Notes under the pieces: generated by a model | The model's database searches: none | Told to the model about the DNA's origin: nothing | The model's input: the letters and a program-made list of their open reading frames with translations, nothing else | Source of the DNA: an uncultured Spirochaetales bacterium | GTDB taxonomy: Bacteria; Spirochaetota; Spirochaetia; Sphaerochaetales; Sphaerochaetaceae | Length of the DNA: 39,426 nt | Direction: 5' to 3' | NCBI GenBank assembly: GCA_944392695.1 | Contig: CALXXN010000017.1 | Span: 1-39,426, forward strand | Position numbers and translations under genes: made by a program | In this document: piece by piece, positions 1 to 39,426 of the stretch | Position numbering within the stretch: the first letter of the stretch is position 1 | How the letters are laid out: each line of letters opens with the position of its first letter

Positions 1-2
1 GC

Positions 3-137
3 GACAGCTACATTACCCAGACCTCGAAGTCTGGGCAGGCTGCAGTCAATCAGCCGTATGGATGGGGTGCCACAGGTGAACCGGCAACGGAGCCTGTGGG
101 CAAAACGCTCACGTCCAAGCTTTCAGGCTTGTCCTGA
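3..137 (+). CDS. C-terminal end of an unidentified protein, cut by the window edge
   Basis: Frame 3 is open from the first bases to a TGA at 135-137, giving 44 residues that end in KLTSKLSGLS-like sequence (the last ten residues are LTSKLSGLS after a TGK). Codon choice (many GCA, ACG, CAG, GGC and TCC codons) looks coding, and the other two plus frames close early or read poorly. The product is not recognisable. The end would overlap the 3' end of the convergent CoA-binding gene by 29 bp, similar to other convergent overlaps in this window. A perfect 7-bp inverted repeat (16-22 with 29-35) lies inside the stretch and could instead be a transcription end for the minus-strand unit. Confidence 0.4.
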   Translation, partial: DSYITQTSKSGQAAVNQPYGWGATGEPATEPVGKTLTSKLSGLS

Positions 138-519
138 AGGTCGTTGACTCAGGAAACACATATTCCCCACGGGCCTCAAGGCCACGTAGCACACAGCCAT
201 CGACATACCCAATGCCCTTGGCATCCAGCGCGGCCTTGACCTCATCAGATCCGGCACCTGGCTGGATGACAGCCGCCTTGATGGGCTTGTGGCTTCCCTC
301 GACAAGGCCCTGTCCCAGGACAGGGTTGATGCACAGCACCAGGACATCGGCATCATCCCAGGGGCATTCATCGATGTCCTTGTGCTCCTTGCCGACGGCG
401 AAGACCTGGCGTCCTGTGGCCTCGAGCGCCTTCTTGATCCTGCAGGCGTACTTCGATTCATCGATGGTGTTGCCAGCGACGATGTAGCGCTGGCCTTCCA
501 AAAGGCTTGTGACTTCCAT
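109..519 (-). CDS. CoA-binding (Rossmann-fold) protein, YccU type
   Basis: A 136-residue single-domain protein of the CoA_binding_2/YccU type. Seen in the sequence: an N-terminal beta-alpha-beta (YIVAGNTIDESKYACRI), then a VLVLCINP strand, and the family hallmark KAAVIQPGAGSDEV near residues 81-94 followed by a final strand with a conserved Cys (YVDGCVLRG). Family members bind CoA or similar dinucleotides and resemble the CoA-binding domain of succinyl-CoA synthetase; their physiological role is not established. The start ATG has a GGAGT ribosome site at about 5 bases and lies 9 bases after the citrate synthase stop, so it is the last gene of a three-gene unit. Co-transcription with citrate synthase suggests a link to acyl-CoA metabolism, which is inference. 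Confidence 0.85.
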   Translation of the reverse strand: MEVTSLLEGQRYIVAGNTIDESKYACRIKKALEATGRQVFAVGKEHKDIDECPWDDADVLVLCINPVLGQGLVEGSHKPIKAAVIQPGAGSDEVKAALDAKGIGYVDGCVLRGLEARGEYVFPESTTFRTSLKAWT

Positions 520-528
520 GTCCTACTC

Positions 529-1827
529 CTAACGCTGGTTGATTGGCACGACCTTCTTGAGTTCAGGTCCTGAGTAGACCTGGCGCGGGCGGCCAATCTT
601 CTGATAAGGGTCGTGCCTCCACTCGAGATAATGTGCGATCCAGCCTGGCAGGCGTCCCATGGCGAAGAGGACTGTGAACATCTCCTCAGGAATCCCCATC
701 AGGTGGAAGATGATGCCTGTGTAGAAATCGACGTTTGGGTAGAGGTTGCGTTCGATGAAATACTCATCGCTCAAGGCTGTCTCCTCAAGCTGCATCGCGA
801 CATCCAGCAACCTGTCCTGCTTGTGGGCGGCTGCGAGCACCTCCTTGCACATCCTCTTGGCGATCTTGGCCCTCGGATCGAAGGTCTTGTAGACCCTGTG
901 CCCGAAGCCCGAGAGGCGGAAGGAGGAGGACTTGTCCTTGGCCATCTCGACGACACGCTCCACGGAGAGCCCTTCGCCCACTATGCGGTTCAACATGGCC
1001 ATGACCTGCTGGTTCGCACCTCCATGCTTTGCACCCCAGAGCGCGCAGCAGCCTGCGGCTACAGAGGCGTAGAGGTTGGCATCAGATGAACCGACGAGCC
1101 TGACCGCCGAGGTCGAGCAGTTCTGCTCATGGTCCGCATGGAGGATCAGGAGCTGGTTGAGTGCTTTGACATGCACCGGGTCTGGGTGGTAGTCGACGAC
1201 AGGTGAGCTGAAGAGCATGTTCAGGAAGTTCTCACAATAGGAGTAGTCGTATCGTGGGTCGACGAAGTCGTAGCCCTTGCTCTGGCGGTAGGTGAAGGCC
1301 GCGATCGTACGCATCTTCGACAGGAGCCTGGTGACAGTGAGGTCGATGTTGTCCTCAGGATCCATGTCCTCCATCTCTGGGTAGAAGGCGGAAAGGGAGG
1401 CGACCATGCTGGCCAGGATGGCCATGGGATGGGCCCCATGGGGGTAGGAGCGGAAGAAATTGCGCATGTCGACATGCAGGAGGGAGTGCTTGTTCAGCAG
1501 CTGGGTGTACTCCTGGCGTTCGGCTGCGTTGGGCAGCGTGCCCTTGACCAGGAGGTAGGCGACCTCGATGAAGTCGCAGTTGTCGACAAGGTCCTCGATG
1601 TCATAGCCGCGGTAGCGGAGTATGCCCTTTTCCCCGTCGATGTAGCAGATTGATGACATGCATGAGCCTGTGTTCATGTAGCCAGGGTCATAGGTGATGT
1701 AACCTGTGTCCTTGCGTAGCGATGCTATGTCGAGGCTGTGGCCTCCCATGTTGTCAGTGATGACATCCAGTTCCAGCTTCCTCCCATCTGGCAGGACCAG
1801 CTGGGCCTTCTTCTCTTCCTTCAGCAT
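529..1827 (-). CDS. gltA: Citrate synthase (type II)
   Basis: Condenses acetyl-CoA and oxaloacetate to citrate in the cytoplasm. The 432-residue length and the N-terminal extension (DGRKLEL...GYITYDPGYMNTGSCMSSI) fit the hexameric type II enzyme of Gram-negative bacteria. The catalytic triad is intact: His268 in LWGAKHGGANQ, His310 in GFGHRVYK and Asp367 in NLYPNVDFYTG. The start ATG sits behind a strong AGGAGGAGG site that overlaps the last codons of the upstream dehydrogenase; only 3 bases separate that stop from this start, so translation is probably coupled. No other TCA-cycle gene is visible in the window, so whether it feeds a full cycle or only glutamate synthesis cannot be told. Confidence 0.97.
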   Translation of the reverse strand: MLKEEKKAQLVLPDGRKLELDVITDNMGGHSLDIASLRKDTGYITYDPGYMNTGSCMSSICYIDGEKGILRYRGYDIEDLVDNCDFIEVAYLLVKGTLPNAAERQEYTQLLNKHSLLHVDMRNFFRSYPHGAHPMAILASMVASLSAFYPEMEDMDPEDNIDLTVTRLLSKMRTIAAFTYRQSKGYDFVDPRYDYSYCENFLNMLFSSPVVDYHPDPVHVKALNQLLILHADHEQNCSTSAVRLVGSSDANLYASVAAGCCALWGAKHGGANQQVMAMLNRIVGEGLSVERVVEMAKDKSSSFRLSGFGHRVYKTFDPRAKIAKRMCKEVLAAAHKQDRLLDVAMQLEETALSDEYFIERNLYPNVDFYTGIIFHLMGIPEEMFTVLFAMGRLPGWIAHYLEWRHDPYQKIGRPRQVYSGPELKKVVPINQR

Positions 1828-1830
1828 GAC

Positions 1831-2727
1831 TCAATCCTCCTCCTGGAATGGTATTTTGCAAAGCGTTTCATATACCTTGACGAGGGCCTGTGTGCCCTCC
1901 GTGCCATGGCCCTGGGCGAGCAGGGCCGTGTAGAGCTGGCGCACAAGGGCCAGCTCCGGCAGGCAGAGTCCGAGCCGGGAGGCCTCGTCCTGGGCGATCG
2001 AGAGGTCCTTGAGCATGTGGTCGCTCCTGAAGCCTGGCGCGTAGTCGCCCTTGAGTATGCGTGGTGCGAGCTTGTCGAGGGACCAGCAGGCAGCCGCACC
2101 CCCGCTTATGGCATCAAGCGTCAGTTGCAGGTCCAGACCTGCCGCTTTTGCGAAGCTGAGGGCTTCTGCCATCGCACCCATCGTGCCTGCGATCATGACC
2201 TGGTTGCATAGTTTGACCATCTGTCCGCTTGAGAGCGGGCCGCAGTGGATGATGCGGCTTCCCATCAGTTCAAGATAGGGCCTGATGCGTTCAAGGACGC
2301 CGTCTTCCCCACCGACCATGATGCTGAGCGTGCCATCCCTGGCACCCTTGTCCCCACCGGAGACAGGTGCGTCTGCGAAGGCCGCGCCCTTGGCGGCCAG
2401 GGCCTTGCCGACCTCCTTCTCCAGGGAAGGCTCCGTCGTCGTCATGTCGACAGCAATCGAACCTTCCCTTATGCCGTTGACGATGCCTCCGGGGCCAAGG
2501 TAGACCTGCCTGACGTCCTCAGGCCAGCCGACGATTGTGAATATGACATCACACTGGGCTGCGAGCTCCCTGGGGCTGCCGCACCAGGTGGCACCTCTTT
2601 TGATGAGGTCTTCAGCCTTCGCCTTCGTCCTTGTGTAGACCTTCAGGTTGTGGCCGGAGGTAAGCAGGCGTCCTGCCATGGCGGCACCCATGACACCAAG
2701 TCCTATGAATCCAAGCTCCTCTTTCAT
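1831..2727 (-). CDS. NAD(P)-dependent 3-hydroxyisobutyrate/tartronate-semialdehyde reductase-family dehydrogenase
   Basis: A 298-residue beta-hydroxyacid dehydrogenase. The N-terminal Rossmann motif GFIGLGVMG starts at residue 6, the substrate loop reads DAPVSGGDKGA, and the catalytic lysine lies in GQMVKLCNQ (pattern GxxxKxxxN). The C-terminal helical domain has the usual KDLSIAQDEA. An open frame continues upstream for 66 residues but runs antisense into the GNAT gene and has no family similarity, so the ATG at 2727 (MKEELG) is chosen; MVGGMKEE at 2739 is an alternative. Substrate is not decidable: 3-hydroxyisobutyrate, tartronate semialdehyde and succinic semialdehyde reducers share these motifs. 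It is the first gene of the unit with gltA and the CoA-binding gene. Confidence 0.9.
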   Translation of the reverse strand: MKEELGFIGLGVMGAAMAGRLLTSGHNLKVYTRTKAKAEDLIKRGATWCGSPRELAAQCDVIFTIVGWPEDVRQVYLGPGGIVNGIREGSIAVDMTTTEPSLEKEVGKALAAKGAAFADAPVSGGDKGARDGTLSIMVGGEDGVLERIRPYLELMGSRIIHCGPLSSGQMVKLCNQVMIAGTMGAMAEALSFAKAAGLDLQLTLDAISGGAAACWSLDKLAPRILKGDYAPGFRSDHMLKDLSIAQDEASRLGLCLPELALVRQLYTALLAQGHGTEGTQALVKVYETLCKIPFQEED

Positions 2728-2806
2728 GCCACCCACCATAGCACCAAAGGGCCATTCTTGTCCGCAAGCTGGAAAGGGAAGGGCGATGTAGCTAATATTG
2801 TCATCC

Positions 2807-3499
2807 ATGATTGAAGAAGCCATGGCGGCCATAGCCGCGTTCGACAGGCACTCCTGTGCCGATATGCTGGTCCTGCTCTCAAGTGGGGAGGCTGAGGCCA
2901 CCCACCTGTCTGAAGAAGGTGTCATTGTCTCGTGGAAGGGCGGTCAGCTCACAAGCATCGTAAGCTTCACGGATGACCCGCAGCCCATCCTGTCAAGGCT
3001 CGACCCGGAGGCCAGGCTGGTATGTGTGCATGATGAGCTGATGTTTAATCTGCTGAAAGGGCGTGGCTATGAATGCGAGGAGGGCTGTTTCACCTTCTCA
3101 TGGGAGGGCGGGTGCTTCAAGGAGCGCTTCAAGGGCTATCGTCACATGAGGCAGGATGAGATAGGGGTCCTGATGGACAACTACGCCCTGGCGGATGAGG
3201 AGGAGCTCAACGCCGCCCTTGAGCGCCAGCTGGTCGACTGCCTTGAGGTCGATGGACAGCTGGTCGGCTTCGTCGGCTTCCACCCGGAGGGCAGCATGGG
3301 CATGCTGACCGTCCTGCCACAACACAGGGGCCATGGCTATGGAGAGGACCTGGAGAAGCATGACATCAACAGGGCCATCGCCATGGGGCGGATCCCCTAC
3401 TGCCATGTCTTCTTCTCAAACAAGGCGAGCTTCTCGCTCCAGCACAAACTCGGCCTTGTACAGGGCAGGAGGCCCTGCTACTGGCTCTTCAAGCCCTGA
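2807..3499 (+). CDS. GNAT-family N-acetyltransferase
   Basis: A 230-residue protein whose C-terminal half holds the acetyl-CoA binding motif A, seen as TVLPQHRGHGYGEDL (Q/RxxGxG/A pattern), followed by the NKASFSLQHKLGL helix typical of motif B. The N-terminal half (CADMLVLLSSGEAEATHL...) looks like the divergent first domain of two-domain FR47-like acetyltransferases. The acceptor substrate is unknown. The start is uncertain: ATG at 2807 or TTG at 2798. Neither has a clear ribosome site, and a TAATAT box sits 8 bases before the ATG, so a very short leader is possible. It is divergent from the dehydrogenase and its end overlaps maf by 11 bp. Confidence 0.85.
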   Translation: MIEEAMAAIAAFDRHSCADMLVLLSSGEAEATHLSEEGVIVSWKGGQLTSIVSFTDDPQPILSRLDPEARLVCVHDELMFNLLKGRGYECEEGCFTFSWEGGCFKERFKGYRHMRQDEIGVLMDNYALADEEELNAALERQLVDCLEVDGQLVGFVGFHPEGSMGMLTVLPQHRGHGYGEDLEKHDINRAIAMGRIPYCHVFFSNKASFSLQHKLGLVQGRRPCYWLFKP

Positions 3500-4112
3500 A
3501 TGGGCGTACTGTGCTGATGATGTCCTCTAGTGGCATGCCTATGACGTTAGTCCAGCTGCCTTCAAAGGCCTTGACCAGGCGCCAGCCCGTCTTCTGGATC
3601 CTGTAGGCGCCTGCAGCACCCTGCCACTCTCCAGTGGAGAGGTAGGCATCGATCTCATCATGGCTGAGATCTTCGAAGATGACCTTTGTCAGGCTTGCAC
3701 CCGACAGCATCCCATGCCCCGGCATGTATATGTGGAAACCTGTCACCACATCCTGCACCTCACCGGAGAAGGAGGTCAGCATATCCCTCGCATCATCGAG
3801 GTCCCTGGGCTTGCCAAGCATCCTTGCTCGGAAGGAGACCATGGTGTCGAGTGACAAGGCCATGACATCAGCTCGGAAGCCGCTGCTTCCAAGGTAGCTG
3901 TCCATCTTCAGCCCTGCGATGTGGCGTACGATGTCCCCAGGGCTCCTCCCTTCGCGTTCCTCGATGACATCCTGTGGCGCCGCCGTGACAGCGACCCCGC
4001 ATTCCTCAAGCAAGGCCAGGCGATTGGGGGAGGCGGAGGCGAGTACCAGTGGTGAGAGCAGTATCCTGGCATCTTCCTTGAGCCTGGGCGGTACCTCTGG
4101 AGGCCTTCTCAT
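3489..4112 (-). CDS. maf: Maf-like nucleoside triphosphate pyrophosphatase
   Basis: A 207-residue Maf/HAM1-fold protein. Visible motifs are LASASPNRLALLE (the SxSPRR phosphate loop, with Asn for the first Arg), SLDTMVSFRARMLGKP (matching the DTxV...GKP catalytic region) and AGAYRIQKTG...SWTNVIGMPLE (matching the AGGYGIQ...SNVVGLPLE end). Family members hydrolyse dTTP, UTP or modified nucleotides to the monophosphate and keep them out of nucleic acids. The Asn substitution and the ALSLD in place of the usual VADT show some divergence, so substrate class is uncertain. The start overlaps the ABC-F stop as ATGA, so the two genes are translationally coupled with maf downstream. Confidence 0.9.
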   Translation of the reverse strand: MRRPPEVPPRLKEDARILLSPLVLASASPNRLALLEECGVAVTAAPQDVIEEREGRSPGDIVRHIAGLKMDSYLGSSGFRADVMALSLDTMVSFRARMLGKPRDLDDARDMLTSFSGEVQDVVTGFHIYMPGHGMLSGASLTKVIFEDLSHDEIDAYLSTGEWQGAAGAYRIQKTGWRLVKAFEGSWTNVIGMPLEDIISTVRPFRA

Positions 4113-6037
4113 GAGAGCGCCTCCAGCTCCTCGGACACCTCGAACCAGCGCTCATTGAGTGCCTCGATCTCCTTCTCAAGTGCTTCCTTCTCACTGACTA
4201 CGGCCTTGATCCGCTGGCTGTCGCTGTAGACCTCGCTGAGGCCCATCTGGGCCTCAAGCTCCTTGACCTTGGCTTCCAATGTGGACAGCTTTTCAAGGAT
4301 CCCCGCACTCTCCTTCTCAAGCTTCTGTGCCTGGTTGCGCCTTTCCTTCTGCGCCCTGTGGTCCGCAGAAGGGCTGGCCTTCACCTGTGCGGACGTGCTT
4401 GTCTTGACATCATCCTGGTTCTCAAGGAAGGCCTTCTCCTTTTCCTCGAGCTTGTAGCTGAAGTAATCGTAGTCGCCTTCGAAGAAGACAGGTTCCTCAT
4501 CCTCGGAGAGGTAAAGGATCCTCGTCGCCAGGTTCTTGATGAAGTGGCTGTCATGGCTGACGAAGACCAGGGTGCCGTTGTAGGCCTTGACCGCCTCGAG
4601 GAGCATGTCCTTCGCGTTTATGTCCAAATGGTTCGTCGGCTCATCGAGGAGGAGCAGGTTGGCGGGGTGGAGGAGGATCTTCAGCAAGGCCAGGCGGCTC
4701 TTCTCCCCACCTGACAGCACACCTACCTTCTTGAAAACGTCATCACCTTGAAAGAGGAAACTACCAAGCAGGTTCCTCAGGCGTGGTATGTCCTTGGTAT
4801 CGGCGACAGACTCGACCTCTTCCAGGACCGTCCTGGCGGGATCAAGTGTCTTACCGCTCTCCTGGGCATAGTAGCCAGTCTTGAGCCCGGCCCCATCCTT
4901 CAGGCTGCCGCTGAAGTCCAGGTCCTGGTGGGCCATGATCCGGAGCAGGGTCGACTTGCCAGTGCCATTGCGCCCTGCGATGGCCAGGCGCTCTCCCTTG
5001 CGCACGACAAAGGAGAGGTCACGGAAGATCACATGGTCCCCATAGGCCTTGGAGACATGCTCGAGCGTCATGACATCGTTGCCGCTGTGCGGTGCAGGGG
5101 GGAAGGAGAAGGAGATCTTCTTCAAGTGCTCAGGGATCTCGACAAGCTCGATCTTCTCAAGTGCCGTTATCCTCGACTGGACCTGGCGGCTCTTGGTCGC
5201 CTTGTAGCGGAAGCGTTCGATGAAGCGCTCGGTTTTCTCAATCTCATCCTGTTGCTCGTAGTAGCGCTTGACCTGGTCTTCGATCTCGGCCTGCCTCTGC
5301 TTCTGGTAGGCGCTGTAGTTGCCACTGTAACGTGTGAGCCTGCCTTTGAAGAGCTCGTAGACGCAGTTGACAGTGTCATCCAGGAAGTCGACATCATGTG
5401 AGACCAGCATCAGGCCGCCCCTGAAGGACTTCAGGTAGCCCTTCAGCCAGACGATCGCATCGATGTCCAAGTAGTTCGTCGGCTCGTCGAGGAGGAGTAT
5501 GTCAGGATCCTCTGCCAGGATGCGTGCAAGTGCGATGCGCATCTGGTAGCCACCTGAGAATTCCCGGGCGGGACGCTCGAAGTCCTGTCGGTGGAAGCCA
5601 AGACCCTGGAGGATCTGCTCCAGGCGTCCACGCCGGCGCTCGTAACCAACCTCGGACAAGGCGTCCTCGATCTCACCTATCCTGTTCAGCTTCGCCTCCC
5701 AGTTCTCCTCATCGACCTCATGGCGGAGCCTCTCAGCCTCAGCAGCCAGGTCATGCCAGCGCTTGTAACCTTCCTCAGCTGTCTCCATCACGCTCTTGTC
5801 AGGGAGGACGATGTCTGACTGGGGCAGGTAACTGACCTGGATGCCACGCGTTTTCGTGATCTGTGCGCTATCGGCTTGGACCTGTCCAGTGACGACTTTC
5901 AGCAATGTCGACTTGCCGCTGCCGTTCGCGCCGCTGAGTGCGGCCCTCGATGAGCTGTCTAGTGTGAAGGAAACCTCTTTCAAGAGGTCCCTGTCCCCAA
6001 ATGACAATGATAGGTTGTGGATCTGGAGCGTGGCCAT
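4109..6037 (-). CDS. ABC-F family ATP-binding protein (ribosome-associated type)
   Basis: A 642-residue soluble protein with two ABC domains and no membrane segment. Domain 1: Walker A GANGSGKST at 36-44, signature EFSGGYQMR, Walker B LLLDEPTNYLD. The linker that follows (YYEQQDEIEKTERFIERFRYKATKSRQ) is the P-site tRNA interaction motif region. Domain 2: GRNGTGKST, VLSGGEKSR, LLLDEPTNHLD. A long charged coiled coil closes the protein, as in the Uup/YdiF-like groups. ABC-F proteins act on the ribosome as translation factors or antibiotic-protection factors; which one applies cannot be told. The start at 6037 (MATLQIHNL) is chosen because the domain begins there; the open frame upstream to 6103 has no homology. 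The ribosome site is weak. Confidence 0.93.
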   Translation of the reverse strand: MATLQIHNLSLSFGDRDLLKEVSFTLDSSSRAALSGANGSGKSTLLKVVTGQVQADSAQITKTRGIQVSYLPQSDIVLPDKSVMETAEEGYKRWHDLAAEAERLRHEVDEENWEAKLNRIGEIEDALSEVGYERRRGRLEQILQGLGFHRQDFERPAREFSGGYQMRIALARILAEDPDILLLDEPTNYLDIDAIVWLKGYLKSFRGGLMLVSHDVDFLDDTVNCVYELFKGRLTRYSGNYSAYQKQRQAEIEDQVKRYYEQQDEIEKTERFIERFRYKATKSRQVQSRITALEKIELVEIPEHLKKISFSFPPAPHSGNDVMTLEHVSKAYGDHVIFRDLSFVVRKGERLAIAGRNGTGKSTLLRIMAHQDLDFSGSLKDGAGLKTGYYAQESGKTLDPARTVLEEVESVADTKDIPRLRNLLGSFLFQGDDVFKKVGVLSGGEKSRLALLKILLHPANLLLLDEPTNHLDINAKDMLLEAVKAYNGTLVFVSHDSHFIKNLATRILYLSEDEEPVFFEGDYDYFSYKLEEKEKAFLENQDDVKTSTSAQVKASPSADHRAQKERRNQAQKLEKESAGILEKLSTLEAKVKELEAQMGLSEVYSDSQRIKAVVSEKEALEKEIEALNERWFEVSEELEALS

Positions 6038-6128
6038 GCCGTTCAAGATAGCACGCACGGCTGTCTTGTTTCCATATGGGGACGGATCCTGTTTCACATG
6101 CATCTAAATGCATAGATATGCAATAAGC

Positions 6129-6157
6129 TTGCAAAACATCTGGCAAAAGGCTATGCT
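6129..6157 (+). promoter_or_regulatory. Probable sigma-70 type promoter for aroDE
   Basis: TTGCAA at 6129-6134 and TATGCT at 6152-6157 are separated by 17 bases, and transcription would start about 15 bases before the TTG start codon of aroDE. It lies in the 144-base divergent gap between the ABC-F gene and aroDE. Identified by eye only. Confidence 0.45.
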
Positions 6158-6181
6158 GTCCTCCTGACAAGGAGAGATGCA

Positions 6182-7621
6182 TTGATCTGCCTTACTTTAT
6201 CTGAAAGCACGATCGCCGCCTGCGTTGAGAAAGTGCGTCAGGAGCGTGAGTACATAGATATGGCCGAACTGAGGCTGGACTTCCTGACAAAGGAGGAATG
6301 CGCGAAGGCCAAGGACTTCCCGTCCTTGGTCGACCTGCCATGCATCGTGACCAACAGGCGTGTCAGCGATGGCGGGCGCTGCCAGCTTTCCGAACGTGCC
6401 AGGCGTGCCCAGCTTCTTGACGCCCTTGATGGTGGTTTCAAGTACATAGACATCGAAGAGGACCTCAAGCGGGGTGAGCTGGATGAGAAGGCGGAGAGGA
6501 AGGGCGTCAGGATCATACGCTCGTTGCATGACTTCAATGGGGTTCCTGATGACATTTTCAGCCGCATACAACAGTTGCGTAGCCGTGCAGATGTCGCCAA
6601 GGTCGCGGTGACCCCACGTGGGATCGCAGATGTGATCACGCTCTTCAATGCCCAGAAGGAACTTGAAGGCATAGACAAGATCATCATAGGAATGGGTCCC
6701 TACGGTGTCTGCACCAGGATACTCTATAAGCGCATGGGGTCGATGCTGACCTTTGCAAGTGACAGTGAGACGGCCCCTGGGCAGATCAGCGCCAGGGATC
6801 TCAAGACCCTCTACAGGGCTGACCAGGTCGATGACAAGACGGCGGTCTATGGGATCATCGGCCATGGTGTCCTCAAGAGTTCATCCCCCAAGATCCACAA
6901 CCCTGGCTTCCGTGGGATAAAGTACAATGCTGTCTTCGTACCATTCGAGGTTGACAGCGTGCGCCACTTCTTCGCCTTGGCCGAACATCTCAAGATGCGT
7001 GGTTTCGCTGTGACAGTGCCATTCAAGATCGATGTGCTCTCCTACTGTGGGAACATCACAAGGGAGGTCAAGCAGATTGGTGCCTGCAACACAGTCGTCA
7101 GGACTCCTGGGCTGTGGAAGGGGATCAACACTGATTACTACGGTTTCCTCGCCCCAATACTCAAATACATTGAGTCAGGACGTATCAAGAGCGCCTTGGT
7201 CATTGGTGCAGGTGGGGCTTCAAACGCCATTGTCTGGGCATTGCGCAACCGTGGTGTCCGGGTGACGATTCTGAACCGTACGCTTGAACGCGCCCAGCGG
7301 ATCGCCGCGCTGAACATCTGCCAGTACGACCGTCTCGAAAACGCCAAGGCCTATGAGGGCCAGGTGGACCTGGTCGTCCAGACGACCACGGTCGGCATGG
7401 ATGGCTGGGAGAACCCTGTCGAGGGCTTCGAGTTCACTGGACGGGAGATCTGCTATGACATCGTCTACAGGCCCCGTATGACGAAGTTCTTGTCCGATGC
7501 CGCCGCCAAGGGCTGCCAGCTGCATTTTGGTGATGAGATGCTCATCGCCCAAGGCATGCTGCAGTTCGAAGCCTTCACCGGCTACCATTATCCACGCAGT
7601 GTGAAGATCGACCTCAGCTGA
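6182..7621 (+). CDS. aroDE: Fused 3-dehydroquinate dehydratase (type I) / shikimate dehydrogenase
   Basis: A 479-residue bifunctional enzyme for steps three and four of the shikimate pathway. Residues 1-215 are type I dehydroquinase: Glu29-Arg31 in AELRLDFL, catalytic His116 in SLHDF, Schiff-base Lys140 in DVAKVAVTP, and SDSETAPGQIS near the end. Residues 220-479 are AroE: YGIIGHGVLKSSSPKIHN binds shikimate, catalytic Lys282 lies in VTVPFK, Asn302 and Asp318 (NTD) follow, and GAGGASNAI at 342-350 is the NADP site. The start codon is TTG, supported by AAGGAG at 6169-6174 with a normal spacer. The same fusion is known in plants, chlamydiae and spirochaetes. aroC and aroK lie 3.4-5 kb away on the other strand. 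Confidence 0.96.
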   Translation: MICLTLSESTIAACVEKVRQEREYIDMAELRLDFLTKEECAKAKDFPSLVDLPCIVTNRRVSDGGRCQLSERARRAQLLDALDGGFKYIDIEEDLKRGELDEKAERKGVRIIRSLHDFNGVPDDIFSRIQQLRSRADVAKVAVTPRGIADVITLFNAQKELEGIDKIIIGMGPYGVCTRILYKRMGSMLTFASDSETAPGQISARDLKTLYRADQVDDKTAVYGIIGHGVLKSSSPKIHNPGFRGIKYNAVFVPFEVDSVRHFFALAEHLKMRGFAVTVPFKIDVLSYCGNITREVKQIGACNTVVRTPGLWKGINTDYYGFLAPILKYIESGRIKSALVIGAGGASNAIVWALRNRGVRVTILNRTLERAQRIAALNICQYDRLENAKAYEGQVDLVVQTTTVGMDGWENPVEGFEFTGREICYDIVYRPRMTKFLSDAAAKGCQLHFGDEMLIAQGMLQFEAFTGYHYPRSVKIDLS

Positions 7622-9365
7622 TGACCTCACGGAGTTTGAAGATCGCTGACACGGGTATGGTCTGCTGCCGTCCCCCTTCAGCGTCTTCGAGGGTCACCGT
7701 ACTGCTGGCCCCTGATGTCTTCAATGCGAGCACCGAGTAGGGGGAGCTGCCATCAGCACATGTGACTTCGACCAGCCTGCCTGTTCCGCAGAGGCTGCGC
7801 AGGAAGCTGAGCTTGGCATTGAAATCCAGTCCAGAGACAACCCGCCCTGTCCTGACGTGATGGGCAGGGTCTACCTGTGTTGGACTGACGATGTAGCCTG
7901 CTTCCAGCAGCTGCTGGAAGGCGTCTTTCTGCACTCCTGTGAGCTTCTCATCGATCAGGTGGCTGAGCACCTGCCTTGTGCCATCATCGAGGTGCTGCCT
8001 TTCCTCCGGCAGTCTTGCAAGTGGCAACCTGTCTGGATCCATGGCTTCATCCAGTACCAGCAGGTGGTCTTCCTCCGTGACCTTTTCTGCGATGGTGGAC
8101 AGCACCTCATGCCCGAGCCCTGAGAGCAGTCCACGCCAGATGGCCTCGCTCGAACGCTTCATCAGGAAGCCATCATCCCCGATACGGCGCAGTATGTGGT
8201 CCTGCATGCCTGGCAGGGACCGGATCAGCTGGGCCGCCTGTGGGCTTGCCTCCAGATAGAGCCCGTCGTAGACCTTGACGAGCTGTGTCGAATCCCACCA
8301 TGACCTGAGCCTGTCGATGACTCCTTTGGGGGCTCCTGGAAGCGAGGAGAGCAGGTCCTCAAGACTCATGCCCCTGTCGAAGGCCCTGATGACCCTGTCC
8401 TTGGTCAAGCTGGCGCTTGTCATGACATCGACCCTGTGGACCTCCACGGCGTAGGGCAGGAGGCTGCCTGCAGGGAGCCTGTCCCAGGCCACGGAGAGGT
8501 CGGCTTCCACTGCAAGCACTGTCCCATCGCCTTCGATCCTGGTGGAGTCGAAGATGAATGACACCATGTCGAAGCGGGATTCAGCGGCGTTGTCCAAGTC
8601 ATGCCCCAGCACTTTGAAGAGGGTCTTGGCATAGCCATCCTTGAAGTTTGATGCGAGGGCTGCGAGCAAGGCTGCGTCCTGACCGCCTCCAAGCAGGAAG
8701 ACCTTGAGCTGGTCCTCGCTTGCCGAGAGCAGGGTCTGGACCGCCTCCTTGTTCCCTGACAGCCCCTGTTTCCTCAGCTGGTCCATGAAGCGTGTCGCAA
8801 GCGGAAGGGCCCCTCCAGGTGGCAGGAGGGGTAGTTTGGCCTCAAGACCGTCCAGGACCGCCTTGCGCCTCCTTGGGCTTGTGAACGGACCATCGGCCAG
8901 TCCTGCCGCTACAAAGGCCGCGATCGTGGAACGCAGGTCTATGATGAGTCCATGTTCCCTGACCTGGCCGTGGAGGAAGTCCTGTGAAAGTATTGATGAG
9001 TAGTCTATCGTGTCGTTCAGGGTATAGGAGCCTTCCTCGTCGCTGATCAGCAGGCAACGCTTCGTCAGGCTTTCGACAAGCCTCTCCCTCTTGCGCCCTG
9101 GTATCGAGGGGACGAGGGAAGCCAGCAGGCTTGGATTGACACGCTTTACAAAGGCAATGGCACTGAGGATCAGGCAGCCCGCCTCATCCAGGCCACTGAG
9201 CAGGGTCTCCTGGACGTCCTTGTCTGCGAAGAACGCGTACAACCTGGCTGCCAGGTCCTGCCGCCTGTAAGGCATCTCCACAGGACCAAGGTAAAGCCCT
9301 GCGAGTTCCAACAAGAGGCTTTGGCTGATCCTGTCCTCAAGCCAGGTCCTGAAGGTGGTGGCCAT
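7614..9365 (-). CDS. Helicase-associated protein paired with XPB (Helicase_C_3-like)
   Basis: A 583-residue protein without helicase motifs. It begins with winged-helix-like repeats (LLLELAGLYLGP..., AGCLILSAIAFV) and carries a central VLAVEADLSVAWDRLPAGSLLPYAVEV region that resembles the XPB/Ssl2 N-terminal-like domain (Helicase_C_3) found beside XPB genes in actinobacteria and spirochaetes. The C-terminus has a beta-rich WYL-like or Sm-like segment (VEVTCADGSSPYSVLALK). It follows the XPB gene with a TGATG stop-start overlap; GGAGG is 10 bases before the ATG, so a GTG one codon earlier is also possible. The gene order implies a complex with XPB in DNA unwinding or repair. Its 3' end overlaps aroDE by 8 bp. 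Confidence 0.75.
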   Translation of the reverse strand: MATTFRTWLEDRISQSLLLELAGLYLGPVEMPYRRQDLAARLYAFFADKDVQETLLSGLDEAGCLILSAIAFVKRVNPSLLASLVPSIPGRKRERLVESLTKRCLLISDEEGSYTLNDTIDYSSILSQDFLHGQVREHGLIIDLRSTIAAFVAAGLADGPFTSPRRRKAVLDGLEAKLPLLPPGGALPLATRFMDQLRKQGLSGNKEAVQTLLSASEDQLKVFLLGGGQDAALLAALASNFKDGYAKTLFKVLGHDLDNAAESRFDMVSFIFDSTRIEGDGTVLAVEADLSVAWDRLPAGSLLPYAVEVHRVDVMTSASLTKDRVIRAFDRGMSLEDLLSSLPGAPKGVIDRLRSWWDSTQLVKVYDGLYLEASPQAAQLIRSLPGMQDHILRRIGDDGFLMKRSSEAIWRGLLSGLGHEVLSTIAEKVTEEDHLLVLDEAMDPDRLPLARLPEERQHLDDGTRQVLSHLIDEKLTGVQKDAFQQLLEAGYIVSPTQVDPAHHVRTGRVVSGLDFNAKLSFLRSLCGTGRLVEVTCADGSSPYSVLALKTSGASSTVTLEDAEGGRQQTIPVSAIFKLREVIS

Positions 9366-11029
9366 CACTGCCAATCCTCCACGCTGTATTGGTAACCCTG
9401 GGCGGAGAGGAACTTCTGCCTGTTGAGGGAGAAATCCTCCTCCTTGCTGTATTTCGAGACCAAGGTGTAGAAGTTGCTGTCGCGTTCCTTGGGGCGTAGT
9501 ATGCGTCCAAGCCGCTGGGCCTCCTCCTGACGGGATCCGAAACCTCCCGATACCTGGATCAGTACAGAGGCGTCTGGAAGGTCGATCGCGAAGTTTGCGA
9601 CCTTGCTGACGATCAACACCTTCTCATCACCCTTGCGGAAGGCTTCGTAGAGCTCCTCCCTCTTCTTGTTGGCCATCCGGCCTGTGATCAGGGGGAAGCC
9701 GAAGTCCTTTGCCAGTTCCTCCAGCTGTTCGATGTACTGCCCGATGATCAGGATGTGCTCGCCCTCATGTTTCTCGAGCAAGGCGCGCACGACTGCCTTC
9801 TTGGCAGGGTTCATCGCAGCGATCCTGGCCTTCGCCATCCCGCTGGCTGTGGCGTAGTCGAGGCGGAGGGATTCATCCATCTGTATGCGTAGTTCATGGC
9901 ACCAGGCTGTGGCGATCCAACCTTGTTTCTCCAGTTCGCTCCAGGGTATGTCGAAGCGCTTGGGCCCGACGAGGGAGAAGACCTCGTCCTCCCTTCCATC
10001 CTCCCTGACAAGGGTGGCTGTCAGACCCAGGCGGCGCCTGGATTGTATGGCGGAGCTGAAACGGAATACAGGAGCTGGCAGGAGGTGGACCTCGTCGTAG
10101 ATCACCAGACCCCAGTCCTGGCTTGCCAATGCCTTGAAGTGTCCGAATTCAGCTTCCTTGTCAGGTCTCCATGTCAGCATGCTGTAGGTGCACACGGTGA
10201 CAGGGCGGACCTGCTTGGCATCCCCGGCACCATATTCACCGATCAGGTCCTCGTCCAGGCCTGTCTTATCGAGGATCTCCCGGATCCACTGGTGGGCTGA
10301 TGCCACATTGGGCGTCAGGATCAGTGTTGTGACTGCGAGCCTGGCCATGGCCAGGATCCCGACAATGGTCTTGCCGCTTCCACAGGGCATGACGACAGTC
10401 CCATGTCCACCTCCAGGACGCCCTTCCGCCCAGAAGGCCTTGAAAGCCGCTTCCTGATAGGGCCGTACCATGAATGGACGGCCTGAGCGGGTGGTGTTGC
10501 GAAGCTTGATGTCCAGGTGCTGGCCATCCGAGAGCGGTACGAGGTCTTCAACCCCGAGGCCTGCTTTGACGAGGGCTGTCTTCAGCGGTCCCCTGGCCAT
10601 CATGCCTACGATGAAGCCATCCCCATCCGGATGCCCCAGGTAGCCTTTGACCTGGGCTTGTGATTCCAAAAGCCTCCTGTGATAGGCATCCTGGCAGCTC
10701 AGTCGGAAGTGGCCATCATCCAGCGCTTGGAAGCGCACCGCTCCATAGCGTCGGCAGTTGTCCCTGATGAAGTACTCGACAGCAGAGGGGATGGGGAAGC
10801 GGGAGTAGCTGTCCAATGTAGCGCAGATCCCATCCTCATCCATGCCTGTCGAACGTGCGTTCCAGATTGACAACTGGGTGATCCTGAAGGTATGGAGGTG
10901 CTCAGGACTCTTGATCAACTCGGTGAAGGCGTTGATCGAGTCCCTGCATTCATCTGCAAGCGCGTTGTGCACATCCAGCAGCAGCGTCAAGTCACTCTGT
11001 ACGACCAGTGGTCCATCAGGCCTTGCCAT
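9365..11029 (-). CDS. XPB/Ssl2-type superfamily 2 DNA helicase
   Basis: A 554-residue helicase. Motif I is MPCGSGKT near residue 213, motif II is DEVH near 308, and motif III plus the XPB-specific RED element is GLTATLVREDG at about 331-341. The second RecA domain ends with QRLGRILRPK (motif VI). The N-terminal 190 residues hold the XPB damage-recognition-like region. In eukaryotes XPB opens DNA in TFIIH; bacterial homologues are ATP-dependent helicases with a proposed repair role. ATG at 11029 is preferred because GAGG lies 7 bases upstream; ATG at 11035 is the alternative. The start overlaps the end of aroC by 14 bp and the stop overlaps the partner gene. Confidence 0.95.
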   Translation of the reverse strand: MARPDGPLVVQSDLTLLLDVHNALADECRDSINAFTELIKSPEHLHTFRITQLSIWNARSTGMDEDGICATLDSYSRFPIPSAVEYFIRDNCRRYGAVRFQALDDGHFRLSCQDAYHRRLLESQAQVKGYLGHPDGDGFIVGMMARGPLKTALVKAGLGVEDLVPLSDGQHLDIKLRNTTRSGRPFMVRPYQEAAFKAFWAEGRPGGGHGTVVMPCGSGKTIVGILAMARLAVTTLILTPNVASAHQWIREILDKTGLDEDLIGEYGAGDAKQVRPVTVCTYSMLTWRPDKEAEFGHFKALASQDWGLVIYDEVHLLPAPVFRFSSAIQSRRRLGLTATLVREDGREDEVFSLVGPKRFDIPWSELEKQGWIATAWCHELRIQMDESLRLDYATASGMAKARIAAMNPAKKAVVRALLEKHEGEHILIIGQYIEQLEELAKDFGFPLITGRMANKKREELYEAFRKGDEKVLIVSKVANFAIDLPDASVLIQVSGGFGSRQEEAQRLGRILRPKERDSNFYTLVSKYSKEEDFSLNRQKFLSAQGYQYSVEDWQ

Positions 11030-12086
11030 AACCATCCCTCATCAACAAGTGGTCTGCGATCGTCAGTGCGGCCATGGCCTCTACGACAACGACCGCGCGT
11101 GGGACTATGCAGGGATCATGACGGCCCTTGATCACCAGCTCTGTATCTTGTCCTGATGCGTTGACCGTGTGCTGGACCTGACTGATCGAAGGAGTGGGCT
11201 TGAAGGCCACCCTGAGTATGATCTGCTCACCGTTGCTGAGCCCTCCCTGGATCCCGCCTGAGTGGTTGGTGATGAATGAGGGCCTGGCACCATCCATCTC
11301 CATCTGGTCATTGGCCTGGCTGCCAAGCATCCCTGCAAGGGAGAAGCCATCCCCGATTTCGAAACCCTTCACGGCACCTATTGAGAACATGGCCTTGGCG
11401 AGGTCTGCCGAGAGCTTGTCATAGACAGGGTCCCCGAGTCCTGCAGGCACGTTGCCGATGCGGCATTCGACCACACCACCGACACTGTCAAGGGCCATCC
11501 TGGCCTTGTCGATCTCAGCTTCGAACGCAGGTATGAATGTCGGATCCAGGGCTGGCACAGGCCCTGGGGTGCCAGTGTTGAACACAGTGCCAGTGTCCCT
11601 GACACTGCCAATGCAGCGTATGCCGGCATTGACTGTGATCCCCTTCTCCCTGAGGTACATCTTGGCCAAGGCTCCTGCCATGACCCTGACAGCACTCTCG
11701 CGTCCTGAGGAGCGTCCTCCTCCACGATGGTCGACGATGCTGTAGCGTTGATGGTAGGCATAGTCCGCATGGCTTGGCCTGTAGACATCCTTCAAGGCAT
11801 CGTAATCCTTGCTGTGCTGGTCACTGTTGCGGATGATGAATCCTATCGGTGTGCCAGTGCTCCTGCCTTCGAAGACACCGGAGAGTATTTCTGTCTTGTC
11901 CGCCTCCTGGCGCTGGGTCGAGAAGCGTGAGCTGCCTGGCCTGCGGCGTGCCATCTCTGCCAAGATGAGGTCCTGGTCGATCCAGATCCCTGAAGGGTAG
12001 CCATCCAGGACACCTCCGAGGGCCGCGCCATGGGATTCTCCAAAACTTGTCAACTTGAGGACATGTCCTATGCTGTTTCCTGCCAT
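11016..12086 (-). CDS. aroC: Chorismate synthase
   Basis: A 356-residue enzyme that converts 5-enolpyruvylshikimate-3-phosphate to chorismate using reduced FMN, the last common step of aromatic biosynthesis. Signature regions are intact: TSFGESHGAALGG at the N-terminus, the RPSHADYAYHQRY segment followed by RGGGRSSGRESA, and HSGGIQGGLSNG in the C-terminal half. The start ATG has an ideal GGAGG site with a 7-base spacer and overlaps the aroK stop as TGATG, so aroK and aroC are coupled. The 3' end runs 14 bp into the XPB helicase gene. Confidence 0.97.
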   Translation of the reverse strand: MAGNSIGHVLKLTSFGESHGAALGGVLDGYPSGIWIDQDLILAEMARRRPGSSRFSTQRQEADKTEILSGVFEGRSTGTPIGFIIRNSDQHSKDYDALKDVYRPSHADYAYHQRYSIVDHRGGGRSSGRESAVRVMAGALAKMYLREKGITVNAGIRCIGSVRDTGTVFNTGTPGPVPALDPTFIPAFEAEIDKARMALDSVGGVVECRIGNVPAGLGDPVYDKLSADLAKAMFSIGAVKGFEIGDGFSLAGMLGSQANDQMEMDGARPSFITNHSGGIQGGLSNGEQIILRVAFKPTPSISQVQHTVNASGQDTELVIKGRHDPCIVPRAVVVVEAMAALTIADHLLMRDGYGKA

Positions 12087-12601
12087 CAAAGCACCTCCTG
12101 GATCCGCCTCATCACCTCGTCCTCCTGGCTTTCCACCGGCCTGTAAGGTCCAAGGTCTATGATGATGTCCGCATACTCCCTGTATATGCCATCACGCCGC
12201 ACGAAAAGGCGGTGGAAGGAAGCCTCGACATCATCCGCATCCAGGAAGGCTGGTATGCCATGGGTCAGGATGCGCTTTAGAAGCAGGTCTTCATCACGTT
12301 GCAGGTAGACCAGTGTGCCTGAAGAGGCGATCAGGTCCATGAGTGCCTTGTTGTCGGCAGCTCCTCCTCCCAGGGAGAGCACGAAATCATCATGCGAGCT
12401 GATATATGATGAGACAGCGTCCAACTCTGCCTTCATGAAGGCTTCAGGGCCTTCACTTTTGTAGAATTCCCTTACAGACTTGATCCCACGCGCCAACATG
12501 AGCTCATCGCTGTCAGCCCTCTCCACTCCAAGACGGGCTGCGATGATACGAGCCCAGGTGCTCTTGCCACTATGCTTGACCCCTGTGATGAACAGTCTCA
12601 A
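12086..12601 (-). CDS. aroK: Shikimate kinase
   Basis: A 171-residue P-loop kinase that phosphorylates shikimate at O3. The Walker A loop is GVKHSGKST at residues 7-15, the shikimate-binding Asp pair appears as RADSDE near 28-33, and the SLGGGAADN loop is near 75-83. The lid Arg region is RILTHGIPAFL. It is somewhat divergent from classic AroK but its position directly ahead of aroC supports the call. The start codon is TTG, backed by GGAGG with a 6-base spacer at 12607-12611. The preceding gene ends 50 bases upstream. Confidence 0.9.
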   Translation of the reverse strand: MRLFITGVKHSGKSTWARIIAARLGVERADSDELMLARGIKSVREFYKSEGPEAFMKAELDAVSSYISSHDDFVLSLGGGAADNKALMDLIASSGTLVYLQRDEDLLLKRILTHGIPAFLDADDVEASFHRLFVRRDGIYREYADIIIDLGPYRPVESQEDEVMRRIQEVL

Positions 12602-12651
12602 TGGATGCCTCCGTTTTGAAGGGCTATTCTACCATCACAATGGACTTGGCT

Positions 12652-13104
12652 TCAATCGAGTGAGGTGAGGTCGATGTCCTTGAAATCACGGATTTCAGGT
12701 TTGAAGGCTCCGTTGACAGCGCTTTCACGGCGGCGTCTTGAGAAACGGAAGTAGTCGCGCCTCTCGATTTTCTCAAGATAGAGGGCTTCTGCATGATTCT
12801 TCTTCATGTCGCTGCGCAGCCTGTTTCGCCTTATGGAACGCTTGAGGGCGTAATGGAAGGTGATCACCATCATGTACCAGAAGAAGGCGACGACGACTGG
12901 GAAGATCCTGTTGCCGAAGGGCAGGGGGATGAGTGAGGAACCAGGGGTGAAGAGTCCTGCCAGGTTGTCGAGGCACAGCAGCACGGAGACGATAAGCGGT
13001 ATGATCCAGTACAGGCCCTGGCGTGAGAAGAGGAAGCGCAGACAGGAGAGCGCTGATAGCACTGTCAAAAGCAGGGCGGCCAAGGGCGGCAGGTATTCGT
13101 ACAT
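12652..13104 (-). CDS. Small membrane protein of unknown function
   Basis: A 150-residue protein with three predicted hydrophobic segments (about residues 5-28, 32-53 and 64-87) and a strongly basic cytoplasmic tail from residue 88 (ALKRSIRRNRLRSDMKK, then FRFSRRRRES). The first segment could act as a signal anchor. No family is recognised. It is the first gene ahead of aroK-aroC-XPB on the minus strand, with 50 bases between, and is divergent from dgt with a 59-base gap. The ribosome site is poor (AGGATC). Confidence 0.7.
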   Translation of the reverse strand: MYEYLPPLAALLLTVLSALSCLRFLFSRQGLYWIIPLIVSVLLCLDNLAGLFTPGSSLIPLPFGNRIFPVVVAFFWYMMVITFHYALKRSIRRNRLRSDMKKNHAEALYLEKIERRDYFRFSRRRRESAVNGAFKPEIRDFKDIDLTSLD

Positions 13105-13163
13105 GACTTGATCCTAACACACAAGTCTTTCCCTGCACAGCATCAGATGCTAGGATTTGTCTC

Positions 13164-14321
13164 ATGGAAAGACTTGTCAACGAAATGGACCCGTCCCTCC
13201 TCGTCCATCGCGACAGGGCGAGGGCGGAGGATGTCAGGGGGGCCTACTACAGGGACACCACGGCGATCATACATTCGTCGCCCTTCTCAAGGCTCAAGCA
13301 CAAGACCCAGGTCTTCTTCGCCCCGCAGAACGACCATATCTGCACAAGGATGGAGCACGTTCTCCATGTCGCCTCGATCGCATCGACGATCTGCCGTCCA
13401 CTTGGCCTGGATAACGAGCTTGCCTGGGCCATAGGCATGGGGCATGACCTGGGGCACACCCCCTTCGGCCACGTTGGTGAACGTATCATGGCCAGATTGT
13501 ACAAGGAGAAGGGCCTTGGTGGTTTCGAGCATGAGGTCAACTCATTACGTGTGGTCCGCCATCTGGCGAACCATGGTGAGGGCTTGAACCTGACTTATGC
13601 GGTGCAGGACGGCATCGTATCCCACTGCGGTGAACGTTTCGAGAAACGCATCCGCCCTTCATTCACTGTCAAGGAGGACCTTGATTCGATCACGACGATC
13701 CGTGGGCTTGTCCCAGCGAGTTTCGAGGCCGTGGTCGTCCGTTTCTCTGATTCGATCGCCTATCTGGGACGTGATTATGAGGATGCCAAGCGCCTTGGCA
13801 TCCTTGATGGCGCGCCCGCCTTGCCAAAGGCCGTCACTGACAGGATAGGTTCCAAGAACAGCCACATCATCAACACCCTGGTCAACGACCTTGTCGCAAA
13901 CTCCAACCAGGATGATGGAGTAGGCTTCTCCGACGAGGTCTATGAAGCTGTCCTTGAAATGAAGGACTACAATTACAGGAACATCTACCGCAGCGAGCTG
14001 CTGAATGGTTACACGGCCTATTTCACCAGGCTGCTCACATTGATAGTGAACTACCTTGATGACCTCATCGAAGCCTACGGTACTGACAAGAAGGGCTACG
14101 ATGAGGAGAGGAACATGCTGGCGGCGGGCTTCTACGCACATCTCGTCGAGCAGGAAGGTTGTTACAAGGAGCGGGGCGAGGGCCGTGACCGCCTGGTCAT
14201 GGACTATGTGGCTGGCATGAGCGATAACTTCGCCCTCGACTGCTCGAACGAGATCCTTGTGCCGGAGCACCTGAACGACAGGATCGAGCAAAGCCAGCGG
14301 GGCAAGTGGTTCGACGTCTAG
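13164..14321 (+). CDS. dgt: dGTPase / HD-domain deoxynucleoside triphosphate triphosphohydrolase
   Basis: A 385-residue HD hydrolase that removes triphosphate from dGTP or other dNTPs. Metal-binding residues are visible: His65 in TRMEHVLHV, His94-Asp95 in MGHDLGHTPFGH and Asp196 in RFSDSIAYLGRD. The N-terminal RDTTAIIHSSPFSRLKHKTQV segment is the family hallmark. The length fits the shorter bacterial type rather than the 505-residue E. coli enzyme. The start ATG follows AGGATT. It ends 3 bases before the convergent XRE gene. Nearby NrdR and the S24 repressor point to a dNTP-control neighbourhood. Confidence 0.94.
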   Translation: MERLVNEMDPSLLVHRDRARAEDVRGAYYRDTTAIIHSSPFSRLKHKTQVFFAPQNDHICTRMEHVLHVASIASTICRPLGLDNELAWAIGMGHDLGHTPFGHVGERIMARLYKEKGLGGFEHEVNSLRVVRHLANHGEGLNLTYAVQDGIVSHCGERFEKRIRPSFTVKEDLDSITTIRGLVPASFEAVVVRFSDSIAYLGRDYEDAKRLGILDGAPALPKAVTDRIGSKNSHIINTLVNDLVANSNQDDGVGFSDEVYEAVLEMKDYNYRNIYRSELLNGYTAYFTRLLTLIVNYLDDLIEAYGTDKKGYDEERNMLAAGFYAHLVEQEGCYKERGEGRDRLVMDYVAGMSDNFALDCSNEILVPEHLNDRIEQSQRGKWFDV

Positions 14322-14324
14322 GCC

Positions 14325-14555
14325 TCAGACAGCCCAGAGTGATTCACCGCCGATGTCCCTGATGAAGCGCTCGATGGCGACCCTCTGACGGAGCGTCGGC
14401 CTCTTCATGCCGTCCTCGACCTCCTGATAGTCCTCGGGGCGGATTCCCGTCTCCATCGCACAGTAGAACTCAGTCAGCTGTGCCATGCGGCGGGCCTCCC
14501 TCAGCCTGTCGGGGAAGCTCCTTGTCTGGGCCTGCCTCGTCATCTGGTCGATCAT
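14325..14555 (-). CDS. Small XRE-like helix-turn-helix protein
   Basis: A 76-residue protein, most of it one helix-turn-helix unit: SFPDRLREARRMAQLTEFYC, then ETGIRPEDYQEVEDGMKRPT, matching the XRE/Cro pattern where the recognition helix is followed by YxxxExGxxxP. The ATG at 14555 is selected because GAGGAGG precedes it by 6 bases; the open frame continues upstream only through the leader. It is divergent from the S24 repressor gene with shared operator DNA between them, an arrangement like phage cI/cro. Here the small protein would take the Cro-like place, which is inference. Confidence 0.8.
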   Translation of the reverse strand: MIDQMTRQAQTRSFPDRLREARRMAQLTEFYCAMETGIRPEDYQEVEDGMKRPTLRQRVAIERFIRDIGGESLWAV

Positions 14556-14570
14556 CAAGCACCTCCTCAT

Positions 14571-14624
14571 GCGCCCCGGATGGAAAATCGTTAGTGGTGG
14601 GTATGTGTGCCTCATCCGGGACGC
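14571..14624 (-). promoter_or_regulatory. Leader hairpin ahead of the small XRE gene
   Basis: Positions 14571-14582 and 14613-14624 form a 12-bp inverted repeat; the single mismatch becomes a G-U pair in the minus-strand transcript. The loop is 30 bases. The stem ends 3 bases before the GAGGAGG ribosome site of the XRE gene, so it could control translation or stabilise the mRNA. There is no U-run, so it is not a typical terminator. Confidence 0.5.
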
Positions 14625-14645
14625 ATTCTTGTTTTATCTGAGGTG

Positions 14646-14675
14646 ATTATTGTCTCATTTGAGATACATTGTCAA
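14646..14675 (-). promoter_or_regulatory. Promoter of the small XRE gene with embedded palindromic operator
   Basis: On the minus strand TTGACA (14670-14675) and AATAAT (14646-14651) are 18 bases apart. The spacer contains the perfect dyad TCTCATTTGAGA at 14653-14664 (two 5-base arms around TT). The sequence TGTCTCATTT (14651-14660) recurs as TGTCTCGTTT at 14725-14734 inside the divergent promoter, so the same regulator probably binds both. The promoter matches consensus well; the operator role is inferred from position. Confidence 0.6.
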
Positions 14676-14717
14676 GCTTGAAATGAAATATATTGTTCGG
14701 AATAGGATTTGACGTAC

Positions 14718-14746
14718 TTGCATATGTCTCGTTTCTGTAATATATT
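14718..14746 (+). promoter_or_regulatory. Promoter of the S24 repressor gene with a second operator-like site
   Basis: TTGCAT (14718-14723) and TATATT (14741-14746) are 17 bases apart. TGTCTCGTTT at 14725-14734, nine of ten bases identical to the operator half in the divergent promoter, lies within the spacer. This placement fits self-repression by the S24 protein. Confidence 0.5.
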
Positions 14747-14765
14747 TACAATTACTGGAGGACAC

Positions 14766-15473
14766 ATGGATTTCTGGAAAAGGGTCGATGCCGTTGTAAA
14801 GGAAAAGGGGCTTTCATTGAGCAAGCTGTGGAAGGCGGCCAGGATAAGCCCATCGACGGGCAATGGCTGGCGGGTGATGGACCGCTACCCCGATGCCCAG
14901 TCCCTGGCGCGCCTGTCAAAGGCGCTTGATGTCAGCATGGAATGGCTGATGGGCACAGATGAAGCTGACGGCCTTGATGGACGGCCTGAGGCAGGGGAGG
15001 GCGGGGTCTTCCTCAGTGGCCGCCCTGGCCATGTGCGCCAGGTCGTTGATGACGATGACACTGTGAGCGTGCCTGTCTATGCACAGAAGCTGTCAGCAGG
15101 ACGCGGGCAGATGTTCAATGACGAAGAGGACATCACTGGTTATATCAGGGTGCCACGCCGCATGACGAGTGGTGTCGAGCGCCAGCGGCTTGGAGCTGCC
15201 GAGGTCAAGGGTGATTCGATGACTGGTGTGCAGATCTACTCAGGGGATCTCGTCATCTTCGCACTTGGCGCGGTTGATGAAGGTGATGGACTCTATGTCG
15301 TCGCCCTTGGTGACAGCGTGTTGGTCAAACGTGTCAGCTTCAACCCTGTCGAAGCAAGCGTCACGATCGCCAGTGAGAACCCGAAGTACGCACCTATCAC
15401 AGTGGCAAGTGATGATGAGAACGTCAGGATTTGTGGCAAGGTCCTTGGCTGGATGCACAGCAATCCAATGTGA
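14766..15473 (+). CDS. LexA/CI-like repressor with S24 autoprotease domain
   Basis: A 235-residue two-domain regulator. Residues 1-65 form an XRE-type helix-turn-helix (LSLSKLWKAARISPSTGNGW, then LSKALDVSMEWLMG). Residues 100-235 are a peptidase S24 domain: cleavage-type Ala111-Gly112 in KLSAGRG, nucleophile Ser151 in VKGDSMTG and general-base Lys188 in DSVLVKRV. Such proteins dimerise on operators and cut themselves when RecA filaments form. The ATG at 14766 is chosen for its GGAGGA site; upstream in-frame codons lie in the promoter. It is divergent from a small XRE gene and abuts nrdR convergently with no spare base. Whether it is a prophage remnant or a resident SOS-type regulator is open; no phage structural gene is nearby. 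Confidence 0.92.
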   Translation: MDFWKRVDAVVKEKGLSLSKLWKAARISPSTGNGWRVMDRYPDAQSLARLSKALDVSMEWLMGTDEADGLDGRPEAGEGGVFLSGRPGHVRQVVDDDDTVSVPVYAQKLSAGRGQMFNDEEDITGYIRVPRRMTSGVERQRLGAAEVKGDSMTGVQIYSGDLVIFALGAVDEGDGLYVVALGDSVLVKRVSFNPVEASVTIASENPKYAPITVASDDENVRICGKVLGWMHSNPM

Positions 15474-15953
15474 TCAGGCCTCGTCATCCTGACGGACTTT
15501 CTTCGCTATGTTCTCGATTTCATCGATGAACTTGTCCAGGTCGTCGAATTCCCGATAGACGGAGGCGAAGCGCACATAGGCCACCTTGGATACCTTGTAG
15601 AGTTCCTTCAATGCCGCCTCCCCGATCTGGGCGGAGCTTATCGTCCTGTTGTGTCCTGCAATCTGGTCGACATCGTCCTCGATATCATCCATCAGGTGTT
15701 GCAACACAGGTTCGGGGATTTTCAGTTTCTCTGTGCAGGTGCGTATGCCGCGTTCGATCTTCGAGCGGTCGAAGGGCTGGGTTGAGCCATCCTTTTTGAA
15801 GACGATGATCGGCTTCTCCTCTATACGTTCATAACTTGTGAAGCGCAGATGGCAGGACAGGCATTCACGGCGCCTCCTTATGGCGTTGCCATCCTTGTTC
15901 AACCGGCTCTCAATGACCTTGTCATCCAACTCTCCACATCTAGGGCACTTCAT
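15474..15953 (-). CDS. nrdR: NrdR transcriptional repressor of ribonucleotide reductase genes
   Basis: A 159-residue protein with an N-terminal zinc ribbon (CPRCG at residues 3-7 and CLSCHLRF at 31-38) and an ATP-cone from about residue 47 (KPIIVFKKDGSTQPFDRSKI). It senses ATP/dATP and represses nrd operons in the nucleotide-replete state. Length and motifs are standard. The start is fixed by the invariant MKCPRCG, although no strong ribosome site precedes it. Its stop directly abuts the stop of the S24 gene. Confidence 0.96.
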   Translation of the reverse strand: MKCPRCGELDDKVIESRLNKDGNAIRRRRECLSCHLRFTSYERIEEKPIIVFKKDGSTQPFDRSKIERGIRTCTEKLKIPEPVLQHLMDDIEDDVDQIAGHNRTISSAQIGEAALKELYKVSKVAYVRFASVYREFDDLDKFIDEIENIAKKVRQDDEA

Positions 15954-16031
15954 ACCGACAGATTCTACTTCTTTTGCAAGCTTTCTTACAAATGTTATTT
16001 ATGCTGTACAATCTTGATGAAAATAACAAAA

Positions 16032-16047
16032 TGTGATATTTGTCACA
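16032..16047. promoter_or_regulatory. CRP/FNR-type palindrome at the start of the ACT gene
   Basis: TGTGA (16032-16036) and TCACA (16043-16047) flank six bases, an exact match to the TGTGA-N6-TCACA pattern bound by CRP-family regulators; one more A/T pair extends each arm. It ends one base before the ATG at 16049, so a bound protein would block transcription or translation start. A TACAAT box at 16007-16012 with CTTACA 16 bases upstream may be the promoter. No CRP-family gene is in the window. Confidence 0.45.
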
Positions 16048-16048
16048 T

Positions 16049-16714
16049 ATGAGCGCCTCGATATCAAACTGCGTGAAGCAGGTCATCAACCGCAGTCCAT
16101 TCATAAACGAGATGCTGGTCCAGCAGCTGATCAGCTATTCAAACCTTTCCCGCTTCATCCAGCCAAAGGTTGAACAGATGTATGGTGCCACTGTCAAGCT
16201 TCCCGCCATTGTCATGGCTGTGCGGCGTTATGCCGAGGAGTTGCTTGAGAACGAGGCTGGCAAGATCCAACGTGGCCGTATTGATTACGAAATCAACATG
16301 AAGACGAACATCTATGACGTCAACCTCGTACGTAGTGACAGCTTCGTCTCAAGGCTCTCTGCGCTCTATGATGAGGTCAAGCCACAGAAGGGTGACTTCC
16401 TCAACGTCTCCATCGGCTCGCATGAGATTTCCCTGTCCGTCTCCGACAAGTTCCGAAGCGCTGTCGACAAGCTGTTGTCTGATGAGGAGGTCATCCACCG
16501 CAAGGAGGACATGGTCGCCTTGACGATCAGCTTCTCCGGCGACTTCCTCCAGACCCCGGGGATACTCTACATGGCCACACGCAAGCTGGCCTGGGAGGAC
16601 ATAAACCTTACAGAAATCGTCTCGACGATGAACGAGCTCACCTTCGTAATCGAGCGTGATGACAGCATGAAGGCCTTCGAGGTCCTGCAGTCCTTCTTCG
16701 ATGAGGCGCTTTGA
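16049..16714 (+). CDS. ACT-domain protein of unknown function
   Basis: A 221-residue soluble protein, not assigned to a named family. Residues from about 152 to the end (SGDFLQTPGILYMATRKLAW, then INLTEIVSTMNELTFVIERD) fit the ACT ligand-binding fold as seen in aspartokinase. The first 60 residues (VKQVINRSPFINEMLVQQLI...KLPAIVMAVRRYAEEL) are helical and could be a winged-helix domain. Together this suggests an amino-acid-responsive regulator, which is inference. There is no clear ribosome site for the ATG at 16049 and a CRP-like palindrome covers the region just upstream; a TTG at 16040 is the alternative. It overlaps the next gene by 14 bp. Confidence 0.65.
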   Translation: MSASISNCVKQVINRSPFINEMLVQQLISYSNLSRFIQPKVEQMYGATVKLPAIVMAVRRYAEELLENEAGKIQRGRIDYEINMKTNIYDVNLVRSDSFVSRLSALYDEVKPQKGDFLNVSIGSHEISLSVSDKFRSAVDKLLSDEEVIHRKEDMVALTISFSGDFLQTPGILYMATRKLAWEDINLTEIVSTMNELTFVIERDDSMKAFEVLQSFFDEAL

Positions 16715-17132
16715 ACTGGTCACCGCCCCTCATGATGGGGGCAAGACAGCTTACCTGCTTTCCCATCACAAGGGTGTACCGGGCTTTGTGACCACAAATG
16801 ATGGACCTGGCAAGGAACGGCTCTTCCTCCACCAGCTCGATACAGGGGAGGAACGCCTCCTCATGGAGCGTCCTGAGGGTGGGGGCTCTTATATTGTCAA
16901 CCAAGAAGCATTCGACTACGCCAATGAGTACATCATGGACATCCACGATGGTCTTGTCGTCCTGGATGAGTGTGGCTGGATGGAAAGGGATGGCGGTGGC
17001 TTCCGTCCTGCCTTGGACCACATCCTCTCCTGTGATGACATCTCAGCCGTCCTCGCCATCAGGCTGGACATGCTTGATTGGTACCTGTCCTTGTTCGAAG
17101 GTGTGGAAGCCTGTGTGGTCAGGCTTTCCTGA
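16701..17132 (+). CDS. THEP1-like nucleoside triphosphatase
   Basis: A 143-residue P-loop protein. A relaxed Walker A, APHDGGKT, is at residues 9-16 and the Walker B with its family extension, LVVLDECGWMERDGGGFRPAL, spans about 85-105, matching the vIDExGxMEl...F pattern of THEP1/DUF2478-type NTPases. It lacks the first Gly of the P-loop (Ala instead). THEP1 proteins hydrolyse NTPs slowly and several sit in metal-cofactor clusters; no such cofactor genes are present here. The start lies inside the ACT-domain gene, so the two are co-translated. Its end overlaps the inositol-phosphatase gene by 14 bp. Confidence 0.65.
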   Translation: MRRFELVTAPHDGGKTAYLLSHHKGVPGFVTTNDGPGKERLFLHQLDTGEERLLMERPEGGGSYIVNQEAFDYANEYIMDIHDGLVVLDECGWMERDGGGFRPALDHILSCDDISAVLAIRLDMLDWYLSLFEGVEACVVRLS

Positions 17133-17928
17133 TTGGCAGGATCCGCCTCATCATCTCAATCGCCTTGGACGTACCTGCGTAGACCTCCCCGTCCAGTCCT
17201 TTCTTCTCATAGAGGAAGGCGTCATCATATTCAAGCCTGCCACCAGAGACATGCTCGATGTCCATGCCTGATGACAGCAGGACGGCATGTGATGCCGCGA
17301 TGTCCCAGACGAAGCAGGGTGGGTCGACACAGCCCTGCATCCCGGAATAGATCACCGGGGCGATCAGGTGTATGATGCTGCTTCCCAGTGTCCTGACCTT
17401 TCCATGGAATGAGCTGAAGTCCACAGCTTCCTGCCCCTTGGAGCCCATGGTGACCTGCTCGACGACATCCTTGCCCGGGGCGGGTGTGAAAGCCTTGCCA
17501 TCAACAAGGAGCTTGCCGCCAGGAACCAGTGTCACCAGGAGCTCCTCCTTTGAGATTCCGAAGCGCGGTGCGTCGATGATCGCACCGACAGGCCTCCTGT
17601 CTTCATCCAGGATCCCGAGGGCGACTGCCCAGCAGGGCAGCCCCTGCGAGTAGACATCGGTGCCGTCTATCGGGTCAAGGACGAAGGTCCATCTTCCGCC
17701 TTCCTTGCGCTCTACGGGGCTCTCCTCACAGACGAAGGTGCAATCGGGGAAGAGCTTGGCCACCTTGGCTTCGATGATTGATGAAATCTCAAGATCCGAT
17801 TCGGTCAATACGGACCCGTCTTCCTTGTAGCTGCGTGTCACATGGGCTTGGCGCGAGCGTGCCATGGCTCCACAACTGGTGACGCATTCCACTAGTTCGT
17901 CAAAGGCATTGCCTGGAAAGCTGAACAT
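17119..17928 (-). CDS. Inositol monophosphatase-family phosphatase
   Basis: A 269-residue Mg-dependent, Li-sensitive type phosphatase. Metal ligands are Glu68-Glu69 in CEES and the DPIDGTD loop at 85-91, with a late VWDIAASHA segment matching the WD(x)AA motif. Substrate may be inositol phosphate, histidinol phosphate, or 3'-phosphoadenosine phosphates; the sequence does not decide. AGGG lies 8 bases before the ATG. It is divergent from mfd across 36 bases and convergent with the NTPase gene. Confidence 0.9.
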   Translation of the reverse strand: MFSFPGNAFDELVECVTSCGAMARSRQAHVTRSYKEDGSVLTESDLEISSIIEAKVAKLFPDCTFVCEESPVERKEGGRWTFVLDPIDGTDVYSQGLPCWAVALGILDEDRRPVGAIIDAPRFGISKEELLVTLVPGGKLLVDGKAFTPAPGKDVVEQVTMGSKGQEAVDFSSFHGKVRTLGSSIIHLIAPVIYSGMQGCVDPPCFVWDIAASHAVLLSSGMDIEHVSGGRLEYDDAFLYEKKGLDGEVYAGTSKAIEMMRRILPIRKA

Positions 17929-17964
17929 TGTATTTTTCCCTGAATTGGAGTAGCCTGCGGCAAC

Positions 17965-20900
17965 GTGGGTGAAGAACTTGCCGCTCTGTGCGAATCATAC
18001 ATCAAGGAAAGCCGCGTCTACAAGAACCTGAAGCGTGGCACTCCAGTATATGTGAACAGCCTCTCAGGTTATCCCCTGAGCCGTGCTGTCACGCTCTGGC
18101 AGCGCAGGCTTGGAGGCCGTGTGCTTGTCCTGCTTCCTACAGAGGAGGCGGCCTCCTCGATGATGGATGACCTGGCTGATGTGTCAGACATACCCATCGT
18201 ACGTTTCCCATCATCTGGCAAGCAACTCTATGCTGCTTACAGCGCGAGCGCCCAGGAAGCCGCACAGGCCAGGTCCGCAGGACGGGTCGCTGAGCTCAAG
18301 GAAGGTATCATCGTCACTTCTGTCAGGGCTTTTGCCAGCCCTGTGATCAGCCCTGAGAGCCTCAAGGCCAACACGGTGAGGATCAAGCTCCATGACAAGT
18401 ACGACCCTGCCGCATTGAGCGGTGCCTTGGCCAAGGCTGGCTATTCAAAGTCCTCGAGTTGCTACAGCGAGGGCACGTTCTCAGTCAAGGGCGAGGTCAT
18501 GGAGGTCTATCCCTTCTCTGGTGGCCAGCCCATTCGGATCTATGCTGACTGGGACGAGGTGGGCCGCATCGCATGGTACGACCCGGAGACCCAGCAAGCG
18601 GTGCGCGATGTCTCACATGTCACGCTGTCCTTGGTCAGTGGTGTGAGCCAGGTGGCCATGTCTCCGTTCTCAAGCCACCTCGTGGGTGATGAATACCTTT
18701 TCGTTGTCGGCAAGGAACGTTGTGAGACAAGCTGGAGGGCGCTCGAGAGTGAGGCCAAGAGCCTGTTCAAGGCCGCCTATGCCGAGGATCCTGATGCCAT
18801 CCTGCCTGACAGGTTGCTATCAAATCCTTTCTCCTTGATTGATTCCAGGGAATCGAAGACCATTGTCTACGATATACGTGACGACACGAAGAGCCATCAT
18901 TTCGACATAAGCCCGGGGCGTAGTTTCTTTGGCAATGTCAACCTCTTCAAGGAGGACCTGAAAGGACTTGTCGACAATGACTGGAAGGTCTATGTCGTCG
19001 TGCCCACACTGGTCCAGAAAGAGAGGATGGAAGGCATACTCTCCGACTTCCCCACAGTACACATGATAGTGGCATCGATGAGTCATGGCTTCGCCATCGA
19101 CTCAAAGGAGCTCTTCGTCGTATTGGACCAGGAGGTCTTCAACCGCAAGAGCGTACGACGCCAAGCTGTCGTCAGGGTGCAGAGTGAGGCGATTGACAGC
19201 TTCGTCGATCTCAAGATGGGGGACTTCGTCGTCCATGTGAACTACGGCGTCGGCCAGTTCGTCAAGATCGAGCGTGCCAAGACGAGCAGGGCGGAGAGGG
19301 ATTACATCAAGATCCGCTATGCAGATGATGAGTTCCTCTACGTGCCCATCGAACAGGCGGACCTCGTACAGCGCTACATCGGCAATGATGGACGTGCTCC
19401 GAAGCTCGACAGGCTTGGTGGCAGTGGTTGGACGAAGAAGAAGGAGCGTGCGCTCAAGAGCGCCCAGGAGCTGGCTGGACAGCTGGTCAAGCTTTATGCG
19501 GCGCGGCAGAACTCCTTTGGACATCCCTTCCAGCCGGACAATGACTGGCAGCTCCAATTCGAAGCCTCGTTCCCATTCACTGAGACACCTGACCAGGTCC
19601 GTTGCATAGAGGAGGTCAAGCATGACATGGAGAGCGACAAGGTCATGGACCGCCTGGTCTGCGGCGATGTCGGTTTCGGCAAGACTGAAATCGCCTTCCG
19701 TGCCGCTTTCAAGGCGGTCATGGACGGTCGTCAGGTCGCCTTCCTCGCTCCGACAACCATCTTGGCCGAACAGCATTGGAGGAAGTTCTGCGAGCGCGTA
19801 GGCTCCTTCCCTGTGCGCAGCGAGCAACTCTCGCGCATCGTGCCTCCAAAGAAGCAGCGCCAGATCCTGAAGGCCCTCGAGGAGGGCAGGGTCGATGTGC
19901 TCTTCGGCACCCATGCGATATTGCAGAAGCGTGTCAATTTCAAGAACCTCGGCCTGCTGGTCGTCGATGAGGAGCAGCGTTTTGGAGTCAAGGACAAGGA
20001 GAGGATCAAGCAGATCAAGGTCAATGTCGACTGCCTGACGCTTTCGGCGACCCCGATCCCCCGCACCCTTTACATGTCACTGCTGAAGGTCAGGGACATG
20101 TCCTTGTTGACCTCGGCACCGCTTGCCCGCCACCCGGTCAAGACAGTGATTGACGACTACGATGAGGCGATCGTCACAAAAGCGATCAAGGATGAGCTCT
20201 CCCGTGGTGGCCAGGTCTTCTTCCTGCACAACAGGATCGAGGACCTGGAGGAACTCGCCCATCATATTGCGATGCTTGTGCCCTCCGCGATTGTCGAATA
20301 CGCGCATGGGCAGATGGATCCCGGGGATCTCGAGGACATCATGCACCGCTTTGTCTATGGCGGTATCCAGGTCCTTGTGTCGACCACGATCATCGAGAAC
20401 GGCATCGACATACCGAACGTCAACACGATCATCATAGACAGCGCACAACGTTATGGCCTCTCCCAGCTCTACCAGCTCAGGGGCAGGGTCGGGCGTGGTG
20501 ACCGCCAGGCCTACTGCTACCTCCTGTACCCCGATGCTGCGATGCTGAACGATGATGCGGTCAAGCGCTTGAAGGTCCTCTCCGAGCACACGGACCTTGG
20601 CAGTGGCTTCAAGGTCGCCATGAAGGACATGGAGATACGTGGTGCTGGCAATATCCTTGGACAGGAGCAGTCCGGCCAGCTCGAGGCCGTGGGCCTTGAC
20701 ATGTATATGAAGATCCTTGATGAGGAGATCGAACGCCAGGTCAAAGGTGGAAAGAGCAAGAAGGAGCGCGAGGTCTACCTCGAACTCGACTACTCCGGCT
20801 TCATCCCAGACAGCTACATCTCAGATCCGTCTCAGAAGTTTGAAATCTACAAGAAGATCTCCTCGGTGCGCAACGAACCTGCCTTCGATGCGCTCAAGGC

Positions 20901-21207
20901 GGAGGTCGAGGACCGCTTTGGTCCGATTCCAGAAGAGGTCGACAACCTCTTCTGCATCGCTGAGATCAAGATCATCTGCCGCCGTTTGGAGATCTACCAC
21001 CTCTCTGAGAGCCGTGGCATGGTCCAGATCGAGTTCAGCCACTTCAGTGCAATCAACCCTGACAAGATCATCAACCTCCTGAAGCTCTCAGGAGGACGCG
21101 TCAAGATGGACGCATCGCGTCCCAATTACATGAAGATGCAGACGGATGCGGTGAGCCTACGTGACAAGGCCGCCTTCATCCTCTCCCAGTTGAGGAGGCT
21201 TGAATGA
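17965..21207 (+). CDS. mfd: Transcription-repair coupling factor
   Basis: A 1080-residue translocase that removes RNA polymerase stalled at lesions and recruits UvrA. Regions in order: UvrB-homology module (about 1-330), RNA polymerase-interacting CarD-like domain (about 415-475, GDFVVHVNYGVGQFV), RecG-like helicase core with Walker A GDVGFGKTE near 566 and DEEQRFGV near 667, SATPIPRTLYMS, the TRG motif region (SGFKVAMKDMEIRGAGNILG), and the C-terminal D7 domain. It is slightly shorter than the 1148-residue E. coli protein. The start is GTG with a weak, distant GGAG, so the exact start is uncertain. The stop overlaps trmB as ATGA. Confidence 0.97.
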   Translation: MGEELAALCESYIKESRVYKNLKRGTPVYVNSLSGYPLSRAVTLWQRRLGGRVLVLLPTEEAASSMMDDLADVSDIPIVRFPSSGKQLYAAYSASAQEAAQARSAGRVAELKEGIIVTSVRAFASPVISPESLKANTVRIKLHDKYDPAALSGALAKAGYSKSSSCYSEGTFSVKGEVMEVYPFSGGQPIRIYADWDEVGRIAWYDPETQQAVRDVSHVTLSLVSGVSQVAMSPFSSHLVGDEYLFVVGKERCETSWRALESEAKSLFKAAYAEDPDAILPDRLLSNPFSLIDSRESKTIVYDIRDDTKSHHFDISPGRSFFGNVNLFKEDLKGLVDNDWKVYVVVPTLVQKERMEGILSDFPTVHMIVASMSHGFAIDSKELFVVLDQEVFNRKSVRRQAVVRVQSEAIDSFVDLKMGDFVVHVNYGVGQFVKIERAKTSRAERDYIKIRYADDEFLYVPIEQADLVQRYIGNDGRAPKLDRLGGSGWTKKKERALKSAQELAGQLVKLYAARQNSFGHPFQPDNDWQLQFEASFPFTETPDQVRCIEEVKHDMESDKVMDRLVCGDVGFGKTEIAFRAAFKAVMDGRQVAFLAPTTILAEQHWRKFCERVGSFPVRSEQLSRIVPPKKQRQILKALEEGRVDVLFGTHAILQKRVNFKNLGLLVVDEEQRFGVKDKERIKQIKVNVDCLTLSATPIPRTLYMSLLKVRDMSLLTSAPLARHPVKTVIDDYDEAIVTKAIKDELSRGGQVFFLHNRIEDLEELAHHIAMLVPSAIVEYAHGQMDPGDLEDIMHRFVYGGIQVLVSTTIIENGIDIPNVNTIIIDSAQRYGLSQLYQLRGRVGRGDRQAYCYLLYPDAAMLNDDAVKRLKVLSEHTDLGSGFKVAMKDMEIRGAGNILGQEQSGQLEAVGLDMYMKILDEEIERQVKGGKSKKEREVYLELDYSGFIPDSYISDPSQKFEIYKKISSVRNEPAFDALKAEVEDRFGPIPEEVDNLFCIAEIKIICRRLEIYHLSESRGMVQIEFSHFSAINPDKIINLLKLSGGRVKMDASRPNYMKMQTDAVSLRDKAAFILSQLRRLE

Positions 21208-21941
21208 CGGAAGAAGAGATCCTGGAGTCCGTCTCCAAGATAGAGGTGCGTGAAGGCGTGCACCGCACGATCAAGAGCTATGCGCTGCGTGACAGCACAT
21301 TGGACGAGGAGAGGAGGCGCATCCTCCTGGCCAACTTCGAGCGTTACGGGGCTGTCTTCAAAGACGAGCCCACTGACATGCACGCGCTCTTCAATGACCC
21401 ATCGAAGGATGTGATCATCGAGATAGGCTTCGGCATGGGCTCCTCGACCCAGCTGATCGCCCGTGACCGTGATGAGTACAACTACCTTGGCCTCGAGGTC
21501 TACCTCAACGGCTATGTGAAGCTGATGAGGGATGTGGCGAAGATGGGTCTCGACAACATCCGCCTGATGCGCTTCAACGCTGTCGATGTGCTCGAGCGCA
21601 TGGTCCCTGATTCCTCGATCAAGGGCTTCCACATCTTCTTCCCCGATCCCTGGCAGAAGAAGCGCCACCACAAGAGGCGCCTGATCCAGCCTGCCTTCGT
21701 CCACTTGCTGACCCAGAAGCTCGTCCCCGGTGGCTACATTTACGCGGTCACGGACTGGGAGGAGTATGCTGAGTGGATGATGGAGGTCTTCTCCTCAGAG
21801 CCAGGCCTCATCAACCCGGCAGGAGCCGGTTCCTACTCAGCTCCCATCCCCTGGCGTCCTGAGACGAAGTTCGAGCGCAAGGGCCTTGAGAAGGAACATG
21901 TGATCCGCGAACTCTGGTTCGAGCGCCCACTGGAAGGCTGA
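21204..21941 (+). CDS. trmB: tRNA (guanine-46-N7)-methyltransferase
   Basis: A 245-residue SAM-dependent enzyme that methylates G46 in the tRNA variable loop. Motif I is IIEIGFGMGSST, the acidic end of strand two is LGLEVYLNG, and the family signature FFPDPWQKKRHHKRRLI carries catalytic Asp and substrate-binding basic residues. An N-terminal extension of about 70 residues precedes the methyltransferase fold. The ATG overlaps the mfd stop (ATGA), indicating coupled translation. Confidence 0.96.
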   Translation: MTEEEILESVSKIEVREGVHRTIKSYALRDSTLDEERRRILLANFERYGAVFKDEPTDMHALFNDPSKDVIIEIGFGMGSSTQLIARDRDEYNYLGLEVYLNGYVKLMRDVAKMGLDNIRLMRFNAVDVLERMVPDSSIKGFHIFFPDPWQKKRHHKRRLIQPAFVHLLTQKLVPGGYIYAVTDWEEYAEWMMEVFSSEPGLINPAGAGSYSAPIPWRPETKFERKGLEKEHVIRELWFERPLEG

Positions 21942-21979
21942 AGAAAACAAGACCCGTTCATGATCCTACGGGAGCACCC

Positions 21980-22654
21980 TCATGCCATGTACAATGGTGA
22001 CCTCCCCATTTTCCAATGACAAGTCCAAGGTCCAGGGCATTCCAGAAGGAAGAAAGCTGACAGCCTTCTTGCAATGGCTTCGGGGGAATCAACATTGACC
22101 TCGTGTCCAGCTCCTTCAACCAGCTCGAAGCATGCAGTTGCGAGCCTCGATGTGATCCGCCGAGCCTCTGTCATGTTGACCTTGTCTTCTGAACCACAGA
22201 GGACAAGGCAGGGTTGGTCAATCAAGGAAAGCTTGGAATCAAGGTCGAGGCTTCTCATCGAACGTGTGAGTGACAATACATCGTCCTTCGGCAGTCCCAT
22301 GCCTCTGAAGGCGGAGGAGGGCATGAAGCGGAATATGAAGTCCTGTACCGCCATGAGTCGTCGAGGCATCCTTGCCTGTGGTGCGATCAGGCAGAGTGCG
22401 GTGACCTTGTCCGGATGACTGCTTGCGATGTCCAAGGCAAGTACCGCACCCAGTGACAAACCCACCACTACGACGGGCTCTTCACATGAACAGACAAGCC
22501 CTTCAAGCTTCTCCTTGATACAAGTGTATTTCAATGGCCGTGGCACTGTTTCAAAAAGAGATGGCACGAGTGCATCAACACCATTCATGGCAGCCACAAC
22601 AGCATCCCATGCCTTTGGTCCCTGGCCAAGCCCATGGAGGAAAAGAATCTTCAT
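21980..22654 (-). CDS. Alpha/beta hydrolase
   Basis: A 224-residue hydrolase with a complete triad: nucleophile Ser in VGLSLGAVLA, Asp in CGSEDKVN and His in GAGHEVN. LFLHGLGQGP supplies the oxyanion hole. A short cap (FIFRFMPSSAFRGMG) lies between strands six and seven. Substrate is unknown; esterase, lipase-like or C-C hydrolase activity are all possible. It has no signal peptide and a weak ribosome site. It converges on trmB, and its upstream side faces the low-GC ATPase block, so it marks the edge of the normal-composition chromosome. Confidence 0.85.
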   Translation of the reverse strand: MKILFLHGLGQGPKAWDAVVAAMNGVDALVPSLFETVPRPLKYTCIKEKLEGLVCSCEEPVVVVGLSLGAVLALDIASSHPDKVTALCLIAPQARMPRRLMAVQDFIFRFMPSSAFRGMGLPKDDVLSLTRSMRSLDLDSKLSLIDQPCLVLCGSEDKVNMTEARRITSRLATACFELVEGAGHEVNVDSPEAIARRLSAFFLLECPGPWTCHWKMGRSPLYMA

Positions 22655-22717
22655 GTCTCAACAGTAAGTTGCCCTAATGACCAAGTCAATAAACATGGAC
22701 GCCTGCTAAAAGTACAT

Positions 22718-22806
22718 AAATTGTAAAATAGTGCAATCTGGAAAGGGTGAAACTTGTCAAACAGTGTATTCTGAGTAGTGCGAAACATGTCAAATACTGC
22801 ATTCCA
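22718..22806. repeat. Repeat family 1, array A: three direct repeats with 33-bp period
   Basis: Three 23-base cores start at 22718, 22751 and 22784, exactly 33 bases apart. Shared core, first 20 bases: AACWTGTCAAATASTGCAWT, then TCTG or a close variant. The last ten bases of each 33-base unit vary more, often ending in GTRCGA. The first unit has two differences from the first unit of array B; units two and three align with the first two units of array B, including linker. The array lies 64 bases upstream of the alpha/beta hydrolase start and 224 bases before the first ATPase. Confidence 0.9.
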
Positions 22807-22968
22807 GAGTTTTGGTGTGAGATGTAATAGCTTGTATGAAAAGGATATGTCGTGAAATTCACCTACTCATCGATTATAATGCTGATGTGAAAGTTGATGG
22901 CAGGATGATCATGTTTGCTAACATGTGAAACTGTTATGGAATCTTAGCTGAAACTTTGTAATAGTCAG
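22807..22968. other. Non-coding stretch between the two repeat families
   Basis: AT-rich DNA without an open frame of note. A TATAAT box at 22875-22880 could be a -10 for the ATPase gene but no good -35 precedes it. A perfect hairpin, CATGTT/AACATG around four bases, lies at 22910-22925. Confidence 0.4.
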
Positions 22969-23038
22969 AAGTTTTTCTGGGTTTTCAGTATAAACTTTAC
23001 AAATGATAAAAGTTTTCCTAGAATTCAAGTATGAATAT
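22969..23038. repeat. Repeat family 2, first pair: imperfect palindromes with 41-bp period
   Basis: Two related units begin at 22969 and 23010, exactly 41 bases apart. Each runs about 29 bases from AAGTTTTYCT to a right half like AGTATRAA. The first folds as AAGTTT..CTG..CAG..AAACTT. The second unit contains the start codon of the first ATPase gene. A matching pair with the same 41-base period occurs at 25856-25925. Confidence 0.8.
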
Positions 23039-24233
23039 AAACAGACCTGATTATATGCATAAGTTGCTTTCGGCCATTGATATCCCATTGGTGAAGATCC
23101 TCAATGGTGTACGCAGGTCTGGAAAATCGACGCTCCTGTCAATGTTCAAGGAAGAACTCGTCAAGCAGGGGAAGAATCCTGGAAACATAATCTATCGACG
23201 CTATACGAGCTTAGGTGATGCAGCTGTCGTTGATGCTCCTTCAATGTATAAGGAGCTTGCCTGCATGACAGAGGGCAAGGGGAAGTGCTACCTGCTGCTG
23301 GATGAGGTCCAAGAGGTCGATGGCTGGGAAAAAGTGGTCAACTCACTGTATGAAGACATGGGACATGACCTCTATGTCACAGGTTCCAATTCGAAGCTGT
23401 TGGCAGGTGAGATGAGCACATACCTTTCTGGGAGGTATATCGAAATCGCTGTCTTCCCTCTGTCTTACAGGGAGTTCATCGATTTCAGGATTGCTTACGG
23501 AATCCAGGGGACTTCCATCATGGATTACATCCGGCTTGGGGGCTTTCCTGTCATCTCAACAGGAGCTTTTGATCACAACACGGCTTACCAGGTCGTGGGT
23601 GGTATCTACTCATCAATCGTCATGAGGGATATACAGCGTCGTCATAAAATTGCGGCCATGGATCTCTTCAACCGTGTTGTGGATTTCATCATTGAGAACA
23701 TGAGCCATACATTCTCAGCCAGCTCAGTTGTCAAATTCCTGAAATCCCAGCACAGGTCATTAACCACGGAGAACGTCTATGACTACATTACATGGCTGGA
23801 GGAGGCCTTTGTCACATACAAGTGCAAGCGCTATGACTTGAGAGGGCGTGATGTCCTCCAGACACAGGAGAAATATTATCTGTCAGACCACTCCCTCAGG
23901 TATGGAATCAAGGGCTTCCAAGGTACGGATGTTTCAGCAATCATTGAAAACATCGTATACGTGGAACTGCTTAGGCGTGGGTATTCCGTCTACATTGGTA
24001 AGCTCTATGACAAGGAGATAGACTTTGTCGCCCAGAAGCTTGAACCTGCAGGGTGTATCTATATCCAGGTCTGTAGGAACATGCCCGAAGTATCCGATAG
24101 GGAAGTGGCAAACCTTAAGGCGATAAAGGACAACTACCCAAAGTTCGTTATCACCTTGGATGAGTATTCGACTGCCGATATCGATGGCATCAGGATCATC
24201 CCGCTGAAAGACTTCCTGCTTTCAGATATTTGA
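23031..24233 (+). CDS. AAA_14/DUF4143-type ATPase (first copy)
   Basis: A 400-residue protein. Residues 1-150 are a compact AAA domain: Walker A GVRRSGKST at 26-34, Walker B YLLLDEVQE at 87-95, sensor TGSNSKLL at 117-124, then the FPLSYREF element. A middle helical region follows, and the C-terminus (IENIVYVELLRRG, YDKEIDFVA, YIQVCRN) is the DUF4143 domain, which has a PD-(D/E)XK-like fold; the usual E-x-K is QVC here, so nuclease activity is doubtful. The family is common, multi-copy and of unknown function. The start ATG lies inside a family 2 repeat and lacks a clear ribosome site. GC content and codon use are lower than in the neighbouring core genes. Confidence 0.92.
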   Translation: MNINRPDYMHKLLSAIDIPLVKILNGVRRSGKSTLLSMFKEELVKQGKNPGNIIYRRYTSLGDAAVVDAPSMYKELACMTEGKGKCYLLLDEVQEVDGWEKVVNSLYEDMGHDLYVTGSNSKLLAGEMSTYLSGRYIEIAVFPLSYREFIDFRIAYGIQGTSIMDYIRLGGFPVISTGAFDHNTAYQVVGGIYSSIVMRDIQRRHKIAAMDLFNRVVDFIIENMSHTFSASSVVKFLKSQHRSLTTENVYDYITWLEEAFVTYKCKRYDLRGRDVLQTQEKYYLSDHSLRYGIKGFQGTDVSAIIENIVYVELLRRGYSVYIGKLYDKEIDFVAQKLEPAGCIYIQVCRNMPEVSDREVANLKAIKDNYPKFVITLDEYSTADIDGIRIIPLKDFLLSDI

Positions 24234-24282
24234 AGCCTCGCTTTGACATCAATTTCTGTATTGGCTGGATTCCAGTAGATTA

Positions 24283-24337
24283 TGAGACGACCCTGTGTGT
24301 GGATGCGCAGGGCCGTCTCAGTCATTTGGAATGAGAC
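24283..24337 (+). terminator. Strong stem-loop with an alternative pairing arm after the first ATPase
   Basis: Positions 24283-24297 pair with 24306-24320 (15-bp stem with one A-C mismatch and one G-U; loop of 8). A third segment, TGAGAC at 24332-24337, can pair instead with GTCTCA at 24315-24320, and AATGA (24330-24334) with TCATT (24322-24326). It lies 49 bases after the ATPase stop and 36 bases before array B. It is terminator-like, but a U-run is missing, and the mutually exclusive pairing recalls an attenuator. Confidence 0.45.
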
Positions 24338-24372
24338 TTGTTTGCTGTATAGTTCCTTCGTTAGCAAGTACA

Positions 24373-24461
24373 AACTTGTCAAATAGTGCAATCTGAGGAG
24401 TACGAAACATGTCAAATACTGCATTCTAATAGATGCAAAACTTGTCAAATACTGCATTCTG
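24373..24461. repeat. Repeat family 1, array B: three direct repeats with 33-bp period
   Basis: Cores start at 24373, 24406 and 24439, again exactly 33 bases apart, with the same 23-base core as array A. The second and third cores differ from each other by only two bases. The last core ends 15 bases before the ATG of the second ATPase gene, leaving no room for a separate promoter downstream, so the array lies in the promoter or leader. AAGTACA precedes the first unit here and also precedes the first unit of array A. Confidence 0.92.
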
Positions 24462-24476
24462 GGTCAGAATGGAACC

Positions 24477-25763
24477 ATGGATAGACGTCAGTTGGAACGG
24501 ATCCTGCGCAACCAGGAGCATGAGTTCAAAGACTTGTTGTCCCAGGACTGGGTATCACGTCCTGAAGAATCTCTCGTCAATTTGCATAGCCGGCTTGCCC
24601 AGGTCGTAATCGGAGTGAGGCGTTCAGGCAAGTCCACCTTGTGTATCAATGTGATCAAGAAATCCGGACTTGACTTCGCTTATGTGAACTTTGAGGATGA
24701 GCAGCTTTCCCTTATACAAGCATCTGACTTGGATACTGTGCTTGAATGCCTGTACCAGGTTTATGGGCAGTTCAATCATCTCTTCATGGATGAAATCCAG
24801 AACATAGATGGTTGGCAGTATTTTGTGAACAGGCTCCTACGCAGTGGCATGCATGTGCTCATGACAGGCTCAAATGCAAAACTGCTTTCCAGTGAATTGT
24901 CAACGCATATGACTGGAAGGTATATGCCCATTGAGATTTTCCCGTTCTCGTTCGCTGAGTACTGTATGGCAAAAGGACATGGACTCAGGCATGGTTCTAC
25001 GAAAGAGAGTGGTCTTCTGCGCAGGGCTTTTGATGAATACATCATGGGTGGGGGCTTTCCTGAGTTGATGTTTGAGGACCGGAAAGAAGCTTACATACAG
25101 GAGCTTGTCACGGGTATACTCTCAAACGACATAGAGAAGCGCTTCAAGATAGCCTATAAGGACGCGTTTGAGCGTATGGCACAGCATATCATGAACATCG
25201 CACCTGTGAAGATCAACTATGCGGATCTTGGGAGGCTCTTCGATTTCAAATCCCAGCATACCGCTGAGAACTATGTTGGGTATCTTGAGAAAGCTTATCT
25301 TCTTTGCATGATTCCGCGGTTCTCGTATAAGAGCCATTCCCGTGTCACAGGTAGCAAGGCATATACAGTCGATGTTTCATTGATGAACATGAGGCGGGAT
25401 GCTTTTGCAGCTGCCAACCTCGGCTGGAGGCTTGAGACGATTGTCCTCATCGAACTCCTCAGGAGGAACAGGTCCAAGGGAAGACATGTCGCATACCTTG
25501 AAGACAGGAGTAGTGAGTGTGACTTCCTCGTGTGTTCAGGACTCAATGTGTTGTCTGCAATCCAAGTCTCCTATGACGTCTCCAACTCGAAGACTCTCAA
25601 GAGGGAGTTGAAAGGGTTGATAATGGCTGCAGAGAAGACAGGTTGTGAAGACCTCATCCTTCTGACAGATCATGAAGATGAGGCCATTGAGGAAAGTGGA
25701 CATCATATCAGGATCCTCCCTGTTCATGCCTGGCTTGTCGATGGTTATCCAGATCTGGAGTAG
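24477..25763 (+). CDS. AAA_14/DUF4143-type ATPase (second copy)
   Basis: A 428-residue relative of the preceding ATPase with the same domain order: a short N-terminal helix region, Walker A GVRRSGKST at 46-54, Walker B HLFMDEIQNI at 101-110, TGSNAKLL at 130-137, IFPFSFAEY, then DUF4143 with SSECDFLVC and AIQVSYDVS as the PD-(D/E)XK-like remnant (QVS in place of E-x-K). The two proteins are clearly different in sequence, so this is not a recent tandem duplication even though the upstream arrays are close copies. ATG at 24477 has only a weak GGAA upstream. Function of the family is unknown. Confidence 0.92.
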   Translation: MDRRQLERILRNQEHEFKDLLSQDWVSRPEESLVNLHSRLAQVVIGVRRSGKSTLCINVIKKSGLDFAYVNFEDEQLSLIQASDLDTVLECLYQVYGQFNHLFMDEIQNIDGWQYFVNRLLRSGMHVLMTGSNAKLLSSELSTHMTGRYMPIEIFPFSFAEYCMAKGHGLRHGSTKESGLLRRAFDEYIMGGGFPELMFEDRKEAYIQELVTGILSNDIEKRFKIAYKDAFERMAQHIMNIAPVKINYADLGRLFDFKSQHTAENYVGYLEKAYLLCMIPRFSYKSHSRVTGSKAYTVDVSLMNMRRDAFAAANLGWRLETIVLIELLRRNRSKGRHVAYLEDRSSECDFLVCSGLNVLSAIQVSYDVSNSKTLKRELKGLIMAAEKTGCEDLILLTDHEDEAIEESGHHIRILPVHAWLVDGYPDLE

Positions 25764-25855
25764 TCATGTCGCCAGCTTGATGTTTTCCTAGGTACCAGGG
25801 ATGTGTTTCTGTACAGCTGAAATGAGCAAATTAGGAATTGGTTGGTTTGGTTTTA

Positions 25856-25926
25856 AAGTTTTTCTGGAATCCGAGTATGAACTTCAAGAGACTTGGAAGT
25901 TTTTCTGAATTTCCAGTAAAAAACTT
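25856..25926. repeat. Repeat family 2, second pair, downstream of the second ATPase
   Basis: Two units start at 25856 and 25897, 41 bases apart, matching the pair at 22969. The first reads AAGTTTTTCTGGAAT and continues into AGTATGAACTT; the second folds as AAGTTTTT..CTG..CAG..AAAAACTT. No recognisable ATPase gene follows, so this could be the leader of a lost copy or the right boundary of a mobile unit. Confidence 0.75.
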
Positions 25927-27012
25927 GAGGAAATACAAGCTTCCCTGGCCTTATAGCATTACTTCAGTGTATAAAATTTTTAAAATATACTACCGAAATA
26001 AGATTGATTATTTTGGATATTGATACGGAGAAAAATCTGACATCACCTTATCGTCAGATGTTAAAGAACAACTGTTTTGAATTGGTTTCTTGTAATGGAC
26101 ATCAAAAAAGCTGCAACTAACTGATGTCCTGTAATGTAATGTAATGTGGGCATCTGATGATTTGTATAGTTCCCCGTAGATGAAATGCTGCTGAATGAAA
26201 ATGAGGGGCATTCATCCAGCATGCAGGACAATGTGAGTTAGAATCCTGAGATGTCAGGTGCGATTCAAAATGAAACAGCTTTTCCTATGTGAATAAAAAT
26301 GATTACAAATATTAATACTATGGTTTAAAATGCAAAGTAATATTTATAAATTATGTAAATACATGCAGATTGATTTGAGACAATATCATTTTATTAGTAT
26401 TATCATATAGCTTCACTTGCAGACAGAAACCCATTTTGTATTTTTCTCTTGGCTGTGGCATGGACCAGATCCAAGGTCCTGGGAGTATGTTCGAATGGTT
26501 GATACAGATGCGTCAGAGGGGCAGGCATTTTCCGACTGACGTTACATACCCGTCATAATCAGTTGGGTTCACTGTAGAAGGACGTTGAAAACACATTTGC
26601 TTTTATAGAGTATTCCATAGTCTCGCAATGTGTTCTGTATGGCACATGGTTATTTTCGTCAATGTTCCCATAGGTGTTTGAATGTGAAATGAATTAGAAA
26701 AAATGAAAATGCATATTTAGTCTGTATCTAATGAAATCTTAATGTTATGTATATTATATTGTTTAGATAGTTTAATATGTATTTATGGTATATAAATTAT
26801 ATTAATTATAGATAGATTTATATTAATAATATCAGTTATCATATCATAATAAATCTTGTCCTTTGAAGTGGTAGGAAGAGAATCGTATATGGGATTCTGA
26901 TTTGTAGTAGTGACAGGGTAGGGTGTGCGTCTTTTCAAAGCCTCCTGAAATGGCCTGTGACACATTTGCGAGTGGCTTGAGTGAAATACTACACTCAGGC
27001 GTGATGATGCAG
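25927..27012. other. About 1.1 kb AT-rich region with no convincing gene
   Basis: Composition is far more AT-rich than the core genes, especially 26281-26420 and 26690-26860, which are almost only A, T and short words. All open frames are short and lack ribosome sites. Features seen: GGACATC/GATGTCC hairpin (26097-26129), three tandem TGTAA units at 26130-26145, an AGAATC/GATTCT inverted repeat (26879-26898) and a TGAGTG/CACTCA inverted repeat (26978-26997). A fragment at 26440-26540 has higher GC and might be a decayed gene, but the product is not recognised. Confidence 0.6.
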
Positions 27013-27037
27013 CCAGAGGCCTTCTATTGGCTTCTGG
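27013..27037 (-). terminator. Hairpin after the lipoprotein gene
   Basis: A 9-bp stem (27013-27021 with 27029-27037, one G-U pair, loop of 7) lies 17 bases beyond the lipoprotein stop. No U-run follows on the minus strand, so termination would be Rho-dependent or weak. Confidence 0.4.
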
Positions 27038-27054
27038 TGGATTGCTGATTACTA

Positions 27055-27639
27055 TCACTGGTGATTTGCCAAATCGACGATTACGAATGGGGATGCATTG
27101 ATGAAGGCAGGAGTCCTGTCGTCGTACCAGGCGTCAGGATAAGCGTACATGCAGGTGATTGTGCCAAGACAGGGACGCAGGCCCAACCTGTCATAGCCAC
27201 TCTCTTCTTCCTGGCAGGCAGTCCCTATGTCGTACTGTACCATCACCCAGCCGTCGTACCTGTCATCAGGGAAATAGAAATGATAAACAGGCATGTATTC
27301 ATTCCAGCCTGTGACAAGGTCATGCTCGAAAGTCCCTTCGTAAGTACAGGTCCCTGTATATGTCTTGTAGGGCTTTGTCTCAACTTCGTCATTGTGTACC
27401 CAGTGGAGTGCGAGGTCTGCTGATACTTCCTTGTAAAGCTCATCAATGCCTTGACCGAGTTCCAATGTGTACATGGTGCTTCTGTAACTGTTGACTTCGC
27501 AGACAGCCTCATAAGTCCCTGCTATAAGTGGCCTGTTGATGATTGACTGATAGGGGATATAGTCCGAGTCGAACTCACAGCCTGTCAGGATAAGCAGGAT
27601 TGAGATGAGGGCCAGTATGAGGCTCTTGGCGCTGCGCAT
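27055..27639 (-). CDS. Putative lipoprotein of unknown function
   Basis: A 194-residue protein with a lipoprotein signal: MRSAKS, hydrophobic LILALISILLI, then the lipobox LTGC with Cys at residue 20. The mature part (EFDSDYIPYQ...) is rich in Tyr and Asp and holds four further cysteines, with beta-strand-like patches (YEAVCEVNSY, HFYFPDDRYDGWVMVQYDI). No family is recognised. The ATG at 27639 has GGAGG at 6 bases; the upstream open frame is not coding. It sits between the AT-rich block and EF-G II, 116 bases from the latter's 3' end, and is likely transcribed alone or by read-through. Confidence 0.8.
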   Translation of the reverse strand: MRSAKSLILALISILLILTGCEFDSDYIPYQSIINRPLIAGTYEAVCEVNSYRSTMYTLELGQGIDELYKEVSADLALHWVHNDEVETKPYKTYTGTCTYEGTFEHDLVTGWNEYMPVYHFYFPDDRYDGWVMVQYDIGTACQEEESGYDRLGLRPCLGTITCMYAYPDAWYDDRTPAFINASPFVIVDLANHQ

Positions 27640-27706
27640 GTCTTCCCTCCACACGTTGTCTTGTGCACTTATGATGGGGGAGCATCCCTGTGGCGTCAAG
27701 AGACGG

Positions 27707-27733
27707 GGAAGGGGCCTTGTGCAGGCCCCTTCC
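27707..27733 (-). terminator. Terminator-like hairpin after EF-G II
   Basis: A perfect 10-bp GC-rich stem, GGAAGGGGCC with GGCCCCTTCC around a 7-base loop, begins 21 bases beyond the EF-G II stop. The following minus-strand bases (CGTCTCTTG) give only a weak U-tract. Confidence 0.6.
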
Positions 27734-27754
27734 TACATGGATCAGATGGTATCC

Positions 27755-29839
27755 TTACTTCGCTTCGGCTTCCTTGCGGGCCTTGGCTTCAGCAATAACA
27801 TCATCAGCGAGCTTGCCTGTGAGCATCTCGTAGTGGTCGAACTCGAGTTCGAATGAACCTGTGCCACTTGTCATCGACTTGAGGTCGATCGCATAGGTCC
27901 TGAGCTCTGCCATAGGCACCTCTGCCTGGACGGCGACGAGGTGGCCTTTCTCCTCCTGGCCAAGGACGCGTCCACGCTTGGATGAGAGGTCGGAGAGGAT
28001 GGAACCCAGGTATTCGCTCTCGACGAAGACCTCGAGCTTCATGATGGGTTCGAGGAGGACGCAGCCAGCCTTGGAGAGGGCGATGTCCATCGCACCCTTG
28101 GCAGCGAGCTTGAAGGCCATTTCAGAGGAGTCGACAGGGTGCTCCTTGCCATCGATCAAGGTGACACCGATGTCCACCAGCGGGTAACCTGCGAGGTAGC
28201 CTTCGCTCATGGCTTCCTGGATGCCCTTCTCGATGCCAGGGATGTAGCCCTTGGATATCGAGCCACCCTTGATCACGTTCTCGAAACGGTAGAAGGCGCC
28301 ACGTTCGATCGGCTCGATCTCCATGACGACACGGCCGAACTGTCCATGACCACCGGACTGTTTCTTGTGGGAGTACTCTGCGATGCCGGACTTCTTGGTG
28401 ATCGTCTCCCTGTAAGCGATCCGTGGGATGGCGGTGTGGATCGTGACCTTCTGCTTGTCGCGGATGCGGTCGAGGATCATGTTGATCTGCAACTCGCCCA
28501 TGCCTCCGATGACAGTCTCCTTGGTCTCGACGTTCTGCTTGATCTGGAAGGTCAGGTCCTCCTCTGCGACCTTGTGCAGGGCCTCGTTCATCTTGTCTTC
28601 ACTCTTCTTGTCATCAGCACTGATCGCCAGCTGATAGACGGGCTGGGGCAGCTGCATAGGGGCGAAGACCCACTTCACATCAGGACCGGAGAGGAGTGAG
28701 CAGTTCGTTGATGCGATGTTGCTCTTAGTGATGATGCCGATGTCTCCCGCTTCGAGTGCGTCGGTCTCGATCAGCTTCTTGCCAAGTGCGCGGTAGACCT
28801 TGCTCGGGCGTTCCTTCTTCTTGACGTCCGGGTTGTAAAGGTCCACGTCAGAGGCGACACGGCCCTGGATGACCTTGATGAAGCTCAGCTTGCCTGAGAA
28901 CTGGTCGATCGTCGTCTTGAAGCAGTAGGCGGCGACAGGCGCATCCGGCTTGATGGGGATCCTTTCGATGTTGCCTTCCTCGTCACGGATGAAGTCGAAA
29001 CCATCAAGCGGGTTGGGGAAGTTGTTGGATATGAAGTTCAAGAGCGAGGTGATGCCTGCACCCTTGTCTGTCGCACCACAGAACACGGGGACGACCTTGT
29101 TGTCCTTCAAGCCTTCGCGCAGGCCACGGCGGATGTCATCCATTTCAAGCGTGCCTTCCTCGAAGTACTTCTCAATCAGGTCGTCGGCACCTTCAGCGGC
29201 GTTCTCGATAAGGCGGCCCCTGAAGTCCTCGACGACGGCGGCGTACTTCTCTGGAATCGGGATTGGTGTCTCCTTTCCACCTTCCTTCATCTGATACGCC
29301 TGGTTCTCGATCAGGTTGATGACGCCTTGGAACTCCTCGGCCTCTCCCAAGGCCATGACGACAGGTACGAAATGGGAGTTGAACTCACTCTCAAGCGAGT
29401 CTATGACATGGCGGTAGCTTGCCCGCTCCTTATCCATCTTGTTGATGAAAACCGCACGCGGCTTGTTCCTTGCGTCAAGTCTCCTCCAGAGCTTGACGGT
29501 TTCTATCTGGGCACCTTCGCGTCCGTCGACGACGACAAGTGCGGCCTCGCAGCTGCGGAAGGCGCAGATCGTCTCACCGATGAAGTCAGCCGTTCCCGGG
29601 GTGTCGATGATGTTCACCTGGTTGTCGGCCCATTTGAATGAGGAGAGCGAGGCATGTACTGAGATCTTGCGTGAGATCTCCTCCTCGGTGTAGTCCGAGG
29701 TCGTCTTACCACTTTCAACTGTCTCCGGGTGGTCAAGAACACCTGCATAGTAGAGCATCTGCTCCACAAGGTTGGTCTTGCCCGTGCCATTATGGCCGAC
29801 GAGCGCCACATTCCTGAGGTTTTTCGATTCTACGCTCAT
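27755..29839 (-). CDS. Elongation factor G-like GTPase, EF-G II type
   Basis: A 694-residue five-domain translational GTPase. Its G1 loop is GHNGTGKT (residues 15-22) where canonical EF-G has AHIDAGKT, and the switch I region reads TTTSDYTEEEISRKIS-like sequence without the invariant RGITI; DTPGTADF and NKMD are present. Domain IV carries KKQSGGHGQFG and domain V ends with a normal FELEFDHYE. These substitutions mark the EF-G II/EF-G-2 group known in Thermus and spirochaetes, whose role is less defined than translocation by EF-G I. AAGGAGG at 5 bases fixes the ATG at 29839; the frame upstream is discarded. A canonical EF-G gene is expected elsewhere. Confidence 0.9.
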   Translation of the reverse strand: MSVESKNLRNVALVGHNGTGKTNLVEQMLYYAGVLDHPETVESGKTTSDYTEEEISRKISVHASLSSFKWADNQVNIIDTPGTADFIGETICAFRSCEAALVVVDGREGAQIETVKLWRRLDARNKPRAVFINKMDKERASYRHVIDSLESEFNSHFVPVVMALGEAEEFQGVINLIENQAYQMKEGGKETPIPIPEKYAAVVEDFRGRLIENAAEGADDLIEKYFEEGTLEMDDIRRGLREGLKDNKVVPVFCGATDKGAGITSLLNFISNNFPNPLDGFDFIRDEEGNIERIPIKPDAPVAAYCFKTTIDQFSGKLSFIKVIQGRVASDVDLYNPDVKKKERPSKVYRALGKKLIETDALEAGDIGIITKSNIASTNCSLLSGPDVKWVFAPMQLPQPVYQLAISADDKKSEDKMNEALHKVAEEDLTFQIKQNVETKETVIGGMGELQINMILDRIRDKQKVTIHTAIPRIAYRETITKKSGIAEYSHKKQSGGHGQFGRVVMEIEPIERGAFYRFENVIKGGSISKGYIPGIEKGIQEAMSEGYLAGYPLVDIGVTLIDGKEHPVDSSEMAFKLAAKGAMDIALSKAGCVLLEPIMKLEVFVESEYLGSILSDLSSKRGRVLGQEEKGHLVAVQAEVPMAELRTYAIDLKSMTSGTGSFELEFDHYEMLTGKLADDVIAEAKARKEAEAK

Positions 29840-29871
29840 TACTTCCTCCTTTTTCACAAACGTATGAAAAC

Positions 29872-29900
29872 ATCGTAAGGCCAAAGGAGGGTGAAGTCAA
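29872..29900 (-). promoter_or_regulatory. Probable promoter of the EF-G II gene
   Basis: On the minus strand TTGACT (29895-29900) and TACGAT (29872-29877) are 17 bases apart, about 33 bases ahead of the start codon and just past the XRE gene stop. Confidence 0.5.
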
Positions 29901-29931
29901 AAAGAAAATGCTGCCAGGAGGGAGGAGGCCT

Positions 29932-30258
29932 TCAGACCCCCTCTTCCTGGAAAGTGCGTTCGATCGCGTCGCCAACGTTCTGCTTCAGGCGGTAGAGGAG
30001 TGGCTCGAGGTCCCTCCCTTCACCACCTTCCACACGGTGGCCGCCTTCACAGAAGAATGACCAGACAGGGGCTCCTGTCTCTTCAGCGATACGCTCAAGG
30101 GTCGAGAAGGAAGGTGCCTTGCGACCAGTCTCGAGCTCTGTGATGAATGAAGGTGAGACTCCTATCCTGAGCGCAAGGGCGCTCTGGGTCAGACCCATCT
30201 TCTTGCGTCTTTCCCGCAGGTTCATGGCAAAGACAGTCATCAGCGTGTTCTTCTCCAC
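29932..30258 (-). CDS. XRE-family transcriptional regulator
   Basis: A 108-residue protein with a textbook HTH_3 domain at about 13-66: LRERRKKMGLTQSALALRIG, recognition helix VSPSFITELETGRKAP, then TLERIAEETG. The C-terminal 40 residues are charged and helical, possibly for dimerisation. The start is GTG at 30258 with GGAG about 10 bases upstream; ATG at 30240 or 30225 are alternatives. It lies between the two EF-G genes, but no evidence ties it to their control. Confidence 0.88.
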   Translation of the reverse strand: MEKNTLMTVFAMNLRERRKKMGLTQSALALRIGVSPSFITELETGRKAPSFSTLERIAEETGAPVWSFFCEGGHRVEGGEGRDLEPLLYRLKQNVGDAIERTFQEEGV

Positions 30259-30320
30259 CAGGTTGTACTCCTCAAATTGCTGTAGCGTCTTGTCTTTACA
30301 CGTTGATTTTAAAATGTTTT

Positions 30321-30352
30321 GGCCCAGGGCGCAAGGAAAAGTGCCTCAGGCC
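30321..30352 (-). terminator. Hairpin overlapping the stop codon of the second EF-G gene
   Basis: 30321-30330 pairs with 30343-30352 in the minus-strand transcript (10 positions, one mismatch, two G-U pairs; loop of 12). It includes the TGA at 30346-30348. No U-run follows, so termination is uncertain. Confidence 0.3.
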
Positions 30353-32373
30353 TTTGGTGCGTAGTGGCTGAACTCCATCGAGAAGGTTCCACGCCCCTGC
30401 GTGGAGGACCTTAGCACGGTCGTGTATCCGAACATCTTCGCCAAGGCGCACTCGCAGGTGACAACGTCGTTGGCAGGGCGCGACTCCATCGACTGGACGA
30501 TGCCTCCACGGCTGGTGATCGAGGCGATCACATCACCGATGTACTGGCTGGGCGCTGCGACGATGACGCTCATGATGGGCTCCATCAGCATGGCACCGGC
30601 CTTCATGCAGACCTGGTTCAGTGCCAGGGCCGCACAGCTCTCTGCCGCGACGACTGTCGTCTCAAGCTCATCGTAGGCTATGGCCTTCACGTCGACAGCG
30701 ATGTCAGTGCACTCATAGCCGTACTTGATGCCACTCTTCAGCTCGCCTTCAAGTCCACGCTGGATTGCTTCGATGACCTCCTCAGGGATGCCACGCGTGT
30801 CAGCTGTGAACTTGATGCTGTTGCCACTCTTGGCAGGTGCTGGGGAGACAGAGAGCGTCAGGCCCATCTTGTTCTCCTTGCCTGCGATCATGCGCTCGAA
30901 GGTATAGCTGTCCTCAGCGCTGGAGCTGATGCATTCGCGGTAGGAGACCTGCGGTGAGCCGACCCTGGCGTCGATTTTCATCTCCTTGGTGATCCTTGTC
31001 GTCAGGACATCGAGGTGCAGTTCCCCCATGCCTGAGATGACGAGCTGTCCTGTCTCGCTGTCATCCTTGTAAGTGAAGGTCGGATCCTCCTGGGAGAGGA
31101 CCTCGAGCGCCTTGTGCAGCTTGTCCTGGTCCGCGCTTGAGCGGGCCTCGATCGCGACGGAGATGACGGGGTTGGGGAAGTGCATCTTCTCAAGGAGGTA
31201 GGGGGCCGCTTCTGTGCCGATCGTGTCACCTGTCTGGGCTCCCTTGAAGCCGATGATGACACCAATGTCACCAGCCTTGAGCTCATTGAGCTCCTGTGTC
31301 CTGTCGGCATGCATCCTCAGCAGCCTGTTGACGCGCTCCTTGCGTTTCTTTGTGATGTTGTAGATGCTGATGCCCTTCTTCAGCACACCTGAGTAGATCC
31401 TGACAAAGCACATGGCACCAGCCTGTGCGTCGACCTGGATCTTGAAGATCAGGCCCAGGAGCGGGCCGTTCTCATCATGCTGGATCTCGACTTCCTTCTC
31501 CTTCTTCTCCCACCAGCCTTTCACCGCGGGGGCCTCTATGGGCGAGGGGAGGAGGTCGACTATGCCGTCGAGCAAGGTCTGGACACCGATGTTCTTGAGC
31601 GAGGAACCGACCATGACGGGCAGGAGCTGGCGGCGCAGCGTGCACTCCCTGAGTGTCTTCAGCAGCAGCTGTGATGGGATCTCGGCGCCTTCGAAGTAGA
31701 GTTCTGTGACCTCGTCGGAGTATGAGGCGCACTCATCGATCAGCTTCTCCCTCCACTGTGTGGCCTTGTCGATCATGTCGGCAGGGATGTCGGACTTCGT
31801 GATGGTCTGGCCCTTGTCCTCCTGGCTGAAGGTGAGCATCTTCATCTCCAAAAGCGAGATGACACCGGAGAAGGAGGACTCGGCACCAACAGGGATGTAA
31901 AGGGGGACAGGGTGTTCACCAAGCTTTTTCGCCATGTCGTCGAGGACGGCGTAGAAGTCAGCGCCCAGCCTGTCCATCTTGTTGATGAAGGCAATGCGCG
32001 GTACATGATAATTGTCGGCCTGGGCCCAGACGGTCTCCGTCTGGGGTTCGACACCACCGACTGCGCAGAAGACGCCGACAGCGCCATCAAGGACGCGGAG
32101 GCTGCGTTCGACTTCTGCCGTGAAGTCGACATGTCCCGGGGTGTCGATGATGTTGACCTGGTGGCCACGCCAGTAGCAGGTCGTGGCGGCAGAGGTGATC
32201 GTGATTCCCCTGTCCTGTTCCTGCTGCATCCAGTCCATCGTCGCTTCGCCGTTGTCGACTTCGCCGATCTTGTGGTTCTCTCCTGTGTAGTAGAGTATGC
32301 GCTCAGTGGTCGTGGTCTTACCGGCATCGATATGGGCCATGATGCCTATGTTCCTTATCGTGTTCTCGCTCAT
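30346..32373 (-). CDS. Elongation factor G paralogue, spdEFG2-like
   Basis: A 675-residue EF-G with intact GTPase motifs: AHIDAGKT at 13-20, [13 protein letters not shown] in switch I, DTPGHVDF and NKMDRLGAD. Domain IV lacks the usual basic loop seen in translocases ([11 protein letters not shown] replaces the KKQSGG-type segment), and length is shorter than EF-G I. This fits the spirochaete-type second EF-G, which in Borrelia works with RRF in ribosome recycling rather than translocation. That functional transfer is inference. The start ATG has no obvious ribosome site. The gene is read in the same direction as the ClC gene, whose stop lies 34 bases upstream. Confidence 0.9.
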
Positions 32374-32407
32374 GAGTCAGGAAAATATCAGAAAAGGGGT
32401 TTTTGTC

Positions 32408-33670
32408 CTAGCGGTAGGGCAGGTGCTGGTGTGCATAGATCCCGCTGCGTCCTGATGAGAGCCAGCTGAGGGCGCACATGACAAAGAGGAGCGAAGGCTC
32501 ACTGTAGCCGAAGAGCTCGAGGCCCAGGGCGAAACAGACGAGTGGCAGGTTGGTCCCACCCGCGAGCATTCCCAGCGCTCCAAGCGTGGCATAGGCTGAT
32601 GTGGTCCCATTTATCAGGTGCGAGAAGGACATGCCGAAGCCTGCTCCAACGATCAAGAGGGGAACGACCTCTCCTCCGACGAAACCTGCGGCGAAGGTGA
32701 AGGCGACCATCAGGAGCTTCACGACATCATCTATTTCCCTGGCCTGGTCGCTGATGATGTCCCATAGGAGGTCTGTTCCAAGCCCGTTGTAGCGGAAGGA
32801 GCCCGAGAGGGCCCAGGTCGCGAGTGAAATGGCCATCAGGATCGTGGCAGGGGCTGCGACTGCCAGGTAGTGGCTTCTGACATGTGTCTGGAAGAAGGTC
32901 CTGACATGGCCCAGCACATAGCAGAAGAGCCTGGCGTACAAGCCTGTCAGCAGGGCGAAGACGACCACTGGTGCGATGTTCGCGATCTCAGGTGCCAGTG
33001 GTGTCACCGGAGGGATCGCCATGACATGGCAACCTGTCGCCTGGCTGATGATCGAGGAGCTGAATGCCGCACAAACCGCGCTGAGGTAGGCATCCATCCT
33101 GGTCGACTTGGGACTCGCCAGCTGTGTGCCGAAGAAGACTCCTGCCACCGGTGCGTCGAAGAGGGCGGCGAAAGCCGCTGCGGCACCAGCGATCAGGTAG
33201 TGGTCCCGGCGGCTGTCATGGATGTAGCCTATCTGGCCTGCGATCCTGTCCTCCGCCTTCTCGACCAAGGCCGCACTCGCCAGTCCGATCTGGACGCCGG
33301 CGCCCTCCTTTCCCCCTGAGGCACCGACAAGGTGGGTGATCCCCGCACCTATGAAGGCGACAAGCCCCATCAAGGGCGAAAGCCCGGCCTCGGCCTGGCT
33401 CTGCGCCCAGTTGTGGCTGTTGATCGCTTCGATCGCATCGCCCGTCGTTGAATTGCGCAGCCTGTCCCCGAAGAGCCTGTAGACCAGCTGGGTCAGCATG
33501 GCTCCTGGTATGATCATGAGGACAAGCCAGCCATGGGAGCGGTTCAATGCGGTCAAGGTGAAGACCATCTGCGAGTACAGTGATATCAGGAGTCCTGTCA
33601 GGATACCTGTCGAGAGGCCCCGGCCGACCTGGCCGGGCCAGTACTGGTGTGATGGTCCCGCTGTGCTCAT
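32408..33670 (-). CDS. ClC-family anion channel or antiporter
   Basis: A 420-residue multi-span membrane protein. The anion-pathway signatures are GASGGKEGAGVQIG at 116-129 (GxSxGREGPxVQxG pattern; gating Glu122 present, Lys for Arg and Ala for Pro), then FAALFDAPVAGVFFG, and FVGGEVVPLLIVGAGFG (the GGxFxPxLxxGA region, with Glu-Val before Val). There is no C-terminal CBS pair. The altered filter could mean a fluoride-exporting CLC-F type, but this cannot be settled by eye. The start lies 1 base after the TPR gene stop (TGATATG), so the two are co-transcribed. Confidence 0.92.
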   Translation of the reverse strand: MSTAGPSHQYWPGQVGRGLSTGILTGLLISLYSQMVFTLTALNRSHGWLVLMIIPGAMLTQLVYRLFGDRLRNSTTGDAIEAINSHNWAQSQAEAGLSPLMGLVAFIGAGITHLVGASGGKEGAGVQIGLASAALVEKAEDRIAGQIGYIHDSRRDHYLIAGAAAAFAALFDAPVAGVFFGTQLASPKSTRMDAYLSAVCAAFSSSIISQATGCHVMAIPPVTPLAPEIANIAPVVVFALLTGLYARLFCYVLGHVRTFFQTHVRSHYLAVAAPATILMAISLATWALSGSFRYNGLGTDLLWDIISDQAREIDDVVKLLMVAFTFAAGFVGGEVVPLLIVGAGFGMSFSHLINGTTSAYATLGALGMLAGGTNLPLVCFALGLELFGYSEPSLLFVMCALSWLSSGRSGIYAHQHLPYR

Positions 33671-33671
33671 A

Positions 33672-34571
33672 TCACGTTATGTCCTCGTAGAATGCCTTGA
33701 TCTCGTTGTAGCGCTCCGTATCAGACGGGTGTGCGGAAGCCTGACGCGTATCATAGACAGCCATCGCGTACTGCAGGAGCATCGCGGCTTCCTGCCTGTC
33801 AGACATCTCCCCGATCGTGACAGTGGAGTAGAAGGGCTTGGTGTTCCTACCATCCCTTCCTTCGTAGTACTTCATCTTCTCAGTGGGGACGCTTTCCGCA
33901 TTGTAGTCCTCCTGCATCTTGTCGGCTTCCTTGGCACGCTTGGAGGCACTCCAGTTCCTGTCATAGAGCTGCTGTGCGAGTTCCAGGTAGTTTGTCAGGT
34001 TCATCCTGTTGACATTGTCCTGGGTGTCGACACAGCGCCTCATGTAACTGATCGCATAGTCGTCATCACCGAAGCTGATCCCTCCAGGCAGCTGGTTGTA
34101 CAGCAGGCCCAGCACATACCAGGCATCAGACATGTCGGCATTGAAGTCGTTCTGGACCTTCTCGACCAGCTCCCTCATGGGCTTGGCCTTTGACAGGCTG
34201 TTCAGGGGGCCGTTGACCTGGCCGATGCGGCCGATCGCCGAGCTGAGCCAATGATAGCCATCAGGGCCCTCCACGAGGTCCACGGAGGCCTGGGCAAGGT
34301 CCTGGGCACGGCCATAACCTTCCAGCCTGGCATCCTTGTCATCCTCGTCGATGTCGTCTGTCATCGTCAGGACAGCGCGTGCCTGCCTCCAGAGTATGGC
34401 GGCACGCTCCTCATCACTTGATGCGGCTTCCAGGGCGTCCTCGAGGTAGGCCATGTCCCCATCGAGGTCCTGCATGTTGTAGAAAAGATAATCGCTGTAC
34501 TCGGGGTTGAAGGCCGCCATCAGTGGCAGCGTGAGGCACAGCAGCATGATGAAGAGCACGGTCTTCCTCAT
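33672..34571 (-). CDS. Exported TPR-like protein
   Basis: A 299-residue protein with a cleavable signal (MRKTVLFIMLLCLTLPLMA, then AFNPEY). The mature part has helical repeat pairs: ERAAILWRQARAVL, GYGRAQDLAQASVDLVEGPDGYHWLSSAIG, SDAWYVLGLLYNQLPGG, DDYAISYMRRCVDTQ. The GYHWLSSAIGR element and its spacing resemble the RMD/TatT-like TPR proteins of treponemes. No catalytic motif is seen; a periplasmic scaffold or ligand-binding role is likely. GGAGG lies 9 bases before the ATG. It is 13 bases after the aldehyde dehydrogenase stop and directly ahead of the ClC gene. Confidence 0.8.
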   Translation of the reverse strand: MRKTVLFIMLLCLTLPLMAAFNPEYSDYLFYNMQDLDGDMAYLEDALEAASSDEERAAILWRQARAVLTMTDDIDEDDKDARLEGYGRAQDLAQASVDLVEGPDGYHWLSSAIGRIGQVNGPLNSLSKAKPMRELVEKVQNDFNADMSDAWYVLGLLYNQLPGGISFGDDDYAISYMRRCVDTQDNVNRMNLTNYLELAQQLYDRNWSASKRAKEADKMQEDYNAESVPTEKMKYYEGRDGRNTKPFYSTVTIGEMSDRQEAAMLLQYAMAVYDTRQASAHPSDTERYNEIKAFYEDIT

Positions 34572-34584
34572 TTGATTCTTCCTC

Positions 34585-35961
34585 CTATCGTAACAATGTC
34601 TTGACGAGTTTCAGTTTCAAACCTTCATCATAAGGGGCATAGCGCACTGGTATGTCGAGCCAGAGCCCCTTGCGCAGCACGCTCTTGTGGTGCGTGAAGG
34701 TGTCAAAGTCCATCTTCGCATGGTAGGCGCCCATGCCGCTTTCACCGATACCGCCGAAGGGCAGGGAAGGGTTGGACAGCTGGATCACCGTGTCGTTGAC
34801 ACAGCCACCACCATAGACAAGTCCGTCCTCCACTGCCTTGATATGGCTCTTGTCGCGGCTGAATATGTAGAGCGCGAGCGGACGTGGCCGCTTCCTGATG
34901 AAGGACAAGGCCTCGTCGAAGTCCTTGTAGGTGAGCATGGGCAGGATGGGGCCGAAGATCTCTTCCTGCATGACAGGGGAAGAAGGGTCCACATCAACAA
35001 GCAGTGTTGGTGATATTTTCAACATCTCCTCGTCGACATCCCCGCCAAAGGCGGCCTGCTGGCCTTCCAAGAGCCCCTGCAGGCGCTTGAAGTGTTTCTC
35101 ATTGATGATCTTGCCAAGGTCTTTTGAGCGGATCATGTCGGGATAGAGCTTCCTCGTCTCAGCCTCGAAGGCCGTGATGAAGTCATCCTTCACTTTCTCA
35201 TCAATCAAGAGGTAATCGGGTGCGACGCAGGTCTGGCCTGCGTTGAGGAACTTGCCCCAGGCGAGGCGGCGTGCCGTGATTGCAAGGCCGGCCGTCCCAT
35301 CGACGATCACAGGACTCTTGCCTCCAAGTTCCAGTGTGACTGGCGTCAGGTGTTTCGAAGCCGCTTCCATGACGACGCGTCCAACGGCAGGTGAGCCTGT
35401 GAAGAATATGTGGTCCCAGTGCTGTTCCAGAAGGTCTGAGTTGACCTGGTGCCCGCCCTCGAAGACCCGTACCAGGCGGCTGTCGAATGAGGTCTCGAGC
35501 ATCTCCTTCAGCACCCGGCTCACCGCAGGGCTGTAACGTGATGGTTTCAACACGACGCAGCAACCTGCGGAGATCGCGGCGGCGACAGGGACGAGTGAAA
35601 GCTGTACAGGGTAATTCCAGGGACTCATCACCAGGACGACACCCTTGGGTTGCTTGAGAATCCTGGAGCGGGAAGGGAAGTGGGCGAGCGGGGTGGGGAC
35701 CCTTCCGGCCTTCATCCACTTCCTCAGATGCTTGACCGTATGGCTGAGTTCTGCCTGGACGACACCGACTTCCGTCTCATAAGCTTCGAAACGGCTCTTG
35801 CCGAGGTCCTCCATCATCGCATCCAGGAGCCTGCCCTCCCATTCGCGGATCACCACCTTGAGCTTCTTCAGCCAGGTGATGCGTGAAGTATATGAAAGCG
35901 TGGCACCGCTTTCGAACCAGTTGCGCATCTCATCGATGGCGCGTGAATGTTCTTCGTTCAT
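34585..35961 (-). CDS. NAD(P)-dependent aldehyde dehydrogenase, class 3 type
   Basis: A 458-residue enzyme oxidising aldehydes to acids. Active-site residues are Asn116 in SPWNYPVQ, Glu211 in LELGGKSP and nucleophile Cys245 in AGQTCVAPDY; FFTGS and EEIFGPILP are also intact. The short N-terminus and the C-terminal FGGIGESGMGAYHAKMDFDTF pattern, with a hydrophobic tail, place it with ALDH3/YwdH-like fatty or aromatic aldehyde dehydrogenases. It is first in the unit with the TPR and ClC genes. The ribosome site (AGG at 9 bases) is modest. Confidence 0.94.
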   Translation of the reverse strand: MNEEHSRAIDEMRNWFESGATLSYTSRITWLKKLKVVIREWEGRLLDAMMEDLGKSRFEAYETEVGVVQAELSHTVKHLRKWMKAGRVPTPLAHFPSRSRILKQPKGVVLVMSPWNYPVQLSLVPVAAAISAGCCVVLKPSRYSPAVSRVLKEMLETSFDSRLVRVFEGGHQVNSDLLEQHWDHIFFTGSPAVGRVVMEAASKHLTPVTLELGGKSPVIVDGTAGLAITARRLAWGKFLNAGQTCVAPDYLLIDEKVKDDFITAFEAETRKLYPDMIRSKDLGKIINEKHFKRLQGLLEGQQAAFGGDVDEEMLKISPTLLVDVDPSSPVMQEEIFGPILPMLTYKDFDEALSFIRKRPRPLALYIFSRDKSHIKAVEDGLVYGGGCVNDTVIQLSNPSLPFGGIGESGMGAYHAKMDFDTFTHHKSVLRKGLWLDIPVRYAPYDEGLKLKLVKTLLR

Positions 35962-36010
35962 TGCATTTGCCTATTCTCACGAGATGGCAGAGGGCTGTCA
36001 ATTGAGCGTG

Positions 36011-36039
36011 TTGACAACATGCGTTGCCTTTGATAGATT
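36011..36039 (+). promoter_or_regulatory. Promoter of the tRNA operon
   Basis: A perfect TTGACA at 36011-36016 and TAGATT at 36034-36039 are 17 bases apart, followed by a GC-rich discriminator. The tRNA-Lys gene begins 17 bases after the -10, as expected for a stable-RNA promoter. Confidence 0.75.
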
Positions 36040-36055
36040 AGGGCACGTTGCGCAC

Positions 36056-36128
36056 GGGCCGCTAGCTCAGCCGGTAGAGCAACGCCCTTTTAAGGCGTGG
36101 GTCACTGGTTCGAACCCAGTGCGGCTCA
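36056..36128 (+). tRNA. tRNA-Lys (anticodon TTT)
   Basis: A full 73-base cloverleaf: acceptor 36056-36062 with 36121-36127 (one G-U), D arm GCTC/GAGC, anticodon stem ACGCC/GGCGT with loop CTTTTAA (anticodon TTT at 36089-36091), and T arm ACTGG-TTCGAAC-CCAGT. Discriminator is A, as normal for Lys. CCA is not encoded. Confidence 0.97.
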
Positions 36129-36152
36129 AAACCAAGCGCAGCACAACATCTT

Positions 36153-36224
36153 GTCCCTGTAGTATAGTGGTTAGTACATCGGGTTTTCATCCCGTCAACA
36201 GGGGTTCGATTCCCCTCAGGGATG
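36153..36224 (+). tRNA. tRNA-Glu (anticodon TTC)
   Basis: A 72-base cloverleaf 24 bases after tRNA-Lys: acceptor GTCCCTG/CAGGGAT (closing G-U), D arm GTAT/GTAC, anticodon loop TTTTCAT with TTC at 36186-36188 on a CGGG/CCCG stem (the outer pair is T-T), and T arm AGGGG-TTCGATT-CCCCT. Discriminator is G. CCA is not encoded. It is probably cut from the same transcript as tRNA-Lys. Confidence 0.96.
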
Positions 36225-36251
36225 TTGTTTGAGGAAAAATCCTGAAACAAG

Positions 36252-36281
36252 AAGGGTCTGGCAAATAGCTGGGCCTTTTTT
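36252..36281 (+). terminator. Rho-independent terminator of the tRNA operon
   Basis: GGTCTGGC (36255-36262) pairs with GCTGGGCC (36268-36275) in RNA (8 bp with three G-U pairs, loop AAATA), followed by TTTTTT at 36276-36281; further A-U pairs extend the base. A second hairpin, 36225-36250 (TTGTTT..AGGA/TCCT..AAACAA), lies just before it. Confidence 0.8.
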
Positions 36282-36373
36282 GTTTCCAAGAGTGTTGCCG
36301 ATGGGCCTTTCGATGGTGGGACCTGCGTGTACCCGGGTGGTCGTTGACCATTGCCAGCCAGGGACGCTTTGCA

Positions 36374-36571
36374 TCAGGGTTTAGGAAAGGATGTTGGTGC
36401 CCAGGACCTCCTTCCCAGGCTTCCCTGTTTCCTTATCCACAAGGTGGCAAGATCCACAAGGTGGCAAGGCCTTGCCTTGGCAAACTGCTCCCTTCGTGGT
36501 TTTAGGGAGTCTGGGTAATCAATACCAGTGATGTTCCTGATTTCTTCCAAACGTTTCAGTGAAACACTCAT
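36374..36571 (-). pseudogene. Antitoxin-like gene disrupted by a tandem duplication
   Basis: The frame starts at ATG 36571 with MSVSLKRLEEIRNITGIDYP and continues to AKARPCHLVD. This resembles the N-terminus of small BrnA-like or related antitoxins, which often read RLEEIR...IDYSDIPEL and HLVD; that match is from memory and tentative. After HLVD a 17-bp duplication shifts the frame to a nonsense tail ending at 36374. With one copy removed the frame reads HLVDKETGKPGKEVLGT and stops at a TAA at 36381-36383, giving 57 residues. The ribosome site is weak and no toxin partner is beside it. Confidence 0.5.
36435..36468. repeat. Perfect 17-bp tandem duplication
   Basis: ATCCACAAGGTGGCAAG occurs at 36435-36451 and again at 36452-36468 with no differences. 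Because 17 is not a multiple of three it breaks the antitoxin-like reading frame. Perfect identity suggests a recent event. Confidence 0.97.
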
Positions 36572-36693
36572 ATCCGGTGTAACGAATAAAGTAAGCGCTT
36601 CCTGGGGAATGTCAATGAGATGGCCCTATTCCGTGGCAACGGCACCAGTACAGGTTCTTCATTTTAAGCGGGCAGCCAAATAAGACATCGGCT

Positions 36694-37068
36694 TCAGCCA
36701 ATGCTGCTTGTGGTACTGAGCGCCTCGCCACGGCTGAGCAGCATGACACAATATTGGTTCATGCTGACACCCTCCTCGCGGGAACGCTCCATGAGCCTCC
36801 TATGTAATGACTTGGGCATACGGAGCTTGAACTCCCCGCTGTAATCCTTGAGAATGTCCGGCTCAGGGATTGGATCCCCATCCTCAATGGCTGATGCAAG
36901 CCATGTGGCTTTCGCGTCCTCGAGGCTCTCCAGCGCGTCGATTGCGGACACACCTGTTGTGATGCACCCTTTCAACTCTGGTATGAAAGCCGCATATCCA
37001 TCTTCATCCGGATCCTTGACCAGCTCCACCCTATAAGGGAGGGCCATGTAATAAGACAGGTCTTTCAT
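36694..37068 (-). CDS. hicB: HicB-type antitoxin
   Basis: A 124-residue antitoxin. The N-terminal partial RNase H-like fold reads YRVELVKDPDEDGYAAFIPE followed by LKGCITTGVSAIDALESLEDAK, the HicB hallmark. The C-terminus, FKLRMPKSLHRRLMERSREE and then GVSMNQYCVMLLSRG, is a ribbon-helix-helix DNA-binding domain. It neutralises HicA and should repress the operon. The start overlaps the hicA stop as ATGA, so toxin comes first and translation is coupled, the usual hicAB order. Confidence 0.95.
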   Translation of the reverse strand: MKDLSYYMALPYRVELVKDPDEDGYAAFIPELKGCITTGVSAIDALESLEDAKATWLASAIEDGDPIPEPDILKDYSGEFKLRMPKSLHRRLMERSREEGVSMNQYCVMLLSRGEALSTTSSIG

Positions 37069-37304
37069 TTCATCTCCTCCTCTTCGACAGCATCCCTGAC
37101 CAGCTCGATATACACCCTCAGCATGGGCTTCTGCCTGGGGATGACAATCTTGTGGCTCCCTTTCTTGAAGATGTAATGGCTGCTTCCTCCTTTTGGCTGA
37201 CGCTCTGCATAGCCATAGGAAAGCAGTATCTTCTCCAGCTCCTCAAAACGCAGGTCAGGCGACAGGCTCTTCAGCCTTGAAAGCAGCTTTTCCCATCTGG
37301 ACAT
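37065..37304 (-). CDS. hicA: HicA-type mRNA interferase toxin
   Basis: A 79-residue dsRBD-like toxin that cleaves mRNA. RFEELEKILLSYGYAERQPK precedes the catalytic-His motif GGSSHYIFKKGSHKIVIPRQ, and the C-terminus (VYIELVRDAVEEEE) is typical. The ATG at 37304 is chosen (MSRWEKLL); a GTG at 37310 is possible. The -10 box ends only about 10 bases upstream, so the mRNA would begin within a few bases of the ATG, giving an almost leaderless toxin message. Confidence 0.94.
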   Translation of the reverse strand: MSRWEKLLSRLKSLSPDLRFEELEKILLSYGYAERQPKGGSSHYIFKKGSHKIVIPRQKPMLRVYIELVRDAVEEEEMK

Positions 37305-37313
37305 CTCCACTCA

Positions 37314-37342
37314 AATCTACATGACATCGCATATGATGTCAA
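37314..37342 (-). promoter_or_regulatory. hicAB promoter with overlapping palindromic operator
   Basis: Minus-strand TTGACA (37337-37342) and TAGATT (37314-37319) have a 17-base spacer. The perfect palindrome arms TGACATC and GATGTCA (37322-37341, six-base centre) cover most of the -35 box and the spacer, the position expected for a repressor such as HicB. Confidence 0.7.
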
Positions 37343-37468
37343 ATCAAGACAATGACAGGAGTCCCAGCCCCTGCCAAGGCTCCTGTCTACCATGAAGCAA
37401 CTGAGTGGCTTGCCTGCCAATTGCACCATGGCTACGATGGTTTCGTAATCCACGGCGGTGAAACGCAC
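37343..37468 (-). pseudogene. Possible remnant of an exonuclease-type gene start
   Basis: From a GTG at 37468 the frame begins MRFTAVDYETI, which looks like the first strand and DxE motif of DnaQ-like 3'-5' exonucleases (for example ...FxAIDFET). The rest of the frame runs into the hicA promoter and does not continue the domain. A palindrome and AT-rich promoter-like DNA precede it. This may be a gene truncated when hicAB arrived, or coincidence. Confidence 0.2.
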
Positions 37469-37472
37469 ATAG

Positions 37473-37487
37473 CCTGATATTATCAGG
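37473..37487. promoter_or_regulatory. 15-bp palindrome upstream of the hicAB region
   Basis: CCTGATATTATCAGG has perfect 7-base arms around one central base. It lies 130 bases before the hicA promoter in AT-rich DNA and next to the exonuclease-like start. It could be an operator; nothing here identifies the protein. Apart from this and the possible remnant, 37488-37650 shows no gene. Confidence 0.35.
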
Positions 37488-37650
37488 TATTATCTCAAAT
37501 TAATCCGCAAGACCGTAGGCATGGCGCTCCTTGTGATTTGATTCAGCGATGATTTTTCCAGCGGCCACGCTCCCCTGTCCAAGGGGTCAGTGAGGCAGAC
37601 AACTGTTGGAAGCGTTGTCCCGGATTCTCCAGGGAAGCTGCATATGCTTC

Positions 37651-37677
37651 ATGGAGGCCCCTTCCCGGAGCCTCCAT
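37651..37677 (-). terminator. Terminator-like hairpin after the MATE gene
   Basis: ATGGAGGC (37651-37658) and GCCTCCAT (37670-37677) form an 8-bp stem with an 11-base loop, starting 4 bases after the MATE stop. There is no U-run on the minus strand. Confidence 0.45.
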
Positions 37678-37681
37678 TGAT

Positions 37682-39040
37682 TCACGCGGTTGCAGGACGG
37701 TCCAGCTGGCGCCGGATCCTCCTCATCTGGAGGACATAGCAGAAGGGTAGGATGATGGCGGCTGCGACCCAGGCGGCAGGGCTGGCGTAGCAGATGCCCA
37801 GGTAGCCGAACCAGATTGGCAGTGTGAACGCGGCTATTGCCCTTGCTGTCAATTCTGTGATCGAGCTGACCATGGGGATCAGCCCGCTTCCAAGCCCCTG
37901 GCAACCGGTGCGGAATAGGAAGATCATGCCAAGCGGGATGAAGAACTTCACAACAGTGCCAACATAGAGAAGGGCGTTGTCTATGACATCGGGGTCTGTC
38001 GTCTGGCTGTCGATGAAGACATAGGCCAGGGGTTCGCTGACGACGAAGGACAGCAGGTAGCTGATCACCGCCCAGGCCACTGTCAGGACGAAACAGGCGC
38101 GGAAGCCCTGGCGGATCCTGTTGAAGTCCCTGGCGCCAAGGTTCTGACCCGCATAGGTGCTGATCGCCATGCCAAGTGCTGTGAACATCTGTGTGATCAG
38201 CGTCTCGATCTTGTTGCCGATGGAGTAGGCTGCGACGATGTCGGAGCCGAAGTCGTTGATCGCAATCTGGACGATGATGACTCCAAGGGCGCACACTGAG
38301 AACTGGACCGCTCCAGGAAGACCTGTCTTCAGCAGTGTCTTCGCAAGAGGGATGTCGAACTTGAAGTCCTCCTTCCTGAAGCGGAAGTCTGGGAACCTCC
38401 TGGATATATACACATATGCGATGATGGCTGAGATCGCCTGGCTGAGTATCGTCGCGATTGCGACACCAGCGCAGCCCAGGGGGATCACCAGGACAAGCAC
38501 CAGGTCCAGGACGACATTCAGTATGGAGGAGAGCACAAGGAACAGGAGTGGGCTCCTGCTGTCACCTACCGCCCTGAGTATCGCGGAGAAAAGGTTGTAA
38601 TATATACAGGCGAGCAGTCCCAGGTAGATGATCGAGATGTAGTCATTGGCCATGCCGATGATGTTCCCAGGGGTCCTGACCATCCTCAACAGTGGCATGG
38701 AGAAGGCGAAGCACAGCAGGGAGATCACGAGGCCGACGACCAGCGAGAGGACCACGCTCATCGCATAGGCCCTGCGCATCCTCTCCTTGTCGCCTGCGCC
38801 GTAACATTGTGACACAAGGACTGCGAAACCGCAGCCAAGCCCCTGTGCGAAGCCTGTTACCATGAAGGAGAAGCCACTTACCGCCCCTAAGGCTGCAAGG
38901 GCGTCGACTCCGACATAGCGGCCGACGACGACTGTGTCGACCATTGAGTAGATCTGCTGGAAGAGGTTCCCGACGAAGAGGGGGAGGGTGAAGGCGATGA
39001 GCAACTTGTATGGGTTGCCCTGCGTCATGTTCTTGTCCAT
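37682..39040 (-). CDS. MATE-family multidrug/Na+ efflux transporter
   Basis: A 452-residue inner-membrane antiporter with about twelve hydrophobic spans. The N-terminal LLIAFTLPLFVGNLFQQIYS, VDTVVVGRYVG and ALAALGAVSG are typical of the MATE/DinF-like group common in Firmicutes and gut bacteria, and the second half repeats the pattern (LLKTGLPGAVQFSV, MAISTYAGQNLGA). Substrate is unknown. Start is uncertain: ATG at 39040 (MDKNMTQG) is chosen, 39028 is possible, and a TTG at 39061 would lie within the promoter. No good ribosome site is visible. Confidence 0.93.
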   Translation of the reverse strand: MDKNMTQGNPYKLLIAFTLPLFVGNLFQQIYSMVDTVVVGRYVGVDALAALGAVSGFSFMVTGFAQGLGCGFAVLVSQCYGAGDKERMRRAYAMSVVLSLVVGLVISLLCFAFSMPLLRMVRTPGNIIGMANDYISIIYLGLLACIYYNLFSAILRAVGDSRSPLLFLVLSSILNVVLDLVLVLVIPLGCAGVAIATILSQAISAIIAYVYISRRFPDFRFRKEDFKFDIPLAKTLLKTGLPGAVQFSVCALGVIIVQIAINDFGSDIVAAYSIGNKIETLITQMFTALGMAISTYAGQNLGARDFNRIRQGFRACFVLTVAWAVISYLLSFVVSEPLAYVFIDSQTTDPDVIDNALLYVGTVVKFFIPLGMIFLFRTGCQGLGSGLIPMVSSITELTARAIAAFTLPIWFGYLGICYASPAAWVAAAIILPFCYVLQMRRIRRQLDRPATA

Positions 39041-39052
39041 AGCGGCCCGTGT

Positions 39053-39080
39053 TTTAAACAAGAGCCTGACTTCTTGTCAA
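39053..39080 (-). promoter_or_regulatory. Probable promoter of the MATE gene
   Basis: Minus-strand TTGACA (39075-39080) and TTTAAA (39053-39058) are 16 bases apart. Transcription would start close to 39046, giving a leader of only about 6 bases for ATG 39040 or 18 for ATG 39028. Confidence 0.45.
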
Positions 39081-39357
39081 TCATGTTCCGCGTGGAAGTC
39101 ATAAAAGTACATGAAGAAGTCTCTTCCATGCGTACCTGGTATGGAGCACCTGAAGACAGAGGGTGACCGGCCTTCATCATTGCTGCTGGAGGGGTGTGGG
39201 AGGAGTTCTCCTTATCATGTATTGAATTAGAAAGTTTGTATAAAAATTCTTGAGAAAAATTCAAAAATCCTATTGCACATACATCCTCGATGTGCTAGTT
39301 TCTCCACCTGTCAGCGCAGTGCGCCGCCGACGGATGGGAAAAGATGCCTGGAGGCAC
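39081..39357. other. Intergenic region upstream of a probable rRNA operon
   Basis: No gene is seen. Bases 39225-39285 are A/T-rich with A- and T-runs (for example TTGTATAAAAATTC), which could serve as UP-element-like or upstream promoter DNA; the rest has mixed composition. Confidence 0.4.
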
Positions 39358-39426
39358 TTGACATCCGCGGGGCGGAGGTGCTAAGTTGGCAAAGCGCTCC
39401 GGAGGACGGGGCGCGGATCATTGAAA
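39358..39426 (+). promoter_or_regulatory. Strong promoter and leader, probably of a 16S rRNA operon that starts beyond the window
   Basis: TTGACA at 39358-39363 and TAAGTT at 39382-39387 (18-base spacer) with TGC just before the -10 form an extended -10 promoter, followed by a GC-rich start region. The window closes with GGATCATTGAAA, similar to the sequence often found shortly before mature 16S rRNA (..ATCTTTGAAA..). No rRNA sequence itself is present, so the assignment is inference. Confidence 0.45.

Follow-up and report, generated by a model that had tools for sequence, protein, structure and literature searches.

Two adjacent ATPase genes of an uncultured Spirochaetales bacterium lie between the housekeeping genes trmB/abhydrolase and EF-G, and short repeats of 2 families, each with its own fixed spacing, occur before, between, and after them. 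The question raised by this locus is what the repeats are: element boundaries, remnants of decayed cassettes, sites recognized by the encoded proteins, or chance matches. The window, meaning the whole stretch of DNA that was analyzed, is 39,426 nucleotides long, and its relevant features are collected in Table 1. The repeats are real, and both ATPase genes have a private array at their start. Family 2 (F2) is the private array of ATPase 1 and family 1 (F1) is that of ATPase 2. The reading we favor, and take to be probable by a modest measure, is that each array is the private recognition array of the ATPase it precedes, with cognate binding, control of the gene's own transcription, and orphan arrays as its component parts.

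Table 1. Repeat arrays and ATPase genes of the window, with positions counted from its first nucleotide.
Feature	Position	Strand	Description
Probable orphan family-1 array	22717..22806	+	Three 24-bp units, 33-bp period; ATPase 2 array motif
Family-2 array of ATPase 1	22969..23038	+	Two ~29-bp near-palindromic units, 41-bp spacing
ATPase 1 (P0001, 400 aa)	23031..24233	+	AAA_14 + DUF4143 (Pfam); PADLOC PDC-S01
Family-1 array of ATPase 2	24372..24461	+	Three 24-bp units (AAACTTGTCAAATAGTGCATTCTG), 33-bp period
ATPase 2 (P0002, 428 aa)	24477..25763	+	AAA_14 + predicted winged helix + DUF4143 (PD-(D/E)XK-like); PDC-S01
Putative orphan family-2 array	25856..25925	+	Two ~29-bp near-palindromic units, 41-bp spacing; gene-less downstream

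F2 units start at 22969, 23010, 25856, and 25897, with successive spacings of 41, 2846, and 41, and over 22 nt they are 77-82% identical to the reference copy. When both spacers are shuffled 500 times with dinucleotides preserved, the left pair scores p<0.002 and the right pair p=0.014, while the left-right match and the common spacing of the two pairs are each at p<0.002. The first-pass annotation had reported these four units and their exact 41-base spacing, and both stand. It had also described a near-palindromic right half; the palindromy is there, but it extends over the entire ~29-bp unit, as in AAGTTTTTCTGAATTTCCAGTAAAAAACTT at 25897-25926. Its placement of one pair over the start codon of ATPase 1 and of the other after ATPase 2 with no gene following is likewise borne out: the ATG at 23031 falls within the second left unit (23010-23038), and the first ORF of at least 80 aa on the 3' side of the right pair is 26783-27058 on the minus strand. 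The AT-rich stretch 25927-26782, more than 850 bp long, contains no ORF of that size, which is unusual in a window that is otherwise gene-dense. A genome-wide search for the 41-base pairs, proposed at the same time as a check, matches the F2 pattern with up to 3 mismatches at 22969 and 25856 only, both in the window. Because spacer DNA is AT-rich, random matches with no biological meaning were considered as an explanation and rejected, the shuffle values (p<0.002 to 0.014) and the family-wide enrichment described below leaving them a negligible probability.

F1 units start at 22717, 22750, and 22783 and again at 24372, 24405, and 24438, which makes the order F1, F2, ATPase 1, F1, ATPase 2, F2, as had been claimed. 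The units of the first triple have 2 mismatches each to the F1 pattern, and that triple aligns with the array at 24366-24459 at 81% identity over 96 bp (E = 2e-19). The ATG of ATPase 2 is 15 nt past the end of its array. Elsewhere in the genome, F1 has one solitary 3-mismatch match only; with F1 and F2 absent apart from this weak site, there is no wider regulon. The window also contains, at 36435-36468, a perfect 17-bp tandem duplication, ATCCACAAGGTGGCAAG.

That DUF4143 genes start in or just after such arrays, another expectation of the first-pass annotation, is found across the gene family. This genome has 17 DUF4143 genes and its genus-mates have 2 to 14 apiece, most with their own distinct upstream repeat set. 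Upstream direct repeats exceed z>4 in 60% of 120 distinct genes, a sample that contains some mutual orthologues and is hence not wholly independent, and control rates in the same genes are 0.8% within the gene and 7% downstream. About 40% are without a significant upstream direct repeat. Among significant arrays, the offsets are concentrated at 23-24, 32-34, and about 41 bp or doubles of these, whereas control offsets are scattered. From array end to start codon, the median is 37 nt with an interquartile range of about 24-52, where the start codon was chosen and the −10/−35 placed by simple rules together with a consensus search that was biased. The threshold of z>4 is passed by 30% of 56 genes drawn from other genera of the phylum and from plasmid relatives, and the same periods recur in corresponding subclasses. 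The highest-scoring DUF4143 subclass in those other genera mostly lacks direct repeats, and there a palindrome tends to occur instead.

The period follows the protein. In 72 of 75 genes, the period class is that of the nearest protein relative, taken at less than 70% identity and at a different locus, versus a mean of 32 and a maximum of 48 in shuffles. In 32 of 33 cases, the 23-bp class and the ExD(A/T)V...EIK type of protein go together, and the unit of this class is made of a clade-wide part (GAAAATA..GCCAA) and a gene-specific part, scoring 8.9 bits versus at most 5.3 in shuffles. When the covariation of protein segments with the motif is divided by domain, the winged helix is not singled out.

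Array and gene also travel together. When two proteins at non-homologous loci exceed 70% identity, they have the upstream stretch in common in 34 of 34 pairs and the downstream stretch in 3%. Upstream sharing fades with protein divergence and is near background below 40% identity, and a stricter window placed further upstream gives 50% sharing versus 0% for a distal control. Non-syntenic copies are usually homologous from the array to a point about 10 bp beyond the stop codon, and these limits identify array plus gene as the inherited unit. The F1 motif is still recognizable beside relatives of P0002 from Bacteroidales (47% aa identity) and from another genome of the Spirochaetaceae (72%). Beyond position 671 of a Spirochaetales MAG locus (L080), on the 3' side of a P0002 relative, are four ~22-bp units, GGAAATCTCGTCGGTTGATAAT, a set of different type that is possibly another orphan array. 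Two loci in different species with different flanks (L138 in G014:C40, L141 in G010:C15) are 94% identical over ~2 kb around the ATPase gene, probably by recent transfer. Plasmids of Treponema saccharophilum and Arcobacter cloacae (L190 and L191) carry one DUF4143 gene each, one of them between hsdR and a methyltransferase gene (hsdR/hsdM) and the other between cas3 and cas4.

As to the proteins, PADLOC profile PDLC04787 matches P0001 at E = 1.2e-138 and P0002 at E = 3.1e-88, and 10 of 10 relatives tested also match PDC-S01 models. Both window proteins have the PDC-S01 architecture of an ATPase fused to a PD-(D/E)XK-type domain. Neither has the catalytic D...(E/Q)xK of an active PD-(D/E)XK nuclease: the motif reads EIDF...IQVC in ATPase 1 and ECDF...IQVS in ATPase 2, with Cys and Ser, respectively, in place of the catalytic Lys. 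Other DUF4143 subclasses of the same genus retain EIK/EVK and thus an intact nuclease motif. Pfam finds no transposase domain in either window protein. One stop codon interrupts each of two ATPase 1 relatives (TGA in L022, G011:C28; TAG in L029, G010:C3), which is consistent with frequent gene decay.

The predicted structure of ATPase 2 (mean pLDDT 79.6) has the AAA domain, at 228-297 a segment ordered helix-strand-helix-helix-two-strand, in our reading a winged helix, and a C-terminal alpha/beta domain that carries the E-x-D...IQVx motif, this domain from predicted secondary structure only. The best Foldseek row for this model is an archaeal Cdc6/Orc1 on origin DNA at E = 2e-4, with TM-scores of the fold matches low at about 0.3. 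For the AAA+/winged-helix part, a second aligner gives Z = 11.1 to archaeal 2fna and Z = 10.3 to 2qen, which are archaeal AAA+ ATPases of unknown function, and scores STAND/NLR proteins about equally, so the fold search does not discriminate. It returned no nuclease fold row for the C-terminal domain, which it barely probed. The Cdc6/Orc1 row, and an anatomy like that of an initiator gene with iterated sites of its own next to it, could be taken to mean that the arrays are iteron-like replication or maintenance sites and that the unit is, or derives from, a tiny replicon with the ATPase as initiator. Given TM-scores at that level and other folds scoring as well, that is highly improbable; moreover, the units studied are mostly chromosomal, and no free small circular replicon was found in a viral-contig scan, which gave 15 relatives with the smallest contig at 6.8 kb.

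Under the preferred reading of private recognition arrays, the ATPase would use its winged helix to bind the array before its own gene, and the AAA+ protein would assemble on successive, evenly spaced units. One consequence would be that it controls its own transcription, most simply by repressing it, as suggested by the arrays ending at the core promoter or start codon. Private sites at the promoter or start of the presumed binder's own gene are the anatomy of an autoregulatory operator. Array and gene are inherited and transferred as a unit, with genes frequently lost and arrays staying behind.

The last of these steps is approached through locus comparisons. In three orthologous comparisons, repeats with the gene in one genome face repeats without the gene in another. 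G014:C27 has three units and the gene where G008:C4 has two units and the gene's last codons only, and those codons indicate a deletion. The arrangement array-gene-array in G013:C8 corresponds to a single array in G015:C13 and to neither array nor gene in G012:C4. For a second G013:C8 gene, which has two units, the G012:C4 counterpart is three units with the gene missing. Such differences might instead mean that a minimal mobile unit recombines or inserts at the arrays, its gene moving from one to another, perhaps via the ATPase-nuclease itself. The G013, G015, and G012 series fits that account, as do three cases in which the breakpoint between presence and absence coincides with a repeat's right edge, the single units inside the hsdR/hsdM and cas3/cas4 operons, and the range of 2 to 17 genes per genome within the genus. 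A significant direct match between flanks is found in 10 of 118 genes, about half of which speak for the same account by bearing their own array on both sides, and inverted flank repeats are found in 4 of 118. However, most genes have an array on the left side only, constant element ends or terminal repeats and a consistent target duplication are absent among the genes compared, the losses can be explained by homologous recombination or microhomology deletion, and the codons retained in G008 are the mark of deletion and not of clean excision. We judge the mobile-site explanation unlikely. The suggestion in the first-pass annotation that the pairs are element boundaries is not supported in general, given flank matches in so few genes and homology between non-syntenic copies that mostly stops shortly after the stop codon.

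Some duplications around individual genes were noted. ACAGCGCTCCT flanks the inserted stretch on both sides in G015:C13 and occurs once in the empty site of G012:C4, a possible 11-bp target duplication in a single case (L174/L108 vs L175; G015:C13, G013:C8, G012:C4). In L119 (G008:C6) and L120 (G014:C7), the 3' end of the upstream host gene and its terminator are repeated after the ATPase gene, at least ~50 bp at ~75% identity, resembling an old target-site duplication; L020 has a similar 40-bp duplication.

Returning to the window and the recognition-array reading, the three comparisons in which the array is kept and the gene absent make the F2 pair at 25856-25925 best read as an orphan ("ghost") array, plausibly what is left of a copy that decayed behind ATPase 2; the F1 triple (22717-22806) is probably a second orphan. 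Our reading of F1-[F2-ATPase 1]-[F1-ATPase 2]-F2 is two complete units and two orphans, from which we infer a former alternating run F1-gene-F2-gene-F1-gene-F2-gene whose first and last genes were lost. The composite of cassettes proposed earlier survives insofar as the pairs belong to a cassette-like unit of array plus gene, but the two families are the private arrays of the two ATPases and not types of element. The decayed third cassette agrees with arrays outliving genes in the locus comparisons, but no gene remnant lies beside either orphan (best tblastn E = 0.04), and decay is a suggestion of those comparisons. Among nine genus-mates, no ATPase lies between trmB and EF-G and no repeat remnants were seen at the syntenic gap, which is empty or holds other cargo, divergence being too great for exact boundaries. 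An alternative for the orphans is that each is a second functional site, such as would have ATPase 2 acting on the ATPase 1 promoter.

PDC-S01 is an experimentally untested, single-gene PADLOC phage-defense candidate; it is reported to be the fourth most common defense system across prokaryotes, with ~39,500 instances in one survey, and to be the most frequent individual locus in the rumen, with no mechanism known (PMC12988326, PMC13356809). That affiliation (PMC12988326), the persistence of arrays after gene loss, and the intact nuclease motif in other subclasses are what recommend the explanation that the ATPase-nuclease is tethered to, or titrated by, the array on self DNA until phage takeover or array loss releases it, as defense or addiction. 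Both window proteins lack the catalytic Lys, and autoregulation is a simpler account of the anatomy; we consider such restraint very unlikely here. A broader proposal, rather improbable as it stands, is that PDC-S01 genes form a large set of self-addressed modules that diversify fast, in which each AAA+ ATPase/nuclease-like protein assembles on its own private array and the array, beyond tuning expression, keeps the protein tethered or restrained on self DNA or steers the movement of the unit. If so, each new specificity would arise by co-evolution of array and protein, and orphan arrays would be traces, or protection after gene loss.

Open-license PMC full texts yield no description of arrays for DUF4143, COG1373, PF13635, PF13173, or PDC-S01. 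The private array beside the gene is a probable DNA ligand for many PDC-S01 members at once, which makes binding, oligomerization, and regulation directly testable. PDC-S01 genes regarded as "embedded" in defense operons could also be read differently, as self-contained units with their own control region that may sit in any type of operon.

Comparing with known systems, the window genes resemble PDC-S01 (AAA_14 + DUF4143, COG1373) in the ATPase and PD-(D/E)XK architecture of PMC12988326, and differ in lacking the catalytic Lys and in having housekeeping neighbors (mfd, trmB, alpha/beta hydrolase, EF-G) that do not make a defense island. With insertion sequences and Tn7-like ends they share compactness, mobility, and repeated sites close to the gene, but here there is no transposase domain, no terminal inverted repeat, and no consistent target duplication, and the array is usually one-sided. 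Tandem-operator autorepressors, such as those of toxin-antitoxin systems and phages, likewise have a private operator with multiple phased sites at the promoter or start codon; here the presumed binder is an AAA+ ATPase of 400-450 aa, and which spacing occurs (23, 33, or about 41 bp) depends on the protein clade. Iteron-controlled Rep and archaeal Orc1/Cdc6 are DNA-binding proteins whose genes lie beside their own regularly spaced repeats, and Orc1 is an AAA+ protein with a winged helix. The likeness is a presumed DNA-binding gene adjoining its own regularly spaced direct repeats, whereas the units described here are many per chromosome, each has another motif, and their proteins carry a C-terminal nuclease-like domain.
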